Shown here: piece after piece, positions 1 through 64,000 of the stretch
Layout: every line of letters begins with the position of its first letter
How positions within the stretch are numbered: position 1 is the stretch's first letter
DNA from: Chloroflexota bacterium
GTDB lineage: Bacteria; Chloroflexota; Dehalococcoidia; Lucifugimonadales; Lucifugimonadaceae
Assembly: GCA_027618835.1 (NCBI GenBank)
Contig: JAQCHZ010000007.1
Coordinates: 1-64,000 of the forward strand
Length of the DNA stretch: 64,000 nucleotides
Direction of reading: 5' to 3'
Program-made: the position numbers and the translations under genes
The notes under the pieces: model-generated
Database searches by the model: none
What the model saw: only the letters and a program-made list of their open reading frames with translations
Told to the model about the DNA's origin: nothing

Positions 1-48
1 AGATAGGCAATGCGGACAGGCCATGAACAAGATCTCCTCAGTGAATGA

Positions 49-92
49 GGAACGATGCTATTCTGCCCCCGACACTGAGTTCTGACAGAACC
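49..92 (-). repeat. Dispersed 43-44 bp repeat, copy A
   Basis: Read on the minus strand it begins GGTTCTGTCAGAACTCAGTG and ends in a CAGAATAGCATCGTTCC block. A second copy near 20.0 kb on the plus strand differs by two substitutions and one G insertion, so the two copies form an inverted pair about 20 kb apart. Homology of the flanking esterase gene stops exactly where the repeat starts. It looks like an insertion-element end or island boundary, but no transposase is seen. Confidence 0.75.
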
Positions 93-492
93 GCGATCTA
101 CGATTCCATAGGTGAGCAGGCCGGGATACCCGGGATCGAATTGCGATCTGCTTCGGACCTTTCCGCGTGGGGTTTATGGAAATGCAGGCGTATCCCTTTG
201 TAGCCCATTCTCGGGCTATCGGCGGGTCGCTCTGGTAGCCGGGGAGTTGAATCATCGTTGGTAATTTGGCGGTCGCACCTTTTGGCAGTGAATACCACAC
301 TGAGATTCGCACGTGATCCAGACTGTTGTAGAACACCTGGTAGACGTCGACTTCGTCGTTAGAACGAAGCGGGTCGATTTCCATGCAGGGGTCTAAATCT
401 ATGGAATTCACGTCATCCATTACGCCATCCCAGAAATCATCGAAATCGTCAGGCTTGGTGACACTACAGTGGTAATTTCTGTCTACGACCAT
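58..492 (-). pseudogene. Acetyl xylan esterase / cephalosporin-C deacetylase (CE7) remnant, frameshifted and truncated
   Basis: The first ~105 residues resemble the N-terminal part of CE7 esterases (a KPDDFDDFWD start, then LPTMIQLPGYQ and a GYACISINP strand). At about 165-174, inside CCCCACGCGG, the frame is lost. One frame over, the protein resumes as PRGKVRSRSQFDPGYPGLLT and YGIVDRGS, the expected CE7 continuation. Similarity then ends abruptly at the dispersed repeat, so the catalytic Ser, Asp and His are all missing. The start used is ATG; a GTG lies one codon upstream. The gene is dead: one indel in a C run plus truncation by the repeat. Family assignment rests on recognised motifs, not on a search. 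Confidence 0.75.
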
Positions 493-563
493 CACTATTC
501 CTCAATATCGTTCTGTGCTTGGTTTTGCGAAAGCGACGCTACGGTTGGGCTTCTTTATCGCGG

Positions 564-1694
564 CTATGTGAACTGCTCACGAAGCGCTTCAGCGACGAGT
601 TCTGCCTCGCCCTGTTCGAGAGCTACGGGGCTGACGTACAACTCGTCTCCATAGCTTCCAACACCCACATGGATAGACGGGTCGCCTGCCGACAATACGT
701 CCTGAATTTCCTTGGATGAAGGTCCGCCCCAATCTTCTTCAAAATAAAAAACGGCAGTGGGGCCTTGGCGATTTGGGTCGCCGTCTTCGATTACAGGGCG
801 CAAACCTTTGATTCCCTTGCCTACGGCGGTAATAGATTCCGACCAGCCTCGCCATGTCGCCCATTCAGCCTCATGGTCCATTGATACGAACCGATTCAAC
901 GCTGCGAGGACGGCTGCAATTTCCTCTTTTGCCACTTTCGATCCTCTGCCGACTGAGGCGTGGGGCGACATGTTCAGGCGAGCGGCTTCAACGAGATCGG
1001 CTCTGCCGGCAAGAATGCCCGTCGACTGGGGGCCACGGAGACCTTTTCCGCCTGAGAAAGTTACGAGATCAGCACCGTCGGCAATGTATCGGGTTAGATT
1101 ATCGGCGGGCGGTAGCATCGCGGCTCCGTCCACAATTACCGGAACATCTCGTGCATGGGCAATGGCAACGACTTCTCTTAGCGACAGGTCGCACGACATC
1201 CACGGGCTAAATACGTAAGCGACTGCAGCAGTTTTTTCGTCGATAGCAGCAGTCAATTGCTCGGCAAGAGAACCTTCGCCCTTACCCCACTCTTTTAAAG
1301 TCGCCCCAGCCGTTCGGTAGCAAATCTCGAATCCAAAACGATGATTCTCAAAAATGAGAATTTCGTCTTTCATTCCAGTGGTGTCAGGCAGCTGCAAAAT
1401 ACGCTCGGGGTCTTGACCTGCCATCACGGCTGCTGCTTGCACTAGAAGCCCTGCTGACGCTCCTGCGACTACGAGTCCGGCTTCTGCTCCGGTGTACTGG
1501 GCTATTACTTCGCCGGCCCGCTTATTCAGCTCGTGGAAATCGATGAACGTGTTGGCTGCGTCGGCCATAGCGTGCTGAACTTCCTCGGGCATCCTGCTGC
1601 CGCCGAGTATCGTTACCCAGCTTCTGCCATTGATGACTCTCTTTAGACCGAGTCCGTCGAACTGAGCGGAGCCGGTGGAGTTAGCTGACGTCAT
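564..1694 (-). CDS. SelA-like (DgaE-type) PLP-dependent enzyme, copy 1
   Basis: A 376-residue fold-type-I PLP enzyme related to SelA and to D-glucosaminate-6-phosphate ammonia lyase. The PLP lysine is K217 in FSGGKGLRGPQSTG; the pyridine-nitrogen aspartate is D189 in VIVDGAAMLPP; the N-terminal ILGGSRMP and VVAGASAGL segments are typical. The start is ATG preceded by GGAGAA; a longer TTG frame reaches into the upstream gene but lacks a ribosome site. It is the third gene of a minus-strand set (amidohydrolase, threonine-aldolase-like lyase, this gene). In other bacteria such enzymes pair with COG3964 amidohydrolases, which fits here. It lacks SelA's N-terminal tRNA-binding region, so selenocysteine synthesis is unlikely. 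The substrate is unknown; elimination of an amino or hydroxy group is the likely chemistry. Confidence 0.85.
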   Translation of the reverse strand: MTSANSTGSAQFDGLGLKRVINGRSWVTILGGSRMPEEVQHAMADAANTFIDFHELNKRAGEVIAQYTGAEAGLVVAGASAGLLVQAAAVMAGQDPERILQLPDTTGMKDEILIFENHRFGFEICYRTAGATLKEWGKGEGSLAEQLTAAIDEKTAAVAYVFSPWMSCDLSLREVVAIAHARDVPVIVDGAAMLPPADNLTRYIADGADLVTFSGGKGLRGPQSTGILAGRADLVEAARLNMSPHASVGRGSKVAKEEIAAVLAALNRFVSMDHEAEWATWRGWSESITAVGKGIKGLRPVIEDGDPNRQGPTAVFYFEEDWGGPSSKEIQDVLSAGDPSIHVGVGSYGDELYVSPVALEQGEAELVAEALREQFT

Positions 1695-1750
1695 TGGTAA
1701 TTCTCCGAAAGTGTTGATGTGGAATCTGAGGTAAAAAACTGGTTGGGTGA

Positions 1751-2872
1751 TCAAAGGCGGGCAGATAGGACAGACGTAAAAGCTTCGACGATTTCATCAT
1801 TAGACCGTCGTAGTATCGAGCTGTTGACGTGTAGTAACGGAAGTGGCCATTCGCTCTTCAGCCACGGAATCACGATTTTGAAATCAAGTAACGATTCAAC
1901 GAACTGATCGGTATTAATATCGTCACCCAGCCGTAGTTCGAAAACGTTGGAGCCGTGCTCAAACTGGTGAATCTCGATCCCGGGCAGTTTGTTCAAATTT
2001 GCGAACAGCGCTTTCGCCTTGGTAAGTGATTCGCTAAATCGATCGACGAACCCGTCCATGCCGTTCATAGAAAGCGCGGTTGCGAGGTACCCCGAAGGTA
2101 GGCCACCACCGAACATTCTGCGGTCGTGGAACATGCCATCAATAAATTCACTGGTCCCGGCGAGAATCGCCCCGAACGGCGATCCGAAATACTTCCAAGT
2201 CGAAATGTAGACGCTGTCGAATAATTCCGAATATTCCTTGACTCCAACGCCAGTTGAAGCCGACATCATGTACAGCCTTGCGCCGTCCAAATGAACTGGA
2301 ATGCCCTCTTGTTTACATATGTGAGTTATCGACTGCATTTCATCCCACGGGAGAATCTGACCCGCCTGTCTACGAACTGGGCTTTCGATAGAAACGGCAC
2401 TCACCGGGTTCAAAACTCTACCGGTCACTGAGCTGCGCATAGCTTCTTGTAGTTCCGCAACCGTGAAGTAAGGTTTGCCCTTCGCCAGCGGAATAGCATT
2501 TAGGCCGCTCAACCGTGCGAGTGCATCGCCCTCGTCTTGGTAAATGTGGCTTTGTTCCTGCAAAACAACGCGGGCGTTGGTTCCGCTATGGCGCCGCAGT
2601 GCCAGATGGTTCGCCAGTGTGCCTGTGGGCATCCAAATGGCTGCTTCTTTTCCTAACTCATCTGCCATTCGACGCTCGAACGCTTCGACGCTTCCACCCA
2701 ACGAGTAAGTGTCTGGGTGAAGATCTCCTGCCGTAAGCATCGAGTTAAGTCGCCCGACTATCGACTCAGGTGACTGGGGTTCTCCGTCACCTGAAAACAC
2801 GATCGATTCCGGGGCACGAACTAGTTCAGAGCGACGTTTAGCTGAGTCGGCTTGATTTGCTGAATTAATCAT
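1751..2872 (-). CDS. Threonine-aldolase-like beta-eliminating lyase
   Basis: A 373-residue PLP enzyme of the L-threonine aldolase / beta-eliminating lyase family. Visible motifs: PTGTLANHLALR near residue 82 (cofactor phosphate region), VHLDGARLY with D196 and R199, and the Schiff-base lysine K227 in YISTWKYFGSP. The family cleaves beta-hydroxy amino acids to glycine and an aldehyde, or eliminates beta substituents. Length is normal (family about 340-380). It lies between a COG3964 amidohydrolase and a SelA-like enzyme on the same strand, with 103 and 56 nt gaps, so the three probably form one operon. True substrate and stereochemistry cannot be read from sequence. Confidence 0.85.
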   Translation of the reverse strand: MINSANQADSAKRRSELVRAPESIVFSGDGEPQSPESIVGRLNSMLTAGDLHPDTYSLGGSVEAFERRMADELGKEAAIWMPTGTLANHLALRRHSGTNARVVLQEQSHIYQDEGDALARLSGLNAIPLAKGKPYFTVAELQEAMRSSVTGRVLNPVSAVSIESPVRRQAGQILPWDEMQSITHICKQEGIPVHLDGARLYMMSASTGVGVKEYSELFDSVYISTWKYFGSPFGAILAGTSEFIDGMFHDRRMFGGGLPSGYLATALSMNGMDGFVDRFSESLTKAKALFANLNKLPGIEIHQFEHGSNVFELRLGDDINTDQFVESLLDFKIVIPWLKSEWPLPLLHVNSSILRRSNDEIVEAFTSVLSARL

Positions 2873-2975
2873 CGAATTTCATCTATCTCGAAGTCGTAAC
2901 TAGCGAGGTAGAGTAAGCCTCTTTTTTAGGCCATCTTCCCGCAATGTTTTCCTTGTTTATGGCTTTAGCTAGCAG

Positions 2976-4166
2976 CTACACAATGACCGGATTTGTCGGT
3001 GGTGTGTTCGTCCAGTCGTCACGTGACCTAGCGTTCTTATCCCACACGACCTGTCCGTCCTTGATAGTCATCTGGCAAACAATTCGTCGATTGGCGCGTA
3101 ATGCTCGATTTCCAGACCCATTGTCGGTTAGGCCGAAATCACCCTCAGCTATTTCCAGAACGGCGATATCTGCGAAGGCCGTTTGCCCTATGTTCCCGAG
3201 TTCTGTGTGTCCGATAGTTTGTGCGGGAATCCAAGTGGAACGGGCGATGATATCCGGCAGGTTCATGCCGAGTGCCAGCAACTTCGTCATCGTTTCTGGC
3301 ATTGTTCCTTGGTTTACAAGAATGCTCGCTGTGTGCATGTCGGTAGAAACCGTGTCGGGCGGGAAGCCCTGTTCGATAGCTGCCTTGGCGATTCTGAACG
3401 AGAAGCTACCCGCACCGTGCCCAACATCGAATTTCACGCCACGTTCACGCGCCTCGAAAAAGTACGGTTTCACCTTGTCGTTTGAATCGATCATCGGCTT
3501 GTCGAATCCGTAGCAATGTGTGGTCATATCGCCGGGGCGCAAGTGTTCGAGCAACATTTCGTTGTTGGGTCGTGATTTTATTGGCGCCTGATCGACCATT
3601 ACGAATACACCGGTATTTTCGGCAGCTTGAACACCACGATCAAGTGGTTGCCAACCCGGGCCGCGATAGTGCGCAACTTTCACTCCGACGATGCGATCGG
3701 GTCGCTGAGCAATTTTTGCTGATGTTAGATCGATGCTCATTCCTTCCAAATCTTGCTCTGGAAGCCCGACCATTCCTTCGCCAGCAATGTTGAGCAAGGC
3801 GAACACATTGGTTCTAGAGTGAGAGATGATCGTCCGATCAAAATCGTCAAAAGTTAGGTGTCCCGAACCACCTACGTCGACAGCAGTTGTCGTTCCTTCA
3901 GGCAGGCAGTGAGCGTCCGGAAGCACTGCTGCTTCGTAACCGTAAAAATGGGCATGCAAATCGATTAGCCCGGGAGCCACTACGAGTCCCGAAACATCAG
4001 CAGTTCGCCGTGATTCTTGTGGAGAAATATCTTTGGCTACTCGGGCGATATGACGCCCGACAATCGCCACGTCTAGCAGACCGTCGACGTTGTTGGCGGG
4101 GTCGATAACTCGTCCGCCTTTTAGTAGTAAATCGTACTTATGCACTGCCGCGTTTGCCGTAGTCAT
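2976..4166 (-). CDS. COG3964-type amidohydrolase/deacetylase, copy 1
   Basis: A 396-residue amidohydrolase-superfamily TIM barrel, of the group often misnamed dihydroorotase. Metal ligands are all visible: H71 and H73 in DLHAHFYG, bridging K163 in VGVKVAHY, H217 in THCYG, H250 in DVGHGAGSFSF and D276 in STDMH. Characterised COG3964 members hydrolyse acetylated alpha-hydroxy acids such as acetyl-(R)-mandelate; this is background, not proof of substrate here. The start ATG has a GAGGG ribosome site. It is the first gene of a minus-strand operon with a threonine-aldolase-like lyase and a SelA-like enzyme. A close paralogue of equal length with the same ligand positions is transcribed divergently next door, indicating recent duplication. 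Confidence 0.9.
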   Translation of the reverse strand: MTTANAAVHKYDLLLKGGRVIDPANNVDGLLDVAIVGRHIARVAKDISPQESRRTADVSGLVVAPGLIDLHAHFYGYEAAVLPDAHCLPEGTTTAVDVGGSGHLTFDDFDRTIISHSRTNVFALLNIAGEGMVGLPEQDLEGMSIDLTSAKIAQRPDRIVGVKVAHYRGPGWQPLDRGVQAAENTGVFVMVDQAPIKSRPNNEMLLEHLRPGDMTTHCYGFDKPMIDSNDKVKPYFFEARERGVKFDVGHGAGSFSFRIAKAAIEQGFPPDTVSTDMHTASILVNQGTMPETMTKLLALGMNLPDIIARSTWIPAQTIGHTELGNIGQTAFADIAVLEIAEGDFGLTDNGSGNRALRANRRIVCQMTIKDGQVVWDKNARSRDDWTNTPPTNPVIV

Positions 4167-4633
4167 GAAACCCTCGAAAAACCATGCTTAGAAATTATTT
4201 AGTCAATAAATCTACGAACAGCGACATATTAGTCGGGTGGCGAACATTAAGTGGAAGTTTCGTAGCTATTTATCGCGTTTATGAGACAGGTGTCGACATC
4301 AATAACTCGAACTCAATGCTAATACGAACTGATTTGTATTTTTTATGAATGCATACTCGTATATTTGTCGACGTGAGTATGTTTGTATTTTTCAATCGGA
4401 TTAAATGCAAATTTACACTCTCAATCCAATAGCAAATCCGACACGCTATTCTCAGTCTTTTTCCGATTTGGACTCGAACTGACAATGAATACATATTTGT
4501 TCTGTGATGGCAATCTGATGCTGAAATGAACAAATACTCGCCATTTGCGGGCTTTTATTACTAATTACTTCACTAATATGTCGGTGAACCGAAATTAATA
4601 TCGTGACATTCAGTCAAACTAGGGGAGCACTCA
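4167..4633. promoter_or_regulatory. Divergent promoter region between two amidohydrolase paralogues
   Basis: About 470 bp, clearly more AT-rich than the genes, with no convincing coding frame. It must contain the promoters of both divergent amidohydrolase genes. A 7-bp inverted repeat, CATACTC (4352-4358) and GAGTATG (4375-4381), is a possible operator, and ACAAATAC-like motifs recur. Just before the right-hand start is GGGGAGCACTCA-ATG, a good ribosome site. Confidence 0.5.
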
Positions 4634-5824
4634 ATGACTAGCCAAAAATCGTCGACTCGCATTTACGATTTGTTACTAAAAGGCGGACGAGTTATCGACC
4701 CCGCCAACAACGTCGATGGTCTTCTGGACGTAGCAATTTCAGGACGGCATATAGCGCTTGTTGCGAAGGACATTTCGCCAGAGTTGGCGAGAACCGTTGC
4801 CGATGTATCGGGCCACGTGGTTACACCTGGACTGATCGACATACATGCACACTTTTACGGCATAGTCGGATCGGTTCTTCCTGATGCTCACTGCATTCCA
4901 CAGGGGACAACCACCGCTGTAGATGCTGGAGGTTCAGGGCACCTTACATTCGACCATTTCAATGAATCGGTGATTAGCCGGTCGATCATGAATATCTTCG
5001 CCCTAATCAACATTGTTGGAGAGGGAATGGTTGGGCTTCCCGAGCAAGATGTCGAAGGCATGAGTGTGGAACTAACAGCCGATAAAATCGCCCAGCGCCC
5101 TGATCGAATCGTTGGTGTAAAAGTTGCTCACTACATGGGGCCGGGGTGGGAACCTCTCGACCGGGGGATTCAGGCAGCTGAGGAAACCGGAGTTTTTCTG
5201 ATGGTCGATCAGTCACCGATTCATACTCGACCAATGGACGAAATGATGCTCGAACACTTGCGCCCCGGCGATATGGTGACTCATTGCTACGCTCTCAGTA
5301 AGCCGATGACCGATGTGAACGACAAGGTGAAACCGTACTTTTTCGAGGCACGTGAACGTGGTGTGAAATTCGATGTCGGTCACGGCTCAGGTAGTTTCTC
5401 GTTCCGGGTGGCAAAGGCTGCAATTGAGCAGGGTTTCCTTCCAGACACTGTCTCGACAGATATGCATGAGCCAAGCCTGATGTACAACCAAGCGACGATG
5501 CCAGAGACGATGACGAAGCTTCTTGCGATCGGCATGAATTTGCCGGATGTAGTCAAGCGTTCGACTTGGGATCCCGCGGTGGCGATCGGGCATCCTGAGC
5601 TAGGAAATCTTGGTCAGGCAGCCCTTGCTGATATCGCCGTACTAGAAATTGCTGAGGGTGATTTCGGACTGACTGATAATGGAACCGGGTATCGAGTGTT
5701 CCCTACCGACAAACGGATTGTGGTTCAGATGACCGTTAAAGGCGGGAAGGTAGTCTGGGACAAGAACGGCAAATCTCGCGACCATTGGTCGTCAACCCCT
5801 CCAACGAATCCAGCGCTAGCGTAG
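4634..5824 (+). CDS. COG3964-type amidohydrolase/deacetylase, copy 2
   Basis: A 396-residue paralogue of the divergent neighbour, with the same length and the same ligand numbering: H71, H73, K163, H217, H250, D276. Most differences are conservative and lie outside the barrel-mouth motifs. Some residues near the presumed substrate pocket differ (YGIVGSVLPDAH versus YGYEAAVLPDAH; SPIHTRP versus APIKSRP), so the copies may act on different acyl substrates. The ATG has a GGGGAG ribosome site 8 nt upstream. The gene appears monocistronic: the next gene is convergent and an inverted repeat follows. Confidence 0.9.
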   Translation: MTSQKSSTRIYDLLLKGGRVIDPANNVDGLLDVAISGRHIALVAKDISPELARTVADVSGHVVTPGLIDIHAHFYGIVGSVLPDAHCIPQGTTTAVDAGGSGHLTFDHFNESVISRSIMNIFALINIVGEGMVGLPEQDVEGMSVELTADKIAQRPDRIVGVKVAHYMGPGWEPLDRGIQAAEETGVFLMVDQSPIHTRPMDEMMLEHLRPGDMVTHCYALSKPMTDVNDKVKPYFFEARERGVKFDVGHGSGSFSFRVAKAAIEQGFLPDTVSTDMHEPSLMYNQATMPETMTKLLAIGMNLPDVVKRSTWDPAVAIGHPELGNLGQAALADIAVLEIAEGDFGLTDNGTGYRVFPTDKRIVVQMTVKGGKVVWDKNGKSRDHWSSTPPTNPALA

Positions 5825-5879
5825 GCAGGGCGGATCTTTAGCGTTGTTTTTACTGGCCTCGCGGGCTAGTGAAAAATAA

Positions 5880-5937
5880 CACCGGAGTACTAAATAAGCA
5901 GGGCAACCAAAAGACCTACAAACTTAGTACTCCGGTG
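5880..5937. repeat. 13-bp inverted repeat between convergent genes
   Basis: CACCGGAGTACTA (5880-5892) is mirrored exactly by TAGTACTCCGGTG (5925-5937) with a 32-nt spacer. It sits between the convergent amidohydrolase and SelA-like genes. There is no T run on either side, so it is a poor classical terminator. It may be an RNA hairpin protecting both 3' ends, or a binding site. Confidence 0.6.
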
Positions 5938-5945
5938 AAAAAATG

Positions 5946-7067
5946 CTAACCGAGCACTTCGGCTAATCTGGCTCCCAGAACGGGACCTTCGCCGGGCTGC
6001 AGGTTGATTGGGTTCACCGACATAGCGTCTTCATTGGCGTCGTACGTCATGAATATCCGTGGTTCACCATCGAGAAGTTGCTTCAGCATGGCTTTCGGAT
6101 CTCGCCCGGTTTGATCGGAGTTCAACCCGATAACCAGAGTAGGCACGTGGTACTTCGATGCCGAAAGTTTGACCGAGAGGTCAATTCCTTCAATTTTGCT
6201 CAGTAATTTCTGAATTGGCGCTAATGTTTCTCGGTACGACACGAACTGCGCTTCGTCGTCAGATTCCATAAACAGCTTCAATGCTGTGTAGAGTCCGATC
6301 ATTTCGTCTTTCGTAACCTTTTGGGGTCTACCGATCGAATGGTTCGGTGCCGTATTCAAAGTCGCTGCTTCTATCAGATCTTTTCTGCCGAACAACAGGC
6401 CAGCGCCCTGAGGTCCTCGAATGTATTTTCCGCCAGACATGGTCACCAAATCAGCGCCGTCGGAAATGAACTTTCGCAGATTAGATTTAGGTGGCAACAT
6501 TGCAGCTGCATCAACGATGACTGGTACGCCACGAGCGTGGGAAATATCAGCTACTTCGCGCAATGTAAGCCCGTTAGTCAGTACGCCAGGACCGAACAAA
6601 TATGCGACTGCGGCTGTGTTTTCGTTTATTGCGAGATCTAGTTCTTCAGCAAGACACCCATTTACGGAGCCTGCTTCGCTGAATTTGGCGCCAGCGAATG
6701 TGTACATATCGCTGTATCCGCCACGATGGATTTTCTGAATGGCTAATTCGTTTTTCATACCGTTCGTGTTAGGTAACTGGCGTACGAAGCCCACGTTTTT
6801 ACCCGTCATACATGCTGCCATCGAAAGCACAACACCACCGGCAGCTCCGCTCACGACCATACCACCTTCGGCACCGCTGATCTGAGCGATGTACTCGCCA
6901 ACTTTCTCATTTAGCTCTATCAGTCCTACAAAAGAAGTTGAGGCCATCGCCATGGCTTCAACAACTTCAGGCCGAGGCATTGAGCCGCCGAACGAAGTTA
7001 TCGTTCCTGCTGCGTGAATTACAGGCTTTATCCCAAGTTCATCGTAAACACGGTTGCTAATAGTCAA
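5946..7067 (-). CDS. SelA-like (DgaE-type) PLP-dependent enzyme, copy 2
   Basis: A 373-residue relative of copy 1. PLP lysine K214 is in SGGKYIRGPQGAG, the cofactor aspartate D186 in VIVDAAAMLPP, and the glycine-rich VVSGAAGGVV segment is near residue 71. The start is TTG (GAAAGAG nine nt upstream); no better start is visible and the N-terminus aligns with other copies. It follows the N-acyl-D-amino-acid deacylase-like gene by 23 nt and is the last gene of a five-gene minus-strand operon with a peptide transporter. This suggests it acts on the amino or hydroxy acid released by the deacylase. The exact reaction is not known. Confidence 0.85.
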   Translation of the reverse strand: MTISNRVYDELGIKPVIHAAGTITSFGGSMPRPEVVEAMAMASTSFVGLIELNEKVGEYIAQISGAEGGMVVSGAAGGVVLSMAACMTGKNVGFVRQLPNTNGMKNELAIQKIHRGGYSDMYTFAGAKFSEAGSVNGCLAEELDLAINENTAAVAYLFGPGVLTNGLTLREVADISHARGVPVIVDAAAMLPPKSNLRKFISDGADLVTMSGGKYIRGPQGAGLLFGRKDLIEAATLNTAPNHSIGRPQKVTKDEMIGLYTALKLFMESDDEAQFVSYRETLAPIQKLLSKIEGIDLSVKLSASKYHVPTLVIGLNSDQTGRDPKAMLKQLLDGEPRIFMTYDANEDAMSVNPINLQPGEGPVLGARLAEVLG

Positions 7068-7090
7068 TCTAAAAACTCTTTCAATCGTAG

Positions 7091-8683
7091 CTAGACAGCG
7101 CGAATGCCTTCACCGGCCATGATTCCTGTGCACTCAGAATTTTCGACCACTAACTGGCCGTTCACGAGTACGTGAGGGATGCCGATGGGGTGCATCATGG
7201 GGTCTTCAAATGAAGATAAATCGTTGATCATTTCCGGATCGAAAATGCAAATATCGGCGCGGAAGCCCTCTCGGATTTCACCACGTTCAGCTAATCCGAA
7301 CCTGCGTGCCGGATTCTGAGTTACCCGCTGTACGACTTGTTCAACCGGGTATCCGTGCCTTCGACGTAGTCTGCCCACGACTCGCGGAAAAGTCCCCCAT
7401 CCCCGAGGGTGCTGTAATCCACCTACGGGAATAGCATCGGAACCTACCATGTAGTCCGGGCGGTCTAACAGACTCATTACGTCTTCTTCAACAGCGCGCC
7501 ACAGGCGGGCACTTTGAGGGGGGACGCCACGCAGACCACATGAAAATCGCTCTTCGAGCATCACTTCACAGATCATCTGCTCGATCGATGTTCCTCGTTC
7601 AGTGGCAACATCGCTGAAGCTCATGCCTTCGTAATGTCGATTCGCATCCGAAGCAATCCAGGTCCAGCTGTAGTTGTGCAATATTTCAGGATCGTGAGAT
7701 TCTAGTTCGCGAATAAGCATTGCCTTGGTTTCAGGGTCGGCAAGCCTTCGAAGGGCAGCTTCGGTGCCGCCTTCATGGAACCAACTTGGGAAGTGAGATA
7801 GCGGATGCCCAGAGCCGACTGGGTATGGATATAGCTCCAAAGTAACATCGACACCGTCCGCTTTTGCACGCTCGATCGGCTCCATGATCTGATCGACCTG
7901 GCCTGCATTACCTGCACTTGTACGGTAGTGCTCGATGTGAACTTTGACACCTGAGCGACGGCCTATTTCGAGCGCCTCTTCGACTCCACCACCGAAATAT
8001 GCACGATCAATATTGTGGTTTCGGGTATGAATAGAAAACGCTTTATCGTAGCGTGCTGCCACTTTGCACAGCTGCACCAATTCTTCAGAATCGGAGAAAG
8101 AATTCGGGTAATAAGAAAGGCCGGTAGCGAAACCGCAAGCTCCCTGTTCAAACGACTCTTCCATCGTTCGGGTCGCTTGCCTAAGAACTTCGCCCCTTAG
8201 CGGCACGTCTTCCATTCCGACAGCACCCAACCGAATCGGACCGTGGCCCAAAAACATAGCGACATTGGGCGCTGTTTTGTGATGGTAGTTGTCGAGAGCC
8301 GAACTTATAGACGACATATCCAGATCTTCCGGTGGCAATCCGAGAAGACCCGACAAATATTGCCGATACATAAGGTACTGGGCACGTGGGAGTGGAGCGT
8401 AGGTAAGCCCGTCAGGCCCAACGATTTCGGTGGTTATACCCTGTCTTACACCTTCGGCATGTTGACCATCGTTTAGAAGCGCACCGTCAGAGTGAGCATG
8501 TGTGTCGATGAAGCCGGGCGAAACCACGTGACCTGAAGCATCGATGGTCTTTTTCGCATCGGCAGCGGAAAGATCACCGATTGCGGTGATTTTAGTTCCG
8601 GTAACTCCGACGGAAGCGTACTTCCCAGGAGCCCCGGTACCATCCACAACCAACCCATTTTCTATGACGAGATCAAAACTCAT
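7091..8683 (-). CDS. N-acyl-D-amino-acid deacylase-family amidohydrolase
   Basis: A 530-residue amidohydrolase of the D-aminoacylase family. It has an N-terminal beta-sandwich strand set (VIENGLVVDGTGAPG), the HxH metal motif H62/H64 in FIDTHAHSDG, later metal-site motifs HTRNHN and VHIEHYRTS, and the late aspartate motif MVGSDAIPVGG. Family members deacylate N-acyl-D-amino acids; D-hydantoinase-like activities are also known. Its place directly after the two dipeptide permease genes and before a SelA-like gene points to use of imported acylated or D-amino-acid-containing compounds. Length is slightly above the usual 480-500. Confidence 0.85.
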   Translation of the reverse strand: MSFDLVIENGLVVDGTGAPGKYASVGVTGTKITAIGDLSAADAKKTIDASGHVVSPGFIDTHAHSDGALLNDGQHAEGVRQGITTEIVGPDGLTYAPLPRAQYLMYRQYLSGLLGLPPEDLDMSSISSALDNYHHKTAPNVAMFLGHGPIRLGAVGMEDVPLRGEVLRQATRTMEESFEQGACGFATGLSYYPNSFSDSEELVQLCKVAARYDKAFSIHTRNHNIDRAYFGGGVEEALEIGRRSGVKVHIEHYRTSAGNAGQVDQIMEPIERAKADGVDVTLELYPYPVGSGHPLSHFPSWFHEGGTEAALRRLADPETKAMLIRELESHDPEILHNYSWTWIASDANRHYEGMSFSDVATERGTSIEQMICEVMLEERFSCGLRGVPPQSARLWRAVEEDVMSLLDRPDYMVGSDAIPVGGLQHPRGWGTFPRVVGRLRRRHGYPVEQVVQRVTQNPARRFGLAERGEIREGFRADICIFDPEMINDLSSFEDPMMHPIGIPHVLVNGQLVVENSECTGIMAGEGIRAV

Positions 8684-8723
8684 ATACGACTACCGATCTA
8701 TCCGTTCGTTATTAATTCTCAAT

Positions 8724-9626
8724 TTAGTCCAACTGGTTAAGGCGAGGGTCAAATCGGTCTCGCAACCAGTCTCCAAGGAAGTTGAACGATAATACGATCA
8801 AGAAAATCGCTACTCCAGGGACGATCGACATCCACCAAGTGGTCGTCAAAAATTTCTGGCCTTGAGCGATCATCAAGCCCCATGTAGGCACGGACGCGGG
8901 TACGCCCACGCCCAAGAAACTCAGTCCAGCTTCCGCGATGATCATTGAACCCGTACGAAGAGTCGTAATCACAATGACCACGTGCATCACGTTAGGTAGA
9001 AGATGACGGAGAATGATCCTGATATCCGAGGCGTTCATTACCCTCGCCATGTGTACATATTCTCTGTTTCGCAAAGACAAAACTTCACCGCGGATATTTC
9101 TAGAACCCGCCGACCAAGAACTGACTGCAAGTAGCCCAATTACCATGCCCAAACTTGGACCTACGCTGATCGCGACAATTAACGCGATTAACAAAAATGG
9201 CAAAGACGACCAAAGATCGACGAGTCGCATCAATATTTCGTCAACCATGCCGCCGTAATATCCGGCAACGACTCCCGTGAGTGTGCCCATGACTAAGCCA
9301 AACGAGACAGCCACAGCTGCTACGAATAACGAAATTCGGGCTCCGTACAACATACGGCTGTACATGTCTCGACCTAGATTGTCGGTACCGAGCCAATGCG
9401 TTGAATCGCCACCATCCAGCCAAACTGGAGGGATGTCTTTTGCCCGTAAATCACCCCTTTGAGGTTCAAATGGGGCGATTATCGGCGCGAATACCGCTCC
9501 AAAAACAATCACAAACATGATGATTGCTGGGATGATTGGCCAGCGTTTAGTGAACGCATATACCCGTCTGGGTACGGCCACAAAGCGCTTAACCGGTGAC
9601 TGAACGATTATTGGTTGATCAGTCAT
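8724..9626 (-). CDS. Dipeptide/oligopeptide ABC transporter permease, DppC-like
   Basis: A 300-residue inner-membrane permease. After a cytoplasmic N-terminus and a first membrane helix (PAIIMFVIVFGAVFAP), a long periplasmic segment contains HWLGTDNLGRDMYSR, the DppC/OppC signature. The EAA loop near the C-terminus includes EAGLSFLGVGVP. About six membrane spans are visible. The start chosen is the ATG preceded by GAGGAT, overlapping the end of the DppB gene by 8 nt, which implies translational coupling; the longer frame begins at a weaker start. No ATPase gene follows; the next gene is a deacylase. Confidence 0.9.
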   Translation of the reverse strand: MTDQPIIVQSPVKRFVAVPRRVYAFTKRWPIIPAIIMFVIVFGAVFAPIIAPFEPQRGDLRAKDIPPVWLDGGDSTHWLGTDNLGRDMYSRMLYGARISLFVAAVAVSFGLVMGTLTGVVAGYYGGMVDEILMRLVDLWSSLPFLLIALIVAISVGPSLGMVIGLLAVSSWSAGSRNIRGEVLSLRNREYVHMARVMNASDIRIILRHLLPNVMHVVIVITTLRTGSMIIAEAGLSFLGVGVPASVPTWGLMIAQGQKFLTTTWWMSIVPGVAIFLIVLSFNFLGDWLRDRFDPRLNQLD

Positions 9627-10569
9627 ATCGGATCCTCGGATCGATAACCGCGTATAAGACATCCGCAATAAAGTTCATAACTACGTATGCAGTACCAAAC
9701 AACAACACAACTCCAGCGAGAACTGGGAAGTCGTTGTCGAGCGACGCTTGGACTGCCAATCGACCAATTCCAGGCCAGGCAAACACGGTCTCGACAAATA
9801 CACTTCCTGTAATAAAGGACGCAAGCACCAACGCAGATACCGTCAGTGGTTGAATCAACGCGTTACGAAGCGCGTGGCGCCAAATAACGCCTCTCTCTGT
9901 AACACCCTTTGCCCGAGCTAATTTCACAAACTCAGAATCAAGCACTTCAAGCATTGAAGAGCGAGTTAGTCGCAGATAGGTAGCCCACGGGTCGAATCCA
10001 AGAACCAGAGCAGGCAGCACAAAATAAGATGCCTGAGTCATAAACGACTCTGCCGACGTCGCCTTCGTCGCGGGAGGTAGCCATTCAAGCCGCACAGCGA
10101 CCAATAAAATCATCAGGATAGCCAGCCAGAACGATGGGGTAGCTTGTCCGATAAGCGCAAGGGTGCGGGTGACGTAATCCCACATCGAACCTCGCTTAAC
10201 CGCCGACACCACCCCCAAACCTACGCCGGGAATCGACGCCAATATCCAAGCAATGGCGGCCAACTGAAGGGTGGCGGGCAATCGCTCAGCAATAATCTTA
10301 GTTACAGGCCGTTGAGCAGCGATACTCTCGCCAAAATCTCCTCTGACGATAGCTCCCATCCACTTGATGTACTGGATATGGAACGGCTTGTCGAGGCCCC
10401 ATTTCGCTCTTAGTTTCTCGAGTGTGTCTTCGCTGATTCCATATGAATCATCCCGTACATATATAAGAAGTGGGTCTGGACCCATTCTCGAGAGACCGAA
10501 CACTACGAACGTGATACTCCAAAGTGTGAGAAACGCGAATATCAGACGCCGAATAAAAAACTTTTGCAT
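9619..10569 (-). CDS. Dipeptide/oligopeptide ABC transporter permease, DppB-like
   Basis: A 316-residue inner-membrane permease with an N-terminal membrane helix (RRLIFAFLTLWSITFVVFGL), a periplasmic loop, and the EAA motif near ARAKGVTERGVIWRHALRNAL. The C-terminal part contains ETVFAWPGIGRLAVQA, typical of DppB/OppB. It lies 81 nt after the binding-protein gene and overlaps the DppC gene. Together these three genes give a complete importer except for the two ATPases, which must be encoded elsewhere or shared with another system. Confidence 0.92.
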   Translation of the reverse strand: MQKFFIRRLIFAFLTLWSITFVVFGLSRMGPDPLLIYVRDDSYGISEDTLEKLRAKWGLDKPFHIQYIKWMGAIVRGDFGESIAAQRPVTKIIAERLPATLQLAAIAWILASIPGVGLGVVSAVKRGSMWDYVTRTLALIGQATPSFWLAILMILLVAVRLEWLPPATKATSAESFMTQASYFVLPALVLGFDPWATYLRLTRSSMLEVLDSEFVKLARAKGVTERGVIWRHALRNALIQPLTVSALVLASFITGSVFVETVFAWPGIGRLAVQASLDNDFPVLAGVVLLFGTAYVVMNFIADVLYAVIDPRIRYD

Positions 10570-10650
10570 TTATGACCTGTGGCAACTCCAAATCAACCGA
10601 CCCCGCAATCGCTAGATAGCGGGGTCGATCAATTTAGAAGGAGGAACTTA

Positions 10651-12585
10651 CTACTTCAGCTTGATGAACTCAGGTGAGTTGCTTATCTGTCGCAAGCCCA
10701 ACTCCATATCCCATGAGGAAATGCTGTTGGGGTTGAACACGAGCAGACTAGGAGCCGCAACGATTCCGAATCCTGGGAGCCACTCGTGCATCCAGTCAGC
10801 GTAACCGTTGTTTAGGTCTATTCTGCCTTGTAGTGATGACTCACCAGAGACAGCCTGATAGTTAGCAGTCGACTCTGGGTTTTCCAGACCGTGGCTCTTA
10901 CCACCACGGGCAAGTGCGCTCATCTGGATTCCACGAGGGTAGTCCCAAGGCGTGCTTGCGTAGTTCTCAAGTGGTCCCGTGTCGGTCCATGCCTGAGTTG
11001 CAGACCTATCAACCAATGTTGGGCGGAATACAGCGTATTCGTAGTGCAATACTTCCGTGCTTACACCGATTTCTTCCCAGAAGATCGAAACGTTGTCGCC
11101 GATCTCTGCGTAGAAGTCACCAATTGGCCATGCGTACATCTGCATTTTGAACCGCTGACCTGAAGAATCACGTGGGAATCCGGCCTTGTCGAGAAGCGCT
11201 TCTGCTCCATCGGGGTCGTATTCAATCTTCCACTTGTCATCCCAGTTCGGGTTGTTGATGTCGAAGTAAGGGATGTACACGGGCCAACCAAGACCGTTCA
11301 AGGCAGCTTCGTTGATCAGGTCACGGTCGATCGACATAGCAAGAGCATGTCGAACGAGCCGAGCCTGTTCCATGTCATCCATGCCAGCAGGGTTGTTGCT
11401 GTCAGCAGGCTTGTGTGGGTTACCTAACCAGGGAAGGTCGTTGTTGTAGGTAACGATTTCCAATGCTTCACCCGTTGTCGGGTGGTTGGTCTCCCACAAG
11501 TTGCCGGCGAACATCATTGTCACCATTCGAGCAGCGCCGGAACCCTTTGCGGTCATTCCGATTCGCTGAGTTTCCGCAACGTTTGCGATGCTGACATCTG
11601 CGATGTCTGCGTCACCAGTAGCTAGCTGAGCAAGACGAACGGTCTCGTCTGGTACACCAATTCTGGTGATCGACGTTACTTCAGCAGTCTGTCGCCAGTG
11701 GTTATCCACGGCTGTAAACACTGTTCGATCGCCTCGTTTCCACGAGGTCATCTCGAATGGCCCAGTTCCAACTAAGTGATCCTGGTTCCATTCTTCGCCT
11801 TCGGTATCGTAAGCATTCTTGCTAACGATTCCAGCTCCTAGGCCATCTTGACCAAAGAACCAGGTGTCCCAGCGAGGGTCAAATGTCTCCCAGTTTATTC
11901 GTACTGAATAATCACCAGTTTTCTCGGTAGCGTTAGCTCCGAGGAATCCAGCCCATCCACCAGAACCGTCAGTAATACTGATGTTTCCTGTACCCAGAGT
12001 TTCCGACAAATTCGGGTTGGTATCGTTGATATTCCAAACCAAATCATCGGCAGTCAATTCACCATAACCACCGTGGAACATAATTCCAGATTTGATGGTT
12101 ACGTCCACGTACTTTGGTGGTGAGTTTGTTGAGTCAAGTTCCCAAGATTCAGCGAGGAGCGGCGTAGCCGGTCCACCAGCGTGGGTTGGCTTGAATAGCG
12201 TCTCAACAACGCTCATCATTTTCGCACCGCAACATAGGTTGCCAGCGTTAAATCCACTTCCGATACCAGAGTCGGCTGCCGTAGACCAAACTAACTGCCC
12301 CGAAGCATTCTTCGAAGGTGGAGCAGGTTTATCAGCAGGAACCGGCGTTGCAGTTGCCGGAAGAACTGGCGTCGCTGTTACGACAATCGTATCTCCCTTG
12401 ACTGTAACCGTGTCACCTTTGACAACGACAGTCTCCACAACCGTGTCGCCTTTTTCGGTGACGATTACGGTCTGGATGACGATTTCAGGTTCAACTGCGT
12501 CTCCATCACTACAAGCAATCACTGCCATTGCTGCAATAGCCAGCATTAGCAAAGTGAGCTTGGGCCATAACTTCATGTACCGCAT
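10651..12585 (-). CDS. ABC transporter substrate-binding lipoprotein (SBP family 5, peptide type)
   Basis: A 644-residue exported lipoprotein. A hydrophobic signal (LTLLMLAIAAMAV) ends in the lipobox VIAC, so C25 would be lipid-anchored. Next comes a repetitive linker with three KGDT units between valine-rich strands, then a proline/alanine-rich stretch, as seen in Chloroflexota lipoproteins. The mature domain has the SBP_bac_5 landmarks FKPTHAGGPATPLLAESWE, DLVWNIND and LVRHALAMSIDRDLINEAAL. The ATG is chosen because GGAGG lies nine nt upstream; a TTG two codons earlier is too close. It heads the operon with dppB, dppC, a D-aminoacylase-like gene and a SelA-like gene. The ligand is probably a peptide or acyl amino acid. 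Confidence 0.9.
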   Translation of the reverse strand: MRYMKLWPKLTLLMLAIAAMAVIACSDGDAVEPEIVIQTVIVTEKGDTVVETVVVKGDTVTVKGDTIVVTATPVLPATATPVPADKPAPPSKNASGQLVWSTAADSGIGSGFNAGNLCCGAKMMSVVETLFKPTHAGGPATPLLAESWELDSTNSPPKYVDVTIKSGIMFHGGYGELTADDLVWNINDTNPNLSETLGTGNISITDGSGGWAGFLGANATEKTGDYSVRINWETFDPRWDTWFFGQDGLGAGIVSKNAYDTEGEEWNQDHLVGTGPFEMTSWKRGDRTVFTAVDNHWRQTAEVTSITRIGVPDETVRLAQLATGDADIADVSIANVAETQRIGMTAKGSGAARMVTMMFAGNLWETNHPTTGEALEIVTYNNDLPWLGNPHKPADSNNPAGMDDMEQARLVRHALAMSIDRDLINEAALNGLGWPVYIPYFDINNPNWDDKWKIEYDPDGAEALLDKAGFPRDSSGQRFKMQMYAWPIGDFYAEIGDNVSIFWEEIGVSTEVLHYEYAVFRPTLVDRSATQAWTDTGPLENYASTPWDYPRGIQMSALARGGKSHGLENPESTANYQAVSGESSLQGRIDLNNGYADWMHEWLPGFGIVAAPSLLVFNPNSISSWDMELGLRQISNSPEFIKLK

Positions 12586-13001
12586 TAACAATTTCCTCCA
12601 TCACTGTTCGTGCATTCGCAAAACAGTGCATAACTCTTGAACAAGCCATATAGACAGAACCAAAAATCCATACCCAACAAGGGCACGACACCGGTCTATC
12701 CAACTCACTCAAGCATAGTCAGCGAGAGTTTTGCGCCGTGAAGTTACGATCGCAAGGTAACGAAAGTCACTGTTTTAGTTACTTTCGTTATGGCGCTCAA
12801 CGGATAAAAACATGTTTATTCGAATATATTGCTCTAATTCACCTATTCAGATGTTCCAATCGAATACATTCGTCGCAGGACTGTTGAAAATATTGTGCCG
12901 GAGTGATATCACACGGTAGTAATGCAGCGTATGGGCTAACACGGAAAATCTGGTCTTATTGAGACACGCATCTATTGGCACGCAAGATACGGAGCAATGA
13001 T
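12586..13001. promoter_or_regulatory. Divergent promoter region with a perfect 10-bp inverted repeat
   Basis: This region separates the transporter operon from the LuxR-type regulator gene. TAACGAAAGT (12758-12767) and ACTTTCGTTA (12781-12790) form a perfect inverted repeat with a 13-nt spacer, with no T run beyond it. Its position between a regulator and the divergent operon it might control makes it a good operator candidate, possibly for the LuxR protein. The rest is AT-rich and without a clear coding frame. Confidence 0.55.
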
Positions 13002-14702
13002 TTGGTCACCGACAATGATTTCTATAATCTGATCGAGCAATTGCTGATCGATAGCTCGGTGAACACGCAGGTTTGGGACGAAATAGCGAATGTAATCAAA
13101 CAGGTAGTCCCTTGCGATCGCATGGTGATCGCGTCTACCGACGTACTGCGCGGGCTGTTTTCTCCGATTCATATTTCTGGGTTATCGATTCCGGATTGGG
13201 ATTCAACTCCAGTGCATCGGCTCGGTGCAAGCCTGATCGGCCAGGCGGTAAGTGTCAGCACTCCTGTTACTTCAAGCACTATCCCGTCGATGTATATGCA
13301 ATACGCTAACGCCGACGAAGACGAATTTGATTCGGGTGCTCCGGGCACCAACTGGGCTGCTGGGTTAGGGGTGCGCATCGTCGATGGCGGCGAGGTCGTT
13401 GGTGCGATCGTTTTTCTGTCGCACATCCCTAATGCGTTCGATACAGACGATTTTCTTGTGGCAGAGAAAGTAAGTCGGATATTGGGTCCATATATCAGCC
13501 AGCACACACTTCAAAAAGAAGTTCTTAGAGCCACGGAACATCAGACGAAATTAGAGTATTTGCTGCTCCACCTCAACGATAGCCAAGACCCCGATAAGTT
13601 CTTCAGCATGTTCTACTCGACTTTCGCTGCACGAGCTTCGCTTGTTTACGGAGCACTGTTCGTATACGACAGGTACTCGGACAAGTACGTACCGATTGCC
13701 CATGTTGACGGCATAGACGATGCGACTGACTCGATTTTGCAGGAATCAACCCGGCTTCTAAATGAATATCGGTTCTCTGGCAATTCAGTACATTTAGCCT
13801 GCGAGCACAAATCTGTTCCCATATCGGATATCGGAACCGCTTTGATGGGTATGATCCGGTCGTCGTCAGAATTTAGAGAATTGTGCGTGATACCGCTTAC
13901 CGCCGGCAGTAATCGAATAGGCGCCATTGTGTTTGCTATCTCGGATTGCAATCCGAGTATGCTCGAACGGGTGAAAGATATCGAATCGGCTGGGCCGATG
14001 GCCAGTGCGTTCCTGCAGCTGCACCAAACTTCTCGCCAATGGGATCGGAAGCAGCACATTGCCACCGTGCTGCAGTATGCCGTCGACGGACTTTGCGAGG
14101 CACAAAGTAGTCGTCAAAAGCACGAGTTCTTTAAAGAAACGATGATTCGTTCGATCGGCGCATCGGCCTACTCATTTGAGATAACTCATCGAGTCTCTGG
14201 GGTTTCTTTTTTCAGGTATGCCCATCCTGGAAATTTCAATGGCGATTCCGATTCGATGGTGTCTGGCACTGAACAATTACGAGTTAACTCACAACTTGGT
14301 ACTACTCACGTTGTTGATGTGGTCGTCTTATTCGATTCTGGTGGGAAATTAATATCTGCACTCCATGAACTGCGGGCGGTCGTTCGCATCTGTGCATCAA
14401 TTCTCGGTTCATCGATTCTCTCCGATCCTATGCCAACAACAGCGAATCAAACACAATATTCTGCCAATTCTCAAATTCATCGAGGTACCGAAAACACAGT
14501 CAATTCATTCGGGCTCACGCCTCGAGAGTCCGAAATCCTCAGCTATTTGTCCCAGGGCGCAACCAACGACGAAATCGCAGTCCTCTGCGGAATCACATCT
14601 GGAACCGTGAAAAACAGGCTCGTCTCTACCTACAAAAAACTTGGCGTCAGAAATCGTAGCGAGGCGTCGATTAAATCGCTTAATACAGGCCTGTTCATCT
14701 AA
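13002..14702 (+). CDS. GAF-domain LuxR-family transcriptional regulator
   Basis: A regulator of about 566 residues. The long N-terminal part looks like two GAF-type sensory domains (roughly residues 15-165 and 190-330) plus a third less clear region. The last 55 residues are a LuxR/FixJ helix-turn-helix: LTPRESEILSYLSQGATNDE, then a recognition helix around GTVKNRLVSTYKKLGV. No receiver domain or transmembrane segment is visible, so it probably binds a small cytoplasmic ligand. The start chosen is TTG at 13002 because GGAG lies seven nt upstream; another in-frame TTG at 12975 would add nine residues. It is divergent from the peptide-transport operon and followed by a COG3964 gene, so it is a candidate local regulator. 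Confidence 0.85.
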   Translation: MVTDNDFYNLIEQLLIDSSVNTQVWDEIANVIKQVVPCDRMVIASTDVLRGLFSPIHISGLSIPDWDSTPVHRLGASLIGQAVSVSTPVTSSTIPSMYMQYANADEDEFDSGAPGTNWAAGLGVRIVDGGEVVGAIVFLSHIPNAFDTDDFLVAEKVSRILGPYISQHTLQKEVLRATEHQTKLEYLLLHLNDSQDPDKFFSMFYSTFAARASLVYGALFVYDRYSDKYVPIAHVDGIDDATDSILQESTRLLNEYRFSGNSVHLACEHKSVPISDIGTALMGMIRSSSEFRELCVIPLTAGSNRIGAIVFAISDCNPSMLERVKDIESAGPMASAFLQLHQTSRQWDRKQHIATVLQYAVDGLCEAQSSRQKHEFFKETMIRSIGASAYSFEITHRVSGVSFFRYAHPGNFNGDSDSMVSGTEQLRVNSQLGTTHVVDVVVLFDSGGKLISALHELRAVVRICASILGSSILSDPMPTTANQTQYSANSQIHRGTENTVNSFGLTPRESEILSYLSQGATNDEIAVLCGITSGTVKNRLVSTYKKLGVRNRSEASIKSLNTGLFI

Positions 14703-14863
14703 ATAAACTAAGGGTGTTAGTCTCGGAATTCGAAAATAATCGATTCCTGAGATTCGGACTACCCTTTAGCAGATTTGACATTAGTAGCTGTAAATACCAG
14801 CTTCGACCAATCGCAGACTCAACTCAACCACTTGCCAAATAAGTCACAAGAAAGATTTGCAAA

Positions 14864-16033
14864 ATGCCCAGTTATGACCTCCTAATCAAAGGCGGACATG
14901 TAATTGACGCCGCCAACCGTGTCGACGGCTTGATGGACGTTGGGATTGCTGGTCGATCAATTGGGGCTGTGGAATCGGACATTCCAGAATCACAGGGCCG
15001 CCGGATTATCGACGCTACTGGCATGTACGTAACCCCTGGGCTCATCGACATTCACGCTCACGCTACCGGCTGGGCTGGCTCGATGTTCCCCGAAGAAATG
15101 TGTTTTCCATACGGGGTGACAACGATGGTCGACTGCGGAGGATCTGGATGGCGCACGTTCGACGATTTCAACACAAACGTCGTGCGCAAATCGGAAGTTC
15201 GAGTGTTCGCCCTTCTTAACATCGTAGGGCAGGGCATGGAAGGTGATGTCGAACAAAACACCGAGGATATGGATCCCGAACTTACCGCAGCTAAGATTCG
15301 CCAACGTTCAGACGTAATCGTTGGAGTAAAAGTTGCGCACTACCAAGGTCGCGGCTGGGAATCTATTGACCGAGGAGTCGAAGCTGCACGCCTTTCTGGT
15401 TCCTTTTTGCTAGTCGATCAAAACTCAAAACCCACCAGAACATTCGAAGACTTACTCAAGCGATTACGCCCAGGCGATGGGGTAACTCATTGTTTTGGAT
15501 ATGGAAAGCCGATGATCGGTAACGATGGCAAAGTGAAGCAGCACTACATCGACGCCCGAAAACGTGGTGTGAAATTTGATGTTGGGCACGGTAACAACAG
15601 CTTCTCGTTTTCGATGGCAGTTCCAGCGCTCGAACAAAATTTTCCGCCCGACACCATTTCCACTGATATGCACCGTTCAAGCCTGCACACCTCTCGAGCG
15701 CAGATGACCGAAGTCATGAGCAAATTCCTCGCCATGGGTATGCCGATTAGCGAGGTTGTGGCTCGGTCTACATGGGAACCGGCAAAGATGATTAATCACA
15801 CCGAATTAGGGACGCTTACTCCTGGTGCACCTGCTGATATCTCAGTTCTGGAATTCCAAGATCGACCAGCCGGGCTTTCAGATTCAGGCCCTACCGGATA
15901 CCGCATCATGAAGGCAGATGGGCGGTTGATAAATCAAGTGACGATCAAAGACGGAACCGTGCGATTCGACTACGACGGACTGTCGAAAGACGACTGGAAT
16001 GACACACCAACGACTGACCTAAACTTGCCGTAA
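14864..16033 (+). CDS. COG3964-type amidohydrolase/deacetylase, copy 3
   Basis: A 389-residue third paralogue, more distant from the other two. All metal ligands are kept: H64 and H66 in DIHAHATG, K156 in VGVKVAHY, H209 in THCFG, H242 in DVGHGNNSFSF and D268 in STDMH. The N-terminus is shorter by seven residues. The substrate-facing loop after HAHATG differs (WAGSMFPEEMC), suggesting a different substrate. It probably shares a transcript with the downstream aldo/keto reductase, 55 nt away. The ribosome site is weak. Confidence 0.88.
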   Translation: MPSYDLLIKGGHVIDAANRVDGLMDVGIAGRSIGAVESDIPESQGRRIIDATGMYVTPGLIDIHAHATGWAGSMFPEEMCFPYGVTTMVDCGGSGWRTFDDFNTNVVRKSEVRVFALLNIVGQGMEGDVEQNTEDMDPELTAAKIRQRSDVIVGVKVAHYQGRGWESIDRGVEAARLSGSFLLVDQNSKPTRTFEDLLKRLRPGDGVTHCFGYGKPMIGNDGKVKQHYIDARKRGVKFDVGHGNNSFSFSMAVPALEQNFPPDTISTDMHRSSLHTSRAQMTEVMSKFLAMGMPISEVVARSTWEPAKMINHTELGTLTPGAPADISVLEFQDRPAGLSDSGPTGYRIMKADGRLINQVTIKDGTVRFDYDGLSKDDWNDTPTTDLNLP

Positions 16034-16088
16034 GCGCGATCGGCACTCGTCTTGATCTAGTGGCCAAAATAGTAATTGCAGGATCGTA

Positions 16089-17111
16089 TTGAAGTTTAGG
16101 CACTTAGGACAATCTGGATTAGAAGTCTCTGAAATCGGACTCGGAGCAAATAGCTTCGGCGAGGCTGGTCGTCGGGATATCAAAGAGTCGATCGATACGA
16201 TTCACGCGGCGATTGATCACGGTATTAACTTCGTCGATACGTCAAACGTCTATGCGCAAGGCAAGTCTGAGGAATACATAGGTAGAGCTCTGCGGGGCAG
16301 GCGAGCGGAGATGTTGATCGGAACGAAGTTTGGATCGATACGGCATCAGGGTCCCAACAATTTTGGTGGATCACGAAACTACGTATTACGTTCGGTTGAG
16401 GAAAGTCTTCAACGGTTACAAACCGATTACATTGATGTCTACATGATCCATCGGCCAGATCCTCGAATGCCAATGGATGAAACGTTAAGAACGCTCGATC
16501 ACCTTGTACGCGATGGGAAGATTCGATACACAGCGGGTTGCAATTTTGAAGCATGGCGATTGGTCGATACTCAATGGACGGCCAAGCACAACAACTTCGC
16601 ACCGCTCGCCGCTTCTCAGTTCGCATATTCGTTGATGACACGAAATGCCGAGGAAGAAATGATTCCTGCTTGCAGAAAACTCGGAATCGGAGTGATCCCG
16701 TACCTCCCGCTAGCTGCGGGGCTGCTAACTGGAAAGATGAACCAAAGCGGCTCTGCGCCCGCAGGTACTCGAATGGCGGTTGAACAACACACGGCCGACC
16801 GATGGATCACGCCGCGCAACTTGAGTCTCGTACAAAAGCTCGATGATTGGGCTCAACAGCGCGGACACACAGTGATTGAGCTGGCGTTCGCATGGCTTCT
16901 TGCCGAGCCGATCGTTGCAACAGTCATCGCGGGTGCAGGTTCGCCTGAGCAAATTCGACAAAACGTTAATTCAGTCGGCTGGCAATTGACCGCGACCGAA
17001 CGGCTTGATGTCAGCGGTATCGTCGATAACAATCTGCCGGAGAATAGTGGTCCATACTATTCAACCGCAGGGTATTTCCACTCACCGACAGAAGCTGCTC
17101 AAAAAAGCTAA
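16089..17111 (+). CDS. Aldo/keto reductase
   Basis: A 340-residue NADP-dependent TIM-barrel oxidoreductase. The N-terminal GLGANSFGEAG is followed by the catalytic tetrad region: D and Y in NFVDTSNVYAQGKSEE, K in LIGTKFG, and H in IDVYMIHRPD. The cofactor-binding end has the usual VIAGAGSPEQIRQN motif. The start is TTG with AGGA just upstream; no ATG fits the N-terminal strand better. It follows a COG3964 amidohydrolase on the same strand, so it may reduce or oxidise the carbonyl or hydroxy product. A short inverted repeat (CTGGTCG/CGACCAG, 17209-17237) lies beyond the convergent ends. Confidence 0.9.
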   Translation: MKFRHLGQSGLEVSEIGLGANSFGEAGRRDIKESIDTIHAAIDHGINFVDTSNVYAQGKSEEYIGRALRGRRAEMLIGTKFGSIRHQGPNNFGGSRNYVLRSVEESLQRLQTDYIDVYMIHRPDPRMPMDETLRTLDHLVRDGKIRYTAGCNFEAWRLVDTQWTAKHNNFAPLAASQFAYSLMTRNAEEEMIPACRKLGIGVIPYLPLAAGLLTGKMNQSGSAPAGTRMAVEQHTADRWITPRNLSLVQKLDDWAQQRGHTVIELAFAWLLAEPIVATVIAGAGSPEQIRQNVNSVGWQLTATERLDVSGIVDNNLPENSGPYYSTAGYFHSPTEAAQKS

Positions 17112-17252
17112 GTTCACTTGGGTTTTATTGAACCTGATCGGTGAAACCCTGAACAACAACCACCGTTCACTACGATTTTTTCATCCGGCGATTTAAAAAC
17201 CATCGCGCCTGGTCGATAAAAATACTCAACCGACCAGACCGCCTCGTTGAAA

Positions 17253-18395
17253 TTACGAAATTATTCCCTTGATTCTCTGAATTACTGTTTCGACCTCTTC
17301 GTCGGAAAGCATCTGAACTCCAATCGGAATCGTCTTTCCTCCATCGAAGGTTCGAGTCCAAATGGGCGGAGAGCCTTCTTCAAGCTGACGAATGACCTCA
17401 AGTCCAGAGACTCCCGTTGTGCTTTCATCGATATGAATGATCACGTTCACGTTTGGGCCGAGCTGAGGAGTCGTGGGAATGCTCACGTTGACACCCGCTA
17501 CCTCTTTCAGTCCACGTTGGAACGCAGTTCGCTTCGAATCCTCAACCCCCAAACGTTCTTCGTGATCCATCGTGAACCAACGTCGTAGGGCGGCGGCAAC
17601 ACCGATAACTTCGCCACGATCAGTTTTATACGGACGACCGTAAGGACGTGCTACCCCTTTTTGACCCGCCAATTCGTACCCGATGAAGTTCTGCTGAAAT
17701 GCTGATTCAACAAACTCTGATCGCCCAGTACAAATTCCTGTGGAGTGAGGTGACCCAATGTATTTGGCGCCAAATGCAACCACGTCTCCGGTCTGTGCAA
17801 CCTTCTTGAACTGATCTAGTGGGTAGATTTGACCCGCGGCGTCGACGATCAACCTAATGTCGTGTTTATCGGCAAGTGCCCGCGCTTCGTCCAGCGAAAC
17901 CCATTCGTCGCCCCATTGTCCGCTCTCGTAGTAGGCAATTCCGACTGTTTTCGGACCGATACCAGCTTCCATTTCCTCGATAGTGCAGCCATCGTCACGC
18001 CCAACTTCGCTGAGCTTGGCGCCTGCCATAGTGAAACAACGTTTGTACGTGTAGTCGTGCCCTTTTTGGAACACCAGCTCGTTTCGATCAAACCCTGACG
18101 TGTCGGGAATACTGCCAATCTTCTCGCGATCATTTCCTGCAAGCGCCGCAGCCGTACCCAGTGAAATCGCAGCAGCTGCCCCCGAAGTGACAAAAGCTTG
18201 TTCGGTGCCGAGTGTGTCTGCGATGAATTCACCAGTCTTGCGAAGAAGATCCTCGAACACGACGTATCCTGAATTCATCGCCTCGTCCATCGCATCCTGA
18301 ATCTCAGGCGGAGGAGTCGATCCCCCGAGAAGCGTCTGGTTCCCACGAGCGTTTATGCCTGGCGTAACCCCGAATTGCTCATATATTCCGCTCAT
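17253..18395 (-). CDS. SelA-like (DgaE-type) PLP-dependent enzyme, copy 3
   Basis: A 380-residue, more divergent family member. PLP lysine K211 lies in AFGAKYIGSPHSTG, where other copies have SGGK. The cofactor aspartate is D185 in LIVDAAGQIYP, and the MLPP motif of the other copies is absent. It is therefore probably functional but with an altered active-site floor. The start is ATG with GGAGAA six nt upstream; 27 further in-frame codons upstream run into the promoter region and look non-coding. It is divergent from the next SelA-like gene across a region with repeated GCAATGT motifs, which suggests shared control. Confidence 0.82.
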   Translation of the reverse strand: MSGIYEQFGVTPGINARGNQTLLGGSTPPPEIQDAMDEAMNSGYVVFEDLLRKTGEFIADTLGTEQAFVTSGAAAAISLGTAAALAGNDREKIGSIPDTSGFDRNELVFQKGHDYTYKRCFTMAGAKLSEVGRDDGCTIEEMEAGIGPKTVGIAYYESGQWGDEWVSLDEARALADKHDIRLIVDAAGQIYPLDQFKKVAQTGDVVAFGAKYIGSPHSTGICTGRSEFVESAFQQNFIGYELAGQKGVARPYGRPYKTDRGEVIGVAAALRRWFTMDHEERLGVEDSKRTAFQRGLKEVAGVNVSIPTTPQLGPNVNVIIHIDESTTGVSGLEVIRQLEEGSPPIWTRTFDGGKTIPIGVQMLSDEEVETVIQRIKGIIS

Positions 18396-18568
18396 AATTT
18401 TCTCCGAAAGCTGCTTTACCCAGATAATTTGTGGAAACATGCGCCTGCAATGTACGCAATGTATGCAATTTTGCAATGTTGGGTATTTTTACCACACGGA
18501 TGAATGTCTGAGGCGATTCATTTGGTGAATTGCAAAAAAGATCTGTTGCCAAAACAAAGGATTGCCCG
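18396..18568. promoter_or_regulatory. Shared promoter region with repeated GCAATGT motifs
   Basis: Between two divergent SelA-like genes. Within about 18440-18482 the unit GCAATGT or a close variant (GCAATTT) occurs four times in one orientation, interleaved with TGTACGCA and TGTATGCA. Spacing is about 9-11 bp, near one helical turn, which is what a cooperative repressor or activator array would look like. No regulator gene adjoins it. This is direct observation; the function is inferred. Confidence 0.5.
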
Positions 18569-19690
18569 ATGCCGAACGAACCACTTAATAACCCTGTTTA
18601 CGCAAGATTCGGCGTGGTGCCGCTTATCAATGCAGGTGGCACTCACACCACGCACGGTGGTTCATCAATGCGACCGGAAGTGGGAATGGCGATGAGCCTC
18701 GCTTCCGAATCGTATGTCGATTTGGTCGAGTTGAAACGTGCTACCGGGAAATTTGTTGCCGAAATCACCGGTGCCGAGGCCGGGCTAATTTGCTCAGGTG
18801 CCGCCGGGGGATTGGTTCTCGCTACCGCTGCAGTGATGACAGGAACAGACAGCGCAAAAATAATTCAGTTGCCAGATTCATCTGGAATGAAAAATGAGAT
18901 TCTAACCCAAGCCACGAATCCCGCTGGCTATCTGAAATGCCATGAATACGCAGGTGCGAAAGTTGTTTTTGTCGGGGACGAAACCGGAACGACACAAGAC
19001 CAACTCTCTGCGGCAATTACCGACCGGACAGCCGCCATCCTGTTCACATTTGCCTACGGCCCGAAAGTACCCGGACTCACCCTCCCTGAAGTAGTCGAAA
19101 TTGCCAAAATATCAGGAGTCCCGGTGATAGTCGATGGGGCGGCAATGCTTCCGCCAAAAACCAATCTGGCGAAGTACATCCGAGAGGGCGCTGATCTGGT
19201 GACGTTCTCAGGCGGCAAGTACATCGGCGGCCCCCAATCTGCCGGTCTTTTAGCCGGAAGGGCCGATTTGATCGAAGCAGCTTTGTTGAACAGCGGCCCC
19301 GGCATGGCTGTAGGACGTCCGCAAAAAGTCGGACGAGAAGAGATGATTGGCATGGCAACGGCGCTGCAGTTGTTTGTGGAATCTGATGAAGAAAATCGAC
19401 AAATATCAATGAGAAGCAAAGCTGAATACATCTGCGAACGACTCCAGGGAATCGACGGGGTTACTGCGACTGTTGAACAAGATTTTGAAAGATTCCATGT
19501 TCCAAACTGTGTAATTAACTTCGAACAAGGCGAGCAGGAAATCGATCGAGTTTGGAAAGCTCTCCACGAGGGAGAACCAAGGATCTACATCGCTCGAAAC
19601 CACGGCGGTTTGGCGGCCAATATGGCCAATGTACGCGATGGCGAAGAAGAAATCATCGCCCAACGTTTAGCCGCTGTGCTTGCGAACTAA
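18569..19690 (+). CDS. SelA-like (DgaE-type) PLP-dependent enzyme, copy 4
   Basis: A 373-residue enzyme with K217 in FSGGKYIGGPQSAG, D189 in VIVDGAAMLPP and the VVPLINAGGTHTTHGG N-terminus. It resembles copies 1 and 2 more than its divergent neighbour. The start is ATG with AAAGGA seven nt upstream; an upstream TTG frame of 13 codons is rejected. It appears monocistronic. With its divergent partner it may handle two stereoisomers or two related substrates under common regulation, which is inference. Confidence 0.85.
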   Translation: MPNEPLNNPVYARFGVVPLINAGGTHTTHGGSSMRPEVGMAMSLASESYVDLVELKRATGKFVAEITGAEAGLICSGAAGGLVLATAAVMTGTDSAKIIQLPDSSGMKNEILTQATNPAGYLKCHEYAGAKVVFVGDETGTTQDQLSAAITDRTAAILFTFAYGPKVPGLTLPEVVEIAKISGVPVIVDGAAMLPPKTNLAKYIREGADLVTFSGGKYIGGPQSAGLLAGRADLIEAALLNSGPGMAVGRPQKVGREEMIGMATALQLFVESDEENRQISMRSKAEYICERLQGIDGVTATVEQDFERFHVPNCVINFEQGEQEIDRVWKALHEGEPRIYIARNHGGLAANMANVRDGEEEIIAQRLAAVLAN

Positions 19691-19905
19691 CCAAATCGGT
19701 CACTAGCGTCGATGATATTGACAACTTTGGAACGAAGCAGTCTGAGCCCAAAAAATCTCCAATAGATTACTGACCTCTGCTTTCTGCTCATATAAATCAG
19801 GAGATTGTGCCTGATTGGGAGGAGATGCCTGTCGTGGGCTACATTAACGTGTAATCAAGACCTATCCGCACCGGCGTGGCGGACAACGCAATATGGTCAG
19901 TACGA

Positions 19906-19922
19906 CTCTGTCAGAACTCAGT
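19906..19922 (+). repeat. Partial copy C of the dispersed repeat
   Basis: CTCTGTCAGAACTCAGT shares 16 consecutive bases with copy A (TCTGTCAGAACTCAGT) and diverges afterwards. It lies 90 bp before copy B in the same orientation. Confidence 0.6.
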
Positions 19923-19993
19923 TAAAACGGTTGATACCGTTCGGCAATATGGTTGTCCCAAGGTAACATACCACGTATCAGGGTAATTGATCG

Positions 19994-20036
19994 GGTTCCG
20001 TCAGAACTCAGTGTCGGGGCAGAATAGCATCATTCC
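19994..20036 (+). repeat. Dispersed 43-44 bp repeat, copy B
   Basis: It begins GGTTCCGTCAGAACTCAGTG and ends CAGAATAGCATCATTCC. It is opposite in orientation to copy A near the left edge of the window, so the two bracket about 20 kb with their CAGAATAGCA ends facing outward. The neighbouring LLM oxidoreductase gene ends about 50 bp away and looks slightly short at its C-terminus. Confidence 0.75.
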
Positions 20037-20087
20037 AGTTATCTCGATGTAAGTAGCGTGCGACTTAGTTCCAGAGGCGTTTACCAA

Positions 20088-21029
20088 TCAAGGTAACAGG
20101 ACGATCACGTCATCTGTTTCGTATTGTTCAGCGAGATTCTCAATGTTCGTCTTCACTGTTTCTGGGTCGCCCTCAATCGATTTTGCACGCTGCTGCTCGA
20201 TGAATTCGTTGTCAGCTCCACTGAAGCTCATAGCCTTTATGTCGTCCACCGACGGCACACCCTTCATTTCTTGACCTTTATTGCGCATCAAACGCATGAC
20301 GTGTCTGCACGTTGCTAAGTCGTGGGCGCGTTCTGAGGAGTCGGCCGTTATGGCAGAGATACCAATGTTCACTCGCGGCTTATCGAACCACTCCGATGGT
20401 TCAAAATTGTCTCGATACCACTTCACGTGTTCCGGTCCGCCGTCTTGAGCTATGAAATGAGCGAACGACAGCGGCATACCAAGTCTTGCTGCGATGCCCG
20501 CGCTTCCCATTGATGAACTTAGTAGCCATGGGACAGCCCAAGTTGGCGACGCCGGCATCGCTCGAAGTTTGCCGAACGGATGGTCATCGGGGAACGATTC
20601 ACTGAGGTAGCGCATCAGATCAAATACCTGTTGCGGATATTTCTCAATCGGATAAGTGTTTGGTCCAGGCTGCAGCGCGAAGCTGGCAACTTGATCAGAA
20701 CCAGGCGCACGGCCAATGCCCATATCGACGCGCCCGGGAGCCAGTGCCTCAAGCATTCGAAATACCTCGGCAACTTTAAATGAGCTGTAGTGCGACAGCA
20801 TCACCCCACCGGAACCGATACGGATGTTTTTTGTACGCATGCTCATGGCAGCTAACAGAATTTCGGGGCTGGCGTCTGCAAGTGTGTTTGAGCTGTGATG
20901 TTCGGCAAGCCAGTATCGGGTGTATCCCCACTTATCGGCTGCTTCAGCGAGATCGAGTGTCGCTTGAACGGCTTGATGGGCTGTTTTACCGACGCTAATA
21001 GGGGATTGATCGAGAATCGAGAGTTTCAA
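20088..21029 (-). CDS. LLM-class flavin-dependent oxidoreductase (luciferase-like)
   Basis: A 313-residue protein of the bacterial luciferase / MsnO8-like group. Seen are LSILDQSPIS at the start, YWLAEHHSS near residue 39, IRIGSGGVMLSHYSSFKVAE and RVDMGIGRAPGSD, which together form the F420/FMN barrel motifs of the family. Members are FMN or F420-dependent monooxygenases or dehydrogenases. The start is TTG with GGAAT upstream. The last strand ends at DDVIVLLP, roughly 15-20 residues short of typical relatives; a +1 frame continues for 12 codons (LIGKRLWN). The 3' end may have been altered when the nearby repeat arrived. Confidence 0.82.
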   Translation of the reverse strand: MKLSILDQSPISVGKTAHQAVQATLDLAEAADKWGYTRYWLAEHHSSNTLADASPEILLAAMSMRTKNIRIGSGGVMLSHYSSFKVAEVFRMLEALAPGRVDMGIGRAPGSDQVASFALQPGPNTYPIEKYPQQVFDLMRYLSESFPDDHPFGKLRAMPASPTWAVPWLLSSSMGSAGIAARLGMPLSFAHFIAQDGGPEHVKWYRDNFEPSEWFDKPRVNIGISAITADSSERAHDLATCRHVMRLMRNKGQEMKGVPSVDDIKAMSFSGADNEFIEQQRAKSIEGDPETVKTNIENLAEQYETDDVIVLLP

Positions 21030-21155
21030 ACATTTATTCCGATGGTGACATAGTCGTGGAAGTGTTGTTAGCAGTTACGAATGCCGAGCTTTGCCCGCGA
21101 GGCGAATATACCGGAGGTGTAAGTCTACCGGGTGTCGACTGATCGTACTTCTGGT

Positions 21156-21926
21156 CTAATAACTGGGCGGCGCTCTGAACCAACTAGCCCGACCACCGTT
21201 GTGAATACCCTTCAGCTTCTCCGGGCCGAACCAACTTTCAGCGTGGTCGGTTTTCACGACAACCCAACGTCTGGCGACGCGTCGGGCAGAACGTATCCAG
21301 TCAGGGTCCAAGCTGGCGTGGTCAGCGAATCCCCGTAGGGATTCGAAGCTTCCATCTGATCGCTTGGCTGCCGCAAACATGGGGTCAATTACGACCACAT
21401 CGAAACTGGCTTTCTCGGCCTCGGCAAGGAAAGTTCTAGAGTCGGCAAACAGTGGTTGAATAATCGCGCTTTCGTCACCTGGTATGTGTGATGCAAGGCC
21501 TTCGCTAACCAGCGTAAACAGCGGCCAGCTCGACTCGATACCGACGACACCGCCTGTGGAACCGACAGCGCGAGCGGCCACGAGAGCGTCGCGTCCCAAG
21601 CCCAATGTTGCGTCCAACACTTGGTCGCCTGCCCGTAATTCCCCGGCTCTGATGAGTGTGTCAGGGTCTCCACGAGCTATCGATTGGAGGCGTAAAGCAG
21701 CGGTCCCTAGAGTGAACCGCAATTGTGCTTTGTTAGTAGACAGACTGAATCCGTCATGGTCTAAAACAAATGCTGCTTCGGCGTCACCTGACGTATCTGC
21801 AAGCGAAATGTGGTTCCGATCGATGTATCGGACGCTCCATTCGTTTGCCTTCTGTCGTGCTTTAGAACGAATAGTGGAATTGGCGTTTCTGCTTGTCGTG
21901 ACGATGTACTTGAGATTGCTATTCAT
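21156..21926 (-). CDS. Class I SAM-dependent methyltransferase, RsmJ-like
   Basis: A 256-residue protein. The core carries VLDATLGLGRDALVAARAVG (SAM-binding motif I), GVVGIESSWPLF (ribose acidic residue) and VVVIDPMFAAAKRS, matching the DPMFP-type motif of RsmJ (DUF548), which methylates G1516 of 16S rRNA. The N-terminal ~90 residues form a separate domain seen in this family. The RNA target is inferred from the family only. The ATG has GCGGAA upstream. No operon partner is clear; a short degenerate reading frame lies upstream on the same strand. Confidence 0.7.
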   Translation of the reverse strand: MNSNLKYIVTTSRNANSTIRSKARQKANEWSVRYIDRNHISLADTSGDAEAAFVLDHDGFSLSTNKAQLRFTLGTAALRLQSIARGDPDTLIRAGELRAGDQVLDATLGLGRDALVAARAVGSTGGVVGIESSWPLFTLVSEGLASHIPGDESAIIQPLFADSRTFLAEAEKASFDVVVIDPMFAAAKRSDGSFESLRGFADHASLDPDWIRSARRVARRWVVVKTDHAESWFGPEKLKGIHNGGRASWFRAPPSY

Positions 21927-22008
21927 TTCCGCTCTAACGGTCTTCGAGTGAAGCTATCGAGCACATTCAGATAATCGGATTCGAACATGTCGGTACCAGC
22001 TTTCTGAA

Positions 22009-22149
22009 TCATACTCTCGCTTCAACCTTGGCAAGCTCTTGCTCATATCGGATTGTTCGCTCGCGATCGACGCTTCGTTTGATTACAGCAGCTTCGCAGA
22101 CGGTGCATGACACCGGTCGACTGCCCCGAACCGCTCCTATGAAGAACAC
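22009..22149 (-). pseudogene. Short CxxC protein, probably a 3' gene remnant
   Basis: A 46-codon GTG-initiated frame: FFIGAVRGSRPVSCTVCEAA, then a charged helix RSVDRERTIRYEQELAK. The frame is open but start-less upstream past 22300, with a HxC pair before the GTG, so a larger zinc-binding protein may once have existed. Composition is protein-like rather than random. I do not recognise the family. Confidence 0.3.
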
Positions 22150-22224
22150 TGCTGAGCATTGATGTGTGGTGGAGTCGACAAAGTTGTTTTGACTGTTATT
22201 TAACAGCAGGTAATCAACGCACGG

Positions 22225-22240
22225 TGCTATTCTGCCCGGT
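22225..22240 (-). repeat. Partial copy D of the dispersed repeat
   Basis: TGCTATTCTGCCC here matches the CAGAATAGCA end of copy A in the same orientation; beyond it only about 10 of 17 bases agree. It lies just upstream of the SelA-like pseudogene, whose nearest relative (copy 1) lies next to copy A. Confidence 0.4.
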
Positions 22241-22319
22241 ACTTGAACTCGGTCAAATAGTGGGTGGCGAAACTGAAACTTGAGAATATTTTTATTCCAA
22301 GCGCTGCGGAGAGCCTTAC

Positions 22320-23450
22320 ATGTCCTTAGATAGCACGACAGGTTCTGCCCAGTTCGACGAGCTCGGGCTAAAAAGGGTTGTCAACGGCAGAAGCTGGGTG
22401 ACGATACTCGGCGGAAGCCGTATGCCAGCCGAAGTTCAACAGGCAATGGCCGACGCATCGAACACGTTCATCGATTTTCACGAGTTGAATAAGCGTGCCG
22501 GTGAGATGATCGCGCAATATACCGGGGCGGAGGCAGGCCTCGTAGTTGCTGGTGCATCGGCGGGTCTTCTGATTCAGGCTGCAGCGTGTATGGCAGGTTC
22601 TGATCCTGATCGGATACTGAAGTTGCCTGATACGACCGGGATGAAAGACGAACTCTTGATTTTCGAGAATCATCGTTTCGGGTTCGAAATTTGTTACCGA
22701 ACTGCCGTAGCAACATTGAAGGAGTGGGGCAAAGGCGAAGAAACGCTGGTGGAGCAACTCATTGCATCGATCGACGAAAAAACGGCAGCGGTCTCGTACG
22801 TATTTGGACCTTGGATGTCCTGCGGTTTATCGCTTCGGGAGGTTGTGGAGATTGCCCATGAAAAGAATGTACTGGTGATTGTGGCTGCTGCTGCCATGCT
22901 ACCTTCTGCCGATAATTTGACCCATTACATTGCCGAGGGAGCAGACCTCGTGACGTTTTCGGGTGGCAAAGGTCTTCGTGGTCCGCAATCGACCGGAATA
23001 TTGGCTGGAAGAGCTGACTTGGTCGAAGCAGCACGACTCAACATGTCGCCCCACGCTTCAGTTGGTCGAGGATCGAAAGTTGCCAAAGAAGAAATCGCTG
23101 CAGTATTGGCTGCGCTTAAGCGATTCGTATCGATTGACCACGAGGCTGAATGGGCTACGTGGAGAACGTGATCTGAGACGATTGCAGCGGTTGGCAGTGG
23201 GCGAGACGGCCTGCGTACCGTTATTGAGGATGGCGATCCGAATCGCCAAGGCCCTACAGCTGTTTTCTACTTCGAGGAAAATTGGGACGGTCCTTCTTCG
23301 GTCGTAATACAAGAGCGTCTTGCGGCCCTTGATCCAGCAATTCACGTTGGAGTCGGGAATTATGGCGATGAGCTCTATGTCAGTCCCGTGGCAATCGAAC
23401 CCGGAGAAGCTGAATTCGTGGCTGAAGCTCTTGGTTCGGAAATGGGATAG
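22320..23450 (+). pseudogene. SelA-like PLP enzyme, inactivated copy 5
   Basis: Across its whole length this is the closest paralogue of the SelA-like gene at the left edge and has the same codon numbering (376 codons). Two defects are visible. Codon 284 is TGA (23169-23171) where the paralogue has Trp (WRGWSE versus WRT-stop-SE); the frame is otherwise intact to a TAG stop. Also, the cofactor-binding pair D189-G190 in VIVDGAAMLPP has become Ala-Ala in VIVAAAAMLPS, which should abolish normal PLP chemistry. PLP lysine K217 remains. The ATG has GGAGAG upstream. The TGA replaces Trp, not Cys, and no SECIS-like hairpin follows, so selenocysteine is unlikely. Confidence 0.85.
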
Positions 23451-23589
23451 TCGTGAATAGTGCGCTCTGACTCGAATTGCCGCTTTCTGTGAAAACAGAA
23501 ATATTTATTTGGGGACGAGTCCGTGGTAGATAGAATTCACCGACAGTTCCTGCCTATCGAATATTCCCGTTTCAATTACAATCCATCTC

Positions 23590-24402
23590 ATGCCGAATAC
23601 ACCTCTGATACTGCTCCCTCCTTCTGAAGGCAAAGCTTTGGGAGGAGATGGTTCGCCGATCGATCTAAAATCTCTGTCGTTCGAACAGCTCACTACGACC
23701 CGTAATATGATGATGAGTGCACTTGGTCAACTCAGCGGCAAGCCGAGGGTTGCTCAGAGGTTGTTGGGAGTTAAAGGGGATGCACTCGAAAAAGCGCGAG
23801 GGGATAATTTCGACATCGCAAATGCACCGACTCTTCCGGCAATCGAACGCTACACCGGCGTGATGTACGACTCGATTGATCACATTTCCCTCGATGATAC
23901 AGCAAAGCAAGTATTCGGTGAAAACACGATCATTATGTCTGGACTGTTTGGGGTAGTTCGACCGTTCGACATGATCCCCAGTTACAAGCTGAAGATGGGT
24001 GCGAAGCTTCGACGCAACAAGGCATGTTCAGCGATTTGGAAACCACTTATTACCAAGGCACTTACCGAGATCATAGAAGATCGAGTGATTTGGGATCTAC
24101 TGCCCAACGAACACAGCGCAGCATGGGAGCCTTCAAAATTAGCGGTGCAAAGTAGGTTTACAGTGAAATTCCTCGAGATGAATGCTGATGGACAATTGAA
24201 GACGGTGAACCATTGGTCTAAGTCGCTTAAAGGCGCACTCGTTCGTCATCTGGTTTCGAATCCTGAAGCTGCGGGTTCATCTGATTCGGCGTTGGAGTTG
24301 CTGACAAAATTTTCGCACCCGGAAGGGTATGAATATCGTGCCGATTTGACGAACGAGATCGAGGGCGGCTCGGAGATCATCTTCGTAAAAGAACGCTCGT
24401 AG
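23590..24402 (+). CDS. yaaA: YaaA family peroxide-stress protein (UPF0246)
   Basis: A 270-residue protein with the family hallmarks: LLPPSEGKALGG at the N-terminus, ERYTGVMYDSID in the middle, IIMSGLFGVVRPFDMIPSYK and KMGAKLRR. In E. coli, YaaA limits free iron and DNA damage during peroxide stress. Length is normal (about 250-260). There is no obvious Shine-Dalgarno before the ATG, so it may be leaderless or weakly translated. It stands alone on the plus strand. Confidence 0.9.
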   Translation: MPNTPLILLPPSEGKALGGDGSPIDLKSLSFEQLTTTRNMMMSALGQLSGKPRVAQRLLGVKGDALEKARGDNFDIANAPTLPAIERYTGVMYDSIDHISLDDTAKQVFGENTIIMSGLFGVVRPFDMIPSYKLKMGAKLRRNKACSAIWKPLITKALTEIIEDRVIWDLLPNEHSAAWEPSKLAVQSRFTVKFLEMNADGQLKTVNHWSKSLKGALVRHLVSNPEAAGSSDSALELLTKFSHPEGYEYRADLTNEIEGGSEIIFVKERS

Positions 24403-24777
24403 TTCGATTCGTAGCAAACCCCACCATTAATGGCTGCCAAATAATTCAAGTCGTTTAATCACCCATCACGACATTCGCCAAAATGGCCCGGTTCGCCGAG
24501 CCGATTTGCGTCCCGGTGCTGCGTTAATCAGAGCATCGATAGCATCTTGTGATAGGACTGCGCCGTTGTCCAAATGAATCCCGTCCGTTAAACCGATCTC
24601 ACCGATTACCAGAATCGGTTCGCTTGTTTCGGTCCTGTAACTATAGTTTCACGCGGGAGGAGCGGTCGTCACAGTCAGTAGCCCCCAAGAGCGGGCTGTG
24701 TGGATTCCGCTAGAAAGGCACGCCAAAAATGCTAACGAGGGTACGTTCGCATTAGAAGGAGTTCGGAGAAAGAGGTG
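24403..24777. other. Intergenic region with a minus-strand gene remnant
   Basis: On the minus strand, 24648 down to about 24467, a frame without a start codon reads YRTETSEPILVIGEIGLTDG, continues IHLDNGAVLSQDAIDALINA and ends GPFWRMS-stop, just after an in-frame TGA. It is compositionally protein-like and probably the C-terminal end of a lost gene that I do not recognise. The remaining ~110 bp up to the next gene show nothing clear. Confidence 0.35.
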
Positions 24778-26436
24778 TTAGAGAGCACCGTCGATGATCA
24801 TGTCGATCACCGCTGGCTTGCCAGAGTCTATAGCTGAATTCACAGCTGAGTCGATATCGGCGGGGTCTTCTACTCGGATGCCTTGCATTCCATATGCTTG
24901 AGCCTGAGCAGCGAAATCGATTGGATTCGGGAAGTCCATCGCAAAGTACGAATCGGGTTGTTCCAGAGCGTTTAGGCGGTGATAGTGATTCATATTCACC
25001 TTCAACACCCGGTACGAAGCGTTGTTGCAAATAACGAATACGGCAGGAATTTCTGAATTCACCGCTGTCCACAACGCCTGAATAGTCATGATCGCACTAC
25101 CATCGCCAATCACGCCGACTGCAGGTCGGTCTGGGCTTCCTAGTTTCACACCCATCACTGCGCCCATGCCCCAACCGATTGCCTGCCCACGACAGCCGTA
25201 GTAGGTGCCTTGGGCCGATGGCGACAGTGCATCGAAAATATGACCACCGGTGCTTACTGAATCGTTGAACACTGCTGAATTATCGGGCAGTGCCTTAGCA
25301 AGGTGGTCGGCCATCATGGCTGGCGACATTGGTCGACCCTTAACTGTCATACCCGCTAACTGCCTGAACGCTTCGATTCGTGCGGCGCTTTCTGCTGTGG
25401 CTTCTTGCTTTCGGCCCTCTGCAGCTTCCGACTGTGAGCCGTTCAGGCTATCTTGAAGCGCTTCTGCGAGCTGACCAAGAGCCTTGCTAGGTGAGGCGAG
25501 AATACCGAGATCAGTCGGTTCGGACTTTCCGATAGCGCCTGAGTTGATATCGATATGAACCAATTTCGAATTAGCTGCAACGAACTGGCCTGGCTGGTAA
25601 AAGAAATCCTCGAAGACAGGGCAACCGACAGCCACAATGACGTCGGCGGATCGAACCGCAGCGACAGCTTCGGCGGTTCGCATGTTCAAGTTACCCTGCC
25701 ACAGCGGATGATCCGCAGGGAAGTTGATCTCATTCGACCCGTGCCCGTAAGCCCGCATCCCGCCTGATTCAGCAACTGCGACTGCCGCCGCTGTGCCATT
25801 GGTATCCGAAACACGATCTCCAACGATAAGGATCGGGCGATCTGCGCCAGCTACCAGACCACAGATCTGGTCAATTAACTCAGGGTCGGCGGAGGGTGAT
25901 ATATCAACGGGAGCGGAAGGAATCAGTTCCATTTCAGCAACGTCATCGAATGCGTTTGCCGACATCGCAACGAAGGTAGGTCCAGTCGGGGCAGTTCGTG
26001 CTTCCTGAAAAGCGCGGCGTATTACTGAAGGAACTTGCTCGGCATGGGTAATCTCGGTACTCCATTTGGAATACGGACGCGCCATATCGGCAAGATCGGA
26101 CCGACCCGAAGCGAGCTTCCTAATGTCCTTGTTCCCGGCGGTCATAACCATTGGGGTCCCGCCGTAGAGCTGGTCGATCATTAGCGACAAACCGTTCGAC
26201 ATTCCATTGTCTATATGGAGGCTTACAAGCGGTACTTTGCCGGTTGAACGGGCGTAACCCTCTGCTAATCCAACAGCTACCCCTTCTTGTAGCACCAATA
26301 CATATTCAATCGACGGATATTGATCCATCACTGCCATCATCGGTGCTTCGCTCGTGCCGGGGTTGCCGAACATGTATTCGACACCTTCTGCTTCGAACAT
26401 TTTGAGAAGTGCGTGCTTACCTGCGATACGTGCCAA
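24778..26436 (-). CDS. Thiamine-diphosphate-dependent enzyme, benzoylformate decarboxylase / acetolactate synthase-like
   Basis: A 552-residue ThDP enzyme with three domains: an N-terminal Pyr domain with FGNPGTSE and the cofactor-activating E51 in VLQEGVAVGLAEGYAR, a central domain (about 190-330), and a C-terminal PP domain with the metal/diphosphate motif GDGSAIMTIQALW ending in CNN. FGNPGTSE is typical of benzoylformate decarboxylase and related 2-oxo acid decarboxylases rather than anabolic acetolactate synthase; no regulatory-subunit gene is present. The start is TTG after a CAGG site. A SelA-like remnant and an MFS carrier lie upstream on the same strand, suggesting a role in breakdown of an imported 2-oxo acid. 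Confidence 0.85.
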   Translation of the reverse strand: MARIAGKHALLKMFEAEGVEYMFGNPGTSEAPMMAVMDQYPSIEYVLVLQEGVAVGLAEGYARSTGKVPLVSLHIDNGMSNGLSLMIDQLYGGTPMVMTAGNKDIRKLASGRSDLADMARPYSKWSTEITHAEQVPSVIRRAFQEARTAPTGPTFVAMSANAFDDVAEMELIPSAPVDISPSADPELIDQICGLVAGADRPILIVGDRVSDTNGTAAAVAVAESGGMRAYGHGSNEINFPADHPLWQGNLNMRTAEAVAAVRSADVIVAVGCPVFEDFFYQPGQFVAANSKLVHIDINSGAIGKSEPTDLGILASPSKALGQLAEALQDSLNGSQSEAAEGRKQEATAESAARIEAFRQLAGMTVKGRPMSPAMMADHLAKALPDNSAVFNDSVSTGGHIFDALSPSAQGTYYGCRGQAIGWGMGAVMGVKLGSPDRPAVGVIGDGSAIMTIQALWTAVNSEIPAVFVICNNASYRVLKVNMNHYHRLNALEQPDSYFAMDFPNPIDFAAQAQAYGMQGIRVEDPADIDSAVNSAIDSGKPAVIDMIIDGAL

Positions 26437-26486
26437 AACCTGAGTACCTCATCGTTTCACTAGTATTTTCTGTTTGCGCTTTGATT

Positions 26487-26850
26487 CTATTTGCTTGAAG
26501 CGCCGTCGATCAATATTTTCCTGAACTGCTCGGCAACAATTTCGACCTCGCCATCCTGTTTTGTAATTGCGGCAGCGGCCTGAACCACCAGACCGCCTGA
26601 CGCACCAGAGGTAATTGTTGCGACTTCATTGCCGGTAATTTCGGCGATCCGTTCTCCGGCCGCGAGCAAAACTCGTCCCTATAGACGAACACTTCGCTCA
26701 TAGCTTCCATCGCTTCGGTGGCTTCTGGGCGAGGCCGTGAGCCAGAGTTCTTAGTGTTGGGTCCGCCTGTGTTGATGAGCGGAACGACTCCTAGGTCGTC
26801 TACTATCGACCGACCATTAAGTTTTCTGGATCAACCGTGTTCACGTGAAC
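26487..26850 (-). pseudogene. SelA-like PLP enzyme remnant with internal deletion, copy 6
   Basis: Reading from the upstream end, the frame gives DDLGVVPLINTGGPNTKNSG and RPRPEATEAMEAMSEVFVYR, clearly a SelA-like N-terminus. A one-base shift near 26669 moves it to LAAGERIAEITGNEVATITS followed by GASGGLVVQAAAAITKQD. It then jumps directly to a C-terminal helix, EIVAEQFRKILIDG, and a stop. About 250 residues including the PLP lysine are missing. It lies between the ThDP enzyme and the MFS gene, so a functional triplet may once have existed. Confidence 0.75.
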
Positions 26851-26873
26851 ATGCCAATGAATTAGTCGCCACC

Positions 26874-28235
26874 TTAAATGCCTGGTTCGGCACTACCTGT
26901 TGTTACGGACGGGATTTCGCTACCAACGGGCTTTGATTCCATCTCTGGCCAGTTAGGGATCAGCTGCCTTCTTGTGTTCTCAAGAAGGAGAATAGCGACC
27001 GATCCAGCAAGGCTGAACACCGCCGACAGAATGATCGCCCATATGTAAGTCCCTGTGATATCGAACACCATACCGGGGATCACGCCACCGAGAGCCATGC
27101 CGAGTCCGGCACCGAGCAGTTGCCATCCGTAAGTTGTACCCATTGGCGTATGACCAAAGTATTTTCGAATCAGTACTGGGAACGCTGTGCCTTCACCGCC
27201 GTAGGGAATCGCCCAAATGACAGCGAAGATGTAGAAGTCGAGCGTCGTGTTGGCCGTGAGCAAAAGGAACACGCCGACGCCCTGACCGAAGAATGAAACG
27301 AACATCACCCTTTTCGGGCTCATGCGTTCGGCAAGAACAGGAGCACCGAATCGTGTAGCGACACTCACTATTGAAATAGTGGTGAGAACACCTGCAGCCG
27401 TCAGTGGACTCAGCCCCTTTGAAATACCGAGAGGGATGATCCCGACCAATATTACGGCGTGTCCGACGCACCCTAGGAAGTGAATGTTGATCAAATTCCA
27501 GAAGGCGTTTGTCTTGTACACAAAACCCTGAAATTCCTTGTGGGTTGAGATGAATACGTTGCCACTGGTGATTAACGGATTATCGGTTTCGAGAGTTCCG
27601 TAAGCCACTTTGCCTGCATCTTCTGGGGTGTTCTTAAAGAACAGCAATATGACTAGCAAAGTGCCGGTGCCGACCACTCCAACGATCACGAACGCCTGAC
27701 TCCAGCCGACGTTTTCGAAAAGCACCGCCAACACTTGAATCACAAGCGCTGGACCCAAGCTCCACGACACCATCATGATTCCTGTACCCAGACCGAGATG
27801 TCGCCTGAACCACGCTGCAACGGCAGGCACTACTGGTACTAAAAGGAGTGCTTGAGAAATACCAAAAACGATTCCGTAGGCAACGTATAACTCCCAGATT
27901 TGTTGAGTCTGAGAAGTCCACATCATTCCAATGAAGAAAAGAACTGTGCCTGCGATCATAGTGCGGCGCGCGCCGAATCGATTTCCAAGATAGCCAGACA
28001 TTGGAGATGCCAAAGCGGTGACTATAGACATCAATGCGTAGGCGAGACCGATCGAACCAGGCGTCCAGCCAAACGCTGCAACCAGCGGGTCAACAAGCAC
28101 CCCGAACGCCATCCGAATCGCAGCGCCGACCATCTGCACAACGCCCGCGATCGCAACGATCACCCACGCGTAATGAGCGATTGTGTGTTCTTCAAGTCCA
28201 AAGCGTCTATCGAACCAGAGTGCAGCGTTTCGCAT
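26874..28235 (-). CDS. MFS transporter, monocarboxylate / oxalate-formate antiporter type
   Basis: A 453-residue inner-membrane protein with about 12 hydrophobic spans. Recognisable features are the loop 2-3 motif GYLGNRFGARRTM and a central charged loop (KNTPEDAGKVAYG). LGLGTGIMMVSWSLGPAL resembles oxalate/formate-type members. It likely carries a small carboxylate, in line with the neighbouring 2-oxo-acid decarboxylase-like and enolase-superfamily genes. The ATG begins 9 nt after the small membrane protein gene, so the two are probably cotranscribed. No clear ribosome site is visible, consistent with translational coupling. Confidence 0.88.
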   Translation of the reverse strand: MRNAALWFDRRFGLEEHTIAHYAWVIVAIAGVVQMVGAAIRMAFGVLVDPLVAAFGWTPGSIGLAYALMSIVTALASPMSGYLGNRFGARRTMIAGTVLFFIGMMWTSQTQQIWELYVAYGIVFGISQALLLVPVVPAVAAWFRRHLGLGTGIMMVSWSLGPALVIQVLAVLFENVGWSQAFVIVGVVGTGTLLVILLFFKNTPEDAGKVAYGTLETDNPLITSGNVFISTHKEFQGFVYKTNAFWNLINIHFLGCVGHAVILVGIIPLGISKGLSPLTAAGVLTTISIVSVATRFGAPVLAERMSPKRVMFVSFFGQGVGVFLLLTANTTLDFYIFAVIWAIPYGGEGTAFPVLIRKYFGHTPMGTTYGWQLLGAGLGMALGGVIPGMVFDITGTYIWAIILSAVFSLAGSVAILLLENTRRQLIPNWPEMESKPVGSEIPSVTTGSAEPGI

Positions 28236-28244
28236 GGTTAATTG

Positions 28245-28505
28245 CTAGTGAAGAGGGCAGGCGAAGACTAGTCCGTCTTCCCACCATTCGCTCTCTCCTT
28301 GGATTTCGGAAATTCCGGCCGCAAGCGCACGATTTTCGATGCGGTCGGACGAGGCCCAAGCACCGAAAAAAATCAAAACGGCAAGGGTGCCTATGACTGA
28401 CGAAATCAGTAAACCAAAACCGATTAATGGACGTCGTGTTATCTCGAATCCGTCCAAGTTCGGGGTTGTAGTCTCGATGACTTGATGGGGCACTGCTGAT
28501 TTCAT
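28245..28505 (-). CDS. Small single-span membrane protein, unknown function
   Basis: An 86-residue protein with one membrane helix (GFGLLISSVIGTLAVLIFFG, about residues 29-48) and a short acidic C-terminus ending in CPLH. It sits 9 nt before the MFS gene and 34 nt after the enolase-superfamily gene on the same strand, so it may be a small accessory subunit of the carrier. No family was recognised. Support comes from operon position and the clean membrane segment. Confidence 0.55.
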   Translation of the reverse strand: MKSAVPHQVIETTTPNLDGFEITRRPLIGFGLLISSVIGTLAVLIFFGAWASSDRIENRALAAGISEIQGESEWWEDGLVFACPLH

Positions 28506-28539
28506 TGCGAAATCATACGCCGTACCCGTACGTTTTGTT

Positions 28540-29655
28540 TCAAGAAAGAGTCGCTACTTTGTGCGCAGCGATCCACTCTTCGTCGAGCTCGATTCCTAGA
28601 CCGGGTCCCGTCGGGGCGTCGAGATTTCCGTTCTTGTTTATCTTCAGTTGTTCTTTTACGCCCCACTGGTGAACTTCCTTGGGGAGCCAGTATTCGAAAT
28701 AAGTGCAGTTAATCGAGGACATGATTACATGTAGGTTCGCTGCGTTCAGAGCCGAATTGCCTGCTAGTCCAACTTCGCAAATCTTGTGGAATCCTTCTAC
28801 CATCGACATCTGCTTCTTGAGGCCTGTGATTCCAATTTTGCGAACCGTTCCACGTATTAGTCGAGTCGTGCTGTTCTGAAGGAAGCTTGCTGCTTCATGG
28901 AATAAGAAGCCCGTTGTGTCGCTCATGTTCAACGGAGTATCGAGCCGATTCGATAGCTCAGTGATCGACTCTATGTCGTTTGCTGGAATCGGATCTTCGT
29001 ACCAAAAGTAGTCGTTCTCATCGAGCGCCTGCCCAACGTACAGAGCTTCTCTGAAGGTATAGCCGTGGTTGCGGTCGAGCATTAGCGTCATCTCATCGCC
29101 TACGGCTTCTCTCACCTTCGCTGCGGCTATAGCTGCCTCCTTGTAATGAAGAGGCCCGGGGTGAATCTTGTACGCTCTAAATCCTTCATCCTTCAATTGA
29201 AGAGCCTCATCGACAAAACCTTCGACCGTTCCATGCCTGGGCGGGTAGGTTGCGTAAAGAGGAACTTCGTTACGGGCAGTGCCGAGCAGTTTGTGAATTG
29301 GCTGACCCGCCGACTTGCCTTCGATATCCCACAGTGCGACGTCGAGTGGAGCCCATACCGGCTCGATTGCCGAACCGTGTCCAGCTATCACCGACAGTTG
29401 ATTCCACAGCCACTCTCTGTCCGACGGTTCGCGCCCCATCATCGCCGGTTTTAGGATTTTGATGATCGATTCCATGCGCTGCGACGAATCTGATCCCTGA
29501 TCGCCTACAAACGCATGACCTTCGATACCAGCATCGGTTTTAACCCTGAGTACACCTTGGGTAGTCGTACCGCCGAGATCACTTCTCTCGTCTTGAACCC
29601 GTACGGATACGGTGTTTCGTTCGATCACATCGATCGTGATGTCAGTGATTTTCAT
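28540..29655 (-). CDS. Mandelate racemase / muconate lactonizing-type enolase superfamily enzyme
   Basis: A 371-residue enolase-superfamily protein with the capping domain followed by the barrel. Catalytic candidates are K163 and H165 in AYKIHPGP, metal ligands D194 (with N196) in LMLDRNHGY, E220 in WYEDPI and D246 in LNMSDTTG. The C-terminal motif VGLAGNSALNAANLHV resembles acid-sugar dehydratases and racemases. The YKIH motif is shared with several sugar-acid dehydratases, so dehydration of a carboxylate substrate is likely. It leads a probable operon with a small membrane protein and an MFS carrier. The exact substrate is unknown. Confidence 0.87.
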   Translation of the reverse strand: MKITDITIDVIERNTVSVRVQDERSDLGGTTTQGVLRVKTDAGIEGHAFVGDQGSDSSQRMESIIKILKPAMMGREPSDREWLWNQLSVIAGHGSAIEPVWAPLDVALWDIEGKSAGQPIHKLLGTARNEVPLYATYPPRHGTVEGFVDEALQLKDEGFRAYKIHPGPLHYKEAAIAAAKVREAVGDEMTLMLDRNHGYTFREALYVGQALDENDYFWYEDPIPANDIESITELSNRLDTPLNMSDTTGFLFHEAASFLQNSTTRLIRGTVRKIGITGLKKQMSMVEGFHKICEVGLAGNSALNAANLHVIMSSINCTYFEYWLPKEVHQWGVKEQLKINKNGNLDAPTGPGLGIELDEEWIAAHKVATLS

Positions 29656-29764
29656 GTTCTTGCCAATGTCCCCAGAATCAATTTATTTGTCGGCGTGATC
29701 GAAGAATGAGATCAGGTTGATTCTTCGAGAGTACTTTTACGTGTCGTGAGATAGTCCACGGTGG

Positions 29765-30097
29765 ATGGTACATGTGACGTTCCCCAAGGTGCAGAAGAGG
29801 CACGCCGACGGAATCAAGATTGAGTTCGAAGATGCGAAACAAGACATGCTCAATCAGAACCCGGACGCTGATGGCACTGCCTTCAATAAGGATCTTATAA
29901 TCGCATCAAGTGATCTCGAAGATGACTATCAGACTGCCCTTAAGAGCGTAGATGAAATCAAGCAGACGATCCGTGTAAAATGCACGACAGAGCGCGCTCT
30001 CGAAGACCGTACGAGGATGTAAGAGAAGCAAGTGTTCAAGCTTATTGAGCAACTCGTGAAGGCCGCACAGGCAAAATCAGCACCGAAATCAGCCTAA
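29765..30097 (+). pseudogene. Small helical protein gene interrupted by an in-frame TAA
   Basis: From ATG the frame runs 85 codons (acidic and helix-rich, for example FEDAKQDMLNQNPDADGTAF) to TAA at 30020-30022. Without changing frame it then continues 24 codons with EKQVFKLIEQLVKAAQAKSA and a basic end to a second TAA. The two halves read like one helical protein of about 110 residues with a nonsense change. A strong terminator follows. I do not recognise the family. Confidence 0.4.
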
Positions 30098-30156
30098 CGG
30101 TAATGGTTCTGAGAGCTCAAAACGCTCCCATATAGCTTGTTGTGGAAGTAATCTAG

Positions 30157-30185
30157 CGACACCTATTATTAGGTGTCGTTTTATT
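30157..30185 (+). terminator. Rho-independent terminator
   Basis: CGACACCT, loop ATTATT, AGGTGTCG, then TTTTATTT: an 8-bp perfect stem with a T run on the plus strand. It ends only two bases before the annotated start of the serine hydrolase gene. Confidence 0.8.
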
Positions 30186-30186
30186 T

Positions 30187-31608
30187 ATGCTTGGTTTGGG
30201 GGCTCTGTTGGCTAGCGGTATCGATCTATCTGCACTGGAATCAAAAATCGCTGATCTCGCTACAGCGTCAATGACTCAAGATCGTGTCCCCGGACTCTCG
30301 ATCGGAATCGTTCGCGGCGATTCTCTCGTCGGTTACTACTCGTTTGGTACGCAGGCAGTAGGTACAGACAAACCGCCAACTGCGCAAACAATCTCTCGGG
30401 TCGCTTCGATCACGAAGACGTTCACCGGCACAGCTATGTTGCAATTGCGAGATCTGGGTCAGCTTGAACTTGATGATCCATTGCTCGTTCACATGCCTGA
30501 TTTCACTATCGCCAACGCACTTCGAGGAACACTAGAAGGTGTGACTCTACGTAGGCTGATGACCCACTACTCTGGGTTGCGCACCGAACATCCGCTTACC
30601 GACTGGAACGCGCCATCGTTCCCAACAGGTGAAGAGCTACTCGGTAACCTCTCAGATATCGACGTCGTCATTCCGCAGGATAGCCAGTGGAAGTACTCGA
30701 ACTTGGCGGTGGGACTTCTTGGGCATGTCATAGAGGCGATCAGCGGGATGCCGTACGAGCGGTACATTTATGAAGAGATCACAGGTCCGCTCGGACTCGC
30801 CAATACTCGATTCGATTTGGATGCTGATCAGGCTGAATTGAAAGCCAACGGGTACAGCCATCCTCTTCCGGGTGAATCTGATCTTCGTGACGCCTCTTAT
30901 GCGTCGCTTCAAGGCATATCTGCAGCAGGACAGCTTCACTCAAATGTCGAAGACCTCGCCAAATGGATGTCGTTCCAGTTCTCGTCGGGTCGTCAAACCC
31001 ATCCGTCCAAAGTGCTATCGGCTTCAACGCTCGCCGAAATGCATCGCGCGGTCTATCTCTCGAACGACTGGTCGAACGGTCAAGCAATTTCGTGGCGTAT
31101 GAATCGACGTGACGATCTGGTGCTTCACAACCACGGCGGCGGTATTCAGGGCTACGCATCAAACATGGTGTTCAGCGTTCTTGCGCAGACCGGCGTAGTT
31201 GTATTGGCGAATATCTGGCCAGCACCAACTCCATACGTTCTTGCCGAAGACATTGCTGAACTCGTGATTCGAGAATTGGGCCCATTGCCCGAACTCAACG
31301 AAACGCCGTTCACCGACGTTTCCGAAAGTGATGCGGCAAAGTACACCGGCAGGTACTGGGCAGAACCCGGTGCGTACGTCGATGTCGCTTACGGCAAATC
31401 TGGCTTCGTGCTTGATGCTCCTCGCAAGGGCGACTACACACTTCATGGCCCAGCAGGATTAGCTTCCGATCCTACAGTGAGCGACGCAAATTCGTTCCGA
31501 ACGGTTGGTGGTCGAGGCGCTGGCGAACTCGCCGAGTTCGCACTTGATTCCAGTGGCAAAGCAGACTCGTTCAGGCTCGGCGGATTTCTATACAAACGGG
31601 TCGACTAA
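30187..31608 (+). CDS. Beta-lactamase/penicillin-binding-type serine hydrolase (class C family)
   Basis: A protein of up to 473 residues from the serine beta-lactamase-like / EstB / DD-peptidase family. The nucleophile motif SxxK is S74-I-T-K77, the tyrosine motif is Y170-S-N, and the third motif region is HNHGGGIQGYA. A C-terminal ~90-residue lipocalin-like extension follows. No signal peptide is evident, so it is probably a cytoplasmic esterase or peptidase. The ATG directly abuts a terminator, leaving no room for a leader; in-frame TTG codons 4 and 8 are alternatives. It precedes the DUF885 gene by 43 nt on the same strand. Confidence 0.85.
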   Translation: MLGLGALLASGIDLSALESKIADLATASMTQDRVPGLSIGIVRGDSLVGYYSFGTQAVGTDKPPTAQTISRVASITKTFTGTAMLQLRDLGQLELDDPLLVHMPDFTIANALRGTLEGVTLRRLMTHYSGLRTEHPLTDWNAPSFPTGEELLGNLSDIDVVIPQDSQWKYSNLAVGLLGHVIEAISGMPYERYIYEEITGPLGLANTRFDLDADQAELKANGYSHPLPGESDLRDASYASLQGISAAGQLHSNVEDLAKWMSFQFSSGRQTHPSKVLSASTLAEMHRAVYLSNDWSNGQAISWRMNRRDDLVLHNHGGGIQGYASNMVFSVLAQTGVVVLANIWPAPTPYVLAEDIAELVIRELGPLPELNETPFTDVSESDAAKYTGRYWAEPGAYVDVAYGKSGFVLDAPRKGDYTLHGPAGLASDPTVSDANSFRTVGGRGAGELAEFALDSSGKADSFRLGGFLYKRVD

Positions 31609-31651
31609 TCTCTATTAGTTGGTAGCAGCGAGCACGGAGAAAAATACGATC

Positions 31652-33322
31652 ATGACTGGAGTTTTCGAGATCGCCGACGGGTTTATCGACACCGTGGCGA
31701 AACATCACCCGACGTCGGCGACCTACATGGGTGTTAGCGGGTACGATCACCTGATGAACGACTATTCGCCCGAGGCGGCCGAGGCGTTTCACGCGGAAAG
31801 TCTGACAGCGCTCAGAGCAATGGAAGCCGCCGAACCAACCAACGACCGCGAACGGATTTGCAAAGACACGTTTATCGACGAAGCATCGCTTTCGCACGAG
31901 CAGTTCGAGTCACGAGAACATCTTCGCGATATGAACGTACTGTTTTCACCAGCACAGAGCATTCGATCTGTGTTCGACCTAATGCCGCAGGATTCCGTCG
32001 AAGCGTGGGAGAATATCGCTTCTCGAATGGAGAAAATTGGCGGAGCGCTTGCCGGATACAGAGAAACTCTAGATATCGGACGAGCCGAAGGGTTAGTCAC
32101 TTCGGAACGACAGGTCAATGGAACTGCCGAACATTGCGAAGCGTGGGCAGGGAATGGCGACAATTCACCTTTCTTCGACTCGCTAGTAAACGCTCTCGCC
32201 GCCTCTGATATCAACAACGATTCACTCAGTACACGAATCGAAAACGCCTCCGCCTCCGCTACCGAGGCGTACGACAAAATGGGCGAGTATCTCCGTGAGT
32301 CGTACCTGCCAGACGCTACTTCTGTGGATGGGGTAGGACGCGACCGATACGTGCTTTCCGCAAAGGGATATCTCGGAGCCGAAATCGACCCTAGAGAGAC
32401 TTACGAATGGGGTTGGGAGCAGCTCGAATGGGTGCGGTCGGAAATGACCAAAACAGCCGAACGTATCAAGCCGGGTGCTTCGATAGGTGAGGCGGTTGAA
32501 CTGCTCGAAACTGACCCAACAAAAATGATCCAAGGCGAAGATAACTTTCGCCAGTGGATGCAGGATCTTCAAGATAAGACAATCGAAGAGATGGACGGCG
32601 TTCATTTCGACATTCTCGATCCCGTTCGCAAGATCGAAACGCTGATTTCGCCTCCCGGCGGTGCGCTCGCCATGTACTACACCGGGCCTTCAGAAGATTT
32701 CTCCCGACCCGGTCGGACGTGGTATCCCACAGGAGGCAAAATCGAATTTCCAATATGGCGCGAAGTGTCGATTGCGTATCACGAGGGCGTCCCCGGTCAT
32801 CATTTTCAGATCGCCTCAAACGTAGCGATGACTGATGATCTATCGAGGTTCCAACGGCTGCTCGCTGGGACCTCGGGTCACGCGGAAGGATGGGCACTAT
32901 ATGCCGAACGTCTTATGGGCGAACTCGGATATCTCGAAAACCCTGACTACTACATGGGCATGCTCGACGCGCAAGCACTTCGCAGCGTGAGAGTGATTGT
33001 CGATATCGGTATGCACCTTGGATTTAAGATTCCTCGGCACTCAGAGTTTCATCCCGGTGAAGTCTGGACCGGTGATCTTGCTTTGGAGTTCATGAAAGAG
33101 CGAGTTCACTTCCCGGCCGATTTCGTAGCTTCAGAAGTCGACCGATACTTGGGAATTCCCGGCCAGGCGATCAGCTACAAAGTAGGCGAGCGCGTTTGGC
33201 TCGAAGCTCGTGAATCGGCAAAGCAAAAAGCTGGTGCAGACTTCGATCTAAAGGATTGGCACAACAGAGCGTTGAAGTTAGGTCCCATGGGACTCGCTCA
33301 GATGAAACGAGAGCTCACATAA
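31652..33322 (+). CDS. DUF885 family protein, putative metallopeptidase
   Basis: A 556-residue protein. The central-to-late part has AYHEGVPGHHFQ, an HExxxH-like zinc motif of DUF885, and SGHAEGWALYAERLMGELG, a second conserved helix with the downstream Glu. The C-terminus has PGQAISYKVGERVW. Family members are gluzincin-like peptidases; no signal peptide is visible here. ATG at 31652 is chosen over the TTG 33 nt upstream because GGAG lies between them. Its position behind a serine hydrolase gene on the same strand suggests a peptide-degrading pair. Confidence 0.87.
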   Translation: MTGVFEIADGFIDTVAKHHPTSATYMGVSGYDHLMNDYSPEAAEAFHAESLTALRAMEAAEPTNDRERICKDTFIDEASLSHEQFESREHLRDMNVLFSPAQSIRSVFDLMPQDSVEAWENIASRMEKIGGALAGYRETLDIGRAEGLVTSERQVNGTAEHCEAWAGNGDNSPFFDSLVNALAASDINNDSLSTRIENASASATEAYDKMGEYLRESYLPDATSVDGVGRDRYVLSAKGYLGAEIDPRETYEWGWEQLEWVRSEMTKTAERIKPGASIGEAVELLETDPTKMIQGEDNFRQWMQDLQDKTIEEMDGVHFDILDPVRKIETLISPPGGALAMYYTGPSEDFSRPGRTWYPTGGKIEFPIWREVSIAYHEGVPGHHFQIASNVAMTDDLSRFQRLLAGTSGHAEGWALYAERLMGELGYLENPDYYMGMLDAQALRSVRVIVDIGMHLGFKIPRHSEFHPGEVWTGDLALEFMKERVHFPADFVASEVDRYLGIPGQAISYKVGERVWLEARESAKQKAGADFDLKDWHNRALKLGPMGLAQMKRELT

Positions 33323-33373
33323 TGGATGGACAACTGGCGATGATGAATCGATTGGGAAGCCGTTAGCATCGAA

Positions 33374-33393
33374 CCACAGATTGGAATCTGTGG
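33374..33393. other. Perfect short hairpin upstream of the selenoprotein gene
   Basis: CCACAGATT and AATCTGTGG pair perfectly around GG. No T run follows. It lies between the DUF885 gene and the selenoprotein gene, and could be an mRNA-stabilising hairpin or an operator. It does not fold as a tRNA. Confidence 0.45.
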
Positions 33394-33451
33394 AGCGTCA
33401 TTTGAGATTGATAGCCATATCTGACCGAGTGTCGATTCGAAGAGGAATTAT

Positions 33452-33745
33452 TTGGAACTTCTGATAACAGATGCAGCCCGAGAGTACCTAGACCGCCGTG
33501 AACGGCCTGTCGCTCTCGATTATCTCGCCGGACTTGGCTGAGGTGGTCACGCCTCGGTATCGGTCGATACCTACGCTAAGAAAGCCAACAAAACGGCTTA
33601 CCAAACGGTGAAAGATAAGGGCGTAGAGATTCTTATTTCGAAAAACCTCGCCTCGAAAGCCGCTGCCGTCCTAATCGAACAAAAGAAGTTCCTCTTCTTC
33701 AAATGGTTGTCCGTCAGAGCACAGCTCTACGGCCACGGCACCTGA
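33452..33745 (+). CDS. Putative small selenoprotein with in-frame TGA (HesB-like, CC/Se-motif type)
   Basis: A 97-codon frame begins at TTG with GAGGA five nt upstream. It reads ELLITDAAREYLDRR, then VALDYLAGLG, then TGA at codon 30 (33539-33541), then GGHASVSVDTYAKKANK. It continues through GVEILISKNLASKAAAVLIE and KFLFFKWLSVRAQLYGHGT to a terminal TGA. The pattern (leading helix, a G-x-G-Cys/Sec-GG turn, a V-x-V strand, GVxILIS, and KFLFFKWLSV at the end) resembles small HesB-like proteins where this position is Cys or Sec. A hairpin of SECIS geometry follows the TGA. Selenocysteine insertion is inferred; a nonsense mutation is the alternative. Codons after the TGA remain fully coding, which argues against decay. 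A terminator follows. Confidence 0.7.
33556..33571 (+). promoter_or_regulatory. Candidate bacterial SECIS element
   Basis: GGTATC-GGTC-GATACC is a perfect 6-bp stem with loop GGTC, starting 14 nt after the TGA codon, so the loop G is base +21. The E. coli fdhF SECIS has its GGUC-containing loop at nearly the same distance, and SelB requires an exposed G and U there. Stem, loop sequence and spacing therefore all fit. Confidence 0.65.
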
Positions 33746-33796
33746 AGCCACGGCTAACCCTCGGCCGTGCGCCGAACTCAAATCTACCTGAACAAC

Positions 33797-33833
33797 AAAA
33801 AGCCTCGAGTCCAAACACGGAAGCGAGGCTTTT
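33797..33833. terminator. Bidirectional terminator
   Basis: AAAAGCCTCG (33797-33806) pairs with CGAGGCTTTT (33824-33833). The T run works on the plus strand for the selenoprotein gene, and the A run works on the minus strand for the small membrane protein gene. Confidence 0.75.
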
Positions 33834-33863
33834 ACGTTGTCACTCGCTAATTTGCGACGAGTC

Positions 33864-34162
33864 CTACGAGAACGATTCGTAGAGTCCGCCGACTACCAGT
33901 CCGAAGATGATGTGCACTCCTAGCGCACCCATTGCGGTCGCTTCGCCAAGCTTTAATGTGAAGAATCCTGGGGCTTCAACCGCACCGTCACGAATCCCTC
34001 GATGGAGGGAAGAACTGAGCATTCCGAAGAACATGCCTGTGCCCATGAAATGAACGAGTCCAAAGAATATTCCGATTGCGAAGCTGCTATCGATATCGAG
34101 CCAAAGATAGAACGCTGCGTGAGCCGAAGCGCTGAGTGGCTATAGATCAAGGCATCAGACAT
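33864..34162 (-). pseudogene. Small polytopic membrane protein with a frameshift
   Basis: An ATG after GAGAG starts MSDALIYSHSA. Near 34130-34140 the useful frame changes, and the protein continues as ASAHAAFYLWLDIDSSFAIG, then IFFGLVHFMGTGMFFGMLSS, ending with MGALGVHIIFGLVVGGLYES. Two or three membrane spans are evident. A 60-residue frame alone (from 34046) would lack the first helix. Either a one-base indel inactivated a ~99-residue protein or there is a sequence error. The family is not recognised. Confidence 0.45.
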
Positions 34163-34215
34163 CAAATGCTCTCCAAGAGCAGCAAGTTGTCCGACGGAAA
34201 ACGAGCCATTGGCTC

Positions 34216-35079
34216 TTAGATGTCGATTGCCATTAGCTCTTCGGAGTAGATGACCTGTCCGCTGTAGACCTCTCGAATGTCCCCAATGCCCTTTTCGAGC
34301 GCACCATGTTGCGAGATGTTCGCGCCCATGTGAACCAGAATCAGCTTCTTCACGCCGGCCTCTTCTGCCATGCGCGCCGCCCCCAAAGTACCGCACTGAC
34401 CCGGCGATTCGCCATCGTGATCCATACACTCCTGGTCGTCCCAGCACATGCACAACATAACGTCAGCGTCTTTCGCCAAATCGATCACCGACTGACACGG
34501 CTGAGTGTCGCCAGTGAATACGACCGACTTACCCGATTTAGTTTCGATTCGATAAGCGAGTGAGTCCAAGTAAGGCTGAACGTGCTCTGCATTGGCTGAA
34601 GTCACTTCGAAATTATTGGCAGTATGAACAGTTCCAACCCCTACGTCACGAGCGAGTATCTTGGGGGCTTTACGAGGAAGTACACCGCCACGGTTGATAT
34701 AGACCTTCTGAGAAAGTGGGTGGTAAATCCGCGCTTTCCAATCGTGCGAGAAGACTCCGTTCTCGCCGATAATTCCCTCAGTAATTTTCTCAGTAAGGGT
34801 TGGTCCGAACACCTGCAATTGGTTCTCTTTTCCGATCGACTGGTCGAATCGAGTTAGCAGGAAGCATGGGTAGTCGATGTCGTGATCGAAGTGGTGATGA
34901 GTGAAGAAGATGTAGTCGATATCCAACGGCCAGAGTCCAGCTTGGACGAGCTTGTGAGTCGTGGCCGGACCGCAATCGATCATGATCTTTGCGCCCTCGA
35001 TTTCGAGAACGTACGCCGAGCCGAATCGGGTAGGAGTTGGGGTAGGTGTACCCGCTCCGAGAATGTAGAGCTTTGCCAT
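34216..35079 (-). CDS. MBL-fold metallo-hydrolase, RNase Z / arylsulfatase-like
   Basis: A 287-residue metallo-beta-lactamase-fold enzyme. LYILGAGTPTPTPTRFGSAY starts the fold, the zinc motif is HHHFDH at residues 61-66, and later ligands lie in ANAEHVQPY, VFTGDTQP and ILVHMGANIS. The N-terminus resembles RNase Z and related phosphodiesterases/arylsulfatases, but the long RNase Z exosite arm is absent, so a small-molecule hydrolase is more likely. The ATG is chosen for the strong GGAGG nine nt upstream; a 30-codon extension upstream is rejected. It is monocistronic. Confidence 0.87.
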   Translation of the reverse strand: MAKLYILGAGTPTPTPTRFGSAYVLEIEGAKIMIDCGPATTHKLVQAGLWPLDIDYIFFTHHHFDHDIDYPCFLLTRFDQSIGKENQLQVFGPTLTEKITEGIIGENGVFSHDWKARIYHPLSQKVYINRGGVLPRKAPKILARDVGVGTVHTANNFEVTSANAEHVQPYLDSLAYRIETKSGKSVVFTGDTQPCQSVIDLAKDADVMLCMCWDDQECMDHDGESPGQCGTLGAARMAEEAGVKKLILVHMGANISQHGALEKGIGDIREVYSGQVIYSEELMAIDI

Positions 35080-35408
35080 TCGATTTTGCCTCCGAATTCT
35101 ATGACCGATTTGTAGGCGCGCAGATTGCGTGTTGGATACGCAGATTGTGATGATTCTGAAGTGAAGCATATTCCTGTCCCACTTTGATGCCTTCTCACTT
35201 CACGAACCGAATCTGGAAGTTTTTGAAATTCGTCGAATCATCGGTTATACGGAGTTTTCCAAAACTCTTTGAAACTCGTATAAGAAACACCTACAACGAA
35301 ATAACCGTTACCGGATAGGATTCCGCCCGTTAGTTGTGTGCTTGTTCCGCAAGTCGCAATGAATTGGCCACGGTGTCCGCCGGGTCCACTGTGATAAATG
35401 GAGGCGTA
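35080..35408. other. Intergenic region with small hairpins
   Basis: About 330 bp between divergent genes, with no gene seen. GAGTTTT-CC-AAAACTC (near 35254-35269) is a short perfect hairpin, nested in a looser TATACG/CGTATA repeat. Promoters for both flanking genes must lie here. Confidence 0.4.
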
Positions 35409-35735
35409 ATGGTGCTGTATTTCAAATCTTGCCTGCGGTGCAAAGATGGAACTGTCGAATTAGGTTCCGATAACTTCGGATCGTTCCTTAGCTGCCTTAC
35501 GTGCGGTTACACGATCAACTCGCGATCGATCAGGTCTAACGGCTCTATCGAGCAGCCAATTGGCCTCGAAGATGACGTTGTGATGGCTCCTCAGATAGAG
35601 CCTGTAGCAATTCTGGATGAAATCGACGAGGACGAGATTGATGAACCAGATATCGATTTCTTCGACGACGAAGACGTCGAGGAAATCGAAGCGATCGAAG
35701 CTGAATCTAGTGAACTAGAGCGAGCAGCAATCTAA
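35409..35735 (+). CDS. Zinc-ribbon protein with acidic tail
   Basis: A 108-residue protein. Four cysteines C8, C11, C29 and C32 in SCLRC and LSCLTCGYTI form a zinc ribbon resembling those in transcription factors and RNA polymerase small subunits. After about residue 60 the protein is extremely acidic (DEIDEDEIDEPDIDFFDDED and onward), giving an intrinsically disordered tail. The ATG has GGAGG four nt upstream; a longer upstream frame lacks support. Function is unknown; a nucleic-acid-mimic or regulatory role is conceivable. Confidence in the gene is good, in the role low. Confidence 0.7.
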   Translation: MVLYFKSCLRCKDGTVELGSDNFGSFLSCLTCGYTINSRSIRSNGSIEQPIGLEDDVVMAPQIEPVAILDEIDEDEIDEPDIDFFDDEDVEEIEAIEAESSELERAAI

Positions 35736-35797
35736 GACACGGTGATGTGACGGCGCATCTGTCAGCGCGTCGTCACGTTGCGTTCAGTGAGTAGTTT

Positions 35798-36880
35798 CTA
35801 TTGTCTAACGATCTGGTCTAAGCCAAGCCTGCTCGTCTCGGAATCGAACCACTCGACAACCTCGCGGTGAAGAGGAATGCCATCCCTCTCACGTATCTCG
35901 GTCTCCTCATGCTCAGGAAGACCCGCGTAGTACACCCGGTCGTGGCCCTTCGCTGGCGGCGTGTTGACCAAGTAGGTCAAGAACTCGTCCATCGAGCCTT
36001 TGAACTCGGCGACATCTCGGAAAGCGTCAATGCTGAACGCCGCCACGAACTGTGAACCGTTCCCCGGTGGCGTGCTTATTCCAAAGAGACCCGCAGACAA
36101 AATTCCTGAGAAAACTTGACCGATAACGGCCATCCCGTAGCCTTTGTGAGAACCGAGATCGCGAGTCGAACCCCACGGAAGCAGTCGTAGTCCGTCCGGA
36201 ACTTCCTGTTCCACCATGATCGGAGTACCTTCTTCGTCAGCCATCAATCCCGGCAGCAATTTGGCACCTGTGCGCCTGAGAAGTTGAATTTTGTTTGCGG
36301 CAACTGATGAAGAGGAAATATCTAAAACAAACGGTGGCATCTTGTCGGCAGGAACCGCCCATGCATGAGGTACCGCTCCAACCCTTGGTTCAGCTCCGTA
36401 GGTAGGAACCATTACGGCACCGCCACCAGTGATCGCGTAACCGATCATGTCGTGCGGCATCGCCCGCATTGCGTGATACGCCATCATCCCAGCGTGGTTG
36501 CTGTTGTGGATGGTCACAGCACCGATGCCGACCTTCTTAGCCTTCTCGATTGCTATGTCCATCGCCTTTGGGCAAATAACAAGTCCGTGCGCTCTGTCAG
36601 CATCAATAGTTGCCACAGCCGAAGTCTCTTTTGTGATCTTCCAATCCGGAGTCGAGTTGATCTTCCCGTCGGCGAACGCCTGCACGTACGCCCGCAACAT
36701 GTTCGAAACGCCGTGAGTCTCGCAACCTCGAATATCGGCAGTGACCAGACCGTCAGACGCCAGCTCAGCGTCTTCGCGTGACATGCCCATCACTTCAAAA
36801 ATATCGGCAGTGGTCTTGAAAAGATCCTCCCGACGAATCATCACTCGGTCGGCTTCTGGAACGTGAAAGTGTTCTAGCAT
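35798..36880 (-). CDS. Ldh-family (malate/L-lactate/ureidoglycolate-type) dehydrogenase, copy A
   Basis: A 360-residue NAD(P)-dependent oxidoreductase of the YlbC/YiaK/ComC type, not related to classical lactate dehydrogenase. Visible are RGCETHGVSNM near residue 49, IGAVTIHNSNHAGMMAYH (catalytic His region), PFVLDISSSSVAANKIQLL and GSHKGYGMAVIGQVFSG. It likely interconverts a 2-hydroxy acid and a 2-oxo acid. The start is set at the ATG beginning LEHFHVPEAD by alignment with its tandem paralogue. It lies 14 nt after copy B, so the two are cotranscribed. Confidence 0.88.
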   Translation of the reverse strand: MLEHFHVPEADRVMIRREDLFKTTADIFEVMGMSREDAELASDGLVTADIRGCETHGVSNMLRAYVQAFADGKINSTPDWKITKETSAVATIDADRAHGLVICPKAMDIAIEKAKKVGIGAVTIHNSNHAGMMAYHAMRAMPHDMIGYAITGGGAVMVPTYGAEPRVGAVPHAWAVPADKMPPFVLDISSSSVAANKIQLLRRTGAKLLPGLMADEEGTPIMVEQEVPDGLRLLPWGSTRDLGSHKGYGMAVIGQVFSGILSAGLFGISTPPGNGSQFVAAFSIDAFRDVAEFKGSMDEFLTYLVNTPPAKGHDRVYYAGLPEHEETEIRERDGIPLHREVVEWFDSETSRLGLDQIVRQ

Positions 36881-36894
36881 TGTTCTTCTACTTC

Positions 36895-37971
36895 CTATCG
36901 TTCCAGTGGTGAAAGATCGAATTCGTTGGTTGCGGAATCGAACCATTCGACCACTTCGTGGTGAAGCGGGATGCCGCGTTCGTGGCGATCGATCGATTCT
37001 TCGTGCTCGGGCAGACCAGCGTAGTAAACGCGATCGTGACCCGGTGCCGGGGGCGTCTCTCGTAAATACTTCATGAAATTGTCCATCGAATCCTTGAACC
37101 GCTGGACATCTGTGAATGCCTCGATCGAATAAGCGGCTACGAAGTGCGACATGTGACCGCCTTCGTAGGGGCCGAACGCTCCATCGGAAAGAATTCCACC
37201 GAAAATCTGCGCAACAGCGCTCAGACCGTAGCCCTTGTGCGATCCAAGCTCACGGGTTGCACCGTTTGGCAGCACGATGTTGTCGGGCGGAATCTCTCGT
37301 TCGTCCATGATCGGATTTCCTTCAGCGTCAGCCATTATTCCAGGGATGGTCATCGAGTTCATTCGACGCAGAAGTTCGATCTTATTGGCAGCCACAGATG
37401 AGGAAGAAATATCGAGTATAAACGGCGGTTCTTTGTCGCCGGGAACAGCCCAGGCGTGAGGATTGGGAGCGAGACGAGGCTCTGCACCAAATGTAGGCGG
37501 CATGCTCTGTCCGCCAGCCGTGATTGCGTAGCCGATCATATCGTGAGGGAGCGCCATCATTGCGTGGTAGGCGATCATCCCGGCGTGCCGACCGTTGCTC
37601 ATCGTGATCGCACCAATGCCTGTGTCTCGGGCCTTTTCGATCGCCAGCTTCATGACCTGAGGAATAACGGCAATGCCGAGTCCACGGTCGCAATCGACGT
37701 TCGCCGTTGTTGGGGTTTCTCGGGTGATCGTCCAGTTAGGCGTCGGGTTGATAAAGCCTTCAGCTACACCAGCTATGTAGCGACGCATCATGTTCGAAAC
37801 GCCGTGAGTGTCGACGCCTCGGGTATCGGACAACAGCAACACGTCGGTCGCTTGCCATGCGTCCTGTTTGGAGAAACCGATCTTCAGAAACAGTTCGTTG
37901 ACGGTCTTGCGAAGAGCGTCGGGCATGATCCGAACTTCGTCTTCTTCAGCAACATGAAAATGTTCGAGCAT
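36895..37971 (-). CDS. Ldh-family dehydrogenase, copy B
   Basis: A 358-residue tandem paralogue starting LEHFHVAEEDE. It shares the motifs RGVDTHGVSNM, IGAITMSNGRHAGMIAYH, PFILDISSSSVAANKIELL and GSHKGYGLSAVAQIFGG. The residue after the catalytic-loop NSNH/NGRH differs (Ser-Asn versus Gly-Arg), which may alter substrate preference. The ATG start is clear. It is the first gene of the pair. Tandem duplication with retained motifs suggests two related hydroxy-acid activities. Confidence 0.88.
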   Translation of the reverse strand: MLEHFHVAEEDEVRIMPDALRKTVNELFLKIGFSKQDAWQATDVLLLSDTRGVDTHGVSNMMRRYIAGVAEGFINPTPNWTITRETPTTANVDCDRGLGIAVIPQVMKLAIEKARDTGIGAITMSNGRHAGMIAYHAMMALPHDMIGYAITAGGQSMPPTFGAEPRLAPNPHAWAVPGDKEPPFILDISSSSVAANKIELLRRMNSMTIPGIMADAEGNPIMDEREIPPDNIVLPNGATRELGSHKGYGLSAVAQIFGGILSDGAFGPYEGGHMSHFVAAYSIEAFTDVQRFKDSMDNFMKYLRETPPAPGHDRVYYAGLPEHEESIDRHERGIPLHHEVVEWFDSATNEFDLSPLER

Positions 37972-38196
37972 GGATTGGGCGTTTCCCTCGGTTGGTGTGA
38001 CTCAAGCGATTGCAGCACCTGTGGGCGTATGTGCCCGTCAGCATGTCGCACAAGATACGCCTGAAACATTAGTGCGTAAATGAGATGTGGATGTTTGAGC
38101 TCGATAAGTTTTACTCGCCATTGATTCTTATTGGTGTCATATCTAATGTACGATTCACCCTAATTTCCATTGGAATGTGAACACCGGAGTGGCTAC

Positions 38197-38355
38197 TTGC
38201 AGGACGTGACGATAGCGGCGATACAGATGGCGTCGGTTATGGGCGACATCGAGAGTAATCTTGCCTCGATAGATCGGTTGCTTGGCGACGCGGTCGGGCA
38301 GGGCGCGAATATCGCTTGCTTTCCCGAAATTTACGATACCTGGGAGAGTAAATAG
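38197..38355 (+). pseudogene. Nitrilase (C-N hydrolase) N-terminal remnant
   Basis: TTG with GGAG eight nt upstream begins a frame reading TIAAIQMASVMGDIESNLAS, then GANIACFPEIYDTW and TAG. This is the first strand and the catalytic-Glu region (FPE) of carbon-nitrogen hydrolases, which are normally 260-300 residues. Only about 52 codons remain. The TAG overlaps the GTG start of the next gene, so this stub could still act as a translated leader. Confidence 0.6.
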
Positions 38356-38894
38356 TGAACTCGCAAGAAATGGCGAAAAAGCTGCATAGCGTGGCGGGTC
38401 GAGGCTGTATCGCTGTCACCGGTTCTGGAATTCAGGCAATCAGCGATCTTTTCTCCGAGCCGGGAGCCTCTCGAACGATTCTCGATGCGCAAGTTCCTTA
38501 CTCACGACTCGCACTAGAAGAGTTCGTGGGTGCACCGACCGATCAGCACGTTTCGGCAGAAGAGGCGAAGCTCATGGCTAAAGCAGCGCTAAAACGAGCG
38601 CAGCATCTGGCACAGGGCGATGAAGGCGATGAGCCGTTGTTCGGAGTGGGCTGCACTGCCGCAGTAGCAACAGACAGAGTTCGTAGAGGTGAAGATAGAG
38701 CGCACATCGCGTGGACGACGGGAACGCACTCCGGTGGAGCATCGGTCTGGTTCGACAAGCAGGTTCGCACTCGTGCCGATGAAGACGAAGTAGTATCGGC
38801 CATAGTGCTGAATTCGATTGCTATGGCGTTGGAAATCGATGAGCGGCTGGGTTTGCACGTTCTTGAAACGGAGAGATTTGATGAGTTCGATTGA
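38355..38894 (+). CDS. CinA C-terminal-like protein
   Basis: A 179-residue protein resembling the CinA C-terminal (NMN deamidase-type) domain: CIAVTGSGIQAISDLFSEPG and ASRTILDAQVPYSRLALEEF, then the later FGVGCTAAVATDRVRRGEDR motif. The start is GTG with GGGAGAG upstream. It overlaps the downstream nucleotidyltransferase gene by 14 nt. In plants and some bacteria these two domains occur fused in one protein, so the pair very likely works together on a nucleotide substrate, possibly NMN/NAD related. The exact reaction is unproven. Confidence 0.75.
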   Translation: MNSQEMAKKLHSVAGRGCIAVTGSGIQAISDLFSEPGASRTILDAQVPYSRLALEEFVGAPTDQHVSAEEAKLMAKAALKRAQHLAQGDEGDEPLFGVGCTAAVATDRVRRGEDRAHIAWTTGTHSGGASVWFDKQVRTRADEDEVVSAIVLNSIAMALEIDERLGLHVLETERFDEFD

Positions 38895-39501
38895 ACGGCT
38901 CTATGCTGACCAAATTAGTGCACTTGTAATTTCTCCTAATGGCGAGGTAAGCGAATCGCTGCCTGACCATCCATTGGTACTCGCCGGATCGTTCAACCCG
39001 CTCCACGATGGTCATCGTCGAATGCTCGAAGCCGCCTCTGTGATCGTCGACCGAGCCCCCTACTACGAGATTTCAATTACGAACGTCGACAAGCCAGTTC
39101 TTCCGCAAGAAGAACTTGAACGCCGTGCCGCACGGGTGACTTCCACTGGGAACTCGATAATCGTGACGAAGGCACCTCGCTTCACCGAGAAATCATCGAT
39201 TCTCCCGGGCTCAATGTTCGTCATAGGGTTCGATACCTACATTCGCTTGATGGACAAACGCTACTATACTGATCATGTCGCAGGCGAGCGCTCGCCAGTC
39301 GAGAATTCACTCGACCTTATCTTCGAAAACCGATGCGGATTCGTGGTGGCTGGCAGGGTCGACGATCAAAACCAGTTTCGTGGCTTGCACGACGTTGAAT
39401 TCAAGGTTCCGGTTCGATACCGAAGCATGTTCACAGAACTGACAGAAGAGCAGTTCAGATCTGATCTTTCGTCGACGGAAATTCGCAACCAAACCCGGTA
39501 A
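38881..39501 (+). CDS. Nucleotidyltransferase (NMNAT/cytidylyltransferase-like)
   Basis: A 206-residue protein with the HxGH nucleotidyltransferase signature H42-D-G-H45 in LAGSFNPLHDGHRRMLEAA. A C-terminal SSTEIR replaces the usual ISSTxIR motif. This superfamily transfers a nucleotidyl group from ATP or CTP. The ATG is chosen because GGAGAG precedes it and the family begins there; the longer frame lies inside the upstream CinA-like gene. Translational coupling with that gene is likely. Confidence 0.8.
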   Translation: MSSIERLYADQISALVISPNGEVSESLPDHPLVLAGSFNPLHDGHRRMLEAASVIVDRAPYYEISITNVDKPVLPQEELERRAARVTSTGNSIIVTKAPRFTEKSSILPGSMFVIGFDTYIRLMDKRYYTDHVAGERSPVENSLDLIFENRCGFVVAGRVDDQNQFRGLHDVEFKVPVRYRSMFTELTEEQFRSDLSSTEIRNQTR

Positions 39502-39628
39502 CCTCGGCAAGAAGTACCCGTAGTATCGATTTACGAGCAATCTGCATCCAACCGGGATTAGCGACACATACAAACCACTTTTAACTGCAGCACACCTGAC
39601 TGCGTCAAGTCTGGGATTCAATTTACAT

Positions 39629-40219
39629 ATGACTGTTTCTGATTCAAAGAACTCACGAGTCGCATCCTCATCGGTGGAGCCGATGTTCATTGAACGATGG
39701 TCGTCGAAAGCCTTTAGCGATAAAGCTCTTTCCGATGATCAAATTTCCTCGTTGTTTGAAGCCGCTCACTGGGCTCCTTCATCCAGCAATCGCCAGCCTT
39801 GGTTGTTCGTATACGCAACCGATGGTCCTGATCGTGAAAAGTTCAACACTCTCCTGAATGAAGGCAATGCTCGGTACGCTCCAAATGCCGGAATGATGGT
39901 GTTGATTTTTGCTCGAATTGTTGACGACGAAGGTAACAAGATTCGCACCGCACTATTCGACACCGGTGCGGCATGGATGTCGTTGGCACTACAGGCGAAT
40001 CGAATGGGACTTAATACGAGGGCAATGGGCGGTATCGATCTCGATGCGGCTTACGACGTGGCTCGAGTGCCACGTGATAAGTTCGAGACGGTCTGCGCTA
40101 TCGCTGTCGGCTATCGTGGGACAGACGACGATATTCACGAACGAATGGTCGAGCAAAACTTCGCCAACGATCGCAAAGACGTTAGAGAAATAGCTTTCAA
40201 AGGCACGTATTCAGGATAG
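39629..40219 (+). CDS. Nitroreductase family protein
   Basis: A 196-residue FMN-dependent oxidoreductase. The signature ERWSSKAFSDKALSDDQISS is followed by AHWAPSSSNRQPW, the FMN phosphate-binding region, and later TGAAWMSLALQANRMGLNTR and ICAIAVGYRG-like strands. Family members reduce nitro groups, quinones or flavins with NAD(P)H, and some act in cofactor or dehalogenase chemistry. Length matches family norms. It is monocistronic, with no obvious ribosome site. Confidence 0.88.
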   Translation: MTVSDSKNSRVASSSVEPMFIERWSSKAFSDKALSDDQISSLFEAAHWAPSSSNRQPWLFVYATDGPDREKFNTLLNEGNARYAPNAGMMVLIFARIVDDEGNKIRTALFDTGAAWMSLALQANRMGLNTRAMGGIDLDAAYDVARVPRDKFETVCAIAVGYRGTDDDIHERMVEQNFANDRKDVREIAFKGTYSG

Positions 40220-40228
40220 CGACGAGAA

Positions 40229-41068
40229 CTACGGCAGGCGGGTATCGGGGTTCGCCCGGATGTATTCCGCCTGTCGAGTTCCAAACCGTTCCTGAAGTTG
40301 AATTGATAGACCGCCGTCGATTGTCAGCGTGTGACCTGTGATGAACGACGCATCGTCTGAGCACAGGAACGCGATCCCATTGGCGATGTCGTCAGGCAAG
40401 CCGGTGCGTCGAAGCGGGTACTGATCGGCGAAAAATGCGTGACCAGTCGGATTCTCTTCCCACATCTTCGCTAGACCTTCGCCGACGATGTGCCCAGGGG
40501 CGATAGCGTTCACCCTGATGCCATCAGGTCCGAAGTCGGTTGCCATCTGGCGGGTCATGCCTACAACACCGGCCTTTGCTGCCTCGTATACGAGCATTCC
40601 CGGCTCCTGAAGGAAGCTGTGGACCGATGCGAGGTTGATGATGTTGCCGCCGCCGTTAACTCGCATGTGAGGAATAGCGTTCTTCGGCCCAAGATAGAGG
40701 GCTTTGAGCAGTACGTCGATTCCGTAATTCCAGCCATCTTCTTCCACAGTCAAAGCAGTGCCGTGAATCTTAGATTCACCAGCCATTACTCCGAATGCAT
40801 TCTGCACCAGAATGTCGAGCCGGCCGTATAGATCGACCGCTTCGTTGACCATTCGGGCGATGTCTTCGCTAATTGAGACATCGACGTGGCTTGCAGCTGC
40901 AGTGCCACCAGCCTGCTTTATGCGCTCGACGTTCTCAGCTGCCGCAGCATCATTGAAATCGGCGATGAATACCTTGGCACCCTCGGAGGCGAACTTGCGT
41001 GCCGTTGCACCACCGATTCCCAACGCTCCACCGGTGATGATTGCTACTTGACCTTCAAACCTGTTCAT
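40229..41068 (-). CDS. Short-chain dehydrogenase/reductase (SDR)
   Basis: A 279-residue classical SDR. The cofactor motif TGGALGIGGA is at residues 13-22, then NAFGVMAG (NNAG-like), the catalytic Ser region NLASVHSFLQ, and the YxxxK dyad in YEAAKAG. The C-terminus carries PDDIANGIAFLCSDDASFIT and GHTLTIDGG. It is NAD(P)-dependent; the D in VFIADFN favours NAD. The ATG has GAGGAAAC upstream. It is convergent with the nitroreductase gene, with only about 10 nt between. Confidence 0.92.
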   Translation of the reverse strand: MNRFEGQVAIITGGALGIGGATARKFASEGAKVFIADFNDAAAAENVERIKQAGGTAAASHVDVSISEDIARMVNEAVDLYGRLDILVQNAFGVMAGESKIHGTALTVEEDGWNYGIDVLLKALYLGPKNAIPHMRVNGGGNIINLASVHSFLQEPGMLVYEAAKAGVVGMTRQMATDFGPDGIRVNAIAPGHIVGEGLAKMWEENPTGHAFFADQYPLRRTGLPDDIANGIAFLCSDDASFITGHTLTIDGGLSIQLQERFGTRQAEYIRANPDTRLP

Positions 41069-41190
41069 GTTTCCTCTTTGTCTTTGTGAGATTGTTGCGA
41101 AACAACGCTATGGGCGAAATAGTACCGGAACGTAGTGCATGGAATGCGCTCGCTGTGGACGTGAAACGCATCCGGTGTGAAACTGCTGGT

Positions 41191-42282
41191 ATGTCCACAA
41201 TCCCAATTCGTCGTGAACAGATAACGCCCGAATGGCTGACCTCAATGCTATCGAGCGTCGGCGATTGCCAGATTGCCGCTCTCGACTTTCAAGAGATGAC
41301 AGGTCATAACCCCGACCTTTCTCAGCTTTTCCGAGTGCTTATCGATTACTCGAAGAGGGAAGCGGCTCATCCCGATGTTGTGATCGTCAAAATTCCACCG
41401 GTCAACGATATTGTTCGCCTTCGCGAGGCTGCATATGGTCCGTACGCCAGTGAGCTGGGCAGTTATCGTCTGCTAGAAGATTTTCAAGGAGCTTCGATCG
41501 CTCGGATGTACGGTGCTGATGAAGATCCAAGCGAAAATACCGTTTGCTTCGTTTTCGAAGATCTAGGAGCGCTGCCAGCAGGGCAGAAGTATGCCAAGGT
41601 CGATCTTGAAGTCGCCAAGGCAACGCTTGATCTGATGGCGTCGTTTCATGGTCGATTCTGGGAAGACGAATCGCTCGGCTCGGCCGATTGGATTCGCAGT
41701 GCTGACTGGTCTTTTATATTTAAACAAGATCCACTCGACTCGGCTGTCGGCTGGAAGGTCATACGCGACGACGAACGATTCGATAAATCGGGAGGACTGG
41801 TGATCGCTGGCGAGTATCTTGGTGCACGTCTGAACGATCTTCAAACAGCCATGGCGACCCGCCCGAACACGCTCACCCACAACGATTTTCACCAGGGCAA
41901 TGTTCAATTGCGTCAGACACCTGGCGGTGTGCGACCCGTACTCATCGACTGGCAAATGCCGGCGTTTGCAGGTGCGACCAACGATTTGGCGAAATTTATG
42001 ATGACTACTGTTCCGTTCGAAATTCTCGTTGAGCAAGAGAACGCCTTGGTCTCGCACTACTTTGAGCAATTGAAAGCAAACGGTGGTCGCAACTACTCGT
42101 TTGACGAATGTTGGCGAGACTATCGTCGGGCACAAGTTGCGACGTTCGCCAATTACGCCAACAGTTGCTACGAAACGTCACCAGACGGCGATTTGATCGA
42201 ATCGTCAGGAGATTCAACGCATGCGGTCATCAAGGCGTTAACACTGACCGACCCTGCCGAGATGAGCGAAATCCTGCCATAG
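41191..42282 (+). CDS. Phosphotransferase family protein (aminoglycoside/ecdysteroid kinase-like)
   Basis: A 363-residue kinase-fold protein. The Brenner motif THNDFHQGNV and the metal motif VLIDWQMP are clear; the N-terminal lobe has VIVKIPPVND with the conserved Lys. Related eukaryotic-like members are called ecdysteroid kinase-like or DUF1679 proteins. The start is set at the ATG before STIPIRREQITPEW, a typical family N-terminus; 50 upstream in-frame codons show no family pattern. The substrate is unknown, probably a small hydroxylated metabolite. Confidence 0.82.
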   Translation: MSTIPIRREQITPEWLTSMLSSVGDCQIAALDFQEMTGHNPDLSQLFRVLIDYSKREAAHPDVVIVKIPPVNDIVRLREAAYGPYASELGSYRLLEDFQGASIARMYGADEDPSENTVCFVFEDLGALPAGQKYAKVDLEVAKATLDLMASFHGRFWEDESLGSADWIRSADWSFIFKQDPLDSAVGWKVIRDDERFDKSGGLVIAGEYLGARLNDLQTAMATRPNTLTHNDFHQGNVQLRQTPGGVRPVLIDWQMPAFAGATNDLAKFMMTTVPFEILVEQENALVSHYFEQLKANGGRNYSFDECWRDYRRAQVATFANYANSCYETSPDGDLIESSGDSTHAVIKALTLTDPAEMSEILP

Positions 42283-42305
42283 CCCCGCACAGGGACTGGA
42301 AGCGA

Positions 42306-43505
42306 CTAACGTCCGCCCTTTGAAACCTGCTTGAACAGCGCGAAACTCGCAGAGTAGCCGTGCAAGAACGTCTGATCACCAAGTGGCCCAATCTCACCGT
42401 TAGAGAAGAACCCGGTAATCGGAATATCCGCCACTATGTCTGTAAACACCGAAGTGTCGTGATCCGGCGAGCCGTAAAGATATTGCCCGCGTCCGATACA
42501 GCTGAACAATAGCGCCGACGCCGGAATATCGCCTTCGTCAAGGTTCTCGATGTACTCTTTAAGCATCATGCGCAGGTCTTCGTCAGCCGCTTGAGCGTCA
42601 CGAACGAAGAACTGTACAACCTGTCCTTCTTGGACAAGCTCACCGACCGCAAGTGTGCCGTCTTCTTCGTCTGCGCCAAGAACGTTCCTGATAAGGAACT
42701 CGCCTTCACTGCTGTTCTGCGCCAATCGATCCATGATGATTCCGATTTGGAGCGAACGACGAATTAGGCGCTTCTCGCGAGTTTCCGCAGCCTCAAATAA
42801 ATCTCGTAGTACTTCTAATGGAGTCTGATCACCAAGTTTTGAAATTACGTTGATTTCAGATTCGGTTACAACGAGTGGTTCACCAATAGGTCGGCATCCC
42901 TGCGCCACAATCGTTTCAACCTCCAGATCCCCAGTAAAAGCGACGCCTACGGCTCCTGATCGAACTGAACGCTCGTTGATGAATAGTGCGTTCGCACCGG
43001 GCTGACCGCCACCACTGGCAAGTCCTCCGATTTTTACCGTTGACGGATATGCGAAATCCAGACCTGCAAGCAGATGGTCGCTTCGTAGTGTGAACGGATC
43101 GGGCAGCAACATAATTGCTGGGCAATCTTCGGCTCGAATGCCCAACAATGCTTGCCATTCTTCGGGACCGGCATCTTGGCTGGGAAGTTCGTCTTGATTC
43201 AGATGAAATGGTGAAAGTCCAACCCCAGGAAGAATGGCTGCTGAAATCGCGATGCCAGGTCTTCGTTCAACTTCTTGACCACCACCGATAACGCCAGCGG
43301 CAGAACACCCGATAAGAACTTTGGCGCCGAGTTTTTCGGCAAGTAATTCGGGTGCCACGACATACGAGGGCATGTGGTGGGACGATATGAATACCACTGC
43401 TAAATCGGGATGTTGACCATCCAGATTCGCAAGTATTTGCTCAGATGCCTGGCTGATCGCTTCTGTAAAAGAAGGCGAGTCTGATACGGCAGAACTCCAC
43501 TGCAA
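42306..43505 (-). CDS. FIST-domain sensory protein
   Basis: A 399-residue protein with an N-terminal FIST domain (VVFISSHH, then KVLIGCSAAGVIGGGQEVER) and a FIST C domain (LLFSCIGRGQYLYGSPDHDT, then FFSNGEIGPLGDQTFLHGYS). FIST proteins are thought to sense small ligands, perhaps amino acids. There is no output domain here, so it would act on a partner. The start is TTG with GGAG nine nt upstream. It follows the HemL-like gene on the same strand, but a strong hairpin separates them. Confidence 0.88.
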   Translation of the reverse strand: MQWSSAVSDSPSFTEAISQASEQILANLDGQHPDLAVVFISSHHMPSYVVAPELLAEKLGAKVLIGCSAAGVIGGGQEVERRPGIAISAAILPGVGLSPFHLNQDELPSQDAGPEEWQALLGIRAEDCPAIMLLPDPFTLRSDHLLAGLDFAYPSTVKIGGLASGGGQPGANALFINERSVRSGAVGVAFTGDLEVETIVAQGCRPIGEPLVVTESEINVISKLGDQTPLEVLRDLFEAAETREKRLIRRSLQIGIIMDRLAQNSSEGEFLIRNVLGADEEDGTLAVGELVQEGQVVQFFVRDAQAADEDLRMMLKEYIENLDEGDIPASALLFSCIGRGQYLYGSPDHDTSVFTDIVADIPITGFFSNGEIGPLGDQTFLHGYSASFALFKQVSKGGR

Positions 43506-43552
43506 GTTTTGCTACTCCTGTCCCGGTTCGAGCCACGCGCCTACCGGAAAGT

Positions 43553-43606
43553 ATCCAGTCACTCTGCGTCGAAACCGCTTGTGTCGCCGACGCAGAGTGA
43601 ATGGAT
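43553..43606. terminator. Long hairpin between HemL-like and FIST genes
   Basis: CACTCTGCGTCG (43560-43571) pairs perfectly with CGACGCAGAGTG (43588-43599), with ATCCA/TGGAT extending the arms. It lies 5 nt past the HemL-like stop. The T content on the minus-strand exit side is modest (TACTTTCC), so it is either an attenuating terminator or a 3'-end-protecting stem. Confidence 0.6.
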
Positions 43607-43610
43607 ATCT

Positions 43611-44918
43611 CTACAGGGTCGGCAGTACGGCGGCAGCCGCAGCGACAGTCTTGTCTATGTCTTCGTCTGTATGAGCTGAAGAAAGGTGAACCCGACCATT
43701 TGAAGATAGTCGAATGCCTTGCTTTAGCATCTCCTTGGCGAACCGAGAATACTTAGCGTCGTCGCAGTTTCTCGCATGGTCTCGCCAATTCGTTATTTCT
43801 TGTTTCGTGGTGAACGATATCGCGAATACTGAGCCAACGCCTTGTACATGTAAGTCGGACTCTAGCGATTTTGCGAGATCGCTCAGTTCTTTCATTAAGC
43901 GTAGACCTTTGCCATTCAAATCGTCATAGAACGCGCCACCCTGATCGTTGATGTACTTCAACGAAGCGTAGGTCGCTGAGATCGACATTACGTTCGAATT
44001 GAAGCTGCCACCGTGGTAAACGGTGCCATCCCCAATAAGTGCCATTATGTCCCTGCGGCCAACGATCATGGCTACGGGAAATCCGCCAGCCATCGACTTC
44101 GCGTAGGTTGCCAAATCTGGGATAACGCCTAAGTACTCTTGGGCTCCGCCCCGGGCGACGCGAAAGCCAGTAATGACTTCGTCGAACGCCAGCAGGGAAC
44201 CGTTTTCCTTGCAAAGTCTCTGAAGACCTTCCATGAATTCAGCGTTAGGTACGATGCAGTTGGTGTTGGCGAGGATTGGCTCCATGATGACGCCAGCGAT
44301 TTCATGCCCGTGCTTCTTGAAGATAATCTCGAGTTTTTCGAGATCGTTCCACTGAGATATCACCAGACTGTCGGCTGTTGCCTGATCCATTCCCTCAGAT
44401 TCACCAACCGCTACTGGTGCATCTTCCGGTCCGGCTTGGTCTAGCGGCGGGTGGACGCTCCAGTTAACAGAGTCCATCCAGCCGTGGTAGTGGCCTTCGA
44501 ACTTGAGAATCTTTGGTCGCCCAGTGAACCCGCGCATGGTGCGTAACAGCAACTGATCAATCTCAGTTCCCGAAGACGCAAATCGAACTGTCGCGTCAGG
44601 CATAGGGATCATATCCAGAACCATTTCGGCGACTTCCAGCTCTTGCTCGAACTGAGCGGAGAAGACGTAGCCCTTCTCCATATCTTTTTTGACTTGCTCG
44701 TTAATGAAGTCGGGGGAGTGCCCAAATAGGTTTGGTCCCATTCCTTGAATGTAGTCGATGTACTCATTGCCATCGACATCCCACATTTTTGACCCCTTGG
44801 CGTGGGTAAAGAACAGCGGTGTGTCTGCCGGTTCATTAACCCTTATCTGACTAGATACGCCACCAGCGACTAGTTCTTTCGCCTTTTCGAAAAGACGCGC
44901 AGAACGTTCGTGATTCAT
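43611..44918 (-). CDS. Class III aminotransferase, glutamate-1-semialdehyde aminomutase-like
   Basis: A 435-residue PLP enzyme of the HemL-like branch. Motifs: GSKMWDVDGNEYIDYIQGMG (N-terminal), ASSGTEIDQLLLRTMRGFTG, FDEVITGFRVARGG (cofactor Asp) and the PLP lysine in YAKSMAGGFPVAM. Real HemL makes 5-aminolevulinate, but no haem gene is nearby and the substrate-gating region is not diagnostic, so an amino-acid or amine transaminase is equally possible. The ATG has an AGGTG ribosome site. It is followed by a hairpin and the FIST gene. Confidence 0.85.
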   Translation of the reverse strand: MNHERSARLFEKAKELVAGGVSSQIRVNEPADTPLFFTHAKGSKMWDVDGNEYIDYIQGMGPNLFGHSPDFINEQVKKDMEKGYVFSAQFEQELEVAEMVLDMIPMPDATVRFASSGTEIDQLLLRTMRGFTGRPKILKFEGHYHGWMDSVNWSVHPPLDQAGPEDAPVAVGESEGMDQATADSLVISQWNDLEKLEIIFKKHGHEIAGVIMEPILANTNCIVPNAEFMEGLQRLCKENGSLLAFDEVITGFRVARGGAQEYLGVIPDLATYAKSMAGGFPVAMIVGRRDIMALIGDGTVYHGGSFNSNVMSISATYASLKYINDQGGAFYDDLNGKGLRLMKELSDLAKSLESDLHVQGVGSVFAISFTTKQEITNWRDHARNCDDAKYSRFAKEMLKQGIRLSSNGRVHLSSAHTDEDIDKTVAAAAAVLPTL

Positions 44919-45045
44919 CGAAATTTCACCTTTGAAAATTACCTTACTCGAACCGAGTGCAAAAATTGTATCCGGGCAGCTAATAACCTGCGAGCCAATA
45001 CGCCGGTGAATTTGCAGTCAGTGATCTGGTGAACCCGCCGAATAT

Positions 45046-47233
45046 TTATCGGTTAAAGGGAGTATCCGAAGGCGTTCGGATCGCCTGTGGCCAAAGAGCT
45101 TCGTCGTCGAAGCCTTGTGCATCGGTACGCCCATTCGTAGTGTCGTCGTCGAGCGTGTCTAAGCTTGAGGCTGGAAGTTTGAGCACAAACGTGGCTCCGC
45201 TGTGTTCAGTATCCGTATCGACAGTCAGGGTGCCTTCGTGAAGCTCAATTAGATACCGTGCTATCGAAAGCCCAAGCCCCGACCCTTGTACAGAAGATGT
45301 ATCAGCGAGCTTTCCTAGATAGTAAGGCGAGAATACGGATTCTACTTCTTTTTCGTTGATGCCTCGACCCTCGTCGATCACTCGGAGCACTTGGTCTTCC
45401 TGCTCCCGCTTGATTTCGATTCGGATTAGATCGCCTTTTGGCGAATACTTGTGAGCGTTACTAACTAAGTTCGCAATGACACGCTCAATACGCTGTTCGT
45501 CGATCATCAAAAGGACGCAAGTTGTTGTCGATTGAGTATTCGATACGCTGGTCACGGGCTGTTATTGAAGGCTGCAACAAGGCAACAGCTTCTTCAACAA
45601 TAACGTCGAGCCGTACCGGCCGTAGCTTTAGTTCGAGATGGGCACTCTGCATTGCTGCGTAATCAAGCGACTCTGACGTTAGTCGTTCGAGACGCTGGGA
45701 ACCATTCTTCAACGTTGTAATCAGCCGCTCTCGTTGCTGCTCGGAAGCGTTTCCGTTCGACACATGATCGAGCAATTCAGTCGACAGTTTTATCGCGGTG
45801 ATCGGTGATGTTGCCTCGTGAGAAACTGTCTGAAGCAGGATTGATTTAAAGCTGTCTAGTCGTTCAAGCTCTACACGTCGTTTCGCTTCAATGGCGAACG
45901 TACGAGCGTTGTTAATCGCCATCGCCGATTGATCGGCAGCTGCGGATACGAAATCAAGTTCAGCGGCGTTGTAGTGACCGCCAACCAATTTTGGTCCCAT
46001 GTACAAGAACCCGGTCAGTTCACCACCCGCTTTGAGAGGTACGACCATCTCTGCCTGTAGCTCACGAATAGTCGATTGCTCACCTTCACTGGCCGCTTGG
46101 AGATATGGATCGGTTGCCAAGTCAGACTGGAATAGCGGTTTGTCAGTTGAATTGAGCCTGCGCGCCAGTAGACCGTCTAGATCCAATGTGAGTCGTCCGG
46201 TCAATCCACGAGTGTCGTAGTAAACCTCGAACGATTGCTAGGAAGAACCACTCCGACCCAATCGGTACGGAGCATGTGACGTACGTTCTCGCCGAGTTTT
46301 GAAACAACAGAATCAAAGTCAGTAATATCTCGAAGGTCGGAATTCAACTGTGCGAGAGCGTTGAGCATATCGAATCGCTCACGAAAAACAGACGGTCGAC
46401 AACTGTCTGCGCTTGTTGCAGCAGAGGCTGAATGAACAGACCGGTTACGAAAATAGTCGCAACAGCGGCAAGAATTGCCGCAGCTGTGCTGAGTTCAGGC
46501 ACAACCAGCCATAGAACGCCGACTGCTATTCCATATATTCCAAAGGTAGCGTGCTGATCGCCGCGTAAGCGAGCCCGCGTCTGGCGACCATGCGTAGTTC
46601 CATCAGTTGATAACGAGTAAGCGCCCAAGTAGTGATTATTCCGAATCCAATATTCCCTAGAGCACCCATCGGGTAGATATTCAATCCGAGCGACGGAACA
46701 AAATCACTCTTTGCACCGAGAAGTGAAACGACAGCACCTAGGCGAAGTAGTCGAAGCTGGTTGCCACGACGAGAATGAGAGCTTTCTCGTGCTATTCGGA
46801 TATCCCTGATTGCCAATGCGACCGGCGGATACGAAGCAAGTAAAACAACCCCGAAGAACGGTGTAATAGAAGGCGCGAATCCATAGAACTTCTCGACCAT
46901 GCCATCGGCTTTGATTTCAAGAAGTGAAAGAACGGCGGCAATAACTCCGAGGCCGTAGAAGCCGATCAGTACCGATTTATCGCGCTTTACTCCCGTAAAG
47001 GTATGGACAAAGTGGTAGAAGAAAATGCTTGTGAACGGGATGACTGCCAGAGCGATCTTCTCGATCGTGTAGGCACGACCTGCGTCGGGGAAGGCATCCC
47101 TCATCAGGAAGATCGTGATGCCCCAAGTTCCGAGCGCAATTAAGAATCCGGTAAACAGGCGATTGAGTCTGTCACCGGGTGCACTGAGCTGAACCACGCT
47201 AACCAGCAAAATGCTGATTACGAACTGCACCAT
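45046..47233 (-). pseudogene. Multi-domain sensor histidine kinase, broken by at least four frameshifts
   Basis: From the upstream end: a multi-span N-terminal sensor (for example IALGTWGITIFLMRDAFPDA), a shift near 46540, two further spans to VVDRLFF, a shift at about 46385 in TTTTTCG, a GAF domain, a shift near 46215 after VLPSNRSRF, the rest of GAF, then HisKA with SHEATSPITAIKLSTE, and a shift near 45510 in CCTTTTG. Last is an intact HATPase with NLVSNAHKYS, DEGRGI and GSGLGLSIARYLIELHEG. Joined, it would be about 730 residues with all catalytic boxes. Several breaks sit in short homopolymers, so decay or sequence error are both possible. No response regulator adjoins it. Confidence 0.8.
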
Positions 47234-47274
47234 TGGTAGGAGGATGAAGATTTCGTTCGTAGTAGTGTGATCTT

Positions 47275-47625
47275 TTACGAGGTGACAGGCTCGCCTTGTT
47301 CAGCGAGATTCACCAATTCGGAAACATCGTTTTCACTTGAATTCATTCTTGGAGGAACGAGATCGTGAAGCTGAGGGCCCTGCTTCAGACGGCTATCGTA
47401 ATACCTATCCCACGTGCCTGGCGGCAATAATGTGACCTCAAGGGGTAGAATCCCGAGCATGTCTTCGAGGTCACGGTAAAAATCATCTTCAATACGAAGT
47501 GCAGAGTGGAGCTTGTCTTCTGCATCAGATTGAGTGACCGCGTCGTTCGCTTCTGCTCCATTGCGGCCTGCGAAGGCAAAGGTATACTCGGGTCCACCCC
47601 AGTTCTCGTCCCATTCGATCTTCAC
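47275..47625 (-). CDS. Hypothetical protein upstream of the broken kinase
   Basis: A 116-residue, acidic, soluble protein starting at GTG (KIEWDENWGGPEYTFAFAGR). Mid-protein it has EDDFYRDLEDMLGILPLEV and LLPPGTWDRYYD. No membrane segment or known motif is recognised. It lies about 40 nt before the kinase reading frame on the same strand, so it may have been part of that unit. Confidence 0.45.
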   Translation of the reverse strand: MKIEWDENWGGPEYTFAFAGRNGAEANDAVTQSDAEDKLHSALRIEDDFYRDLEDMLGILPLEVTLLPPGTWDRYYDSRLKQGPQLHDLVPPRMNSSENDVSELVNLAEQGEPVTS

Positions 47626-47645
47626 GTTCGTGATACTGGTAACTT

Positions 47646-47802
47646 CTCAGTTTTGGATGCCTTCTTGGGTGGAACCAATGAAGTTAGTGGAAAGATCAAA
47701 GTAGTTGTCGACAGTTACTTTGATCCATTCGCTCCGGGTCAGTTCGTCACAACTGGGACGATTGAGATCAAAAAAGGCCGGGCAACGCTTCCGGTTGAAT
47801 AG
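47646..47802 (+). pseudogene. C-terminal remnant of an unknown gene
   Basis: In the plus frame ending at TAG, VLDAFLGGTNEVSGKIKVVV then DSYFDPFAPGQFVTTGTIEI and KKGRATLPVE read like the last ~50 residues of a beta-rich protein. The portion 5' of this overlaps the opposite-strand gene and is not family-like. A perfect terminator follows directly, supporting a former gene end. The family is unknown. Confidence 0.35.
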
Positions 47803-47816
47803 TCAGATAAGTTCGT

Positions 47817-47853
47817 AATAAGGCCCTCAGGATTTCTTTCTGAGGGCCTTATT
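47817..47853. terminator. Bidirectional terminator
   Basis: AATAAGGCCCTCA and TGAGGGCCTTATT form a perfect 13-bp stem with an 11-nt loop (GGATTTCTTTC). It is flanked by A/T runs and works for the plus-strand remnant and for the HAD hydrolase operon on the minus strand. Confidence 0.8.
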
Positions 47854-47895
47854 ATTTAAGCGACTTATGGGAGGCGGCCAGCAATTTAAATCTGC

Positions 47896-48636
47896 TCACT
47901 CGGGTCCGTCGTCTCCAGTAACGTTTGGCGGATTTACAACGAAGCGGCGAATGGCCTCTCTGAGCTCTTCAACGCTGTGAACATCGGCGTGAGGCGCTTC
48001 GTTCCACGAACGGGGCCGCTGGTTTGAATGCCGACCACTTACGAAGCGTATAGCAGCCATTCCAAGCATTCGAGCTGGAGCAATATCGTTGTCGATCCTA
48101 TCGCCAACCATGATCGCCTCTTGCGGTTCGACTCCCAGCCCTTCGCATGAATGTAGCAGTAGCCGTGGATCGGGTTTACGTAGATTTATCGAACCGGAGA
48201 CCTCTCGGTAAGTGAAGTACTTTGCGATGTCGAATCGTTCCATTTTCGTGACAGTATCTGCAGGCTGGTTTGCTGCCAAGGCAAGCAAAAGCCCTTCTGC
48301 CGAAAGCTCAGCGAGTAACTCTGGCATTCCTTCTCTGAGCTCGAAGTCTCCCCGTAATTCATTCCGCTGCGGCACTGTATTCATTAATTCCGACTCGACT
48401 CGTTCGATCAGCTCCATATCGCCTTGAGCGATCTTCCACATGATCGAGTGATAAGTCTTGGCGGCGAAAACGTCGACCGCCCATCGATTTACCGCCTCGT
48501 ATTCGTTGTCGGAAATCGGGATCCCGTTCGAACGAAACGACGCCTTGATCTGGTCATCGATCTCTCGATCCATGATTGTTTCGGTGTCGAGAGGTCCCCC
48601 GACATCGAATAGAACGGCTTTGATCTGATGAGGCAA
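47896..48636 (-). CDS. HAD-superfamily hydrolase
   Basis: A phosphatase-like protein of about 246 residues. The nucleophile motif is AVLFDVGGPLDTE (DxGG instead of DxDGT, as in several HAD subfamilies); motif II lies in LALAANQPAD, motif III in SINLRKPDPRLL, and motif IV in MVGDRIDNDI. A helical cap follows motif I. The start is ambiguous: TTG at 48636 sits one base after the upstream gene's TAG, suggesting reinitiation, while another TTG at 48669 would add 11 residues. It is probably cotranscribed with the acetamidase-like gene. The substrate is unknown. Confidence 0.85.
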   Translation of the reverse strand: MPHQIKAVLFDVGGPLDTETIMDREIDDQIKASFRSNGIPISDNEYEAVNRWAVDVFAAKTYHSIMWKIAQGDMELIERVESELMNTVPQRNELRGDFELREGMPELLAELSAEGLLLALAANQPADTVTKMERFDIAKYFTYREVSGSINLRKPDPRLLLHSCEGLGVEPQEAIMVGDRIDNDIAPARMLGMAAIRFVSGRHSNQRPRSWNEAPHADVHSVEELREAIRRFVVNPPNVTGDDGPE

Positions 48637-48637
48637 T

Positions 48638-49561
48638 CTAAACCAGGTACTTCTTAGCGACCTTCGCAATGTACGTATAGCTAGGGTTAACGAACTGCGT
48701 AACTCGAGCTTCTAAACACTGTGAAAGGAATATGTACGCCTCGCCCTGGCTCATGCCATAACTTGCTTCTAGCCAGAGAATCATCTCGGATAGAGCGATT
48801 CGGAAAGCGTCCTCAGCTGGCTTTTCGCAAGCGGTGGTCATGATGTATTCCTCATTCTCGATCCGAGGCCAAGTCATTTCAGCTGGTTTGTCGCTGAGCG
48901 ATACTCTGAGCGTTACGTTGCCACCGGTTTCAATACCACCGCCGCCGCAAATTTCACCATCGCCTTGGCGTGCATGCATGTCTCCGACGTGGAGCAGAGC
49001 GCCTTCGTGGTTGACTGGAATACTTAACTTTGCGCCGTTGGTTACTTCCTGAATATCGAAGTTGCCGCCCCATTCGCCTGCCCAACCGTTGTGACGTGCC
49101 TCTCGTTCAGGAGCCACACCAATAACGCCCATCATCGGCTCAACCGGGAAGCGCAGCTTGTCGCTCCAGATAACTTCATCCTTTTCGATTCGACAGATAC
49201 GGAACTGTTCGCCGATGTTTGAAGGGCCCAGATAGCCGGGCATAGCTCCTGTCGAACCTCGGTATCGGGTCCAACCGACTGGATGAACCTTTATTTCACC
49301 GATTTCGACAGTCAATAGGTCGCCGGGTTTTGCTCCCTCGACGTAGATGCAGCCCGATGCGGGGTTGCCACGATCGTTAGGTTGGCTGTCGGATCGATAT
49401 TGGTTGTACAGCTCGCGAATATCGTCGGGAACCCGATCTGCGTCTGGCCCGCGGTTCATCTGAGTTTCGACTTCGAACCATTCGTTCGGCTTCACAGTCA
49501 TGGTGACTGGGTTGCTGGCTGAGTGTTCGTAGTAGAGAGTTTCTGTCGTGGCTTTCAGCAT
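48638..49561 (-). CDS. Acetamidase/formamidase family protein
   Basis: A 307-residue protein of the FmdA/AmdA family. Landmarks: NPASGCIYVEGAKPGDLLTV near residue 62, HPVGWTRYRGSTGAMPGYLG, MMGVIGVAPE, the metal/active-site segment LLHVGDMHARQGDGEICGGG and the late GMSQGEAYIFLSQCLEARVTQ. The family hydrolyses short amides to ammonia and a carboxylate. Length is near normal. The ATG has a GGTGATA-like site. It overlaps or abuts the HAD gene, making a two-gene unit. Confidence 0.9.
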   Translation of the reverse strand: MLKATTETLYYEHSASNPVTMTVKPNEWFEVETQMNRGPDADRVPDDIRELYNQYRSDSQPNDRGNPASGCIYVEGAKPGDLLTVEIGEIKVHPVGWTRYRGSTGAMPGYLGPSNIGEQFRICRIEKDEVIWSDKLRFPVEPMMGVIGVAPEREARHNGWAGEWGGNFDIQEVTNGAKLSIPVNHEGALLHVGDMHARQGDGEICGGGGIETGGNVTLRVSLSDKPAEMTWPRIENEEYIMTTACEKPAEDAFRIALSEMILWLEASYGMSQGEAYIFLSQCLEARVTQFVNPSYTYIAKVAKKYLV

Positions 49562-49668
49562 CGAGTTATCACCGTCTTCGCTTTTGGAAAATTCGCTGAA
49601 CGGCAGTGTAGCTGCGGCAACCGTTGGTGCAACCGGTGAAACACGGTCAATATTACCGGCTCAAAAAA

Positions 49669-49694
49669 AGACCCGAGGAAAAATCCTCGGGTCT
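49669..49694 (-). terminator. Rho-independent terminator
   Basis: An 11-bp perfect stem (AGACCCGAGGA with TCCTCGGGTCT) has a 4-nt A/T loop. On the minus strand it is followed by a seven-T run, so it terminates the split coiled-coil gene. Confidence 0.85.
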
Positions 49695-49719
49695 TGAATA
49701 TCTGTGTTTCAGCTAGAGA

Positions 49720-50447
49720 CTACGTAGCTTTACGCACTGATGTCGAAGGATAAGTCCGCTTCTTGGTTGTTGAAGCACGCTTCTTCGCGTGTGCAGCAGT
49801 GAACTCAACAGGCTCTTCGTGAGGCAGTTCAGTGCTTAAGCTCGATGAGAATGCACGAATTCGTGCGGTCGCGGTGAGCAATCGCTGCGTTTCTAGCTCA
49901 TCTTCAGCAGAAGCACGGGCTACCTCGATGTCGGCGAGGATCTTGCGAATGTCTTGGGCTGAATCCGTTCGCATTCGAGTTGCCAATTCCTCAGCACCTG
50001 TTCGTGTCTGATCCATCAAAGCGTCCGAAGCGCCACGAGCTGTCGCTTCGGACGCTTTGATGCATATGTCCGAGCGTTCTCTCTCTTGCGTTCAGCATCT
50101 GAGAGGCGGAATTGAATTTCTTCTTCCATCGCCCCAGCCCATTCAAGCGCGTCTGCTCGAATTTTCCCCGCTTTAGTCAGTGTAGATTCTGCCTTCAGGA
50201 TTTTCACATCAGCTTCAGATCGAGCGTTTGCGCAGTAGTCTTTCGTTGCTGTGATAGCTTTGGATTCTGCCTGATCTCGAGTTGCATGTGCTTGAGCAAG
50301 TCGCTTTAGAGAAGCGGCGCGCTGATTTGTTCCGAGCTCTTTGAAGGCGAGTGCATCTCGCCATGCTGCTTCTACCGACGGATTGTCGGAAGTTGGCAGA
50401 TTCAGATTCGAAATGGTCGACGATGTGCGTGATCGTTTTGCCATCAA
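49720..50447 (-). pseudogene. Coiled-coil protein, split by a frameshift at an 18-bp inverted repeat
   Basis: The upstream half (143 codons from 50447) and downstream half (from ATG 50018) match the start and end of the intact paralogue next door (238 residues): SVEAAWRDALAFKELG versus SAEAAWRRALLLRELS, and EDELETQRLLTATARIRAF versus EDELETQRILTETARVRAF. The halves are in different frames. The upstream stop TGA overlaps the downstream ATG (TGATG), so the second half could still be translated by coupling. The break lies in a perfect inverted repeat, 50015-50061. The product is heptad-rich, basic and soluble; its function is unknown. Confidence 0.75.
50015..50061. repeat. Perfect 18-bp inverted repeat at the split site
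   Basis: ATCAAAGCGTCCGAAGCG (50015-50032) is the exact reverse complement of CGCTTCGGACGCTTTGAT (50044-50061), with an 11-nt spacer. It lies inside coding sequence exactly where the two halves of the coiled-coil gene lose register. The intact paralogue has no such palindrome at this point. Confidence 0.85.
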
Positions 50448-50690
50448 TATTCCTCACTTCGGGCGCTTGTGCAGAACGAAGTAGGAAAATGCACGTCTAG
50501 ATGTCCCTTTCACCATGCGCTGTCAGAATCTAACGATGGTGGGCGGTTGGGCGAGAAATATTGTGTTCTAGGTTTGCTTAGTGTTCTTTAGATGTGCAGA
50601 TAGGCTAGGGGGCACACGCATAAAAAAATTAAACACATCATGGCTCTCAACCGAAGTCGAGAGCCATGATGTTTACTAACTAGTAGCTAA
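50448..50690. other. Spacer between coiled-coil paralogues
   Basis: No gene seen. It contains the terminator of the upstream paralogue and must contain the promoter for the split copy. Content is otherwise unremarkable. Confidence 0.4.
50636..50671 (-). terminator. Rho-independent terminator
   Basis: CATCATGGCTCTC (50636-50648) and GAGAGCCATGATG (50659-50671) form a perfect 13-bp stem with a 10-nt loop. On the minus strand it is followed by TGTTTAATTTTTTT, so it ends the 238-residue coiled-coil gene. Confidence 0.85.
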
Positions 50691-51407
50691 CTACGCAGCT
50701 TTGCGAATTGAAGTTACATTTGCCTTGACCCGTTTTACTGGTGCAGCTTTTGCTTCAGGCTTGTTGGTTCGAGCCAACTCTTCTGCTGCATTTTCTGCTG
50801 CCAAGCCGTGTGAGAACGCTCGTACTCGAGCGGTTTCAGTGAGGATTCGCTGTGTTTCGAGTTCGTCCTCAGCAGATGCTCGTGCAACCTCAACATCGGT
50901 AAGAATCTTGCGGATGTCTTCTGAAGTCTCTCGACGCATTCGGCTAGCCATTTCATCGGCATCGGCTCGAGTCTGGGTCATTAGAGCATCAGTAGCAGCA
51001 CGTGCGTTGTTCTGAATTTCTTCAGAGTATGTCTCTGCATCTTCACGGATCTTCACTGAGTTAGCGAGTTCTGTGTCGATGTTTACCTGTACAGGTGCTT
51101 GGTAAGCTTCAGCGTTGCTTTTTACTCGATCGGCTCCACCGAGAGTATCCTCAGCTTCCTGAAGCTTCATGCGAGCCTGAGTCTGGAGGTCGGAGCACAT
51201 CTGTTTGGTTGAAGTAATTGCTTCGTTCTCGGCGTATTCCTTCACAGCTTCTGCTTCTGCGCGGCGCTTTCGAGCGGTTACTCGCTCATCCCGAGAAAGC
51301 TCTCTAAGGAGCAATGCTCGACGCCACGCTGCCTCAGCCGACGCATTGTCGGTAGCTCGCGAGCTTAAGCTTGCGAGCAAAGAGCCTTTTTTAGATCGCT
51401 GAGCCAT
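50691..51407 (-). CDS. Coiled-coil protein, intact paralogue
   Basis: A 238-residue protein, almost entirely charged helix, consistent with a long coiled coil. It has a segment SAEAAWRRALLLRELSRDER near residue 24, a central heptad-like region, and EDIRKILTDVEVARASAEDE near 170, then a basic C-terminus (PVKRVKANVTSIRKAA). There is no signal peptide or membrane span. The basic tail could bind nucleic acid or an acidic surface. A DivIVA-like or other scaffold role is possible but not demonstrated. A split paralogue lies immediately downstream. Confidence 0.7.
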   Translation of the reverse strand: MAQRSKKGSLLASLSSRATDNASAEAAWRRALLLRELSRDERVTARKRRAEAEAVKEYAENEAITSTKQMCSDLQTQARMKLQEAEDTLGGADRVKSNAEAYQAPVQVNIDTELANSVKIREDAETYSEEIQNNARAATDALMTQTRADADEMASRMRRETSEDIRKILTDVEVARASAEDELETQRILTETARVRAFSHGLAAENAAEELARTNKPEAKAAPVKRVKANVTSIRKAA

Positions 51408-51653
51408 GATTCTCCTCGTTTATCTTTTATATAACCCTAGTGGCACGTTCGTGACGCCCTGGCCTGTCGGCATCATGTTGAAGAGCTTTACATGCTCATT
51501 TCGTTATTCACACCTGACGCTTATTACCGTAGCCTTGCGCCCAGTAGCGATACATGTTGCTAACAACGAGTAGGCGTGTGTGTGCACACTCAATTGCAAC
51601 CTGCCACCAATAAGATTCCAGCACGATTCCCTCGTGGGGTGATCCAACTCAGA

Positions 51654-52490
51654 ATGAACGAGAACTTCGAAAATTTTGCTAATTCACTTTCGACCATCGG
51701 GAGCAAAATTTCTCACCTCGAAACAACGACGTCGACAATGGACGTTGCATGGGCGCTCGCAACTGAAGGCGCACCGGATGGCACGGTTGTAATCGCCGAT
51801 CACCAATCGGCAGGGCGCGGGCGATATGATCGCTCTTGGGTATCGAGGCAGGCTGAAGACATTCTTTGCTCCGTACTGCTCCGTCCCCGTGTTGCGCTGG
51901 CAGGGGAGTTGTTGATGCTGGCGGCGTTGGCGGTCGCAAATGTTGCTGAGGATCTTGACGTCGACATCGGCATCAAGTGGCCCAACGATGTCCAGGTAGC
52001 AGGGAAGAAACTCGCGGGAGTGATCGCCGAATCTAAAACTGGCCCAGAGCTTGGTGTTGAAGATGATGCGGTTGGATCGGATTCAACTGACACTGGTGTA
52101 GATCGAATCACTGCTGTGATCGGAATCGGACTGAACGTAAATTTCAACCCTGAATCGGCGATTGCGGCTGCTCCCAATTCCGCCAGCCTCGCCGGAGAGC
52201 TTGGTCGTAATCTTGATCGGCGTGAAGTGTTCGAAATGCTGATGCGATCTCTCGATAATCACTACAGAGCCATCACCGCGGGTGGCACGATACTCCCGGC
52301 ATGGCGAGAGCGATTAACGACTCTTGGTAAGCAAGTAACGGTTGTTGGCGGGAAGACGGGCAGTTCGCCAGAAGAACTGATAGGAATCGCACATGATGTC
52401 GATTCAGCCGGACGTTTGATCGTACGAGACGATACTGGTCGTGACTGGCCAGTGTCTGCCGGTGAAGTAACAGTGAAGGATATTCAGTAG
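51654..52490 (+). CDS. birA: Biotin--[acetyl-CoA-carboxylase] ligase
   Basis: A 278-residue ligase. Seen are TTTSTMDVAW, the biotinyl-5'-AMP loop motif GRGRYDRSW, the substrate motif KWPNDVQVAGKKLAGVIAES and a C-terminal SH3-like domain ending WPVSAGEVTVKDI. There is no N-terminal helix-turn-helix, so it is the monofunctional type that does not regulate transcription. The ATG before NENFENF is chosen; an in-frame GTG five codons earlier and a longer frame are alternatives. An insertion (EDDAVGSDSTDTGVD) within the catalytic domain is unusual but lies in a surface loop. Confidence 0.92.
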   Translation: MNENFENFANSLSTIGSKISHLETTTSTMDVAWALATEGAPDGTVVIADHQSAGRGRYDRSWVSRQAEDILCSVLLRPRVALAGELLMLAALAVANVAEDLDVDIGIKWPNDVQVAGKKLAGVIAESKTGPELGVEDDAVGSDSTDTGVDRITAVIGIGLNVNFNPESAIAAAPNSASLAGELGRNLDRREVFEMLMRSLDNHYRAITAGGTILPAWRERLTTLGKQVTVVGGKTGSSPEELIGIAHDVDSAGRLIVRDDTGRDWPVSAGEVTVKDIQ

Positions 52491-52494
52491 CGAT

Positions 52495-52773
52495 ATGACT
52501 TCGATCACATCGCGAATCACCGTGCGACTTCAGCCTCGTGCTTCTCGTGATGAAATTCTGGGACTAAACGAAGAGGGGGCGCTACGCGTGCGCGTGAAGG
52601 CTCCACCTGTTGATGGCGCTGCTAACGAGGCGTTGGTGCAACTACTGGCAAAGACGCTAGGCATACGCAAAGGTAGTGTCACGCTGGTCTCGGGCGCGAC
52701 AGCACGAAACAAGATCATTGAAGTTGAAGGACTAACGGCTGTTGAGCTTAGAACCCGCTTGATTGACCCGTGA
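52495..52773 (+). CDS. yggU: DUF167 / YggU family protein
   Basis: A 92-residue protein with the family pattern VRLQPRASRDEILG, then LRVRVKAPPVDGAANEALVQ and VTLVSGATARNKIIEVEG. Function is unknown; it is often encoded near yggT and proC, as here. It starts 4 nt after birA, so it is cotranscribed, and its 3' end overlaps the opposite-strand yggT by 26 nt. Confidence 0.92.
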   Translation: MTSITSRITVRLQPRASRDEILGLNEEGALRVRVKAPPVDGAANEALVQLLAKTLGIRKGSVTLVSGATARNKIIEVEGLTAVELRTRLIDP

Positions 52774-53011
52774 GCCGACTGGAAATTGTGAACAGAATGA
52801 GAATGACGATTATAGGGCTGATGTCGATCATACCAATTCGAGGAATGATCCGAGAAGCCGGAACCATTACCGGATCAGTGATCTGATAAAGCAGTTGAAC
52901 AATCGGATGGTGTCGAGCGTCAGGGAACCAAGATGAGAGGGAGCGGGCGGCGATCAGGTATCCAAAGATACTCAGAAGCCAACCGATGTAGCCTATAAAA
53001 TCCTCGCTCAT
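52748..53011 (-). CDS. yggT: YggT family membrane protein
   Basis: An 87-residue protein with two membrane helices (IGYIGWLLSIFGYLIAARSL and ISPIIVILILFTIS) separated by the family motif YQITDPVMVPASRIIPRIG. It is linked to cell-division and osmotic-shock phenotypes in other bacteria. ATGA overlap with proC shows translational coupling. Confidence 0.92.
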   Translation of the reverse strand: MSEDFIGYIGWLLSIFGYLIAARSLSSWFPDARHHPIVQLLYQITDPVMVPASRIIPRIGMIDISPIIVILILFTISSRLTGQSSGF

Positions 53012-53808
53012 TTGCCACTCGCCAGTTCTTCACCACGTTCGTGCGCAGAACGAACAGCATCGGCGATAGTCGCCCTAAAGCCACCGTTTTCTAGAGCAGC
53101 CAGACCCGCAGCCGTTGTGCCGCCCGGCGAGGTAACCATATTGCGGAGTTCTGCCGGATGCTTGCCCGACTCGCGTTGAAGCGCAGCACTACCAAGCACC
53201 GTTTGCGAAGCCAAGTGGCGTGCCACGTGAACCGGAAGTCCAAGCTCGACACCAGCATCGGCAAGAGCTTCGATCATTACGAAAACGTAGGCAGGTCCGC
53301 TTCCACTTAGCGCAGTAGCGATATCAATATCTTTCTCATCACTGAACTTCAGCTCGTCGCCGATAGCTTTGAGCATGCTGGAAACAAAGTCGAGAGTTGT
53401 TTGATCGACTTCGTCAGAAGCGTGCCACGCCGATATGCCTTTACCAATCTGAGCAGGTGTGTTCGGCATGACACGTATCAGCTTGGTGTGGCCGAGCTTC
53501 AAGCCGATCGAATGCATCTTCACTCCTGCCATGATCGACAGGACAGTCTGGTGCGAATTCAGCACCCCTTTCATCTCTGTCGCAACCGAATCGAGCTGCT
53601 GAGGTTTCACAGCAAGAACGATGATGTCGGCGCCAGAAACGGCTTCCTTGTTGCTAGCAGTCGCCTCTACGCCGAGGTCGTCGACCAACGAAGTGCGTCG
53701 AGCCTCGAAAGGCTCGCCGACGATGATGCTGGCATCAAGACCCGCATCTTTAACTCCGGCGATGATGGCCTGTGCCATTACTCCGCCACCTATGAATGCA
53801 ATTCGCAT
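53008..53808 (-). CDS. proC: Pyrroline-5-carboxylate reductase
   Basis: A 266-residue enzyme making the last step of proline synthesis with NAD(P)H. It has the nucleotide-binding motif AFIGGGVMAQAIIAG, the conserved RVMPNTPAQIGKG, SGSGPAYVFVMIEALADAG and the signature VTSPGGTTAAGLAALE. Length is typical (about 265-275). It lies upstream of yggT with overlapping stop and start. Confidence 0.95.
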   Translation of the reverse strand: MRIAFIGGGVMAQAIIAGVKDAGLDASIIVGEPFEARRTSLVDDLGVEATASNKEAVSGADIIVLAVKPQQLDSVATEMKGVLNSHQTVLSIMAGVKMHSIGLKLGHTKLIRVMPNTPAQIGKGISAWHASDEVDQTTLDFVSSMLKAIGDELKFSDEKDIDIATALSGSGPAYVFVMIEALADAGVELGLPVHVARHLASQTVLGSAALQRESGKHPAELRNMVTSPGGTTAAGLAALENGGFRATIADAVRSAHERGEELASGK

Positions 53809-53947
53809 ATTCGAAATTTTTCTCTTGCTCTCAGCTGGATTCCCGAAAGGCAGGGATTCTCCAACTAGAGTCCCGATTATACGTAGTAATTTCTAACGAG
53901 TTCCCAGTGATCGGATGCTTAGTTTGGGTGTCTCGTAGATCGTGCGG

Positions 53948-54955
53948 TTATACAGCGAGTCCTTTTTTCGACGCAAGTGAAGCACCCAGCTTCAGTGCCT
54001 CGATCATGCTGATCTCGCTAGCAATACCGGTTCCAGCAATGTCGAAAGCGGTGCCGTGGTCGACGGATGTTCGCAAGAAGGGCAGCCCAAGATTCACGGT
54101 AACCGACTCTTCAACGCCGTACACCTTGATAGGGATGTGCCCTTGATCGTGGTACATCACTACAACAACGTCGTACTTGCCCGCTGAAGCGCTGTTGAAC
54201 ACCGTATCGGCAGGATGTGGGCCGCTGGCATCGATTCCTTCAGCGATAGCCTGAGCTACCGCTGGAGCGATTTCGTCAGCTTCCTCGCTACCTATAAGTC
54301 CGTTGTCAGAAGCGTGCGGATTTAGAGCAGCGATGGCGATTCGAGGATTATCGAATCCCCACTCTTTAAACATCTTTTGGGTGAGACGGGTCGCCGTCAT
54401 GATGTTCTCGGTGGTTACGTACTTCACCGCTTCGCCGACTGACATGTGGGTAGATAGGTGCATGCATCGCATCGCACCACTAACGAGCATCGTCGCAACG
54501 TAGCTTGATCCCGACAGCCGCCTGAACACTTCCATGTGCCCGGTGTCCTTACTGCCGCCCATGAACCACGACTCTTTGTTGACCGGAGCGGTGACCATGC
54601 CCTCAACGTCGCCGGCCATGCACATCTTTGCGGCTTCCTCCACCCATAGGTGGCTTGCAGCCCCGGAACCGGCGTCGTGCTTGCCTACAGGAAACGCAGT
54701 GCCTTCCCAGTCGGCAGGTGAGATGACTTCGATTGTTCCCGGTTCGCACTTGGCGTCGGCTGCTTTATCGACTCCGATAACAGTGTCAGAAGATTTGATC
54801 GCATTGAGTGCCTTTTGCACAACGCCAACGGTTCCGACCAGCACGGGGCGCATGATGGCGTACATCGATCGATCCTGGAGTGCTTTCACTACGACTTCAG
54901 GTCCGATCCCTGAAGGATCGCCAATGGTTACTGCGAGAAGAGGTTTGTCTGTCAT
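53948..54955 (-). CDS. pdxA: 4-hydroxythreonine-4-phosphate dehydrogenase
   Basis: A 335-residue metal- and NAD-dependent enzyme in pyridoxal phosphate synthesis. Motifs: TIGDPSGIGPEVVVKAL at the N-terminus, APVNKESW, the His-containing TGHMEVF, ALNPHASDNGLIG and VMYHDQGHIPIKVYG. PdxA-like paralogues can act in catabolism (PdxA2-type) in genomes that make PLP by PdxS/PdxT; both roles remain possible. The start ATG is clear; a ribosome site is not. It lies 139 nt upstream of proC on the same strand. Confidence 0.9.
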   Translation of the reverse strand: MTDKPLLAVTIGDPSGIGPEVVVKALQDRSMYAIMRPVLVGTVGVVQKALNAIKSSDTVIGVDKAADAKCEPGTIEVISPADWEGTAFPVGKHDAGSGAASHLWVEEAAKMCMAGDVEGMVTAPVNKESWFMGGSKDTGHMEVFRRLSGSSYVATMLVSGAMRCMHLSTHMSVGEAVKYVTTENIMTATRLTQKMFKEWGFDNPRIAIAALNPHASDNGLIGSEEADEIAPAVAQAIAEGIDASGPHPADTVFNSASAGKYDVVVVMYHDQGHIPIKVYGVEESVTVNLGLPFLRTSVDHGTAFDIAGTGIASEISMIEALKLGASLASKKGLAV

Positions 54956-55266
54956 GTGGACGAGGATTTCGATTCTGAGGATGAGTTAGAAGATTCAGCC
55001 GAACAAGGTTACCGTAGCGCAAGCCCACATTCGATTTCCCGACGAAGGAGGGAACTGGTGAAGGGTAGTGGGTATTTTCTATCGTTGGTGGAATTCGTCG
55101 AAACGCGCGACCCCGCACCAGATCCCTCGGCGGCACTCGGGAAATCGAATTGTTCTGTTGGACAAATTGCCGGTGTAGCTGAACCTTTCATGTGCTCGAA
55201 TCACAAATAAACAAAGGCTGATCAGATTGCTCCGGTCAGCCTTTTCAATTATCTAAAACTAAGCGC
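54956..55266. other. Region upstream of pdxA with a distant 14-bp inverted repeat and a weak open frame
   Basis: ATTCGATTTCCCGA (55029-55042) and TCGGGAAATCGAAT (55137-55150) are exact inverted copies 94 nt apart; paired, they would form a long structured RNA. A plus-strand frame of 84 codons starting GTG spans the region (DEDFDSEDELEDSAEQGYRS), but it shows no known family and covers the presumed pdxA promoter. I do not call it a gene. Confidence 0.35.
55213..55244. terminator. Bidirectional terminator after nrdJ
   Basis: AAAGGCTGA (55213-55221) pairs with TCAGCCTTT (55236-55244). On the minus strand, T-rich sequence (TTTGTTTATTTG) follows, ending the nrdJ transcript. Confidence 0.7.
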
Positions 55267-57714
55267 CTAGCACTTGCTGTAGCCGCACGAGAAGCACTTC
55301 AAGCAGCCTTCTACGTGAGCAACTGTCGATGAGCACTCAGGGCAAAGCTCGCCCGTCATTGCACCGACCGGAACGGCAACCTTTTGCTCCTGTCCCATCA
55401 TCGGAACTGCCTGAGCCGTAGGTAAGCCAATCTCAACTGGTGAAGGACGGCTGAACATGCCAGCTTGGCTGGACTCGGCTTCACCGAGCTGCTCCTGAGT
55501 AGGCAAAGCAGTGGCTTCGTTATTGATACGGTCTAGCACAGATGCGATTGCATCCGGAACCGATCGAATCATTTCACCTTCGTCCCAAGCAGGAACATCG
55601 GTGATGCCACGAAGCTGCTCTGATACGTCGACAGGGTCGATACCTGATCGGAGTGCAAGCGAAGCCATCCGAGAAACGGCTTCGGCCATCGCAGCATCGT
55701 TACCACCGGCCTTGCCGTGGGTAGCGAACACCTCGAATGGGCGGTTGTCGCTAGACATGTTGACCGTAACGAACAGGTTTCCACGACCTGTGCGTACCCG
55801 ACGTGTAATTCCGTTGAGCATTGCAGGTCGATCGGCAGGAGTGATGTACTGCGGAATACCCTCGGCTTCGAACACCGAACCAGCTGGTTCCGACAGTTTG
55901 CTGTCGGTCGTACCAGCAGTGAGAACTTCTTTCTCACGTGAACCAGCTCGGTAAACAGTAATTCCCTTGCAAGCAGTCTCCCAAGCGAGCAAGTACGCAT
56001 CTTCAACATCTTCAACAGTCGCTTCGTTAGGGAAGTTGACGGTCTTTGAAATTCCAGCGTCGGTAGCTTCCTGGAAAGCAGCCTGCATTAGTACGTGATC
56101 ACGAGGTGAAATGTCGGAAGCAACGTGGAACAGTCGCTTGATGTCAGTTGGCACATCGTCACGTTCTTGCAGTGAACCACCATCGGAAAGGAACTCCAAC
56201 AAGCCTTCACTGTGGAACCCGCGTTCCTTTGAAATTCGCTCGAAGTTCTTGTCGACATAGAACAAAGTCTTGCCTTCAAGGATGTTCTGCTTGCGGAATG
56301 CTAGTGCGAATATTGGCTCGATACCGCTGGATGCGTTAGCGATCATCGAGATTGTTCCAGTAGGAGCAACCGTTAGTCGGCAGGCGTTGCGGTAAGGCTT
56401 GTCGCCACGCTTCGCTGCTTCTGAATCGTGCCAAGCTGGGAACGCACCGCGCTCTTCAGCCATCGCTATCGACTCTTGGTCTGCGTTGTCACGAATGAAC
56501 GCCATTAGCTTGCGACCAAGCTCAACAGCTTCTTCGGTGTCGTAAGGAATGCCGAGCTGAACAAGCATGTCGGCGAAGCCCATTAGGCCGAGACCGAGCT
56601 TACGAGTCGACTGCGTCATCGTCTCGATTGCCTCGACTGCGTACTTGTTGGCGTCGATAACGTTGTCGAGCATGTGAGTTGCAGTTCGGACCGTCTCGCC
56701 AAGTCGATCCCAGTTGAGATCGGTCATACCGGCTTCGTCAGATTCTAGGAACTTCGCAACATCTATCGAACCGAGATTGCAAGATTCGTTCGGAAGCAGC
56801 GGCTGTTCACCACATGGGTTCGTAGCCGTGATTCGTCCGAGGTGAAGAACCGGGCTGTTCCGGTTTACTTCGTCTAAGAAGATCATTCCCGGCTCACCGT
56901 TTCTCCACGCACCGTAGACGATCTTGCTGAAGACGTCACGAGCCTTGAGCCGTTCAACCTCAACCATTCCACTATCAAGATCGGAAGGGTCTCGCAGCGC
57001 ACGCAATGCGTACGTTGTGTCGTCCTTTACGGCCTGCATGAACTCGTCAGATGCGCCGACAGAGATGTTGAAGTTGTGGATTTCACCTTCAACCTGCTTG
57101 CAGTCGATGAATTCGAGAATATCTGGGTGATGAACATCCAACACCGCCATGTTCGCACCGTCACGTTTGCCACCCTGAGTTACCAGAGTTGAAACCGAAG
57201 AAAGATGTCGCAGAACCTGGATAGGTCCACATGCCCTGCCGTGAGTCGTTGCGATGCTTGTACCGGTAGGGCGTAGCGCTGAAAGTGCGAAGCCAGTTCC
57301 GCCACCGAATTTCTGAACCATTGCAGCATCGTGAGCTGCGCCCATGATGCCTTCCATGCTGTCGGTAAGCGGAAGTACGAAACAAGCTGAAAGAGTTCCA
57401 GCACCTGTGCCAGCATTCATCATCGTTGGCGAGTTAGGAAGGTACTCCAAGCTTGCCATCATCTGGAAGAAGCTCTCTTCAATCGCAGCGACTTCGTCTG
57501 GAGTCTTCTCGTACTTGAACTCTGGCGCAGCGAGAGCCTTAGCGACTCGGCGGAACATGCCTTCTGGATCTTCGATAATCTCCCCAGCATCGTTCTTTTG
57601 CAAATAGCGTTTGTCCAGAACCACACGTGCGTTGTCTGAAATCACCGCTGGTGTGAATTCTTCTGTTGGGGTAGTGCCGGTCGTGCTCATGTGTGTGTCC
57701 TGCGTAGTTGTCAT
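55267..57714 (-). CDS. nrdJ: Adenosylcobalamin-dependent ribonucleotide reductase (class II)
   Basis: An 815-residue class II reductase making deoxyribonucleotides with B12. It has LPNSPTMMNAGTGAGTLSAC near residue 97 (first redox Cys), a SSVSTLVTQGGKRDGANMAV segment and ATNPCGEQPLLPNESCNLGS with the catalytic-centre Cys/Glu region. The C-terminus ends in a cysteine-rich tail: LCPECSSTVAHVEGCLKCFS, then CGYSKC. The N-terminal ATP-cone is short or absent. Class II enzymes need no oxygen and no small subunit. The gene lies about 100 nt downstream of nrdR on the same strand. No cobalamin riboswitch was recognised upstream. Confidence 0.95.
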   Translation of the reverse strand: MTTTQDTHMSTTGTTPTEEFTPAVISDNARVVLDKRYLQKNDAGEIIEDPEGMFRRVAKALAAPEFKYEKTPDEVAAIEESFFQMMASLEYLPNSPTMMNAGTGAGTLSACFVLPLTDSMEGIMGAAHDAAMVQKFGGGTGFALSALRPTGTSIATTHGRACGPIQVLRHLSSVSTLVTQGGKRDGANMAVLDVHHPDILEFIDCKQVEGEIHNFNISVGASDEFMQAVKDDTTYALRALRDPSDLDSGMVEVERLKARDVFSKIVYGAWRNGEPGMIFLDEVNRNSPVLHLGRITATNPCGEQPLLPNESCNLGSIDVAKFLESDEAGMTDLNWDRLGETVRTATHMLDNVIDANKYAVEAIETMTQSTRKLGLGLMGFADMLVQLGIPYDTEEAVELGRKLMAFIRDNADQESIAMAEERGAFPAWHDSEAAKRGDKPYRNACRLTVAPTGTISMIANASSGIEPIFALAFRKQNILEGKTLFYVDKNFERISKERGFHSEGLLEFLSDGGSLQERDDVPTDIKRLFHVASDISPRDHVLMQAAFQEATDAGISKTVNFPNEATVEDVEDAYLLAWETACKGITVYRAGSREKEVLTAGTTDSKLSEPAGSVFEAEGIPQYITPADRPAMLNGITRRVRTGRGNLFVTVNMSSDNRPFEVFATHGKAGGNDAAMAEAVSRMASLALRSGIDPVDVSEQLRGITDVPAWDEGEMIRSVPDAIASVLDRINNEATALPTQEQLGEAESSQAGMFSRPSPVEIGLPTAQAVPMMGQEQKVAVPVGAMTGELCPECSSTVAHVEGCLKCFSCGYSKC

Positions 57715-57816
57715 TTATCTTCTTTTCATGCGCTTTGTGTGGTTATGTCGTAGTCGCCAGCCCGGCAGTCCTGCTGTAACTGACGCCGATCAACCCCGAG
57801 TACTTAAGCAGCGGGA

Positions 57817-58362
57817 TTAGCTCTGTTTTGCCCTCCGGCGGCGGCCTCTTTGAGCCAGCCGGGGGACATCATCATCTATCAGCCGTAACTGGCTTTTTGA
57901 CCCAGTACCTTCCGGTTCAGGATCGCTCAGTGCCTCTACCTCTTTCGTAAAGGAATCGACGTCTTGGAAATCTCGATATACCGAGGCGAACCTTATATAG
58001 GCGACTCGATCAAGAACTTTCAGACGCTCTACGCACATTTCTCCGAGAACTCTCCCTTCCACTTCAGCTTTCGAGAGTTTGTGCAACTCGTTTTCTATAT
58101 CAACAACCATCTTCGAAATGGCGCCGACCTCCAAGGGCCTCTTGGCACAAGCTGTCTGTAACGACCGCTCCAGCTTGTCGGGTGAGAACGCTTCACGGCG
58201 GCCATCCCGCTTGGCGATCATCAACGGCAATGAATGCACACGTTCGTAAGTGGTGAACCGTAGTTCACACCTTATGCACTCACGCCTGCGTCGCACGCCA
58301 TCGGGCGCTTCACGCGAGTCGATTACGCGTGATTCGTTGTTTCCGCAGAAGGGACACTGCAT
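57817..58362 (-). CDS. nrdR: Transcriptional repressor NrdR
   Basis: A 181-residue repressor of ribonucleotide reductase genes. The zinc ribbon uses C3, C6, C29 and C32 (MQCPFCGNNESRVIDSRE and RECIRCELRF), followed by the ATP-cone domain: IAKRDGRREAFSPDKLERSL, VEGRVLGEMCVERL and VAYIRFASVYRDFQD. A C-terminal charged tail is longer than in E. coli. It lies directly upstream of nrdJ, its expected target, so the operon is probably autoregulated. Confidence 0.95.
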   Translation of the reverse strand: MQCPFCGNNESRVIDSREAPDGVRRRRECIRCELRFTTYERVHSLPLMIAKRDGRREAFSPDKLERSLQTACAKRPLEVGAISKMVVDIENELHKLSKAEVEGRVLGEMCVERLKVLDRVAYIRFASVYRDFQDVDSFTKEVEALSDPEPEGTGSKSQLRLIDDDVPRLAQRGRRRRAKQS

Positions 58363-58831
58363 TGCCTGAAACGTGCCTTGTTAAGTAGTTCCGAAGAGCC
58401 GCGAAAGAATAGATCCGTGTGGCTGAAATCTTGCGATTAAAAATCCAGTTGACGGAGCAGGGTGTAAAACGAATTGTTGAACACGCCACTTTAGCGACTG
58501 CGGACACAGCCAAGCCCCACATTTAGTGGTGTGTAATGCACCCTACCACTAGGCATAGAGGTGCTGTCAATCCTCGGTGTCAGCAGGATTTGTTCACTTC
58601 TACTCAGAAATTGGATGCTTCAACTGCCAAAATTGATTCGATTGGATTGTGATAAATCGCACGAAGTGAGCGACGGTTTTCGTCGTTACTGCAGGGCGCC
58701 AGTTCATGAAATCCGTTTCCCTGTTTGTTGGGAATTGAGCCACTTGTCCGGTCTCGACTAAAAATAACGACGTAATATTTGATGCAGATCCGCGATCTAT
58801 CAGTGTTTCATCGCTAGTGAACGACGATCGC
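58363..58831. promoter_or_regulatory. Divergent intergenic region upstream of nrdR
   Basis: About 470 bp without a convincing gene; the open frames here are short and not protein-like. CCACATTTAGTGG (near 58516-58528) is an imperfect palindrome that could be a degenerate NrdR box, since it lies in the nrdR promoter region, but it does not match the consensus well. No tRNA or other structured RNA was recognised. Confidence 0.35.
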
Positions 58832-59926
58832 ATGTTCAAATCGATCAACCTAATAGAAGCAGTGGGGCATGACGGGATGAAGAATGCTTGGGCAATTAGA
58901 ATCGCCACCGACGAAGTATTAGAAACTTCTTTGCAGCTTGGTGTGAAAAATATTATTTTCTACGGCGGCCCCGGCGTCGATGTACTTCCGGCAAGCGACG
59001 TACCGCATGGCAAAGAACGCAACACCTACGATGATTACGTGGCGTTGCGAGAACGACTCGAATCGTACGGGCTCACCATCGCTGCTTGCGAAAACGGTTT
59101 CATTTCAAACCCCAAGTTCTACGACGTTTCCTTCGGTGGTCCGAAGCGTGATGAACTCATCGAACTGCTCGCTGCTGAAATAACCGACATGGGCCGAGCC
59201 GGAATTCCAATTCTTGCCTACAACTGGATGCCCAACTCCGTTTGGCGCTCGGGCGGAACCCAAATTCGTGGCGGTACCGACGTTACAGCGTGGGATAGCG
59301 CTGCTGGCGATCAGAGTTCGATCCTGGATATCTCGGACGAAACTCAAGAGCTATTGGATGAATACGACACTTCAGCGGAAAACATGTGGGAGTGTCTAGA
59401 ATACTGGATCAAGGCGATTACGCCGGTTGCCGAAGCAGCTGGGATTCGACTTGGTATTCACCCTGATGACCCGCCTGTGCCCGAGCTGGGCGGTGTATCT
59501 CGTCTTCTTGGCAGTTTCGATGCATACAAGCGCCTTACTTCGATCGTTGATAGTCCTCACAACGGAATCGAGTTCTGCCAGGGAACGTTCTCCGAAATGG
59601 AAGATGCCAAGGATGGCGGCATCTACGACATGATCAAGTACTTCGCCGAACGCGACAAAGTGCTGTACGTCCACTTCCGCAATGTGTCTTCGACGTTGCC
59701 ATCTTTCAATGAAGAGTTCATCAACACCGGCTATGTCGATATGAAACGGGCGATGGAAACCTACGCTGCAGCCGGATACGAAGGCGTGTTCATGGACGAC
59801 CATTGTCCGGAGATAGTTGGCGACACAGCGTTCCCAGGGAACTGGGGCGGATACCGCTCAAGGATTTTCGCTCAGGGTTACATTCAGGCAATGCTGGAAG
59901 CTGTGACAGGCAAGCGACCTGAGTAG
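58832..59926 (+). CDS. Mannonate dehydratase-like (UxuA family) TIM-barrel protein
   Basis: A protein of about 364 residues related to UxuA. Seen are IIFYGGPGVDVLP, YNWMPNSVWRSGG (the family has YNWMP), GIHPDDPPVPELGGVSRLLG, the metal-binding CQGTFSEM, VHFRNVSS with His, and FMDDHCPEIVGD. UxuA dehydrates D-mannonate to 2-keto-3-deoxygluconate; this copy lacks neighbouring hexuronate genes and is somewhat shorter than E. coli UxuA, so another sugar acid is possible. The ATG is preferred; an in-frame GTG five codons earlier is an alternative. A strong terminator follows. Confidence 0.85.
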   Translation: MFKSINLIEAVGHDGMKNAWAIRIATDEVLETSLQLGVKNIIFYGGPGVDVLPASDVPHGKERNTYDDYVALRERLESYGLTIAACENGFISNPKFYDVSFGGPKRDELIELLAAEITDMGRAGIPILAYNWMPNSVWRSGGTQIRGGTDVTAWDSAAGDQSSILDISDETQELLDEYDTSAENMWECLEYWIKAITPVAEAAGIRLGIHPDDPPVPELGGVSRLLGSFDAYKRLTSIVDSPHNGIEFCQGTFSEMEDAKDGGIYDMIKYFAERDKVLYVHFRNVSSTLPSFNEEFINTGYVDMKRAMETYAAAGYEGVFMDDHCPEIVGDTAFPGNWGGYRSRIFAQGYIQAMLEAVTGKRPE

Positions 59927-59955
59927 ATCGGGTAGGGCAATTTCATCTAAATAAA

Positions 59956-59991
59956 AAGACCCCGAGAGAAGGTCGGTTCTCTCGGGGTCTT
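59956..59991. terminator. Strong bidirectional terminator
   Basis: AAGACCCCGAGAGAA (59956-59970) pairs exactly with TTCTCTCGGGGTCTT (59977-59991) around GGTCGG, with an A-rich left and T-rich right flank. It separates the UxuA-like gene from the convergent ftsZ. Confidence 0.9.
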
Positions 59992-60070
59992 ATTTTGACT
60001 CGTACTTGATTGCCTTCCGAAGAACACTATCGAGCAGAGCTATTTGAAGAGTGGTTTTCTTACAAAAGTT

Positions 60071-61183
60071 CTAATCTCTTGCAGCCAACTCACGAGTTGA
60101 GCGTCGGCGAGCCGAACGGTGATATCGTAGGAACGGAGGAAGATCAAGCGCTTCTTCGTCGCCAAGCACATCGCTGAGAGCAGCTGTTATGGCCGCCTCT
60201 TTTTGTGCCGATGCCTGTGCTCCTGGGAAGCCAGTTGCGATGATCGTCATCTTCACTTCGTTTTCCATCTTGGGGTCGGTGACCATACCGAAGATGATGT
60301 TGCAATCAGGGTCGACCATGTTTGATACGACTTCCGATGCCTGCTGTACTTCCTGAAGAGTCAGATCAGTACCGCCGGTAACGTTGAAGATCACACCACG
60401 TGCGCCAGCAATCGATACTTCCAACAGCGGACTGTCAATAGCAGCTTCTGCAGCCATGATTGCTCGGTCTTCGCCATGACCATGACCGATAGCCATCCAT
60501 GCAGGACCAGCATTCGACATGATCGCTTTGACGTCGGCGAAGTCGAGGTTGATTTCACCTGGCACCAAGATCAATTCAGCAATCGACTGCACACCCTGAC
60601 GAAGAACATCGTCAGCCATGCGGAATGCCATGTCCATCGAGAGATTCTCGGTCGACATGATCAGAAGTCGGTCGTTTGGAATAACGATAAGTGTGTCGAC
60701 TACTTCAGAAAGAGCCTTGATGCCTTCTTCAGCCTGTCGTCGTCGTCGTGCGCCTTCGAAGTTGAACGGCTTGGTTACTACACCAACTGTCAGTGCTCCG
60801 AGCTCCTGGGCTATTTCAGCAACAACTGGCGATCCACCTGTTCCTGTTCCGCCACCCATGCCTGCTGCGATGAATACAAGGTCGGCACCTTCGAGCGCTC
60901 GCTTGATTTCATCACGATCTTCTTCGTGACATTCTCGACCCTTCGAAGGGTCTCCGCCGACGCCAAGTCCACGGGCTGTGCGGTCACCGACTCGAATACG
61001 AATCGGGACATCAGAACGTGTGAGTGCCTGAGCGTCGGTGTTTACCGTGATGTACTCAACTTCAGGGATACGGTCTCGGTACATGCGTGAGACGGCGTTT
61101 GATCCGCCACCACCCACACCAACGACTTTAATCGTTGCTGATCCGATGTTTCCTTCGATTGGGGTTTTCGTCTGGTCGACCAT
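60071..61183 (-). CDS. ftsZ: Cell division protein FtsZ
   Basis: A 370-residue tubulin homologue forming the division ring. Motifs: KVVGVGGGGSNAVSRM (N-terminal GTP contact), the tubulin signature GGGTGTG at residues 110-116, NFEGARRRRQAEEGIKAL and NLDFADVKAIMSNAGPAWMA (T7 loop). The conserved C-terminal peptide is LDLPPFLR, after a very short linker, then a basic tail rich in Arg. The short linker is unusual: many FtsZ have 50 or more residues there. ATG with AGGAGA. It follows ftsA on the same strand. Confidence 0.97.
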   Translation of the reverse strand: MVDQTKTPIEGNIGSATIKVVGVGGGGSNAVSRMYRDRIPEVEYITVNTDAQALTRSDVPIRIRVGDRTARGLGVGGDPSKGRECHEEDRDEIKRALEGADLVFIAAGMGGGTGTGGSPVVAEIAQELGALTVGVVTKPFNFEGARRRRQAEEGIKALSEVVDTLIVIPNDRLLIMSTENLSMDMAFRMADDVLRQGVQSIAELILVPGEINLDFADVKAIMSNAGPAWMAIGHGHGEDRAIMAAEAAIDSPLLEVSIAGARGVIFNVTGGTDLTLQEVQQASEVVSNMVDPDCNIIFGMVTDPKMENEVKMTIIATGFPGAQASAQKEAAITAALSDVLGDEEALDLPPFLRYHRSARRRSTRELAARD

Positions 61184-61324
61184 TGTTTTTGTTCTCCTGG
61201 GGATTACTTGTTCACTTTTCGGGTGAAATTAGCAACCGCGGATGTTGGGGTTTGGGGCGCCGCTCTTGTGAGCGGCGTTGTAAGTTTTGTTAGCGCCCGA
61301 TTAGAGGATCTGTCCGCACGATTT

Positions 61325-62620
61325 CTACGTGCCAGCAGTCTCCTTCTCCCGTTTTGGCAACCAGCCACGGATCATCGACAGTGCGCCCGTCGCTTCATTA
61401 CTGGCTGAAGTTGCAGTTCCCGAATCTTCAGATGTGTGAGAGATCTTTCGTTCTCCCACGTGGTTTTCGGCAGGAAGGTTGCGCATGCCCCAAAGAGCAA
61501 TTCCCACAGCCGCTGAGTAGGCAGGGTCGTTGGTGCCTTCTGGCATTCCGTCGAGACCCCGAGGTGATGCGAGTCGAACTTTTCGCTGGAAAATGTATTT
61601 AGCGATGTTCAAGAATCCGTCGAGCTTAGCTCCGCCACCCGTGAACACGATTCGATCGGTTGGGATGTCGGCAAGGTGTGGCTCTTCAAGCTTGAGCTGG
61701 ATCATGCGGAACAGTTCAGATGTACGTTCTTTAAGAACCTGGCCAATCTCACGCTTAGAAATGATGAGTGGCTGCTTCATCGTCGTTGGGTGAAGAGTGA
61801 TCTCTTCTTTCAACCCAGCAAGTTCAGGTGCCGCCGTGCCGTGTTCGATCTTCAACCGTTCAGCTGACTCGAAGTCGATTGCAAATGCGATGCTGAGGTC
61901 GTTTGAGAACTGGAATCCACCAACGGGTATAACTGCCGTGTGAACGACCGATCCATCGTAGTAAACAGCGATGTCGGAAGTTCCGCCACCAACGTCGACT
62001 AACACAGCGCCTTCTTCGCGTTCGTCGGCAGTCAGTACTGCATCGGCGCTCGCTAGCGGTTCAACCACCATTGAAGAAACTCGAACTCCGGCGTCGGATA
62101 CGGCTTTGTGAAGTTCAGTGATTTTTGAAATCGAACCGGTAATTACGTGGCTTTCAACGTGAAGTTCGCCGGTGTGCATTCCCAGTGGGTTTTGCACACC
62201 GTGAAGTCCATCGAGGGCGTAGCTACGTGGAATAACGTGAAGAAGCCGGCGGTCATCGGAAAGATCGATCGCACCGGCTGCCTTCTTTGCGGCAGAAATA
62301 TCAAGATCTGTCACAGCACGCATGCCTTCAGGTCGTGGAACGTTTGCCCAACGATTCTTCGACTCGATGTGACTGCCGGTGAGTCCTGCGTAAACGGCGT
62401 TTACTTGGACCCCTGCATCAGCTGCGGCAGCTTCGACAGACGCTTTGATTGCGGCGGTAACGGAAGCCGATTCGGCGACGATTCCTTTGCGCATACCGTT
62501 ACAAGGCACGGTGCTAATTCCGCAAACTTCTACGCGGTGATCGGCGCGTTTTCGAACGATGATCGTGCACACCTTAGTGGTGCCGATATCTATAGCTACT
62601 CTGAAATTGTCTTGCGACAT
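61325..62620 (-). CDS. ftsA: Cell division protein FtsA
   Basis: A 431-residue actin-like protein that tethers FtsZ to the membrane. AIDIGTTKVCTIIV is phosphate-1, VDVGGGTSDIAVY is phosphate-2 and VFTGGGAKLDGF is the adenosine motif. The 1C domain lies around VCGISTVPCNGMRKG. The C-terminus has SMIRGWLPKREKE, a plausible amphipathic membrane-targeting helix. ATG with AGGAGA. It lies between rsmH and ftsZ; a ~140 nt gap precedes ftsZ. Confidence 0.96.
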   Translation of the reverse strand: MSQDNFRVAIDIGTTKVCTIIVRKRADHRVEVCGISTVPCNGMRKGIVAESASVTAAIKASVEAAAADAGVQVNAVYAGLTGSHIESKNRWANVPRPEGMRAVTDLDISAAKKAAGAIDLSDDRRLLHVIPRSYALDGLHGVQNPLGMHTGELHVESHVITGSISKITELHKAVSDAGVRVSSMVVEPLASADAVLTADEREEGAVLVDVGGGTSDIAVYYDGSVVHTAVIPVGGFQFSNDLSIAFAIDFESAERLKIEHGTAAPELAGLKEEITLHPTTMKQPLIISKREIGQVLKERTSELFRMIQLKLEEPHLADIPTDRIVFTGGGAKLDGFLNIAKYIFQRKVRLASPRGLDGMPEGTNDPAYSAAVGIALWGMRNLPAENHVGERKISHTSEDSGTATSASNEATGALSMIRGWLPKREKETAGT

Positions 62621-62789
62621 GATTGTCTCCTGGGCGGGATGTTTATTCGGGTAGGGGGATGGAGAGTTCTGATTATTTAACGGAGGGGCCGCGTCGTATC
62701 TGGTGGTTCGGCTATGGCTGCCGTTCCTTGTGAAATCGCCGAGCGTGCTCGCCGGTAAAGGCGTTGCTTATTGAAAATAAAGATGTTGC

Positions 62790-63716
62790 TCATATTCGCT
62801 CAGCCACCCGTAACTTGGCACTACGTGCACGTGGGTTTGAAGCGGTCTCTGCATCGGTCGGTATCAGGGGGCGACGGGTAATTACCTTCAATGTCGCCAA
62901 ATGGTCGCAGCGGCAGACCGGAGTTCCGGGAGGGCATATGCAATCGGATGCTTGCTTGCGAACGAAATTCTTGACGATGCGATCTTCGAGTGAGTGATAA
63001 GAAATGACCGCCATCCGACCACCCTGACCGAGCAGCGAAACTGCCTGTTCGAGCGCCGTCTCCAAAGCCGAGAGCTCGTCGTTTACAGCGATACGAATTG
63101 CCTGGAACGTTTGGGTTGCAGGGTGGGTGCGCTTCCCACGACGTGGGTTAACTTTCTCGATAACCTCGGCAAGCTCGAGTGACGTTAAGATCGGGCGACT
63201 TCGTACGATCGCACGAGCGATTCGTCGAGCGGCTCGATCTTCACCTAAATGGAAAATAATGTCGGCGAGTTCCGATTCGGCGTAACGATTCACGATGTCG
63301 GCGGCAGTGATCTGCTGATCGAAACTGAATCGCATGTCGAGCGGGTCTGCACGTCGGAAGCTGAAACCGCGTGATTCACGGTCGAGCTGTAGCGATGACA
63401 CACCTAAATCGAAAAGCACACCGTGCACTGGAACAAATTCATATTGAAGGGCGGTAGCTCGAACGTCTCGGAAGTTGACGTTTACCGCCCTGAACGATTC
63501 GCCGTACTCGGCGAGACGCTCGGTTGCGACCGTGATTGCCTCGGCGTCAGCGTCGAGACCGAGAACCTGTCCACCGGGATCAGCTGCACGAAGGATTTCA
63601 CGCGAGTGCCCACCTTCACCGAGAGTTCCGTCGATATAGCGACCACCAGGCTGGACGTTTAGTGCCTGCATGATCTCCGGGATCATTACTGGTTCGTGGT
63701 GAAGTTCTAATCCCAT
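62790..63716 (-). CDS. rsmH: 16S rRNA (cytosine-1402-N4)-methyltransferase RsmH
   Basis: A 308-residue SAM methyltransferase (formerly MraW). It has LHHEPVMIPEIMQAL at the start, GGRYIDGTLGEGGHSREIL (motif I), VLGLDADAEAI, VLFDLGVSSLQLD, PLDMRFSFDQ, TFQAIRIAVNDEL and the late YHSLEDRIVKNF. A C-terminal zinc-like CICPPGTPVCRCD loop is typical. The ATG beginning GLELHHEP is used; a TTG three codons earlier is less likely. It starts 5 nt after the mraZ stop codon, so the two are coupled. Confidence 0.96.
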   Translation of the reverse strand: MGLELHHEPVMIPEIMQALNVQPGGRYIDGTLGEGGHSREILRAADPGGQVLGLDADAEAITVATERLAEYGESFRAVNVNFRDVRATALQYEFVPVHGVLFDLGVSSLQLDRESRGFSFRRADPLDMRFSFDQQITAADIVNRYAESELADIIFHLGEDRAARRIARAIVRSRPILTSLELAEVIEKVNPRRGKRTHPATQTFQAIRIAVNDELSALETALEQAVSLLGQGGRMAVISYHSLEDRIVKNFVRKQASDCICPPGTPVCRCDHLATLKVITRRPLIPTDAETASNPRARSAKLRVAERI

Positions 63717-63721
63717 GAGAA

Positions 63722-64000
63722 TCACTCTTCCGTCCCCGCTTCAAACTGTCGAACGACGATCTGAGTTTGCTCAGGTCGTGGCTGAACAGCGGGAGCAGCT
63801 TCTGCAATATCAGTGGCTTCGGTATCGAGCACTCGGCGTTCTTCCGCCCATGCTGCTGTTGACCAAATCTCGATAAATCTGCCGGTACCGACAATGACTA
63901 CGTCTTCACCCAAACCGGCATACTCACGAAGCTGAACAGGAACTACGACTCGACCACTACGATCGAGCGTTCCGGTGAATGCACCAGAGAATGTGAGCCG
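63722..64000 (-). CDS. mraZ: Transcriptional regulator MraZ (partial, 3' part)
   Basis: The C-terminal part of MraZ; the N-terminal AbrB-like repeat lies outside the window. The second repeat is visible: GAFTGTLDRSGRVVVPVQLR, then EYAGLGEDVVIVGTGRFIEI and WSTAAWAEER. An unusually long tail (about 40 residues, Ala/Pro/Glu-rich) follows. MraZ binds repeats in its own promoter and controls the division cluster. It is directly upstream of rsmH. Confidence 0.9.
   Translation of the reverse strand, partial: RLTFSGAFTGTLDRSGRVVVPVQLREYAGLGEDVVIVGTGRFIEIWSTAAWAEERRVLDTEATDIAEAAPAVQPRPEQTQIVVRQFEAGTEE

Follow-up and report, generated by a model that had tools for sequence, protein, structure and literature searches.

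Does a short frame interrupted by TGA in the genome of a marine SAR202-type bacterium encode a selenoprotein, and how many selenocysteine (Sec) residues would that protein hold? The window analyzed here is a stretch of 64,000 nucleotides from a Chloroflexota bacterium of the family Lucifugimonadaceae (order Lucifugimonadales, class Dehalococcoidia). Its frame at 33452-33745 reads LELLITDAAREYLDRRERPVALDYLAGLG-U-GGHASVSVDTY...GHGT-TGA, in which an earlier note saw a probable new selenoprotein gene with one Sec codon. We find that this small gene almost certainly makes a selenium-containing protein. Moreover, we propose two selenocysteines rather than one because the apparent end codon also appears to be read as Sec, and the product is very probably a 101-residue protein with two selenocysteines and a HesB fold.

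Gene structure

The sequence contains the TGA at codon 30 (33539-33541) that the earlier note described, in its GLG-TGA-GGH context and with 67 more codons before the TGA at 33743-33745. Also present is the hairpin GGTATC-GGTC-GATACC, 14 nt past the first TGA and with its GGTC loop from +21. The ribosome site and terminator named in the note were likewise located, the latter as a terminator-like repeat seen by eye. The gene end was misplaced: the frame passes the TGA at 33743-33745, continues U-S-H-G and ends at TAA 33755-33757, so that the protein has 101 residues instead of 97. The translated frame contains no Cys. In a named collection of 30 loci, many have purine-rich stretches ahead of the start. 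The features are as follows.

33441..33446, plus strand: AGAGGA, Shine-Dalgarno-like, 5 nt ahead of the TTG start at 33452 (from sequence)
33452..33757, plus strand: coding sequence, 101 codons with two predicted Sec codons; TTG start, TAA at 33755-33757; relatives' start and end are alike
33539..33541, plus strand: predicted first Sec codon, TGA, residue 30 (GLGUGGH); TGA in the aligned column of relatives
33556..33571, plus strand: SECIS-like hairpin 1, GGTATC-GGTC-GATACC; loop at +21; from pairing and fold z of -2.83
33743..33745, plus strand: predicted second Sec codon, TGA, residue 98, the stop of the earlier note; TGA in family rows, Sec or Cys in distant relatives
33746..33754, plus strand: predicted coding tail after Sec98, Ser-His-Gly; synonymous-only changes in Ser and His codons, His in 30/30 family rows
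33761..33775, plus strand: SECIS-like hairpin 2, TCGGC-CGTGC-GCCGA; loop at +21 from the second TGA; downstream of the final stop
33800..33833, plus strand: intrinsic-terminator-like repeat AAGCCTCG...CGAGGCTTTT, seen by eye

Sec machinery and distribution of the gene

The genome from which the window comes, 2.41 Mb in 41 contigs and 88.9% complete, has the Sec genes that the earlier note had suggested looking for: selA (513 bits), selD (366 bits), a tRNA-Sec with anticodon TCA (66.4 bits) and, on the window's contig, selB (318 bits, above cut-off). This machinery, together with the conservation of TGA and SECIS-like hairpin in relatives, upholds the call of a selenoprotein gene. Two of the grounds on which that note would have given it up, relatives with neither Cys nor Sec at the site and a genome without selB/selC, were checked and did not apply. 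The selD gene (L056, G000:C41:13971-14897) is itself a selenoprotein gene, with an in-frame TGA in the context ATCAG-U-AGKLS. Within the window, 903-1646, 6201-7034, 18620-19411 and 22701-23132 are SelA-like below the cut-off and are probably paralogous PLP-dependent enzymes.

Searching the window's family with profile A1, derived from the 31 aligned rows described below, we found the gene in 31 of 76 genomes. The selB gene is above cut-off in 55 of the 76 and in 30 of the 31 that bear the gene, the exception (G500) being 56% complete. Because 25 genomes have selB without the gene, the latter is an optional user of the Sec machinery. Among 250 genomes of the order, the NF041239 profile matched 43, with one TGA in each of 45 matches, and missed the window's own gene at E≤0.01. 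Profiles A1, A6 and A7 recover it, A1 and A6 including the window as a row, and a single-protein search of 400 phylum genomes returned only the own copy. Of the sets, A3 includes 24 and A2, A4 and A10 include all 29 of the family loci besides the window, and A5 includes 29 of 30 loci, with L118 (extra TGA at Trp85) omitted.

Codon 30 and its hairpin

At residue 30, where the earlier note looked to relatives for confirmation, the codon is TGA in 31/31 rows of the aligned column (30 order loci from the NF041239 search plus the window), in 30/30 family rows (29 fetched loci plus the window) and in 15/15 class-level loci outside the order, plus L202. The hairpin after it is GGTATC-GGTC-GATACC, GGTGTC-GGTC-GACACC or a near variant across the 31 rows, and a matching hairpin stands in all 30 family rows. 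Over 28 distinct rows, 96.4% of the 168 cells are paired, and two pairs show changes on both sides. The same segment also codes for a conserved VSVDT. The 42 bases from the first TGA fold at -17.7 kcal/mol (z -2.83), a value that 2 of 200 shuffles matched or went below. The recurrence of TGA plus hairpin at codon 30 exceeds chance, and separate assemblies agree on the TGA, including the complete genome L098.

Over codons 31-97, the window differs from L067 by 14 synonymous and 1 non-synonymous changes and from L063 by 31.5 and 5.5, respectively. Judged by these substitutions, the codons after the first TGA are under purifying selection, in line with the earlier note's remark that coding quality is kept past the TGA. 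The comparisons strongly support the prediction that UGA codon 30 is read as Sec via the SelB/tRNA-Sec route.

Codon 98 and the C-terminal tail

Codon 98 is TGA in all 30 family rows. With open reading frames (ORFs) of at least 150 codons as stand-ins for genes, TGA is the rarest stop codon hereabouts, ending only 11 of the 56 ORFs counted in the window and L025 together, and 58 of the 236 from loci L091-L120. After codon 98 come two to four codons and then a second stop (TAA in 15 rows, TGA in 11 and TAG in 4), which is free to vary, unlike the invariant TGA98. Tail lengths vary by whole codons, with U-S-H, U-S-H-G, U-S-H-S, U-T-N-H, U-G-K-S-H, U-S-A-S-H and others, and His is the last or last-but-one residue in 30/30 rows. 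In the two genera with U-S-H (19 rows), the Ser codon is AGC in 12 and AGT in 7 and the His codon is CAC in 18 and CAT in 1; thus, Ser and His codons change synonymously only, in 19/19 rows.

The named collection, whose 30 loci are titled Chloroflexi, Chloroflexota, Dehalococcoidia or Candidatus Lucifugimonas marina JH1073, has both TGAs in every locus (the L120 match begins at residue 26), including the complete genome of Candidatus Lucifugimonas marina JH1073 (L098). Both are also found in G488 (L202, L120), the 31st family genome, which stands outside the 30-row family set. That UGA codon 98 is also read as Sec via the SelB/tRNA-Sec route is a strongly supported prediction from these patterns. 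In L076/L118, from one metagenome-assembled genome, the conserved Trp codon 85, between the Sec codons, reads TGA as well, probably through a sequencing or assembly error.

A second hairpin beyond the proposed stop codon

In alignment A2 (30 rows), 91.1% of 180 cells of hairpin 2 are paired, and five of its six pairs changed on both sides. Its covariation score is 0.623, compared with 0.211 for shuffles and no more than 0.111 for slid positions of the hairpin; counts of pairs and of pair types are not clearly above shuffles (81 and 152 of 500). RNAalifold picks the same six pairs in the 58-column MAFFT alignment A10. Because most of this region lies outside the reading frame, codons cannot account for the pairing pattern. 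Rfam gave no match within the window at gathering score.

The loop of hairpin 2 is usually C-G-U-G-N (exceptions, L083 and L074) and its start is at +21 in the window, within a family range of +18 to +28. When bases +11 to +50 are folded, the minimum-energy structure contains the hairpin in 26/30 rows. Of the 30 codon-98 TGAs, 26 are followed by a stem of at least 5 bp whose loop begins between +17 and +24, versus 18% of 291 ordinary stops. Some results count against the hairpin: it is broken beside the loop in L064 and L077 and opened in L089, and the window's whole second region takes a different fold (-13.7), with the conserved hairpin 2 appearing at -7.4 once nine bases are omitted. The 21-nt hairpin 2 segments are at or below -7.5 kcal/mol, the published energy limit for a SECIS, in 19/30 rows. 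Excerpts of PMC13188914 give a bacterial SECIS model with a stem of 4-16 bp, a loop of 3-9 nt with G among its first two nucleotides, and a distance of 16-37 nt from the UGA. Both hairpin 1 (GGUC loop, 6 bp) and hairpin 2 (CGUGC loop, 5 bp), each with its loop at +21, agree with this model.

Sec/Cys exchange at residue 98

A search of the order matched 85 of 250 genomes, and each of the 91 listed matches contains one TGA or more. Site 98 in more distant relatives is occupied by Sec or Cys, within a His-rich tail. Sec tails from other families of the order read HHHSLA-U-QH (two loci), HAPGAT-U-SHKL, HLHSPA-U-RH, HLHGAA-U-AHR, HRHAPT-U-RH and HLHGPA-U-QH, and the L121 tail, HFHGPA-C-TH, is a Cys form. 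At the class level, 26 of 393 genomes matched; in the 15 loci examined outside the order, 11 tails carry Sec and 4 carry Cys (L187, L188, L192 and L195). L126 (no tail) and L136, L138, L143 and L146 (other type) stand outside the Sec/Cys counts.

A stem of at least 5 bp follows the TGA in 16 of 18 Sec rows (L127 in an odd register; none in L124 and L197) and is found at the site in 0 of 5 clear Cys rows. The five Cys rows are scattered over a 41-row tree, with five changes, two of them forced by well-supported branches. A genuine Sec site is usually recognized by such Sec/Cys pairs and by Cys forms that lack a SECIS. The exchange at residue 98, with no hairpin in the Cys forms examined, lets the gain and loss of a SECIS be followed in nature.

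Two further groups of relatives were seen. In G597, G598, G604, G607, G614 and G615, two matches per genome lie close together as a tandem pair of one-Sec genes, both of which carry a TGA. In L122 and L123 (family f2), the C-terminus is C-P-E-TGA-R-[T/R]-TAG, a possible CxxU variant of the tail. These two loci (E/D-C-P-E-TGA) were rejected as Cys forms, since a 7-bp hairpin lies about 18 nt downstream of the TGA in each; on this ground we read them as ending C-P-E-U, a guess from two sequences.

Genomic surroundings

The neighborhood is well kept within the genus, except in L099, and the downstream ORFs at 33864 and 34216 also occur in the next genus (several of L104-L107 and L117). Outside these two genera it is different, and since the eight scanned neighbors of six further loci are unrelated families, it offers no operon clue. 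Seen by eye between the upstream gene and the selenoprotein gene, a perfect inverted repeat CCACAGATT-GG-AATCTGTGG (33374-33393) could be an operator or a hairpin. Two similar ORFs on the minus strand, 35798-36946 and 36895-37971, overlap head to tail by eye and are likely a tandem duplication of one dehydrogenase-like gene.

Family affinity and predicted fold

The earlier note compared the protein to small HesB-like proteins. What stands is a remote relation, through weak profile matches and the predicted fold; the cut-offs of TIGR01911 and NF041239 are missed. TIGR01911 matches residues 20-88 at 14.6-14.7 bits versus a cut-off of 66.35, NF038090 matches residues 9-79 at 15 versus 85, and NF041239 scores 29.9 bits with the 97-residue frame and 30.9 with 101 residues versus a curated cut-off of 40. 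PF01521 gives 13.1 bits versus the Pfam gathering score of 26.3 and is matched at E≤1 by 10 of 28 A1 members and 4 of 26 A9 members.

The best PDB matches of the predicted fold are HI1723, SufA and IscA, none at E 0.001 (VIA-align list). A sequence search of PDB chains gave no match better than E 0.078, and a profile comparison of A6 with A8 aligned only 13 columns. None of the ten best structural matches is thioredoxin-like, in a model of modest confidence whose VIA-align list is compatible with other folds. An IscA/SufA/HesB (A-type carrier) fold is a supported but weaker prediction, drawn from the model.

Proposed explanation and its rivals

We propose that UGA30 and UGA98 would both be decoded as Sec through SelB and tRNA-Sec. 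Hairpin 1, inside the coding sequence, would serve UGA30, and hairpin 2, past the real stop codon, would serve UGA98, each with its loop starting 21 nt after its UGA. Two readings would dispense with Sec altogether. Were the gene a pseudogene, or its TGA a sequencing error for a sense codon, gene finders would break the frame here as expected, and the extra TGA at the Trp codon of L076/L118 may be such an error; however, TGA stands at the same codon in relatives from many separate assemblies, including the complete genome L098, non-synonymous changes after it are few, and for codon 30 conservation contradicts this reading, which we consider extremely unlikely. A general use of UGA as a sense codon (Trp or Gly code) could explain two in-frame TGAs in one small gene but is contradicted by the TGA ends of 11/56 long ORFs (window plus L025) and sits poorly with the presence of tRNA-Sec (TCA anticodon), selA, selB and selD, leaving it a negligible probability. 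The simplest reading of the window by itself has codon 30 as sole Sec, the TGA at 33743-33745 as an ordinary stop and hairpin 2 as an mRNA stability or terminator element. Consistent with this, TAA or TAG ends most order-level relatives of the one-TGA type, and the window's own unconstrained fold is unlike the conserved hairpin 2. However, TGA98 is invariant although TGA is the rarest stop, the Ser and His codons past it change synonymously only (19/19 rows), Cys takes site 98 in five relatives, all lacking the hairpin, and a separate terminator-like repeat lies further downstream, so we judge a single Sec improbable.

For the two-Sec protein, we suggest a metal role. Sec30 would sit in a G-U-G-G turn in place of Cys35 of the A-type carrier, and Sec98 with His100 (perhaps His95) would replace its Cys99-Gly-Cys101. 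These predicted ligands could bind iron, an Fe-S cluster or another soft metal, which would make the protein a selenolate/His metal carrier or store. That these residues replace the carrier Cys and bind a metal or cluster is, by analogy, close to evenly balanced in our view. The main rival is that the same two-Sec protein is a metal-free thiol/selenol redox protein, an oxidoreductase or reductant whose turnover would involve a Sec30-Sec98 diselenide (or, where residue 98 is Cys, a selenenylsulfide). A redox role is presumed for most prokaryotic selenoproteins according to excerpts of PMC13188914, the two Sec residues could pair because the window protein has no Cys, and the C-P-E-TGA ends of L122 and L123 offer a possible CxxU-like motif. 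Against it, no thioredoxin-like protein is among the ten best structural matches (albeit for a model of modest confidence), a diselenide needs neither the invariant His95 nor a His near Sec98, and f123/f110-type relatives retain Sec30 without a tail Sec or Cys; we see redox function as quite possible, if on balance somewhat doubtful. The metal proposal in its complete form, an A-type-fold carrier with thiolates replaced by two Sec and a His and with the second Sec inserted via a SECIS beyond the real stop, is more tentative still, and we incline to doubt that every part holds.

Novelty and relation to known systems

The two-Sec, near-HesB form appears to be new, and the gene lies near an already recognized selenoprotein family. 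A 2026 review of prokaryotic selenoproteins covers 119 families, and the two-Sec entries in the excerpted parts of its Table 1 belong to other families (PMC13188914). We found no description of this protein in the accessible, mostly open-access parts of the literature on HesB-like/IscA selenoproteins, double selenoproteins and C-terminal Sec or on selenoproteins and SECIS of Chloroflexi, Dehalococcoidia and SAR202, nor in the available portions of PMC1794560 and PMC1088965; "seleno" is absent from the text of the SAR202 cultivation paper PMC10444878. With these results, the small selenoproteins related to HesB gain a two-Sec form, present in several families of the class to which the window belongs. 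They also illustrate how annotation can miss a C-terminal Sec, its codon being taken as a stop and its SECIS falling in the apparent 3' UTR. Because the cultured SAR202 bacterium Candidatus Lucifugimonas marina has the gene, the two-Sec claim is testable in culture.

The best family match, over residues 1-89 of 91 positions, is NF041239, the CC/Se motif family (seleno)protein, a known selenoprotein family first predicted in Moorella thermoacetica; 15/15 A6 members match it at E≤0.1 (best, 4.6e-13). It has one Sec in a CxxU motif, as given in excerpts of PMC13188914, whereas the window protein has two Sec residues, one of them C-terminal, and no Cys. The HesB-like selenoprotein TIGR01911 and IscA_HesB_Se (NF038090) are likewise small and HesB-related with Sec in the first half; the HesB-like selenoprotein is described in the same excerpts with UxGP and one Sec, in contrast to UGGH and two Sec here. 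MbdU (NF045648) and MduS also place two Sec in one bacterial protein, and MbdU is called metal-binding; by the names and motifs listed in the excerpted source, on which this comparison rests, both are other families. To the A-type carriers IscA, SufA and HesB (PF01521), the window protein is weakly similar in predicted fold. Sec30 and Sec98-x-His100 lie about where the A-type carrier encoded in this genome has Cys35 and Cys99-Gly-Cys101, with the tail lined up by eye. Thus, where A-type carriers have three Cys ligands (C...C-G-C), the window protein would have Sec30, Sec98 and His100 and, if both Sec residues do bind metal, would be the selenium counterpart of a fold central to Fe-S biogenesis.
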